A program made the translations under genes and the position numbers. Under the pieces are notes generated by a model. That model was not told the origin of the DNA, searched no databases, and worked only from the letters and a program-made list of their open reading frames with translations. Below, one piece after another: positions 1-64,000 of a DNA stretch of 64,000 nucleotides. The stretch is from Ascidia mentula. Lineage: Eukaryota; Chordata; Ascidiacea; Phlebobranchia; Ascidiidae. The first letter of the stretch is position 1. The number at the start of each line of letters is the position of its first letter. The stretch spans positions 6,135,001-6,199,000 of the forward strand of contig OX387197.1 of assembly GCA_947561715.1 (NCBI GenBank), written 5' to 3'.

Positions 1-1070
1 ATCTTGGTAAAGTTACTGATCCCGGTACAGACTTCGTCGGTTATACGTTCGGAAGCTTTTTAAGCCTCTATGGAGAATGTTTGTACAAACAACAAAAGTA
101 TGATGAAGGGTTGGCGATACTGCAGGAAGCCAAGGAGCAGTTTCAGAAAGAACCGTTTGCTAATCCTGAACACGTTGAGTTCAATGAAAAGCTAATCACC
201 TATTGCCAGGGTAGGATATCAGTAAAAGTTCTCTTTAAATCATGCACTTCCTTAGAATGGAAATGGATTAAAGTTCTTGTTGGTTCCATTAGCAACTATG
301 ACCGTACAAAAAACCTTAACATAGTTGAAGATCTCGTGCAAGGAAAAAGCTTCAAAGAGGCATATCTAAAGATTATGGAGATTCGTGCGATGTCCTGCAC
401 ACATTTTGACGATATAGACACCCAGTTCCTACTTAATTTGGCACGATGTTACCGTGAATTCGGTCGCCAAAATGAAGCGATATCTGTTTGCGAATGCGCC
501 ATTGATATTAGAAGACAAATTGCACAAAACCCTTGCGATGACAAAACGTTGTGTGCCCTCATCATTCTGCTCAACGACTCACACAGACAGCTCGGTTGTT
601 CGCCAGTAAAGACACACAATTTCACCCCACTGGTGTCTGTGCACGCCGTCAATCTAATGGTAAAGGACAGAATAACATCAGACATAGTTCAGACACAACA
701 CAACATGACCATTAACTTGTTTGATACGTTGGTCATTAAATATGAGAACCTGTTCCAACTGATCGTCGATAACCAATCACACCAAGAAACCATGTCGCTT
801 ACTAGAGTATACGCCACCTTCTATTCTATAAATACCGCTTTGAAGCTCATGGATTACAACAACGCTAGATTAAAGGCTGTGGAAATGCAGAAAGAGATAT
901 TGAGTGGAAATACACAATTTGCCACACAATTGAGCATGATTTCATTTGCACTTGAACTGATCCTAAGCAAGCTGGCTGTTGTGAAAGGAACCAGAATCGA
1001 CGACAAGGAGTTTAATTGTGAATTGATTGTTAATGAGAAATTGGTAGAAGCGTGGGGTACATATGAGTAG
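1..1070 (+). CDS. TPR-like repeat protein, C-terminal part (5' end outside window)
   Basis: The frame is open from base 3 to the TAG at 1068-1070 with no intron, so this is the 3' part (about 355 codons) of a larger gene. Helical TPR-like pairs can be seen, for example a segment around LYGECLYKQQKYDEGLAIL and another around LARCYREFGRQNEAISVC, where the small/aromatic spacing of TPR helices A and B is recognisable. The rest is predicted helical and has no catalytic motif that I recognise. TPR arrays usually bind proteins, and in invertebrates they often sit C-terminal to NACHT, CHAT or kinesin-type domains. Which of these precedes this one cannot be seen. No Met start should be assigned inside the window. 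An AATAAA at about 1461 could be the poly(A) signal. Confidence 0.6.
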   Translation, partial: LGKVTDPGTDFVGYTFGSFLSLYGECLYKQQKYDEGLAILQEAKEQFQKEPFANPEHVEFNEKLITYCQGRISVKVLFKSCTSLEWKWIKVLVGSISNYDRTKNLNIVEDLVQGKSFKEAYLKIMEIRAMSCTHFDDIDTQFLLNLARCYREFGRQNEAISVCECAIDIRRQIAQNPCDDKTLCALIILLNDSHRQLGCSPVKTHNFTPLVSVHAVNLMVKDRITSDIVQTQHNMTINLFDTLVIKYENLFQLIVDNQSHQETMSLTRVYATFYSINTALKLMDYNNARLKAVEMQKEILSGNTQFATQLSMISFALELILSKLAVVKGTRIDDKEFNCELIVNEKLVEAWGTYE

Positions 1071-1965
1071 ATTTAAATAGCCGTAAAGTAGCTGCCCTAT
1101 AGTATTGTTTTGTTTGGATTTCTTCTATTGAAAATTATTGCTTCTAAAGTCACCTTTTCTGCAATCAATGGCACACAAACTATCTGGAATATGTGCTGGA
1201 GAATTATTATCTGTCGAAATGCATTTATTGGGCCTTTCCTTTTTTCAACTTTACGGTTTATTGTGATTTGCCACTCATGTGATTTCGTTTGGTAAAAGTC
1301 GTTTTTTATTTTTATCGTGTCGTATAATTATTTTACTTTAAAAATGATAGTTGAACACTTCATTGACGAAATGCGGCGTTTGTATATGTGCATGTATTTA
1401 TATTTAAAGCGAATTTGCTCAACTCATTTAAGCTACAGTAAGAAAATCCATATGTGCAGCAATAAAGTCATTCACAGTTCCTGGAGAATTCGTGTGTATA
1501 CACGCGCCTGCATGCAAACATCTGCATATTTCCGTCAAGGTAATGATAATCATGCCAGTTTACCCGCAGTTCAGCTTAGTAAATACCCCTAATGTATATA
1601 AAGGCAATATTCACATTTATAGATTCTTTCACAGGCTCAAAATCTCTTGTTTTATGTTTTATTTATGCTACATGGTGAATGTGCCGACCATTTGGGAAAA
1701 GACCCAAATTCGGATATTTCGTGAAAAATTCGCCACTCTTATGTCAAACTAAAACGTACTGTAAAGTAACGATTAAATTTTTCACCTATCTGAGGGAAGT
1801 CTTGCTTGCAAAAAGAACGTAGAAAGTCCTTTCATCCCCTTTTTTACCCAGTAAATATAATGGAAATTTAACTTTGAACCCGCACTTTTGCAACACCGAC
1901 GTTTGTACGTATAGCATATATTAAGACCATTTCACTATTTTTATTCTTATCACCATTTAACATAG

Positions 1966-2120
1966 AAATAAAGTATATTGTAAAACAAAATAAAGTCTTA
2001 TAAATATATCACAGAAAACACTAATAAAGAAATAAAACATATTGTATAGCAACAAAAAGTCTTATTAATATATCACAGAAACACCATTAAAAAAATAAAG
2101 TATATTGTAAAACACAGAAA
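1966..2120. repeat. AT-rich tandem repeat, about 64-bp period, 2.5 copies
   Basis: The string AAATAAAGTATATTG, or a close variant, recurs at 1966, 2030 and about 2093. Each copy is followed by similar AAGTCTTAT(A/T)AATATATCACAG text. The copies have diverged by several substitutions and indels. Confidence 0.7.
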
Positions 2121-2200
2121 ACAGTCAAAATGAAACAATAATTGCGATTGTCACAATATTGAAATCAGTCATTTAACCTTAACATACTTCTTTTGGGAGA

Positions 2201-2206
2201 TTTATT
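2201..2206 (-). terminator. Poly(A) signal of the minus-strand protease gene
   Basis: AATAAA on the minus strand lies about 60 nt downstream of the stop codon at 2266-2268. Confidence 0.5.
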
Positions 2207-2265
2207 GCAATATTTTTGCAAATATGTATAACTATCTTCACAATCTTGCAAACTATAAAACGCAA

Positions 2266-8075
<5,810 letters not shown>

Positions 8076-11000
8076 CACTCTATGAAATTTGTCTTGGGTA
8101 AAATGATACTTATTGTTTTCAAGCACTGCAAAATAACACAATAAGCAATGGGTGGTTCGTTGCATTGAGGATCTCTTGCATGATAAGGGTTATTACATGC
8201 ATAGCGTTTACGTAGCTCATAAACCCACGTAGGTCGTTAAATAATTTTCCCGTTTTAACGCAATCGGAACATACATGGAGATCTCATAATGTCTGTCGCG
8301 TCAATGATGCTTGCATAAGTTACTAAAATCCTTTTAAATTATTTTAACAAAGCAAAAGGTATAGCAGTCTATATTACAAAAGCATCCTGTCATTTAATAC
8401 CAAAGACCTACGACTTGCTTACTACATACGGCCTGCTCCTACAAACGTCTCTTCGAAGTTACGAAGCCACCACTACAGTGGAACACTTTAAACGAATTTG
8501 TCACCTGACCAAATGACGTAAAAGCGTAGGCAAATGATGAAATGCCACTCGCGGTAAATCTGAAGGTGGGCGCACAAATACGCACGTAATAGTGGGCAAA
8601 TAGGTTTATTCTGCCGGAAATAGACAATGGTAAAACAACAGATGCTGGCGCGTCCTGCGTGACGTCAACGAGTACACTCGGAAGAGTTAATGCTATGCAT
8701 TCTCACACCAACCGGGGTGAAAAGATTAAGAACAACTTCTATGAGGTTTGGATTGAATAAAAGGATTCTTGAATTCATTTGCAATTGCAAATTCTCGTTC
8801 AGGAGGTTATGTGGTTATTTTTGTGCCACCTTATGAAATACAGCAACAACCTTCACGCATGTATCAAAATCGCAGGTCTTCCGGGTATCCAATAGCTTAT
8901 CGTATGTGTATTTCTCGGTTTTTCTGCAACGCTGATAGTGGTTGAAAATAGTATTTGTTTATCACATTACTTCAATGCACAGCGCAAAAAGCAGCTGAAT
9001 AACAACACCAGATAAAATATTCTGTCAAGTATTTACCAGTGAGAAAGATGCAGGAAGTTGAACAGCAGGACAGTATGACGCGGTCTTGCTTGTGTGTACG
9101 TACCAACGCCTACGTATAACGTCAACGGATTAAACTAAAGTTCATGACTTAATATCTGCCATAAAATAGCTATTGCAGATCTTTCAGAACAACGCAGAAC
9201 ATACGTCGTAAATGGTCCATAAACAATGTGTACGAGCAATTGCAGGAATATGTCGTTTTTTCATTTGATGGAGCTTGTCACAAATATTCCCTTGTGCTTT
9301 CCAATTGGAGATTCTAACAGCTTCAGTCTCAAAACCGCAAGATGTGGGTTACTTGGTAATACCGCAAGGTCATACGTAAACGAACAGATCACTGCAAAAA
9401 ACGGCGCTTTTAATTTCCCAAAGTTCCCACCAACATTTTTTGTGTAGACGGAGGTTTTTGTGCCATGGGTCATATCAAGCATTTGGTGTATTATTTTATG
9501 TTTAAAACACTGAGAAGGCCAATAATGCGGTAAACGTAACATTTTAGTTTTAATTTATTCGATTGCTTCCTAAATAATCGCAAAAAGACACTGAAGTATT
9601 TAAAAATCTAAAGGCACATTGAAATAGGGGTTAGATATTGACAAGCTACCTTTGTAATCACTCAACAGGGCCAAAGAGCAGGCGATTGCCTTCCCTAAAC
9701 GTGCAGGAAGTTAAAAGGCTCAACGTGAAGTTTTGCGATGTTAATTTTAAGTTACGTGTTTTCGACAAATCATTCAATTTTTCAGATAGCACTGCATCGC
9801 AAATGTTTTGCCTTTGTGTTGGAGCTAACAAAATGTACTGAAAATAGGACTGTTCCGCTGCGTTACGCTTGGCTGCACTCTAAGCTGTTACACTTTGTCG
9901 AAAATATCCGATGATTACCGCGTGGATTGTAGACTTCATCTTTTAAATAAATGACAGGTGTTCCAAATACATTTACTCGCACATTTGTACGAAAAAGGAT
10001 TCTTTGCAAAATAGTTAATAAACGGTTACAGTGTGTTGTGTTGCAGCAAGATGTCAAGATGTTTTGGTTGTCTGTGTAGTAGGATAAGTCACGGCTGTAA
10101 TATTTCAATTACATGTTAATGTTTGGTGCAGTAGGTATATTTGCAACACGGTATGAAGCAAACAATATGTGGCAAACGAAGCTAAGAAGGCTGTAAGTCA
10201 ATCTACGAATGTTAACTTGCGATTGTGACAGTGCAAGGAAACAGAAAATGTAAACAAACCCACTCGGTTTGTTATGAATGGTACTCATATATCACCGACA
10301 GTATGATCCACTTGGCGAAGTACTACCTCTTTTTTTAAATTGTTTACTGCCGTTCGTTATAACTGTCTTGGTTTGAAGCACAGCATGTTGCGTGCAAAGG
10401 CACTGTCACACCAGACACACGTGACCCAGTGAGCAAAACAAGTGTGTGGCGTAACCCTGTTTATCGCAGGTGAATAAGAGAAGGAGCGTTGGTAGTTCGC
10501 GTTACAAACAGATGTGTAGTGAAAGGGGTTGCCAGATAGCATTGTTGATGTAGCACAGTATTGTAACAGTGATGATAAGATGCCTTTGATTTGATCAATT
10601 CCTGACAATACCTTCAACACAATTTAGGGCATGAAGTTCCCAGTTTGTTTCAAAATGAAATCAATCGAGGTTGTAGACTGAGTTTAAACGGCAATACTGG
10701 GCCTATACAGCGCAATGTTTTAAGAGCCCAGCGCTGTACGGTTATAGTACCTGGACGGGGATTTTGTTTGCTACGTCACTGCGGCTTGATTGAAAACGAA
10801 ACTTGATAATGTAACTCAAACTTTTGTTTTTCGTTCCCGTATAAAGCACAGGGAGCAAAAGGCAATCAAAGTTTTGACATTGGTTGGAGTATCAGCACAT
10901 TCCTAATCGGGCTTTGATTCGAACATGTAAAAATGTTCATGCCTTGCAAAGGTGACAAACAAATTGAGGTTCACTTCGGGGTTGTATGTTAACCAAGCAA

Positions 11001-11082
11001 CAATCACATTTCTGTACATTTGTAGAGAACGGTAATAGGGAAAATAGGATTACATACTGTTGAAGCAGGACTCAACCGTTAC
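8076..11082. other. Intergenic region between two divergent protease genes; no gene seen
   Basis: About 3 kb separate the start codons of the head-to-head protease genes. Several ORFs of 60-90 codons exist on both strands, but none shows a domain, a signal peptide or splice-linked continuity. Promoters for both genes must lie here, but I could not identify a TATA box or other element with confidence. Confidence 0.5.
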
Positions 11083-20637
<9,555 letters not shown>

Positions 20638-21270
20638 AAGAAATTGAAATTAATTTTTTTGCTGCTTTCCTCCCTACTGTTATACACGACCGTTAGTTCA
20701 CTTTCCGCATTGTCTTGTACTCTTTTAAAGGCACAGGGTTGGGAAATCGCGGAATTGAATTTATTCTTTTGCTTCTTGCAGTGCCCATCCTATGCTGTTA
20801 GTACTTATCTTTGATTATTGCACACACTGACATACAACACGCATCCTCCACTTTGTAAATGTCGTTTTAAGTTTGTAATAATATTTTTCACGACACCAAA
20901 CAAATATGGTCCGGAGCAGTTCACAGTTGAGGCATTCAAATCAACACCACCTTTATCTTGTTCATTGCGTCATCATAAGAAATAACTTCCAACCCAGCTA
21001 CCCCTCTAATTAGGAAGTGTGTTTGACAAATGACCCTTTTCCGTAAAATATCCGGTTAAAAAGCAGCCACAGTGTTGAACAGGATGGTACATTAACTTCC
21101 ATCAGCAATGCTGAGTTTTGATGACCAGTCTAAATAGTAACATCGTTTGTAAACTCAGGAATTCTCACTTATAGATTGATTAAGTACAGTCAACAGGCAT
21201 ACGAATTTGATCTACAAGCAACCTCACTTTTCAGGAATTATATTGGTTTAAAACTTTTTACAATACAAGG
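20638..21270. other. Intergenic, no feature seen
   Basis: This is the 3' flank of the protease gene and the 5' flank of the LCCL/pentraxin gene. No coding potential or clear repeat was seen. Confidence 0.5.
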
Positions 21271-24200
21271 ATGATTTTATTGGCTTTGCTTTGGTATTTC
21301 TGTCCGCAGGTTTTGGCGTTTACAGGTATGTAAATATTATGTAAATGTAAACTTTGCTAACGTCCAGTTAAGGCATTTACTTATTTGAAGATCTTGGCAA
21401 ACTAACGCCAGTTTCTGTTGCATTTATTAAGCCATCAATGTATGTTATAGGTTTGCCTCACATATGGCATAATATTCCTAATTGTAGTATTTGCTCCAAC
21501 AACAAAAACAACAACAGACATCACGATACGCCCTGAAAAGAGAGTAACTACAAGTTAACCTACTTTTAAACAGTTTCCTGCAACACGGATTTTCAGGCGT
21601 TAAATCATTCTATCACGAAGGTGTTTTGTCCACCAAACTGCTGGAAACGCCGCTCAAATTTATGTGGAAGCGGTGTTTACGCGAAGGGGCCAATTTGTCT
21701 TGCAGCTATGCAGGAACAGCTTATTGACGGTAAAGTGTTAAACTTTTTAGACATGGGTTACAACACGTTTAAACGAGGAAACAAAGCAAGCAATGTATTG
21801 CTTCAAAAAAAGGTGCGAGTTGGGGACTTGGCAACACTTTTTATACATCATTGAGAATAGTGGGCAGTAACTGTTAGTTGTGTGTAGCCCAAAAGCTAAC
21901 TTTTTTCTAAATATCTGCGACCCCGGTACAGAAAAAAGTTTCGTATTAGGTATGTGGAAAGCAATGTACTTACCAAGAACTTTTTTTATAATATTTGCTA
22001 CTGCAAGGAAAATATTTTTTGAAGCTTCGGGCGGACTTCTTACCGTGTACGAGAGTTCAAAACCGGCTACATTTTCTTCAACTGTGCAGAATGGAGTGGC
22101 AAGTCAGACATGCACGCATGCAGGTCCTACTGCTTACACTTTTGAAAGTAAGAAAGCGTTTAATCAATTTAAATGAAAACTTTTAATTCGTGGGAAGACT
22201 AAACATGTGGATATCAACAGTTAGTTGCTTCTTACTTTAGTGACATGTACAACAAAAGGAAATACCCAGTACGCAATTACGAAGGTCTATTGTCCGGCAA
22301 ACTGTCAAGGTCAAACCTATCCATGCGGAAACAGTGCGTTTCACTTGAATAGTTCAGTGTGCGCCGCGGCGATTAGAACGGGAAAACTTACAGGTGAGGC
22401 AACGATAAAAAAAACTCATTTTCTCAGAGAAGAAAATGCAATTGCACAAAGTTTTATTACCAATGCAATATGTGAAGCTTCTGGTGGTGAAGTTACAATA
22501 TACAAGTACACGAATGGCAGCAATATACTGATTCCAGCTGGTGGAAACAACTTTTGTGGGAGTTCGTCGTGGTTTGTACTTACAGGTACGATATTGGTTT
22601 AAATTTTTTTTGTTCTGGCGATGTGATGAAACACATTTTTGCTCAGTATTTCAAACAATGAGCTGAAAAAGAAGCACAAAGTAATTTTTTCGATATCAGC
22701 TTTTATTTGCATTAAATATTCCAGTTCTAATAACGTGCGTGTATGTTGCGGACTTTTTGCGTGAAACTTGTGGTTTACAAAAAGCAGGCGGGAGACATGT
22801 ATCTTTCGAAAGTTTTCATTGCACCAAGTTTTTGCATTTTTTTTAAAACAAATATTTGCAGTCTTGTAACAATAGTTATTTTAAGACGTTAATCCGTGCT
22901 TGGTTGCTTCCCCATGTCTTAACGGTGGTACATGTGTTGACCTGTTGGGGGATTTCGCATGCATTTGTGCTTCAGCTTTTACCGGAAAAACTTGTGAAAC
23001 GGGTAGGTGTCCAGGCATTTTATATACACCCGTGTCAGGTTTGATATATCGACATTAAAACAACGAATACAGCAACAGGACCAAATAAGACACAGTGATT
23101 AATTATAGTACTTGTACGTTACAGATATCATAGAATTTATAGGTTATACAGTATAGGTACTAGATTACAATATATTTGCAGTTGCCAACGCATTACTATT
23201 GCGAATACAATTTTCAATTACAACACAAAATTTCTGACTTCCATATATTCGTAAGGGAGGGCATTTGCATTTTTTATAGGAATGGGATGCCCAAGATCAA
23301 AACTTGTATTTTCACACAACGAACAAATCGTGGACTACGCATGGTTCCAGGGACATGTTCCCCGGTTTGTAAGTGCCACGGCTTGCATGTGGATGAACGT
23401 ATCCACCTACAGCCACGATCTGACAACGGCAAGTTACGCCGTCCCAGGAAAAGACAACGACTTTTTGCTATACTTTTACGGCAAAGATGCGGGGAAAGTA
23501 GTTGAATTCTGGGTTTCGCAAACGTATACGTTTCTAAACGTCAGCATCCCTCTCAAAACTAATGTAAGTACAGAAGCAAAAGAGCCATAATAAAACATTG
23601 TGTCTTTGCATCTAAGTGTAAGTGTTATTGTGTTTTTATGTGCAAGTGAGTGCATGTGCTTCCAAATAGAGATAAAATTAACTCATGCTGCTTATGTACA
23701 TATCTCTGTGCAGTTGATCAAAGCAACAGTTTGCTGTTAATATGTTATGGAATACTTGAATACGACAGGTTCATCTGTGCGTATGGTTTGATACAACTAA
23801 GAACTTGGCCGGAACTTACAGCAACGCCAACAAAACGGACGAAAAGACGTTTAATATATCACCAACCACAGCTAATGGAAGCTTTATTATCGGACAAGAA
23901 CAAGATGCTGTTAACGCAGGACGCTTGGACCCAGCCCAATCTTTTCTGTTGAGTATTTATGATGTATAGTTAGGCTTTATTGGTACACTCATATTAGGTC
24001 ACTATATTATTGATAGATTATTGGTGTGGGATACGAAGTTACTTGTTCAGTTAATAAAATAGTGTTTTGCTTTAACAATAATTAACTGTGCAGTAATTGG
24101 AAACAAATTTTTAAAATGTGCCTTTGATTGTTTTTTAACATGCAATTGCAAAAGAATACCTAGTTTCATTCCTAAAAACTATCACAGCGGTACGGCGAAC

Positions 24201-24523
24201 GTTCAAACCAAATAAACTGGCACAGGTTGCAAAAAAGGTTGGGAACTCCCGGATTAACCAGGCAGCAAACAGTTATAACGATATTTTGTAGTTATGGAAT
24301 AGGACCCCTAATTTTAGACAACTTTGTCTAATGAAAATTCTTTTGTAGCGGAACTGTTTCTGACTTTGTGATGTGGCCTCGGGTTCTTACGTCATCAGAA
24401 ATCGACGTCATTTATCGAACATGCAATTGCCCGAAGGATTACGTCATTTCAATGACGCCCAGCAAAATTCGGCTGTATGGAAATGTAACGAACTTGGTCA
24501 ACGAAACGTGTTCTCGTGCTTAA
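21271..24523 (+). CDS. Secreted LCCL-LCCL-EGF-pentraxin protein
   Basis: Nine exons: 21271-21325, 21574-21729, 22025-22147, 22241-22393, 22478-22585, 22886-23002, 23280-23563, 23769-23947, 24349-24523. They total 1,350 nt, or 449 aa. Exon 1 is a signal peptide (MILLALLWYFCPQVLAFT). Exons 2-3 and 4-5 are two LCCL domains, with CPPNC and CPANC cores, the helix Cys in GPICLAA and SSVCAAA, and ASGG followed by a beta-strand. Each is split by a phase-1 intron at the same place. Exon 6 is an EGF module with six Cys. Exons 7-9 are a pentraxin domain: Cys pair in ACMWM and HLC, Ca-site motif GQEQD, then FVMWPRVLTSSEI. The pentraxin signature HxCx(S/T)W is altered to HLCVWF. LCCL and pentraxin domains bind lipids or polysaccharides in other proteins, so a soluble recognition or matrix role is plausible but inferred. 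Confidence 0.87.
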
Positions 24524-25474
24524 CATGAAAATATGGCAAAAAGCTATTGATTAATTTTATAAATTAGAATTAGACTTTAAAAACGAGTATGACAGAAACA
24601 GAGGAGAATATCAATTTTCTCATGTTAGTAGTCTTGCAAACAAACCGTAACTTTTGAGTAATACAGCAGTCCAGCGATGCAGTAGTGTTTGTGGCCGTAA
24701 TGCTCAAATTCGGGATTTCTCTTCTGCCTTTTTTCATATCTCGTCCGGGCTTAACTGCTCGTATAAGTGAAAGTAACTTTGTTCCAAATTATGCTCCAAT
24801 TCCTTGGTATATTGTTAATATTTAACTACTGCTCTGTATAATAATTTGCTATGTTTATCGTGATGAGCACAGCAGCAAGTAATAGACAGATTATTAATAA
24901 TCTTTACCAGGTGGTAAAAACATTTGACAAGGTGCTTGTTTACAAGCTGGCAACAGTGGTAGAATGTTTGTCATTTTAATTTTGGTACAATACAATTTAA
25001 TGATTTGTGTGCACAAAAGAGATGAAAATGTATAAATACGTAAAGCTGGAGTCTAAACTAAAAAAACAGCTACAACCAAAAATCGGCCTCTATACCCAGT
25101 ACACTGCTATTAATAGGGATCGTTGTAAGCCTAGCTTGTGACACATATGGGAAAACCTTTTTAGCCAAACATAATCAGCGGGAGATGCGTTTTGACAACA
25201 TACGTATGCATATTGGATCACCTATCATATAACAGCGGCCTTTATCGTCATTGCAATTATGCGGAGTCAATATTTCTCTTCCTGTAGGCTAGATATTGGC
25301 AATAGTTGTATAGCTTGCTTAAAACGACGGTGAGGTATTTGCTTGGTTATCTAATTTGCGATTTGTTCGGTACAAATACCTTGCCAAGTACACTGATTTA
25401 ATCAACAAACCCTTGCAGCTTACTACAACTGGATGATTTTCATCAATAGCAGCATTTTACTGTGAAATTGACAA
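24524..25474. other. Intergenic, no gene seen
   Basis: No ORF with recognisable coding character is present. It serves as the 3' flank of the LCCL/pentraxin gene and the 5' flank of the 7TM gene. Confidence 0.5.
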
Positions 25475-26509
25475 ATGGAGACAAACAGGACCATCATGAC
25501 AGAAATATCATCACAAAACCGAGGTCAGGCGAATATCATCGCAGAATGGTTGTTTGGCGGTTTTCTGATTCTGCTACTTTTCTATCTTACCGTTGCTTCG
25601 GTGATCTATCAGCTCTGTTCCAGGAATGAAAGCTTGAAAGTCACAAACCGCCTGTGTTCGGTTTCGTGCGCGAGTCTGCTGGTTTCACGTAGTTTACTAC
25701 CGTTGATGCTTACTATGAAGACGATCACTGACAGAACTTGCACTTGGGTGTCCAATATTGCAATGGTTTCGATGAGTGTTTCAACGTACCTCGTTTATCT
25801 GTCTCTTTGGCAGCGCCAGAGTCTTATGTATGAACGCGTCGAGTCGGTGAACACTCAGTTGATTGTGTCAAAATTTTGCAGCAAGGTCGTTTTGTGCGGA
25901 ATGACATTTTTCTTTATACTGCAAACCACTGGAACGCTTCTTACCACGTCAGTATTTGAGCCAGAAAATTTGTGTGTGAGAGAAAGAACCACAGCGACGT
26001 TTTCAGTAGTTTACACAGCCGGTCTAATGCTTTTCCACTTCGGGGTATTGATTTTGCTTTTCCTACCATCGAGCAAGTATTTCGGACACTTGAGTGGCAT
26101 TGCGAAAGTGTATAAACGCTGTGCAGTTTGCGCTGCGGTTTGTTTGGGTGCAGATGTATTAAAAATAATTTTACTTCTTTACTTTAAACCCAAAATTGCA
26201 GAATGGGGTTGGCTGTCGCAAGCAATTTTTGGTTGTTTTCTCGAAGTGTGCTTCATTGTCGGCATATTGGCGCTACTGCTCTCATTTCCGGACTACAAAA
26301 AACGCTTGTTTCCATTTGCCATGATCAGAGAAAGGTCAAAGGTCAACTGCGTGAAGTCCTCTTCCAAAAGCATAAAGTTAAGTCCACAAGGAAAGAACAA
26401 CCCAAATCCCAAGGTAGTGGTAACTCTTCATGTAGATAACAGCACGGATAACAACCTAACAACTCCAAAGGTTTTCTTGAAAACACCCCCGACATCTGGC
26501 AATGATTAA
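25475..26509 (+). CDS. Single-exon seven-transmembrane protein, family not recognised
   Basis: An intronless 344-aa ORF runs from ATG at 25475 to TAA. A polar N-terminus with an N-glycosylation sequon (NRT at residues 4-6) precedes seven hydrophobic segments, at roughly residues 25-48, 62-86, 91-115, 133-158, 175-200, 212-235 and 243-268. A basic, Ser/Asn-rich cytoplasmic tail of about 70 residues follows. A Cys at the start of segment 3 (TCTWV) and one in the second extracellular loop (NLCVRE) could form the usual GPCR disulphide. After segment 3 the motif LWQRQ stands where rhodopsin-class receptors have DRY, and there is no NPxxY in segment 7, so I do not place it in class A. It is likely a lineage-specific GPCR-like receptor; the ligand is unknown. 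Confidence 0.75.
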   Translation: METNRTIMTEISSQNRGQANIIAEWLFGGFLILLLFYLTVASVIYQLCSRNESLKVTNRLCSVSCASLLVSRSLLPLMLTMKTITDRTCTWVSNIAMVSMSVSTYLVYLSLWQRQSLMYERVESVNTQLIVSKFCSKVVLCGMTFFFILQTTGTLLTTSVFEPENLCVRERTTATFSVVYTAGLMLFHFGVLILLFLPSSKYFGHLSGIAKVYKRCAVCAAVCLGADVLKIILLLYFKPKIAEWGWLSQAIFGCFLEVCFIVGILALLLSFPDYKKRLFPFAMIRERSKVNCVKSSSKSIKLSPQGKNNPNPKVVVTLHVDNSTDNNLTTPKVFLKTPPTSGND

Positions 26510-29500
26510 ACATTTCTATAAAACGAATATACAAGTGTATGGGTTTATTGCGCATGTATTGTTGATTTTTGTGTTTAACAATCCTACATAACCTGAAATC
26601 GAGAAATTGGAAACCCATTCATGTTTTACGTTGTCAGGCCAGAAACTGCTGATTATGTTAATGTATAAAAATAGTTACAAATCTCGTATTTTTTGCAGTG
26701 ATTTTTTTTCGATATTGATATTGTGAACAGGGCAAAGAAAACAAATGCTCTCTAAAATTCTCATTAACACTGAATTGCATATGGTGTCCTTCTAGATCGA
26801 TTTGACATGAGTTGCAGCATAGAATGACAGATTGTGCTGGTGTTCATTTCTCGCTTTATGCCTGAAATATGACCTCTATGCCCTTGAATCACACCCAGAG
26901 CATGGATTAAAATTTAATTCAAACCAATCAGTGTTTATTGATTTCAAGGCTGCATTTTTTTTTGTTCTTGTATTCGTACGTTTTGAAACGATACTTAGAC
27001 CACCAAAACATAAACCATTCAAGAATAAACGTTTGGTGTAATGGATATTCCAATCTTAACTTCAGAGCTACCAGCAAAGTCAGAGCCACCAGCTATTGCA
27101 AAACATTAGCATGACATAAAACGTAAACCGAAATCAATTTAAAGATAATGATAAATTCACTTTTGGGTACAGGATTAGTGGATGTTAAAAAGGCGATACC
27201 TACTCTCTTTCGATCAGTCAGACGTTGTGAAGCTTTAAAAATGTCAAAAATACACACCAATTTTATGTCAACAAGCTGCGGTATATGCGTATACATTCTG
27301 GCAAAGATTTATTTCTTGTTCATATTTATAATTCTCCAACTGTATGATGCACATACATTACCACAGTGTGCTATTCAGCATCTTTTCAATCCAATTCAAG
27401 AATAGTTATCGAGACTTCAGAATACTTTACATTACAAATTTCAGACAACAAATATTTTCTGATCTGTACTAATTTTTACATGAGGACTATTTGGGCTTAA
27501 TCCATATTATCGTTGTGATTTGATCAGAAAACGACCAGAATGACTTGTTTTGTCCGATTAACACTCGTCAACTAAGAGTAAACAAATACTTTACAAGCAC
27601 ATGAAAGGTACGTAAGCTTGTATATATTTGTGCCAGAGGCGCGCATCAATACAAGGACCCAAATCGTTACCACAAAATGTGCTGTAGATTTTAGTGAAAT
27701 ATCTATGGCCAGACTCTGATAACGAAGGATTTTAGTTGAAAGATTTAGTATTATAAACGCCATTTTATCTCAACCGCGCTGAAACGCATTGTGCTCTCGC
27801 ATATTTGTCGTTAAAAACAGACACAGCCTGCACCACGACACTCACGGCACGTCCGTATTGGTAATGCAATTTGAAGTAGAATGTGTCAGAAAAATAATTT
27901 TAGTCCCGTTTGGCGTAGCGTGCCTTGCAACATGCTATGCTTTTTGTTTATTGAGCATTGCACGTGTCAAAATTTAAATTTCATGTATAATGTCGATAAC
28001 TATGATAGTTTGGTATACATCAGTGCTTCCCAGCCTTTTTCAGTTCGCGACCCACTTTTAATGCAAGTTTTATTGTGTGACCCTCAATGAGATGACCAAA
28101 CGAATAAAAAACAATTATAATGCAATAATTTCGTGATCTAATGGAAAACTGTGAAAAATGCTTCGCGAGACACTGGTTGGGAAGCACTGGTATGTATGGT
28201 GCCTTGTCAGCGAATGCCTAGTTTGGTAAGAGCACAACGGTTGCGTAAAATAAGCCTACAAGATCTACTTTTAACTTGGTCTGCTTGCAGTCAGCATGAC
28301 AACCTGCAGTAGATAACTTGCAATTAGTTAACCATGCAACCAAATTGCAAAAGAGGTTCGAATAGAGGGCGTGGCCAGGATATCCTGGGTTGAAATCCCG
28401 GTATAGTCATGAAAAGAAAATTAGATAGTGAAAACTGTCTAAATTATAAACGGAACAATGAATCACCCAGGATTGCCGCAGCGGGACAACACTTCTATTT
28501 TGTTTAATTTCATGAAACCGAAGCTTTAATTAATGTTCTAAAATTTAAAATCTATGGTAAACCACGTATGTTTCCGTAAATACTGGATCAGCTGTTTGAG
28601 GTAGTTATTCAAGCGTTACGAAACCGACCGACCGGTCGGATGAGTGAAAAAAATATTTGTTTTTGTTCATCCCGTGACTTTACTTTTGTTTCGCTGTTGA
28701 AATGTTTTAAATTAAATGTAATTAAACGTGTAACGTTGGAAAACTTGTTGTGTCCAAATATTAATCCGGTGTCATACGTTGTATTAATGAATATATTCCG
28801 TGTTGTCATATTTTTCAAAAAAACAGCGTTTAAGCTCGTTATGTAGGCTATGCATGGGATAAAAAATTTTAGTTGTCGTTTTTGTCTCCATCGTTTATTG
28901 GTCAAACACTTCACTTAAAAACAAGCCAACTTTATTCGCAATAGTATCACATTGAGTCTCATAAGATTGTATGTTGCTTAGCTCTTGTGTTGGGTTGGCA
29001 ACTTGCCAACTTTGTCAAACAAAGTGTGATGGAACTTAAATGTTTTGTGTTGTTAGTAGTAATAATATTAAAGAATTAAAGGAAGTGTTTAAGTAAATGC
29101 ATGTGCATCATATTGAAAAAGCATGTTATTTGCACAGGATTCTTTTAGCAACACAGTTGATTTGTAATCAACTTGATTTCACAGACCAGAAAATGAATTT
29201 TCTTTTGGTAATACATTAGCTAATAGTTCTTTGCACTAATCAACAGTAAATTTTCGCAATAGTGCACATGTTAATTTATGCTTTACTGGCCTAGGGTAGC
29301 CCAATTGTATTTTATACACACATCCTTTAACACAGGTCTTGCTTGAAATGTCGTATTGTTACCCTATATTACCCAAAAGGTTACTTGCCAGTACTAAAAG
29401 TATGTTTACTGAATTCAATTTGATTATTTGTTAAGTAACAATTGTAACAAACGATTGTGCATATGATATTATGAGGTGCTGTGTAATCATTTATCGTCTG

Positions 29501-29599
29501 TTTGTAGAAGAAAATTATATATATAAATGTGTATTTAAATTACATGGAAAAAATCATAACCACTGACTGTATATATTGAAATTGATACAAGATCAATGG
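26510..29599. other. Intergenic; a MITE at 28021-28189, otherwise nothing recognised
   Basis: This roughly 3-kb stretch separates the 7TM gene from the PI4K2 gene. Short ORFs on both strands show no domain or splice continuity. One hAT-like MITE is listed separately. Confidence 0.5.
28021..28189. mobile_element. hAT-like MITE
   Basis: A 169-bp non-coding element starts CAGTGCTTCCCAGCC and ends with the inverted partner GGTTGGGAAGCACTG (14 of 15 positions pair). It is flanked by GTATACAT and GTATGTAT, an 8-bp target-site duplication with two mismatches. The CAGTG...TTCCCAACC ends and 8-bp duplication fit the hAT superfamily. It is non-autonomous. Confidence 0.75.
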
Positions 29600-38620
<9,021 letters not shown>

Positions 38621-41125
38621 AAGCTCGGGGTTCTTAGTTGAAGCATCTCCGTAATTTTCGTGGTTGTACCTTATTCGTTTCACTCATTGGGTATGGTACC
38701 TTGCGTATAGTCGACTTCCGCACCAGTGGCATTTTTAAGTACTGGATAGGAGTATACAATTACAAAATCAGTTTATCATGTAACTGCCGCTTTGCCGTCA
38801 GCAAAATTATTGCTTTTATTGTTGTGAAAAAAGACCGTGACAACTTGACTTTCAAAACCACAAACGCTGCTGTGCAAAAACTGCACCAACATAGTAATTT
38901 CCCATAAGCAAGGATTGATTTGTAAAAAACGCAGGAAGGAGTGATTATGGCACCGGGATATTGCCGTTAACTTTTATCTGAATAATGTAAAAAACGCAGG
39001 ATGCTCGGTGACCCTAGAGCTGTTGCTTTTTGTATTTGGAAGCAACCGTTTTCATGTTTCTGATTTCATCACATTAACCACACCGTAGCCCTAAAGGTCG
39101 AACCATTCTTGCCATGTTAAGCTTGCGGGTTAATTTAATTTTCGTACCAAAAATATGAGTTACTTTTGTTCAGAACGTCAATCACTTGCTTGTCGTTCAC
39201 CTTTTCTTGGAAAATCCTTCACGTGCGAAATTCTTGCGGTTTTAAGAAATTATTTATCGCTCCAAACACGTAGTATTAGGAAAGCTTTATTGAAGAAGTA
39301 TAGTTTGTCTTTCGAACTGCAAAAAATATTTGTTGGGCCCCACCAAGACCCAAATACTTGTACAGTAGAATATATCGTCTTGTTCGGGTACGTTTGAAGC
39401 AACGCTCACCTGATTTCTTCGCACTTGTTTTTTGTCGTTTTCCGTTGTGTGAAATTAAAGAGCTTTCGGTGAATACTGTGTCGTGTATTGTGTTGTCGGT
39501 GACAAACAGAGCGCTAGCTTTAAAATAGGATCAACCCGATACCATTTGGGACCTTGTGACAAAGTGTTGTCATTTAGCTAGTGCTTTGTGTGGGTGTTTT
39601 TACGAAAAAAACGGTAAGGTCAACATCTGCGGTCTATGATCAAGATCCACATTTTGCATACGAGTGCTTAGTGGTGATTTTCTTTTTGATAAAAGTGCGT
39701 ACGTATTACAAGCCCTTGAGAACAATATACGTATTAGCAGTATAATTCTAAAAACATTTTCCGTGAACTGAAGATTTCCCATCCGGGGTTTAAACTTCAA
39801 ACCAATTAACAGCTGAGTTTCTCTGGGTAGTTTGAGGCACGTACGACACTGCAGTGTATATTCCTCTCTAGCGCCATCTTCCAGCTACTTGTCATCGACT
39901 TCCTTCTGATGTGTTTCAATAATTTTTGGATTAAAACGCGACGCGTACAATGCCGGACACTCTGCGAGATATTCGCAGTCGTTGGAATGAGGAAACATAT
40001 CTATCTGTACACAATCTGGAAGTGTCTTAGTAGCAATTTCAAGGATTACAGGGTTTCCAGTCTACATTTTGTGACATTTAACTCTGCTTTAGCTGAAGAA
40101 GAAGAGAAATGTTGTATGTTTCGACAAAGTAACCTCAGACTATTCATAAAGATAGGCCTCGTAACGTAGTTGGAAGGTTTAACCTGTGCCAATCAATCGG
40201 GCCAATAAAAGAGCTGACGTATTAGTTCTCTTGCGTTGACTACGATGGTCTTTCGCTAAGGAGCACGTCTAAAACTTCCCCTTTGTAGCGCCTTCTTTTG
40301 AATTTAATCTTTTGAAACAAGGCGAATAAAATGGGACCATACATTTAATTGCCAATAATGTTCTGGCAAAAAACACCTCCAGGCCACATTTTGGCAAACA
40401 TAAAGTCACATTTTTGGAATTACCAAGCCATGGTATACGCATTATACACTCCTTATAATTGCTGCGCACAATATGCCAGTGCCAAAATTATCTCAACATA
40501 TGGTCACCCTTCCTGCTCAATCAAGCTCAAAACTCAGCAGCCAAACTAAACGGAAGATGTTAACACTATGATCACTGACTGGTAGTATTGTTAAACCCAC
40601 AAGTGCGGATAGCCAACAAAAATTATGACACAAAAATCCCATCTCGGTTTTCATTCTGTCGGAAAAAACAACAAACTTGAAAAGATAATGTAGCTTACAG
40701 TACGAACATAACATTGCAACAGTGAGAAGAATACAGAAAAACTCCAGAAAATTTGTGTTCTAAGTAATGCGAGCACAGTGCGGTATAACAGCAATGTCAA
40801 GATTTCGGCGTCCACATTCACTCTGCTAAGCCACGTATGTTCGTCCAATTTTGGTTTTCATGTCAAACGAGTAAATTTTGACATTTTGCTATGATTCACA
40901 CGCTATTTGTCTGGTTTTCATGAAACGTGATAGCAACTGCGAGACATCAGTCCTGAAACCCATTTTCACTCGCTTGGCACATTATCTGGTCACTCAAATA
41001 CAAACCTACGCAAATAAATTAGGGGCAAGATATTTGCATTAAAACACTCCGTTCCACTACAATTTGCCTCGAAGAAAATTCTAAACACCAGCAATCAGAT
41101 CAGTTTAAAATAAGGCATCGTGACG
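38621..41125. other. Intergenic between convergent PI4K2 and DDHD1-like genes; no gene seen
   Basis: This holds the 3' UTRs of the two genes. ORFs of 60-86 codons are scattered on both strands but show no recognisable domain or splice-linked partner. Confidence 0.5.
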
Positions 41126-44100
41126 TCACTCCTCGTGCAGCTTGGTTAAAAGAAACATTCCCAGGTCCTGGTTATTCCAGTAAGAAGTATGCGAGGTAAA
41201 TGATGCGTAGCCTAGTTTTCGCTCCGTAAAACCTTCGGGCAGTTCGCAGTCGATCCGATCCTCGAGGTCGATTTCGGGGGGCGGTTCCTCCGGTGCCACC
41301 GGGCCATCGTTGTCTGTCGTTTCCAGATCGTCAGGGGGGGTTTGTGGGGCGCTGTTGCCCCGCGCTCGGCTCCAAAGCCCCCGGCCGAGACGTGCTGCTC
41401 CACCGGTCACGGCGTTTGATACAGATCTACGCATCGTATGTATATAGGTGGTGACCATTACAGTATTCTTATCAAAAGATTACACAGCGATCATAGTAGA
41501 TAGCTCTGTAGACGTTGTTTTTTTATAGAAGACAGATAGTTGTGTAAAAACAACATATAAAGAGGTACTTATCATAAGAATACAGTTCGAGATAGACAGC
41601 TTACCAGAATTGGTTAATTCTTTTTATTTTTGGTCAGCATCGCGGTTACTTACATGTGATGACCAGAATATGTGTAGTTTTGAGTTAAAATGAGACGGAA
41701 ACATACAGAAAAAAATACAGGCCTACCAAATCTTACAAGACATAAAAAACAGCGTGAACTGGGAAAATTAAAATGTTTCGAATCATAACTGAAACGTTGA
41801 AAGATGAGAAATAACTGTAATAGTTTGGGCTGTTCTTTAGATTAACTTGTTTTGGGACTAAGTAAGACCTAAAGGTTATCCTTTGCTCGCCGCAGCATAT
41901 CAAATGTATAACTGTATCGTTTTTTGGGAACAGGCCATGTATATCATTACCGACACTTTTTAAACAAACTTTTTTCCAAACCCAACTCATTTAAACGTCG
42001 GATTACCTTAAGTAGGAAGGGGATCGATGCATCTCGTCCGTGGTTTCAGCACCCTCCTCGGCAGCGCCCTCTTCCGGTGGCTGTTCTGTGTTTTCATTTG
42101 GAGGTTTGCGTTCTGTGGTCGGCGAACTGGTGGCGGTTTGAGGAGGCGAAACGACTGACGCGTATGTGCTGATCTATAAGACAAAACATAGGAACATCAA
42201 TAACGGATTTACTCATAATTCTGAGAATGAAGAGAATGGTCCAACCACGCTACTTAAAACTGATGATGCCAGAAGTTTTTGCCGAAAACGTTTTAACTAA
42301 AAAACATGTAAGTGTTTTCAGTAGTGGGTCAGTCTGTTTATTCTCAGAATTAAGACAAAGCACTCGTAGAAGGTGTTTAAATTGTGCGATTGCAATCTAC
42401 GGCGGATTCGCGCTTTTAGTTAACTGGTATTTAGGTGGCCCTAAATCTAACATTTGTGCCGCACAGATCTGTGGAGATCAGTATTTTGTTTTTTTGAATG
42501 ACTACAAACTATTTTGAACCACACACTATTATATGTGAAATAAACTATACACGTAAATATATGAAAACGCAAGCTAAATATTTGATGTGCATTGGAAGTG
42601 TATAGAGAAGGATATTACCTGCAGAGGCAAAAACTCAGCGTAGGTTTCGTCGAGAATTGGTTCGAGGCGATACGCAACAGGGTCGGCCGGGTGGTAGATG
42701 TTGTACACTTTCCTGCATAGAAAAACATTTAAAAAACGTTTTTCCAACACGATTCTGACATATTATCTTTAACAAAGCAGGCATAAAATGTAAGTCTACG
42801 ATATTTTTCGAAGGCAAAGATATATAAGGTCGGCAGACTTAAAATGTAAAAGCTGTTTATGATACGTATACTGGTCACGCCATACTCTATTATCTAATGC
42901 CGAGGTTGGCAAACTGTGAGTCGCGACGCTCTGATGCGTCGTTTTGAGTTTCCAAGGGAGTCATGTAACAATTGGGAGTTTTAGGAAAAAATGGAGGCAA
43001 AAAACATGTTCATTTCAGCCTTCTGCGACCTAAAATTTTATTGTGTTGGAACATTGGCACAATTCGTCCTGAAAGATTTCTGAGTTTGCGTCGCAGGGCC
43101 GCAAATATATCCATGCGCTTCGCACGTGAAAACGTTCATGGACCACTGGTTTATTATCTACTCAACATACTAAAAAACATCACGAAAAAACGGAGCATTG
43201 GCGTGTTAGGATCATAGGTGATTATATATGAACGAACATAATACCTGCACAAATTCGTATCCACAATATCTTTCTGACCCTCGGCGAAGTTTCTGGGGTG
43301 GTAACCTCGCAAACAGAGAAATAAACCCAACGGGGAACCGACGCAAAACAACATATCGGGTTTGAAGTCGAGGCCTTGCGTTAAGTCTCCCTGCATAATG
43401 CAAACCAATGGGATTATTATCGTCATGCAACTACCTTATTCAGCACTGTTCTGAATTAACTGCTGCAGATGTAATCATATTTAATACAGGAATTTAGCTG
43501 TAGTAAAACGCAGGCACGTCTAACATTTCAAAAAAAACGCACGAGGTTGGCATTGCGCTTAAAAGCCTTTATATACAAGTATATCTATTCCCCTTTGGAG
43601 GCATCAAGGTATATATCGTACAAAACAGAAAAGAATCATTCTCAATATCGTTTCACTGATGGATCCAACTTACGTGATTTTCCATAGAAGGATGCGACAC
43701 CCCGTGGCCAAGTGGAAGGTAATTGGTGAGGACGTCAAAGAACAGAACGGAGCCAAGGGAATGAGAAAAGACCACAACCTGTTGTACAAAGATGGACGCT
43801 AAAACACAACATCAGGAACAGTATGTATAGTATAGCCCTAAAACAAACAAGTTGAATCATATTGAACTGACCAGGGATAATGCGTCAGTAACACATGTCT
43901 GTGAAAGTTGAATGAGGACATGGCGGTAGCATAATAGCATTAAGGCTTACGGTATCTCACACAACAGCGCAACATGTTAATCGGTTAGGAATAGCTTCAC
44001 ACCTTGCCAGTAAAGGATGGGTTGCGTTGAATGAACATTGCATAGAGACGGTTGAGTTGGGCCCTCAGTCCACTTATGATTTCATGACGAAAGAGTGGAC

Positions 44101-47100
44101 TGGTGTAGTACATTATGTCCATTGCTGTGTTGTTGATGAACCGTCGCATCCCTTGACCCTGTAGTACATTGGGAAGGTTATATTACACCATGGCTGTTGT
44201 GTAGGTCTGCATTTAGCATCTAGTGAAAAAAACACACGTTTTGTATTGACGTTATACAAGAAAAAATCAAAGCTGGCTTTTGAACATGAATAGGTGCAGG
44301 TCAATAGACACAAAGATCCTTTGCCTCTTTTGGTGCTGTGCTGTTAATTTAATAGTAAGCAAGACAAAAATCAGATTAAAATGATAAAAGGAGGTTCATT
44401 CGACTATTTGTCAATAAATTTTACACTCGGTCTGCACCAAATACTTGATTGCCAAATGGTAAAAGCTTAATGAACAAGAAAACAATTCCTAAAACACCTT
44501 CTTTGGAGTGATGCTCTCGACCAAATCCCCGTCCAGTTTCAGTTCGGATCTCCATTCGATCGGCAAAAATTCGGTTCTGCCCTGGAAGTGTTTTTGCTCC
44601 AAGCGACGACAGGTGGCGCGGAAACTTCCCGTGTTACGCACGATTTTACACCTGTCTTACACCAACAATATTACTCAATACAACAGTCTTGTAAACCACT
44701 GAACAGCAGGGCATTGTTTTCTACCTTTATGGGTTTACTTCCACAGTAAATACATATGCCTAAAAATCGAGCTGCAGTTTTAGTATTTTTACTTGAATAG
44801 TCTGTTCTTCTGGCACATTAAAACGTAACTTGTATTCACCGACGTTTCGCTTGCTATCCAGCTAGGCTTGGTGTTTAACATTTGTCTCTTTACACATTTT
44901 AATCATGCTAGCAATATATTGGTCGAAGGTTTAGCCACACATTTTTATGCACATGTGAACAGATGCAGTATTTACAGCTTTGTGACACAAATCTGATTGA
45001 TTAAAATGTGTAAAGAGACACAAATCTGATTGTAATATTGTTCCCTATTTATTTTTACATGACATAGACGGGACAGACCTGTCAGATTTGGAACCAATTC
45101 CATGTATCACCAACACAAGGTTGGTGACAGGAGAGTGAACGTCATCTATCATTGCATCTTCTTTGTAACCTCGGTGCAAGCGGTAACCGCTAGATGTTGC
45201 CTGTTACAAAATTCAACATTAATGCATTACGTAGGAAAATTTTAGCAGGCACCTGAATAGAAATGATAGGCAGGTTACAAAAAAAACACAGTGCGGTATA
45301 AAAAACAAGAAAAAGGGGTATCTAGTGGGAAGGATTGTTTTGGAGCAGTAATTCTCAATGTATTTTCTAATTTACTGACCATAAACAAAACATTATCAAG
45401 CATAAATACCCTGAAGCTTACATGAGGACAGTTTATCAAACACAAATATTTTTTGTTTTGTTTTGTAGACAGTCAATGCTTTACATTGCAGCTTTGGATA
45501 CATTTAAATATTTTAAATCCATTAGCATAGTGATGTCAAAGCAGCATTGAAAATGCTTGTTTTTCTAATTACTCAGGCAACTGCACGGCCCTTGTGAGCT
45601 CAGAGTAATGAAACACTTCCCTTAATATTTACCAAGGCAATCATGGACCCTGTGAACCCTTTTCAATGATTACAAAAAAATTACATCATTAAATTAACAA
45701 CTTTCCAATCTCTGTAATCTTAATTAGCCGTTTTCACTACCAATTAAATTTACCTTAGAAACTCCAAACTTTTGAACAATGTTTCTCAATGCTCGATGTG
45801 CAGTTGCATCTTTGTAAAACAAAATGTCAGTGACACTGTTCCATTCCACATGGCATCCATCCAGTTGAACAGAATGCATGACTCTGTTTCCCATCAACTC
45901 CTGTCACACAAATGTAATAATGTACACATAGTTGAAATAATGAAGTACATATTCTACCAATAGTGTGAGTATTAATTCAGCATTACTTTTAAGTAAAATA
46001 ACTAACAAACTCAAAATGCACTAAAAATCACTTTAAGCAAAGCCAAATATCTTACTCATAAAAGAAATGAAATTTTACAAGCAAATCAAAAGTGTGCCCA
46101 ATGTGGATTATTGCATTTATGCAGCAGCTGATGCGTACCAGAATAGATTAGACACAAAAAAAAATACTGTTTTGATATTTATTCACCCCTAACTTTTGTA
46201 AGGTTCATTGGCATTACAGCCAAGTACGTTCAGCCACATTTCCGGACAAGGAAACATGGCTGATTCAACTTAGCTGTGTTGCCAGTAAACCTCATGACTG
46301 AAATACGAGGGCTGAAATCGCTAAGTATAAAGGGCATGTGCAGTGGGGCGATACTGCCTTGTCATATGTTTACTGTAAAACGGTTTGCATGATATACTTC
46401 AGCACTCCTAACCTTAATATGATTAATGTCATAACCCATAAATCTTGCAAGATGCTCTCGTTCAAGCTGGGTAGCGACTTGTTCCTCAAGTGGCTGCCAA
46501 TTGACTTCAAAGAACCAAGTTCCACGAAGTACACTGGCAGCTGAAGGCTGGTTTTGCTTGTTATTTTCATTCACACTTGACCAGTAAACTGGATAGCATT
46601 TCATTTCCACCACATCCACCTAATATGAAAGTTTTTAGATACAACACAGGGTATAACAAAATTTACAAACTTTTAAGATGTCTGCAACTTTTAGATATGG
46701 CATATTGTGTTTGATATATGCTAGGTCGGTAGGAGTTGATCTTTGTGTAGCACCACTGACATACATTGGTTTATTATGGCTTAAAGTGACACATATCCAT
46801 ATTTGAACATGTTAGTGTAAGGCTATGGGTGGTTGCAAGTGAGACAAATTTACCCAAATTACATCAATGATGTTGGTAGTTTCAGAATTTTAAAACCGAT
46901 ATATTTTGACTTGTACCTCAAACATACCACCACGGACACAGACTCTGCTGCAGGGAATTGCATTTCCACTTAAACGCCAAGCCTTTTCCAACTGCAGAGA
47001 ATCATTGCCCAGAAAAGCCTTCCATTTCTTTGTTTTGCTGCTGAGGTAAAACCAACGAACCTCATCTGATCTCAAGTGATCAACCTGGTAAATGAAATAA

Positions 47101-47851
47101 AAAGGTATTTTGTTTTTTTAATAATTGCATCAAATATTACTTTTAGCAGTATGCATAAAGCAGGCCTACAAGTGTCAACAATTCTTGACACATAAAACTT
47201 TGTTACTTTCTAACTTAAATTTCACATAATATTTCAGACATATATGTGTATATATATACACATTAAACTAAATTTATGAAAAAAAAACTCACATTTAACA
47301 TCATTTTTACAGAACTGTTCGCATGCAAAATACATTTCACTGGCATCACTAATAATAGTCTTATTTAAAATTAATAAATGCGCAAAACAACAGCACACAA
47401 CCACAAGCTGCATGTTACAAAACAAAGTCTGCAACACAGATCACATGTATATGGTGACATCATTTCCTACAGGATAGAAACCAACTTAACATAAAAGATA
47501 CTACTTCTGTTGACTGTTATATCTACTATACAAAATGATGACTTAATGCTAAATGTTGTACAAAGGGAACATATAAGCAATTAAGGCAGTCTGCAGATAT
47601 ATACATATATATATACAGATTTTATTACTATGGCAATTGAATGCTATAAATTTAACTGTAAACGTTTTTGAAATTTTTACCTTTTGCAGATCTTGCTTTA
47701 GAGAGTCTTCAGAATAAGCAACAGGTCGAAACACCAGTGGTTGTGTTGCTTCATTTAGATTTGTGTCAGGAATATCTTGATAAAATTGCCCAATGTCACA
47801 GAAGTCATCTTCTCCCAGTTGGTCAACATCTTGCTGCATGTCAGATGACAT
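41126..47851 (-). CDS. DDHD1: DDHD1-like intracellular phospholipase A1 (phosphatidic-acid-preferring type)
   Basis: Twelve exons (minus): 47851-47681, 47084-46917, 46619-46413, 45900-45754, 45200-45079, 44651-44498, 44158-44003, 43778-43674, 43390-43245, 42712-42619, 42173-42007, 41426-41126. They total 1,938 nt, or 645 aa. The family hydrolyses phosphatidic acid or other phospholipids at the cytosolic face of membranes. Recognisable blocks run in the order of vertebrate DDHD1: EVRWFYL, VCVRGGMFE, CYPVYW, GTWFFEVNWQPLEE, GYRLHRGY, LVIHGIG, EFLPIEWRS, AMDIMYYTSP, then the lipase nucleophile motif SHSLG in exon 8. The DDHD domain follows: CVGSPLGLFLCLRG, HPADPVAYRLEP, RID, TSHTSYW and NNQD, which supply the presumed D, D, H and D residues. 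It is shorter than human DDHD1 because both the N-terminus and the disordered inserts (exon 11, Pro/Glu-rich) are short. The start was chosen as the first ATG before exon 2; an upstream exon cannot be excluded. Confidence 0.92.
44883..45020. repeat. Perfect 23-bp inverted repeat in DDHD1-like intron
   Basis: The left arm at 44883-44905 (TGTCTCTTTACACATTTTAA and 3 more bases) is the exact complement of the right arm at 44998-45020. A roughly 92-nt loop separates them. It could be a MITE remnant or a hairpin in the intron RNA. Confidence 0.7.
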
Positions 47852-48867
47852 CCAAGTAATATTCAATATAACCTACTTCTCACTGGTATCCTTGTCCTGG
47901 TGGTCAAAGAAGCAAAGGTCAAAAATTTTACTGAAAATCGCAAATCATTGCAAATCTATAGTAAATATAATATCAAGATGGACAGCTCAAAAAGTTTTAG
48001 CAATAATGATGAAGCAAATATTTTGAATTTGACATAGGAGTTCATAATTATTGTATTTTATTTCCTCTCGGCTCACAGGATATCGGCACCACGGCATGTG
48101 CGATGACGATTGGGTTTGGCCTATCCTGTAGTGTAGAAGTACAACCAACCAGGGGGAATAGCCACCGCAGAGCAATCGCCACGCTTAACATGAACACCTA
48201 AATGCTTGGTCCCTTTTTTTCTCTCCAACTGCTAACTTAAAATATTCCAAAAACTTGAATGAGCGCTGACATTGCTGGCAAAGCCAGGCTTTTGTTGTTG
48301 TTGTCATCATGTGACGTAACCACTCGACCGTGAACGGAGACCGAAAAGTAATAACCGACTGTTAGTTGTCAATTGGAATCCCCCATTTTTCTATTTCGAA
48401 CTCCTGAGGGGACTATAGGCCTACGCCTATTGATCCTACTGAGCACTAGTTTTGTCGTTTGTTGACCCCATGTAACGTATATACATTTGAGAGTGACCCT
48501 AAAACAGGGAAAATAATTACGCAAATATGTTTGCTAGATTAAATAAATTTCCAGGCATTTTGAGTGTAATAAACGAAACACTCCACACATTTTTTCAAGT
48601 CACTGCAGCTCACAAGATAAAACCTCAGAGTATTTTGAAAATCTGTTTATAATTTTATGAAGGGGGTTTACGTGTACGATTTGATTTGATTGAATCATAT
48701 TATTCCGCCACAAAATTGTCCAGAAACGTGTGACCTTACAAAGCATTGCAGAAATTTTGCTGTCAAGCAATAAAGGCATCTCATTGCCCGTCGTCTACCA
48801 TCGGTTAGGCTGTTATAAATTTATTTCATCCTTGCTATCAATGATGGAGCCAAGTTCGTGGCTCTCG
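47852..48867. other. Intergenic, no gene seen
   Basis: It lies between the 5' end of the DDHD1-like gene and the 3' end of the aquaporin gene, both on the minus strand. It contains an AATAAA on the minus strand at 48820-48825, which fits as the aquaporin poly(A) signal. Nothing else was recognised. Confidence 0.5.
48820..48825 (-). terminator. Poly(A) signal of the aquaporin gene
   Basis: AATAAA on the minus strand lies about 43 nt past the stop at 48868-48870. Confidence 0.45.
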
Positions 48868-51661
48868 CTAATCTTCTCGTGATTGTCTTTTTTCAACATA
48901 AATCGGTTCAACCAACACTGATCTGGAGGAGCGAATAAGAACCTGAGGAGAATGTAAAACATACTAATTACACTGCGCGGCAATAAATTCGACGACAATA
49001 GCAGTAATGTATCCTGTTTTACTTAAGTCGCAGCGATGTGAGCTCAGTATATTTATAAGTATTTCATATAACTATGGAACACAACTCACGGCATTGCAAA
49101 TCTTTAGTACAAACATTATAGCGCCCACATCGCTGATGTGAAATTCATTTGTAAACGTTCATATTCACATAATCTATCTTAGGTATAAAGAGAGGTTATC
49201 TTAGGTATAAGAGAGGTTATAGTTTCGTATAAATTATTTGACTTTTGACAATCAAGACTTGTCCATACAGCTGAAAGCATTAATAAAACACTAGTGTTTC
49301 TTAAATGCTACTTGCATGTAATAAACAGCAGCGAAGGCCGCTCCACTGAGATCAGCCAACCAAAAGACCCAGTGACCATTCCATGCCGGCCCACCGACAA
49401 CAACGGCCGGTCCAATAACTCGGGATGGACTGATACCAACAACTCCAACCCACTTTCTGCGATTAAGAGTTAACATTAGAATTTTATTCGAAAAACATAA
49501 AATAGAATTGCATGCTGTTCGTAAACAAACGAATGCCAAACATGTTTCAAAACTCTACGACCAACAATTATCACTTTAGGGCAGGTGTTTCCCAACCGGT
49601 GGTACGCGTACCACTAGTGGTACGCGAGCTTTCCTTGATTTGCGCATACAATTCGAATTGAAAAATCGTAAGTGACCTTAAAATATTTGTTACTTCATCC
49701 CTTAGCTTACTTTGTAACACTCAACTGGGAAATTGTTTTACCTGCAAGTGGTACGCAACCACAAAAAGGTTGGGAATCACTGCTTTAGAGAAAGTAACTC
49801 ACGCAGACAAACAACTTTGAAAAACCGACATTCCAATTGCAAGAATACCCGTCTGTTGCTGATAATCCGGGTTAGTACAAGTTGTCAGTATGCAAAACAA
49901 TAGGAGTGCCGTGGCAATAAACTCGTTGAGAAAAACGGTTCCCGTGCTAACGTGTTGTGGTATCGCGATAATGGCCGGGTTTTGTCCAAGTATCGTCTGA
50001 AACGCATTGTCGATGATGGAAAGTTTATTGAAAAACTTAAAATTCTTTGGTTTACCAAAGCATTAGAAAACGTAATAAAACTATGTTGTGTGCCTTATAA
50101 AATTAACCTTTCTAATACCATCAAAAATAAATATATATCTGATACCTTGGCCGTTGCTGCTGCAACAATGGAACCGAGACATTGACATATCACGTATGGT
50201 ATAAACATGATCGGTTTAAGAACGCCAGCCACCATCAAGCCCAAGGATGCAGCGGGATTGATGTGCGCCCCACTGTAATTACAAACATTTATTGTGTATA
50301 AGCTGCAGACAGATGGCCACTGTTTCGACCTAAAAGGTCTCATCAGTGCAGCTGGTGTGACTATAAGACGAACTTTCCTGACCAAACGGCCACCTTTGTG
50401 GTGACTATACAATCACTGTCATCCGTTGGGCACCAAACTAGGTGCAACCAAAACGGAGAAAACAAGGTGGAAACACTATGGCCAAGCAAAGCTCAACCAA
50501 TAGTGCCGTCAGGCCCCGTGTCACAATAATCATATGATAAGCAATGTGGAGCCAATAATATGAATTGTGTATAAGCTGCAGACAGATGGCCACTGACGGC
50601 ACTATTGGTTGAGCTTTGCTTGGCCATAGTGTTTCCACCATGTTTTCTCCGTTTTGGTTGCACCTAGTTTGGTGCCCAACGGATGACAGTGATTGTATAG
50701 TCACCACAAAGTGGAAGTCTTTGCTTGGCCGTTTGGTCTGCAAAGTTCGTCTTATAGTCACACTAGCTGCACTGATGAGACCTTTTAGGTCGAAACAGTG
50801 GCCATCTGTCTGCAGCTTATACACAATTCATATTAATGATTCCACATTGCATACAAACATTTATATTTTCCGCAAAAAGTGTTCCACAATACAGGAAAGT
50901 TTAGAACATTTTTCGTATTTTTTTTGTTTGTCTTACCTTATTTTAAAGAACACGGCAATTGATACCCACACTGACAAGCCAGCTTGAAAGGCTGGCATAA
51001 AGATTTGAAGAAGATAGTCATCATCTGCGGAGGAGACGTGGGCAATGGATGTTGAACTAAGAAAAATGTAAAATTTTTACATATATTTTGTCGTCATATT
51101 TTCATATATCATTATCTGTTACGTGTGATATTTATGATAGCTCTTGGGTGTGGTCAAGTGAATGAATGCGTATATAGTAACGAGAAGGACTTGCTGTGTG
51201 AAGCTCTAACATTTTATCGTTTTTACGGTTTTAATAAAGGCATCCACCCTATTGGTTTGAAGCAGGTCCCACGAGCCTTGAGGAATACAACTGTTTCAAA
51301 ATCATAGATAGGCAAAGTTTCCTATCTTCTCGTGAAGAGTAAAGATAAAATGTGGTTTGTGGAAGGCAACTCTACAAACTGATAATTCTTTCAAAATGTT
51401 GTGCTACATTTTGATAAATTTCGACGCTTTGTTTGTGCCCATATGTGCTTGTTGCAAGTGGTTTGAAACATCCATCTGAGTGTTCATAAAAAAGCAAGCA
51501 CAAAGTGTTAGTACTTACGTTGCGTTTCCATCTTTCGCATTGGAACCATCGCCGTAAGGCTTCATCGCCATACTTCCCCAAAACGTTACCATGAATTGAG
51601 ACGTGAATTCGGTCAACAAAGGAACGACATAAGTAAAATAGTTGCTTCTTGATTTTGCCAT
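48868..51661 (-). CDS. Aquaporin, AQP8-like, with altered second NPA motif
   Basis: Six exons (minus): 51661-51519, 51056-50937, 50272-50146, 49996-49803, 49456-49312, 48942-48868. They total 804 nt, or 267 aa, close to the 261 aa of human AQP8. The protein should be a six-helix membrane channel for water and perhaps ammonia, H2O2 or other small solutes. The first half-helix motif is canonical: the exon joint gives S+GAHINPAAS. The second reads GISPSRVIGPAVV, so NPA is replaced by SPS, while the following Arg of the selectivity filter is kept. Similarity to AQP8 is clearest in the order SGAHINPA, PYVICQCLGS, NGHWVFWLADLSGA and the short LIR-type C-terminus. An extra NPA string in exon 4 (LGQNPAII) lies before helix 4 and is probably not part of the pore. 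Assignment to the AQP8 clade is by eye and not certain. Confidence 0.85.
49582..49782. mobile_element. hAT-like MITE in aquaporin intron
   Basis: The ends are CAGGTGTTTCCCAACC and GGTTGGGAATCACTG, inverted with small differences. The flanking 8-bp sequences are CTTTAGGG and CTTTAGAG (7 of 8 identical). The interior holds a palindromic GTGGTACGCGTACCAC motif. It is non-coding and non-autonomous. It is related by its ends to the element at 28021, but the interior differs. Confidence 0.75.
50293..50851. mobile_element. Large foldback/MITE composite in aquaporin intron
   Basis: Two long arms, 50293-50509 and 50593-50828, are near-perfect inverted repeats of over 200 bp. Both outer ends carry TGTGTATAAGCTGCAGACAG or its complement. 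The inner boundary holds another direct copy of that end (about 50570-50593), preceded by GCAATGTGGAGCCAATAATA. The complement of that, diverged, closes the right side at about 50851. This is best read as one full MITE (about 50546-50851) next to a second, inverted copy that lacks its left tip. Shorter relatives are at 3807-3906 and 37443-37603. Confidence 0.8.
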
Positions 51662-53876
51662 TATTGCCGAAATGTTGTTTTCAATGTTGTTCCTGCTGTT
51701 TACGTGAAATTAAAAACAGCCTTTACCCTGCAGCGCACCTATAAGCTAATCTGCAAACCACTTAGCAAAGTCACGTTTTGCTACAATGTTAAATACTTGC
51801 ATTCATTTATTGCTGAGAAGGTGCCACACAACCATGGAATAAAAGTAATAAAACCAATAAAGCACAAAGCGTTTCATTGGGCGTTCCGTAAACTTTAGGA
51901 GCTTTGTACTTGTTTAAACCCAACCGCAGTGCATGGGTGTTGCGTCACAAATATTGTCACAGTACTCGACAGAGTGTCGGCATTAAGTGTCAAAACCATT
52001 GCAAACGTGACTACGACTTTTATGTGAAAATGTTTGACATATTGTTTGACTGTCTTACAAGATTGTGTAACACGTACCACACTCACAGCAAAGCGGGAAG
52101 GCGTTTTTCCACATTAGTTATCTATTTACGTCCATTATTTTCACATAATTAACAACTTAAACGCGATTTCCAGTTGTGAAAATAAAGGGTTCCTCGTTAA
52201 TACACAAACTATACAAACGCTATCCACTTGATCTAAATCTATCTCTACTACTTGCAAGTTTGCAATGCACTGAAGCAAACTTCACTGTGCGTACACTTAT
52301 TCCAATAATGAGATGTTTAAGGTGCTCAAAGTTCATCTCCCTAATCATTAACGATTGTAGATGTGGAAACATTTTGTTTTATGAGCAGAAATTACTGGGC
52401 CCTAATTTACTCAAGCTGTAAATCTGCGCATTTCGTCTTATTATTAGACATTTAGTGAACAGCAATTCGAATGAAACGACTAAAAAACTTCTCAGGCATG
52501 CATAATGACCATCCATCGCGTTTAGGGGCAAAAGGTTTTAAACATGACAGTTAAATGTTGTATTTTGTGTGACTAATAGTGAACTGTTTGCGATACCTAA
52601 AATTCGTCGTGCGATTCGAATAAAGATGCTTTAGGGATGCTTTGCGTGAAATAAAGCATTACGTATTGTTTTGATTGCTTGTGCAGTTGAGGCTGCTGTG
52701 AAAGTTTCCAAACACTTAATAATATCGCAAAATAAACTCTTTTTCTTAAAGACCACAGTAATTTGATTTTGGTCGGGCATCAATTTCAGAAATTACACGG
52801 ACAGTTGCGTAATAGTGTAAAAAGTTTTGAGTGGTGTTTTTATGGTTACGCTTGATTGAATTTTTGCCGTTGAGGCATGACAGCTCAAAAACAGGCGAGG
52901 TGCCAAGTTCTACAATTTCACGCACAAGCGTCTGGTTCGGTGTGGTTGTCGGTTTTCATTCATTTACGATTCATTTACGATATATCGCGTTCATTTTGTG
53001 TAAACAGGCCGATTGAGAATTACAACGCACAATTTATAAGCTACTTCTACCTCTTCATTCGCGTTGTAGCGGTAATATTGCAAGCACACTGGTTTTCTAT
53101 TTAATATAATTTACTTCATGATATGCAGATGATCAAAGTGTTACAAAATGCCACGCCTGCAAAGAATTTACTCTTCAAACCTTTTACGGCCTTATTAAAT
53201 ATTTGCGTATCATAGTGTACGTTTGTTACGATCAGATGCTCATGTTGCTCTCTTTCCCAAAGAGCAGACTATGGTGTGTAGTCTTTCTGGAATTTATGTG
53301 GCCGTGCATTTCAATTTAGTTGGAGCGCAAGTATAAGATCTACTTCCAAATCGCTGTAATGGTGATCAGCATGGTTGCTTACTGTACGTTATACCGAGCA
53401 TGATTAATTCAAAAGATCCTTGACGCATTGCAGCTTTTTTTAGACGTCGCTGAACATTTGCACCGAAAAGAACGAGGTAATGAATAGCAGATGGGTGGTT
53501 CTGAAAGAAACCCGATTTTTATTCTATAGTTTTATTGATTTACTGTTAACAACAGCGTCTGTTTTTTAGAATTTATTCACTCTAAAACCAAATGAACTTG
53601 TAGACAACTTTGAATCACGAGAGAGTCGATTCCGATTCACAGGCTTGTTAATCCACCGCTTAACTAATTTTGAAACTTGTGAAATTTTAAACCGACTGTC
53701 GAACATGATACAAGCTCCTATATAAACCTTACTCACACAAAAGATAAAATTCATATTCTTGTGTCGACGAAATCATTTACTAATTTGCAATAATTATTAT
53801 CAGACAAATAAATAAATGACCTAGCGAAAAGCGAAAAAATACTATCAATTGTAATGTAAATTATTTCAGACAAACA
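51662..53876. other. Intergenic, no gene seen
   Basis: This is the 5' flank of the aquaporin and the 3' flank of the methyltransferase gene. Short ORFs only; no domain, repeat or RNA gene was recognised. Confidence 0.5.
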
Positions 53877-55999
53877 TTAAACTCTTTGATAAAACAGAAC
53901 TCGTTCGTAGTCAATGCTACAGGCATGTCGTCCGTCCTCCTTTGAAACATCGACTTGATCCTACAAGAATAACACCGACTTAATGCTTAACAGAAAATTT
54001 TTTTTTCGAACTGCAGATTGAATTTCTAAACTAAAGTTTAAAAAAACTTGTGTCTTTGAAATGAACCAAGTTTCAAAGAGTTGCTTTTCACTAATTTAAA
54101 AATTCAACATTGTGTTTAAATTCCAGATAAAGTTATGTAATAGATGACGTCTACACATGGTTGTACTTTGAAGTACAGGATTTCTATCATTTAAAAATGC
54201 AAGCTTATTGGGCAAAAGTATGGCAGAGCAGATTAACGTAAAGAATATAACGCAGATTATTAGGTATTATTACGTCACTGCCTACCTCTTTAACAAGTGT
54301 GCATTTTCCTTTAAGTCTGTTCATCGTTTTAAGAACCGAATCTTTGTATTCTACGTCAGATCCCGGATTTTTGTAGTTACTCACATTAATTGCTAGAATC
54401 CCGTCTGACACCAACATGTTAACCAACATCTGTTGGAAATAAAAATATATTTTCCTAATATATTTCAAAATTGCAACAAATATTCTGATAACAAACAAAC
54501 TGGTCCCGTTGAAAACGTTGACATGTTTTATTTATGATGATGGCATAGCTTTTTGCAGAAAAGTTTAAATAAATAAAACATGCCAATGTTTTGAGCACTG
54601 TGGGCCATTCGGTTTATTATCAGAATTATCAGTAAATCCATTATTAGTGTTCGTAAGTTTGCAGCAGACATTTCATACAAAAACACAGAAGTAAAAATAG
54701 CATTCCAGAAACGTACATCAGTTTATAACCACTCACAACGACAAACACACATAAACTTTACACATGTATTGTTCCTGTTGTAGTTTATGCCAGTGGTTCA
54801 CAACCTTTTTATACTTAGGTTGACCGGAAATTCAAAGAAACTTCAGTTTCGGGTAAAGCTACGCGTAATATATCAAAGTAAAATCTCGTGTTAGCGGAAC
54901 AAGGGAATTTGTTTCAATGCGTGCAAAGGGCTATGTTAGCGTGTTCATGCCAGACGCCCACAGAAATGTAACATATTGTCTTACCTCGAGGCATTCGTGA
55001 GGTAAATGACCGAAGCTGAGTCCACCTGTACATGTTATTAAATCGTAATGGGACTTGTCCGTTGAAATCGGATCGTCTTCAGTGATTAGTTGACAGTGAA
55101 GCGTTCTGTTTTTAAAATTTTTGTCACGAAATTCCTCCTGATTTAAACAGCTTTGACACTAATAGTCGTGGTACAACTAAAAAAAGGAATTTTCTACACG
55201 GTTTTGCTAATAGTTATTCTACGTAATTATGCGCTATGCTAAAAAGCAGAATGGCCACATAGTGAATGTATTATTGCTAACTATGTTTTAATTGCTACTA
55301 TTGTCCTAGCTACATCGATCATTACATGGCGGTGGCATTCCCTTGCAATTCTTCTTACCTGTAAACGTTTTTGCGTGACGCCACATTCAGTAGTTCCTGG
55401 CACCCGTCAACGCCATCAATTGCTCCTAACCACCCAGCTCGACGTAGGGCTTCCCCGCATAAACCGCTGCCTGCATTGAGAAGGAGTTTACCGTGTGACG
55501 CATAGTAAAAACATTATAGACAAGGGTCGGACACTCAATGATTTCCGCAGCATACAGGCATAGCCTACTTGCGCGCACACACACTGTGTTTCTTCCTTCC
55601 GTTCCTTTGCGGTATGTTGGCGATGCGTATGTGGTATGACAAATGGCACAAAACAGGAGAACCTCGAGAAAGCTTGCTTTGTAACTACTTGGCATATTAG
55701 ATTTACCCAACAAACGCCAACATACCGGGAAAGATCAGTTCAGAAACTGATGTAGCTATATTTCTGTTTAGACAAAACCAACCTGCACATACGTCCAGGG
55801 CACAAAGGTCTTTCGTGCTTTTTCCAGCATAGTATTCCTCTACCATCTCTGACAGTTTGTTTGTGGAAATGGAGCCAACTTCCATAAAACCATTGTCATA
55901 CTGAGCTGCAACCTCATTATAAACTGCTTGGTTCACCTGGGCTGATTCGGTTAATTTCCCGTACATTTGGCATATGACCGGCTTACTGTGATTGTCCAT
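53877..55999 (-). CDS. METTL27-like SAM-dependent methyltransferase, complete copy
   Basis: Five exons (minus): 55999-55783, 55470-55359, 55150-54985, 54429-54286, 53960-53877. They total 723 nt, or 240 aa, with all phases consistent. The class I methyltransferase core is visible. Motif I, ALDVCAGSGLCGEALRR, spans exons 1-2. It is followed by acidic residues in AIDGVDGC, then DLITCTGGLSFGHLP (motif IV/post-loop), and SDGILAINVSNY, which takes the place of the usual KPGG strand. The start MDNHSKP was chosen because it opens exon 1 and is preceded by no other in-frame Met. Length and core order resemble METTL27 (WBSCR27), whose substrate is not established. This is the only one of four tandem copies that keeps the complete exon 4 and the last exon (DQVDVSKEDG... 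to the stop at 53877). Confidence 0.83.
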
Positions 56000-56433
56000 T
56001 GTTCTCTATGTTTAAGTGCCTGAAGAATGGAACAGGTTAGTCCACGTATTGCCTCTTACATAACACCCGATGCTTCGGGGCATTTTACTTACTCACTCAC
56101 TTCGACCTCGACAAATGGGCCGCGAGCGAGTTGTAATTTTTGAGGCCAACCAGGCATAAAAGTGGCCTTACAAACCTCTGCTAATGTTGGTTAGATCATG
56201 TACGCGTCTGAATGTAAGTGCTGCGCAAAGTCGACAAATTGCGAAATAAATCTTTTGTAACCAATATTTTTTTCAAGCCAACATCCAAAACGACCAACAT
56301 CCAAAACGAAATATACCAGCAGTTGCAAAGCTTCGCCTTTCAAGTGGTAAACTGAAATGGGCACTAAACCTTTGTCTGAATGAGACAACAGATATATTCT
56401 TTGTGGCAAAGAAATAGCAAAAAAAAAAAAAAA

Positions 56434-58090
56434 TTTGTATTCTACGTCAGATCCCGGATTTTTGTAGTTACTCACATTAATTGCTAGAATCCCGTCTGAC
56501 ACCAACATGTTAACCAACATCTGTTGGAAATAAAAATATATTTTCCTAATATATTTCAAAATTGCAACAAATATTCTGATAACAAACAAACTGGTCCCGT
56601 TGAAAACGTTGACATGTTTTATTTATGATGATGGCATAGCTTTTTGCAGAAAAGTTTAAATAAATAAAACATGCCAATGTTTTGAGCACTGTGGGCCATT
56701 CGGTTTATTATCAGAATTATCAGTAAATCCATTATTAGTGTTCGTAAGTTTGCAGCAGACATTTCATACAAAAACACAGAAGTAAAAATAGCATTCCAGA
56801 AACGTACATCAGTTTATAACCACTCACAACGACAAACACACATAAACTTTACACATGTATTGTTCCTGTTGTAGTTTATGCCAGTGGTTCACAACCTTTT
56901 TATACTTAGGTTGACCGGAAATTCAAAGAAACTTCAGTTTCGGGTAAAGCTACGCGTAATATATCAAAGTAAAATCTCGTGTTAGCGGAACAAGGGAATT
57001 TGTTTCAATGCGTGCAAAGGGCTATGTTAGCGTGTTCATGCCAGACGCCCACAGAAATGTAACATATTGTCTTACCTCGAGGCATTCGTGAGGTAAATGA
57101 CCGAAGCTGAGTCCACCTGTACATGTTATTAAATCGTAATGGGACTTGTCCGTTGAAATCGGATCGTCTTCAGTGATTAGTTGACAGTGAAGCGTTCTGT
57201 TTTTAAAATTTTTGTCACGAAATTCCTCCTGATTTAAACAGCTTTGACACTAATAGTCGTGGTACAACTAAAAAAAGGAATTTTCTACACGGTTTTGCTA
57301 ATAGTTATTCTACGTAATTATGCGCTATGCTAAAAAGCAGAATGGCCACATAGTGAATGTATTATTGCTAACTATGTTTTAATTGCTACTATTGTCCTAG
57401 CTACATCGATCATTACATGGCGGTGGCATTCCCTTGCAATTCTTCTTACCTGTAAACGTTTTTGCGTGACGCCACATTCAGTAGTTCCTGGCACCCGTCA
57501 ACGCCATCAATTGCTCCTAACCACCCAGCTCGACGTAGGGCTTCCCCGCATAAACCGCTGCCTGCATTGAGAAGGAGTTTACCGTGTGACGCATAGTAAA
57601 AACATTATAGACAAGGGTCGGACACTCAATGATTTCCGCAGCATACAGGCATAGCCTACTTGCGCGCACACACACTGTGTTTCTTCCTTCCGTTCCTTTG
57701 CGGTATGTTGGCGATGCGTATGTGGTATGACAAATGGCACAAAACAGGAGAACCTCGAGAAAGCTTGCTTTGTAACTACTTGGCATATTAGATTTACCCA
57801 ACAAACGCCAACATACCGGGAAAGATCAGTTCAGAAACTGATGTAGCTATATTTCTGTTTAGACAAAACCAACCTGCACATACGTCCAGGGCACAAAGGT
57901 CTTTCGTGCTTTTTCCAGCATAGTATTCCTCTACCATCTCTGACAGTTTGTTTGTGGAAATGGAGCCAACTTCCATAAAACCATTGTCATACTGAGCTGC
58001 AACCTCATTATAAACTGCTTGGTTCACCTGGGCTGATTCGGTTAATTTCCCGTACATTTGGCATATGACCGGCTTACTGTGATTGTCCAT
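56434..58090 (-). pseudogene. Methyltransferase copy 2, 3'-truncated
   Basis: Exons 58090-57874, 57561-57450 and 57241-57076 are intact, and exon 4 starts at 56520. Exon 4 is cut after DVEYK by the array junction and runs on through the poly(A) tract (read as Phe) into the next unit's upstream flank, up to a stop at 56191. The last exon is missing. If expressed, it would keep motif I but have a chimeric C-terminus. Confidence 0.75.
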
Positions 58091-58524
58091 TGTTCTCTAT
58101 GTTTAAGTGCCTGAAGAATGGAACAGGTTAGTCCACGTATTGCCTCTTACATAACACCCGATGCTTCGGGGCATTTTACTTACTCACTCACTTCGACCTC
58201 GACAAATGGGCCGCGAGCGAGTTGTAATTTTTGAGGCCAACCAGGCATAAAAGTGGCCTTACAAACCTCTGCTAATGTTGGTTAGATCATGTACGCGTCT
58301 GAATGTAAGTGCTGCGCAAAGTCGACAAATTGCGAAATAAATCTTTTGTAACCAATATTTTTTTCAAGCCAACATCCAAAACGACCAACATCCAAAACGA
58401 AATATACCAGCAGTTGCAAAGCTTCGCCTTTCAAGTGGTAAACTGAAATGGGCACTAAACCTTTGTCTGAATGAGACAACAGATATATTCTTTGTGGCAA
58501 AGAAATAGCAAAAAAAAAAAAAAA

Positions 58525-60181
58525 TTTGTATTCTACGTCAGATCCCGGATTTTTGTAGTTACTCACATTAATTGCTAGAATCCCGTCTGACACCAACATG
58601 TTAACCAACATCTGTTGGAAATAAAAATATATTTTCCTAATATATTTCAAAATTGCAACAAATATTCTGATAACAAACAAACTGGTCCCGTTGAAAACGT
58701 TGACATGTTTTATTTATGATGATGGCATAGCTTTTTGCAGAAAAGTTTAAATAAATAAAACATGCCAATGTTTTGAGCACTGTGGGCCATTCGGTTTATT
58801 ATCAGAATTATCAGTAAATCCATTATTAGTGTTCGTAAGTTTGCAGCAGACATTTCATACAAAAACACAGAAGTAAAAATAGCATTCCAGAAACGTACAT
58901 CAGTTTATAACCACTCACAACGACAAACACACATAAACTTTACACATGTATTGTTCCTGTTGTAGTTTATGCCAGTGGTTCACAACCTTTTTATACTTAG
59001 GTTGACCGGAAATTCAAAGAAACTTCAGTTTCGGGTAAAGCTACGCGTAATATATCAAAGTAAAATCTCGTGTTAGCGGAACAAGGGAATTTGTTTCAAT
59101 GCGTGCAAAGGGCTATGTTAGCGTGTTCATGCCAGACGCCCACAGAAATGTAACATATTGTCTTACCTCGAGGCATTCGTGAGGTAAATGACCGAAGCTG
59201 AGTCCACCTGTACATGTTATTAAATCGTAATGGGACTTGTCCGTTGAAATCGGATCGTCTTCAGTGATTAGTTGACAGTGAAGCGTTCTGTTTTTAAAAT
59301 TTTTGTCACGAAATTCCTCCTGATTTAAACAGCTTTGACACTAATAGTCGTGGTACAACTAAAAAAAGGAATTTTCTACACGGTTTTGCTAATAGTTATT
59401 CTACGTAATTATGCGCTATGCTAAAAAGCAGAATGGCCACATAGTGAATGTATTATTGCTAACTATGTTTTAATTGCTACTATTGTCCTAGCTACATCGA
59501 TCATTACATGGCGGTGGCATTCCCTTGCAATTCTTCTTACCTGTAAACGTTTTTGCGTGACGCCACATTCAGTAGTTCCTGGCACCCGTCAACGCCATCA
59601 ATTGCTCCTAACCACCCAGCTCGACGTAGGGCTTCCCCGCATAAACCGCTGCCTGCATTGAGAAGGAGTTTACCGTGTGACGCATAGTAAAAACATTATA
59701 GACAAGGGTCGGACACTCAATGATTTCCGCAGCATACAGGCATAGCCTACTTGCGCGCACACACACTGTGTTTCTTCCTTCCGTTCCTTTGCGGTATGTT
59801 GGCGATGCGTATGTGGTATGACAAATGGCACAAAACAGGAGAACCTCGAGAAAGCTTGCTTTGTAACTACTTGGCATATTAGATTTACCCAACAAACGCC
59901 AACATACCGGGAAAGATCAGTTCAGAAACTGATGTAGCTATATTTCTGTTTAGACAAAACCAACCTGCACATACGTCCAGGGCACAAAGGTCTTTCGTGC
60001 TTTTTCCAGCATAGTATTCCTCTACCATCTCTGACAGTTTGTTTGTGGAAATGGAGCCAACTTCCATAAAACCATTGTCATACTGAGCTGCAACCTCATT
60101 ATAAACTGCTTGGTTCACCTGGGCTGATTCGGTTAATTTCCCGTACATTTGGCATATGACCGGCTTACTGTGATTGTCCAT
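58525..60181 (-). pseudogene. Methyltransferase copy 3, 3'-truncated
   Basis: Same structure as copy 2: exons 60181-59965, 59652-59541, 59332-59167 and a truncated exon 4 from 58611, with a chimeric read-through to 58282. No difference from copy 2 was noticed. Confidence 0.75.
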
Positions 60182-60615
60182 TGTTCTCTATGTTTAAGTG
60201 CCTGAAGAATGGAACAGGTTAGTCCACGTATTGCCTCTTACATAACACCCGATGCTTCGGGGCATTTTACTTACTCACTCACTTCGACCTCGACAAATGG
60301 GCCGCGAGCGAGTTGTAATTTTTGAGGCCAACCAGGCATAAAAGTGGCCTTACAAACCTCTGCTAATGTTGGTTAGATCATGTACGCGTCTGAATGTAAG
60401 TGCTGCGCAAAGTCGACAAATTGCGAAATAAATCTTTTGTAACCAATATTTTTTTCAAGCCAACATCCAAAACGACCAACATCCAAAACGAAATATACCA
60501 GCAGTTGCAAAGCTTCGCCTTTCAAGTGGTAAACTGAAATGGGCACTAAACCTTTGTCTGAATGAGACAACAGATATATTCTTTGTGGCAAAGAAATAGC
60601 AAAAAAAAAAAAAAA

Positions 60616-62272
60616 TTTGTATTCTACGTCAGATCCCGGATTTTTGTAGTTACTCACATTAATTGCTAGAATCCCGTCTGACACCAACATGTTAACCAAC
60701 ATCTGTTGGAAATAAAAATATATTTTCCTAATATATTTCAAAATTGCAACAAATATTCTGATAACAAACAAACTGGTCCCGTTGAAAACGTTGACATGTT
60801 TTATTTATGATGATGGCATAGCTTTTTGCAGAAAAGTTTAAATAAATAAAACATGCCAATGTTTTGAGCACTGTGGGCCATTCGGTTTATTATCAGAATT
60901 ATCAGTAAATCCATTATTAGTGTTCGTAAGTTTGCAGCAGACATTTCATACAAAAACACAGAAGTAAAAATAGCATTCCAGAAACGTACATCAGTTTATA
61001 ACCACTCACAACGACAAACACACATAAACTTTACACATGTATTGTTCCTGTTGTAGTTTATGCCAGTGGTTCACAACCTTTTTATACTTAGGTTGACCGG
61101 AAATTCAAAGAAACTTCAGTTTCGGGTAAAGCTACGCGTAATATATCAAAGTAAAATCTCGTGTTAGCGGAACAAGGGAATTTGTTTCAATGCGTGCAAA
61201 GGGCTATGTTAGCGTGTTCATGCCAGACGCCCACAGAAATGTAACATATTGTCTTACCTCGAGGCATTCGTGAGGTAAATGACCGAAGCTGAGTCCACCT
61301 GTACATGTTATTAAATCGTAATGGGACTTGTCCGTTGAAATCGGATCGTCTTCAGTGATTAGTTGACAGTGAAGCGTTCTGTTTTTAAAATTTTTGTCAC
61401 GAAATTCCTCCTGATTTAAACAGCTTTGACACTAATAGTCGTGGTACAACTAAAAAAAGGAATTTTCTACACGGTTTTGCTAATAGTTATTCTACGTAAT
61501 TATGCGCTATGCTAAAAAGCAGAATGGCCACATAGTGAATGTATTATTGCTAACTATGTTTTAATTGCTACTATTGTCCTAGCTACATCGATCATTACAT
61601 GGCGGTGGCATTCCCTTGCAATTCTTCTTACCTGTAAACGTTTTTGCGTGACGCCACATTCAGTAGTTCCTGGCACCCGTCAACGCCATCAATTGCTCCT
61701 AACCACCCAGCTCGACGTAGGGCTTCCCCGCATAAACCGCTGCCTGCATTGAGAAGGAGTTTACCGTGTGACGCATAGTAAAAACATTATAGACAAGGGT
61801 CGGACACTCAATGATTTCCGCAGCATACAGGCATAGCCTACTTGCGCGCACACACACTGTGTTTCTTCCTTCCGTTCCTTTGCGGTATGTTGGCGATGCG
61901 TATGTGGTATGACAAATGGCACAAAACAGGAGAACCTCGAGAAAGCTTGCTTTGTAACTACTTGGCATATTAGATTTACCCAACAAACGCCAACATACCG
62001 GGAAAGATCAGTTCAGAAACTGATGTAGCTATATTTCTGTTTAGACAAAACCAACCTGCACATACGTCCAGGGCACAAAGGTCTTTCGTGCTTTTTCCAG
62101 CATAGTATTCCTCTACCATCTCTGACAGTTTGTTTGTGGAAATGGAGCCAACTTCCATAAAACCATTGTCATACTGAGCTGCAACCTCATTATAAACTGC
62201 TTGGTTCACCTGGGCTGATTCGGTTAATTTCCCGTACATTTGGCATATGACCGGCTTACTGTGATTGTCCAT
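60616..62272 (-). pseudogene. Methyltransferase copy 4, 3'-truncated, next to the original 5' flank
   Basis: Exons 62272-62056, 61743-61632, 61423-61258 and a truncated exon 4 from 60702, with read-through to 60373. Upstream of it the sequence passes at about 62698 into unique DNA, so this copy carries the ancestral upstream region, while copy 1 carries the ancestral 3' end. Confidence 0.75.
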
Positions 62273-64000
62273 TGTTCTCTATGTTTAAGTGCCTGAAGAA
62301 TGGAACAGGTTAGTCCACGTATTGCCTCTTACATAACACCCGATGCTTCGGGGCATTTTACTTACTCACTCACTTCGACCTCGACAAATGGGCCGCGAGC
62401 GAGTTGTAATTTTTGAGGCCAACCAGGCATAAAAGTGGCCTTACAAACCTCTGCTAATGTTGGTTAGATCATGTACGCGTCTGAATGTAAGTGCTGCGCA
62501 AAGTCGACAAATTGCGAAATAAATCTTTTGTAACCAATATTTTTTTCAAGCCAACATCCAAAACGACCAACATCCAAAACGAAATATACCAGCAGTTGCA
62601 AAGCTTCGCCTTTCAAGTGGTAAACTGAAATGGGCACTAAACCTTTGTCTGAATGAGACAACAGATATATTCTTTGTGGCAAAGAAATAGCAAAAAATTA
62701 AAAAAATTAAAATTACGCAGTTATTCATTTAAACGCATCAGAAATGGACCAAACTTCAGTACTGCATGTGCACGTATTTTCCTGATTTATCAAATTGCAC
62801 TTTATTAAGTCTGTGCTACTTTAATGAAGTTTCCATTTAGCATAACCTGTTTCCAGCAAATCCCGTCGTGCGAAAAAACCGTTGCCGTGACAAAGTGTTC
62901 AATGATGTTGGCAGTACTGTGTTTTGATAACATTTTATTCGAAAACCCATTCATACATGGCAACTTCAGCATCTGTACATTACTTCCTGCGCATAATAAT
63001 AGCACTGTTATACTGCTATCGGCGCCACGGACAAGAAGGACGTCGCACATCGTTGTCAGAATGACAGCAATTTTCGTGACCAGCAAAGATTGCTTGTTAT
63101 TATAAGTTTGTTCATGTCCTAATGCATAACTTTGAATATGCAACGATCGACAATGAGGAACACTGATCAACCCACTCTTATGGATTTTGTGTGTGGACAG
63201 GGGGTAAGAACAGTTGATTTGCTGCACAAACGGGTAAAATAACAATAACTGCCTACATAGATTTGCGTTTAGTAATTCGAAATACCTTCTCACGGGAATT
63301 ACTTATGTGCATTTGTGTATAACCTCCTGAGGAATACGTTGGGTTCCATCGTGCCGATAACGGGCTGCAAGGAAGCTCGGTCGCCAACAGTATATTTCTA
63401 CCAACGATTTCCCGCCTGGCTACCAAAGCAGACTAATCACTCGATTGGAACTGATTTGTTGCGGATGATGGGTCGCGTGCGAGTTGTAATTTTCTAGGCC
63501 AACCAGGCATAAAAGTGGCCTTGCAAACCTCTGCTAATGTTGGTTAGATCATATACGCGTCTGAATGTGTGTGCTGCGCAAAGTCGACACTGAAAACTTG
63601 CAGTTCGAAATAAATCTTTTGTAACCAATATTTTTTTCAAGCTTTACGGGCTTGCACGTCGTACATATAATCACCAGCATTCAAACGATCGGAAAGCCTG
63701 GGTTTGGGCTTGGCAAATACCACCGGTTGCAAAGCTTCGCCTTTCAAGTGGTAAATTAAAATGGGCACTAAATCTTTGTCTGAAAGAGACAATAGATATA
63801 TTCTTTGTGGCAATGAAATGATAAATATTTACAAAGTTATTCATTTAAGCGCATCAGAAATGGGCCAAACTTTAATACTGCATGTGCACGCATTTTCATC
63901 AAATTGCACTTAATTAAGTCTGTGCTACTTTGATGAAGTTTCTATTTAGCATAACCTGTTTCCAGCAGTTCCCGTGTCAAAGTGTTCAATGTTGTTGGCA
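62273..64000. other. Flank of the array; contains an older, diverged duplication
   Basis: About 520 bp at 62397-62920 (GCCAACCAGGCATAAAAGTG through GTGTTCAATGATGTTGGCA) recur at about 63480-64000 with scattered substitutions and indels. The second copy may continue beyond the window. A 162-codon minus-strand ORF at 62805-63293 has no recognisable domain; I do not call it a gene. Confidence 0.65.

Follow-up and report, generated by a model that had tools for sequence, protein, structure and literature searches.

An LCCL-LCCL-EGF front end is common to pentraxin, fibrinogen-like and F5/8C heads in the genome of the ascidian Ascidia mentula. One gene with this front end lies on the + strand, at positions 21271-24523, of the 64,000-nucleotide stretch of DNA analysed here (the window), and its predicted protein has the domain order leader-LCCL-LCCL-EGF-pentraxin. 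We describe this gene, its paralogs with pentraxin and with other heads, and the functions that the family may serve.

Results

Structure of the window gene

Rebuilding the gene from the DNA gave nine exons joined in one frame and encoding 449 amino acids followed by a stop codon, which reproduced exactly the model put forward in a sequence-only reading of the window. All introns are GT...AG, and all exons are on the + strand. Exon 1 (21271..21325) carries the start codon and a hydrophobic leader, MILLALLWYFCPQVLAFT, and ends in phase 1. Judged by eye, the leader is a probable signal peptide, in agreement with the earlier suggestion that the chain is secreted. No membrane anchor was seen by eye at the C-terminal end of the protein.

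The first LCCL domain (LCCL1) is divided between exon 2 (21574..21729) and exon 3 (22025..22147), and the second (LCCL2) between exon 4 (22241..22393) and exon 5 (22478..22585), with a second half that is shorter than the Pfam profile. Exon 6 (22886..23002) contains the whole EGF-like domain. As had been claimed for the LCCL and EGF exon borders, exons 2-6 are in phase 1 at both borders; the pentraxin region is interrupted by two introns, in phase 0 and phase 2. The pentraxin domain begins in exon 7 (P1, 23280..23563), which includes Cys273 and an Asp-Asn pair matching D60/N61 of CRP. It continues in exon 8 (P2, 23769..23947) with the central strands, Cys336 and the calcium loop GQEQD...LDPAQ, and is completed in exon 9 (P3, 24349..24523) by the C-terminal part and the stop codon. 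Exons 2-9 were assigned from the DNA rebuild and Pfam, with alignment added for exons 7 and 8.

A domain search of the 449-aa model placed all three domain types, which had been called recognisable from the letters, above their Pfam cut-offs. LCCL (PF03815) scored 77.8 bits in two stretches of the whole protein (cut-off 22.6), the EGF-like domain (PF00008) 31.3 bits (cut-off 21.5) and Pentaxin (PF00354) 63.2 bits (cut-off 25). When the LCCL domains were scanned separately, LCCL1 scored 49.4 bits and LCCL2 40.5 bits against the same cut-off of 22.6, with the short LCCL2 covering profile positions 17-71 of 96. Neither PLAT nor SRCR domains were found in the Pfam scan of the protein.

LCCL domains are described as carrying the motif YxxxSxxCxAAVHxGVI, with conserved cysteines and a histidine (PMC10892792). 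By eye, the cysteines and CxAA are present in both domains of the window protein (C60 in LCCL1, C152 in LCCL2), and the motif histidine is replaced by Gln in LCCL1 and by Arg in LCCL2. This histidine is retained in LCCL2 of the paralogs at 6.81 Mb on contig C2 (see below).

The solved pentraxins closest to the window head were neuronal pentraxin-2 (5.2e-18) and neuronal pentraxin-1 (2.5e-17), followed by CRP and SAP. C273 and C336 align with C36 and C97 of CRP, which we take to be the numbering of its disulfide cysteines. The eight-residue pentraxin signature HxCx[ST]Wx[ST] is present in many members of a family that is itself defined by profile; the window protein has HLCVWFDT at this position and, by eye, leaves the signature unmatched. 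At the positions that we take to be the calcium-site residues of CRP and SAP (D60, N61, E138, Q139, D140, E147 and Q150), the alignment places D, N, E, Q, D, D and Q, so that all equivalents are present; position 147 is Asp, as in the aligned SAP.

Other features of the window were also recorded. Upstream, at 15593-19671 (+), is a CUB-LDLa-trypsin-like gene with a Ser/Thr-rich tail, in which CUB scores just below its cut-off; two of its tail frames, closing at 19671 and at 20637, each finish with a hydrophobic stretch, which suggests alternative last exons. Downstream, at 25472-26509 (+), a 345-aa open frame that contains several hydrophobic stretches and may encode a seven-helix receptor had no Pfam hit at E <= 0.01. 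A 2091-bp unit is repeated in tandem at 54343-62582; a 300-bp test stretch is 100% identical in four copies, and three 143-aa open frames are identical letter for letter. No Rfam matches were found in the window at gathering cut-offs.

A family of LCCL-pentraxin genes in the same genome

The mitochondrial COX1 of this genome (195.8 Mb, 79 contigs) contains 16 AGA/AGG codons. Translated with the ascidian mitochondrial code (NCBI table 13), in which AGR encodes glycine, a hallmark of ascidians, it matches mammalian COX1 along its full length (3.7e-248). Counted by eye, 13 of the 16 AGR residues align with Gly and the other three with Ala, Gln and Ala, which identifies the host as a tunicate. The genome was searched for paralogs using a tblastn exon map, followed by exon profiles on the fetched loci. 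A one-off fusion in the window is ruled out by 20 further genes that combine LCCL with a pentraxin or pentraxin-like head, giving 21 in the genome with the window gene. Fifteen LCCL-EGF-pentraxin genes, 14 on the minus strand and one on the plus strand, form a tandem array at 4.491-4.572 Mb on contig C1, 1.6 Mb from the window. Each has at least one LCCL2-EGF unit ahead of the pentraxin, and the number of LCCL-EGF units varies: five in three genes, two in three and one in nine. The LCCL1 exon was found in at least 10 of the 15 genes among the matches listed, and the LCCL2 exon is broken in the array gene whose pentraxin end is at 4538839. A dispersed copy at C1:3.858 Mb has the same architecture as the window gene. 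Four LCCL-LCCL-pentraxin-like genes are located at C2:6.815-6.833 Mb, and exon profiles found no EGF in them.

Four exon-joined paralogs were scanned with Pfam, and the others were identified by custom exon profiles. LCCL was detected in three of the four scanned (the C1:3.858 Mb copy, one array gene and one C2 gene), and Pentaxin was above its cut-off in three of the four. In the scanned C2 gene, one of the four at that locus, LCCL scored 67.0 bits, Pentaxin scored 23.0 bits, below the cut-off of 25, and Laminin_G_3 scored 31.1 bits, above the cut-off of 27.6. An NCBIfam scan of four proteins gave no match. A gene at C1:7.34 Mb, in which custom exon queries and profiles indicated LCCL, was rejected as a family member and left out of the 21 because Pfam found no LCCL in it at E <= 0.01.

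Pentraxin domains were also observed at loci where LCCL was not found. At C2:10.292-10.310 Mb (L026 and L027), several consecutive pentraxin domains are followed by weak EGF-like matches. Four tandem pentraxin genes are present at 250.7-260.2 kb on contig C71 (L020 and L021; LCCL not found in the fetched stretch), one of them with a stop codon within its last exon.

The paralogs bear directly on whether the window model joins two genes. Exon 7 starts with an in-frame ATG at 23282, as might be expected if an LCCL/EGF gene and a separate pentraxin gene had been falsely joined. However, no hydrophobic leader follows this ATG, and in the aligned part neither the 15 array copies nor the C1:3.858 Mb copy have Met at its position. 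The order LCCL2-EGF-pentraxin is kept in all 15 array genes and in the C1:3.858 Mb copy. Measured as distances between profile hits, the EGF-to-pentraxin gap is 75-262 bp in all 15 array genes, 102 bp in the C1:3.858 Mb copy and 280 bp in the window, as compared with 721-2113 bp between neighbouring minus-strand array genes. In-phase acceptor and donor candidates flank the P1 exon in 15/15 array genes, and candidates in the expected phase were likewise found for P2 (15/15) and for the P3 acceptor (15/15). The splice check was passed by 28/29 EGF exons, 10/11 L1a exons and 13/29 L2b exons in the array, although the stretches searched were wide and single hits are weak evidence; the low L2b count is probably a profile-end effect. 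With the conserved order and short gaps in the paralogs, it is very unlikely that two genes were falsely joined.

One front end with different heads

The LCCL1 and LCCL2 exons of the window each have at least 150 matches in the genome, themselves included (150 of ~260 candidates scored for each), and many of these occur as pairs ~400 bp apart. In L031 (C1:4.606 Mb) and L032 (C70:3.235 Mb), LCCL-LCCL-EGF is followed by fibrinogen-like exons, with Fibrinogen_C scores of 31.4 and 49.3 bits, respectively (cut-off 22). In L033 (C1:5.229 Mb), it is followed by an F5/8C exon (45.9 bits; cut-off 28.2). The EGF exons of all three genes are above the Pfam cut-off; the LCCL exons of L032 also pass Pfam, and in L031 and L033 LCCL was identified from genome matches to the window exons. 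Two further loci, L034 and L035, have LCCL-LCCL, and L035 also has EGF repeats. By eye, no head was seen in either within the 4 kb fetched; downstream of L035, fibrinogen-like exons are present ~6-7 kb from its start.

The association of LCCL with these heads was measured across the genome. A head exon on the same strand, no more than 6 kb downstream and before the next LCCL1, was present at 61 of the 150 scored LCCL1 places, and the remaining 89 had no head by this test. The heads comprised 37 F5/8C, 15 pentraxin and 9 fibrinogen-like, the last figure being a lower bound with 150 of 1117 candidates scored. Fibrinogen-headed L031 and L032 themselves land in the no-head class. For random places, the mean was 1.2 per 150 and the maximum 5 in 200 draws; an upstream control gave 41/150 and is confounded by the tandem arrays.

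Dense LCCL-matching exons, many of them equal-scoring and evenly spaced, were observed at C72:5.124-5.183 Mb and C69:1.890-1.912 Mb, apparently as giant arrays. Very many fibrinogen-like exons, mostly on the minus strand, extend across ~1.1 Mb at C70:16.87-17.97 Mb.

A tree of the cassettes was built from 13 rows, 8 of them pentraxin-headed; it has two long branches, and its two C2 rows are short (130-135 aa, without the second half of LCCL2 or EGF). The C2 pentraxin rows join L034 (100/99), apart from the window and the array, and together with L034 they join L035 and fibrinogen-headed L032 less firmly (91/90). The pentraxin-EGF genes (window, array and C1:3.858 Mb copy) make up one side of a weakly supported branch (79/84). 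A single clade uniting all 8 pentraxin-headed rows was rejected by the AU test (p 1e-37, 13 rows), and this rejection indicates that members of the family exchanged, replaced or gained heads on more than one occasion. Among the matches listed, LCCL1 of the window is closest to F5/8C-headed genes (77% identity), as compared with 62% for the C1:3.858 Mb copy and up to 67% for the array. The window EGF is closest to that of the pentraxin copy at C1:3.858 Mb (74%), with array EGFs reaching 72%; against the EGF of fibrinogen-headed L031 it matches at 26/38.

Calcium site and pocket of the array pentraxins

In the array paralogs, E-Q-D and Q150 are kept in 15/15 copies, Asp or Glu is found at position 147 in 14/15, and N61 is kept in 15/15, whereas D60 is kept in only 5/15 and lost in 10. 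Amino-acid change among these copies is fastest in the final 32 columns of P1, columns 61-92 (window 23462..23557, + strand), where pN is 0.37; this block ranks first among 173 overlapping blocks of equal length. In the CRP alignment it corresponds to a stretch containing the equivalents of F66, T76 and E81, which we take to be the phosphocholine pocket of CRP. Within the block, pS is 0.51, as compared with 0.24 in the first part of exon P1, and pooled pN/pS over the 15 copies is 0.74, below 1. For whole pentraxin exons, mean dN / mean dS was 0.54 (P1), 0.40 (P2) and 0.09 (P3). With pN/pS at 0.74 and pS raised too, these data indicate that the pocket stretch changes fast and do not prove positive (diversifying) selection, which we do not claim.

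Discussion

Comparison with known proteins

LCCL and pentraxin in one chain had been regarded in the sequence-only reading as a possibly undescribed combination, a view that is supported in part. No animal LCCL-pentraxin protein was found among the matches listed in searches of open-access papers, and a computed entry may exist in domain databases. Outside animals, Plasmodium CCp3/LAP1 is reported to combine LCCL domains with a LamG domain said to resemble pentraxin (PMC10892792, PMC11285972). Like the window protein, this apicomplexan protein (also PbSR) is a secreted chain with LCCL and a pentraxin-like LamG (PMC10892792, PMC11285972). Unlike it, CCp3/LAP1 has PLAT and scavenger-receptor domains and is part of the LAP complex, and EGF is not named in the sections of these sources drawn upon; the two proteins were compared by description.

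The window head shares its two disulfide cysteines and its calcium-site residues with neuronal pentraxins, CRP and SAP, but it is preceded by LCCL-LCCL-EGF, whereas the N-terminus of those proteins is a coiled-coil or is lacking. A pentraxin fused to another module is described in the Xenopus pentraxin fusion protein, in which the partner is an F-type lectin (PMC3269628). Cochlin, CRISPLD2 (Lgl1) and Limulus factor C are, like the window protein, secreted LCCL mosaics and are described as having LPS or antibacterial links (PMC10892792). Factor C also resembles it in having EGF. In these three proteins, however, the partners of LCCL are vWA, SCP/CAP, or CCP with C-type lectin and protease, and not pentraxin. 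Combinations of LCCL with F5/8C and with C-type lectin are on record (PMC514892), and the first of these is also found in sister genes within the window family. In the window family, LCCL is doubled and then followed by EGF. This differs from the DCBLD type, which we assume the known LCCL-F5/8C proteins to be and whose members are membrane proteins with CUB.

Germline-encoded secreted recognition mosaics are also found in FREPs, which are built of Ig and fibrinogen. VCBPs are likewise described as mosaics of this kind, made of Ig-V and chitin-binding domains with no LCCL base, and the portion of the source drawn upon names only three of them in Ciona (PMC5465252). In the family described here, the domains are known and so is the mosaic style; the animal combination and the family layout were not found described.

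It is possible, and we propose it tentatively, that tunicates possess a large and undescribed secreted recognition system of at least ~60 genes, in which a signal peptide and LCCL-LCCL-EGF are joined to interchangeable pentraxin, fibrinogen-like or F5/8C heads. Such a system would vary in head type, in LCCL-EGF repeat number and in pocket sequence.

Possible functions

The likeliest function, in which we place moderate confidence on the basis of sequence, is soluble calcium-dependent pattern recognition by a secreted tunicate mosaic protein that probably senses microbes, in line with the innate-immune role suggested in the sequence-only reading. This reading draws on the gene model and its domains, the calcium-site residues, the tandem expansion, the variable repeat number, the multiple heads, and the position of the fastest-changing amino-acid block over the pocket stretch. 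Several observations argue against it: pocket pN/pS is 0.74 with raised pS, D60 is missing from 10 of the 15 array copies, the window copy stands alone and away from the array, its second LCCL domain is shortened, and neither of its LCCL domains keeps the motif histidine.

The protein would be exported into blood, gut, mucus or tunic fluid. There its pentraxin domain may bind a phosphate- or sugar-bearing ligand via calcium, possibly once oligomerised, and its LCCL arms may bind lipid A or related material of the bacterial surface; the protein could work in opsonisation or agglutination. Differences in copy number and in the number of LCCL-EGF repeats, together with exchange of heads, might give the germline a range of specificities. 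These roles for the LCCL arms and the pentraxin are proposed on the strength of two sets of reports. The LCCL protein Lgl1/CRISPLD2 is described as binding lipid A, the cochlin LCCL domain as antibacterial, and LCCL proteins as interacting with bacterial wall components (PMC10892792). Pentraxins are known in ascidians (PMC5465252, PMC9960688), and an LPS-responsive pentraxin-like gene family is reported in Ciona (PMC9960688).

Tandem, rapidly changing families would also suit self-recognition. The family could encode gamete or allorecognition proteins on the egg coat or on blood cells, with variants that mark self, as in the case of Ciona Themis, where v-Themis is fibrinogen-like. We consider this unlikely. 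Among the points that fit it, v-Themis acts on the egg side in Ciona self-sterility (PMC7344649), and a SAP-like lectin of Botrylloides is linked to fibres laid down between rejected colonies (PMC2275902). However, the heads of the family are classic soluble pattern-recognition folds, and the main text of the Ciona self-sterility paper makes no mention of LCCL, pentraxin or fibrinogen (PMC7344649).

An adhesive of the extracellular matrix or tunic, in which LCCL, EGF and head would join matrix and cells with no part in pathogen recognition, is to our judgement similarly improbable. Big tandem expansion, differing recognition heads and a variable pocket would be unusual for a structural protein, and the calcium-site residues are mostly retained. 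Against this must be set the descriptions of cochlin as an abundant matrix protein and of adhesion domains as frequent in LCCL mosaics (PMC10892792), as well as the presence of EGF and pentraxin in SVEP1, which has been counted among the anterior-endostyle genes (PMC9953650). Soluble pattern recognition remains the function that we favour.

The single parts of the window gene are ordinary; what is surprising is that it belongs, in a tunicate, to a large LCCL family that exchanges its heads. The multi-head system that we propose would, if real, form a germline counterpart of snail FREPs or of VCBPs. A head-exchanging LCCL-LCCL-EGF family would exemplify, in our own sister group, how recognition diversity can be generated by exon shuffling together with tandem duplication.
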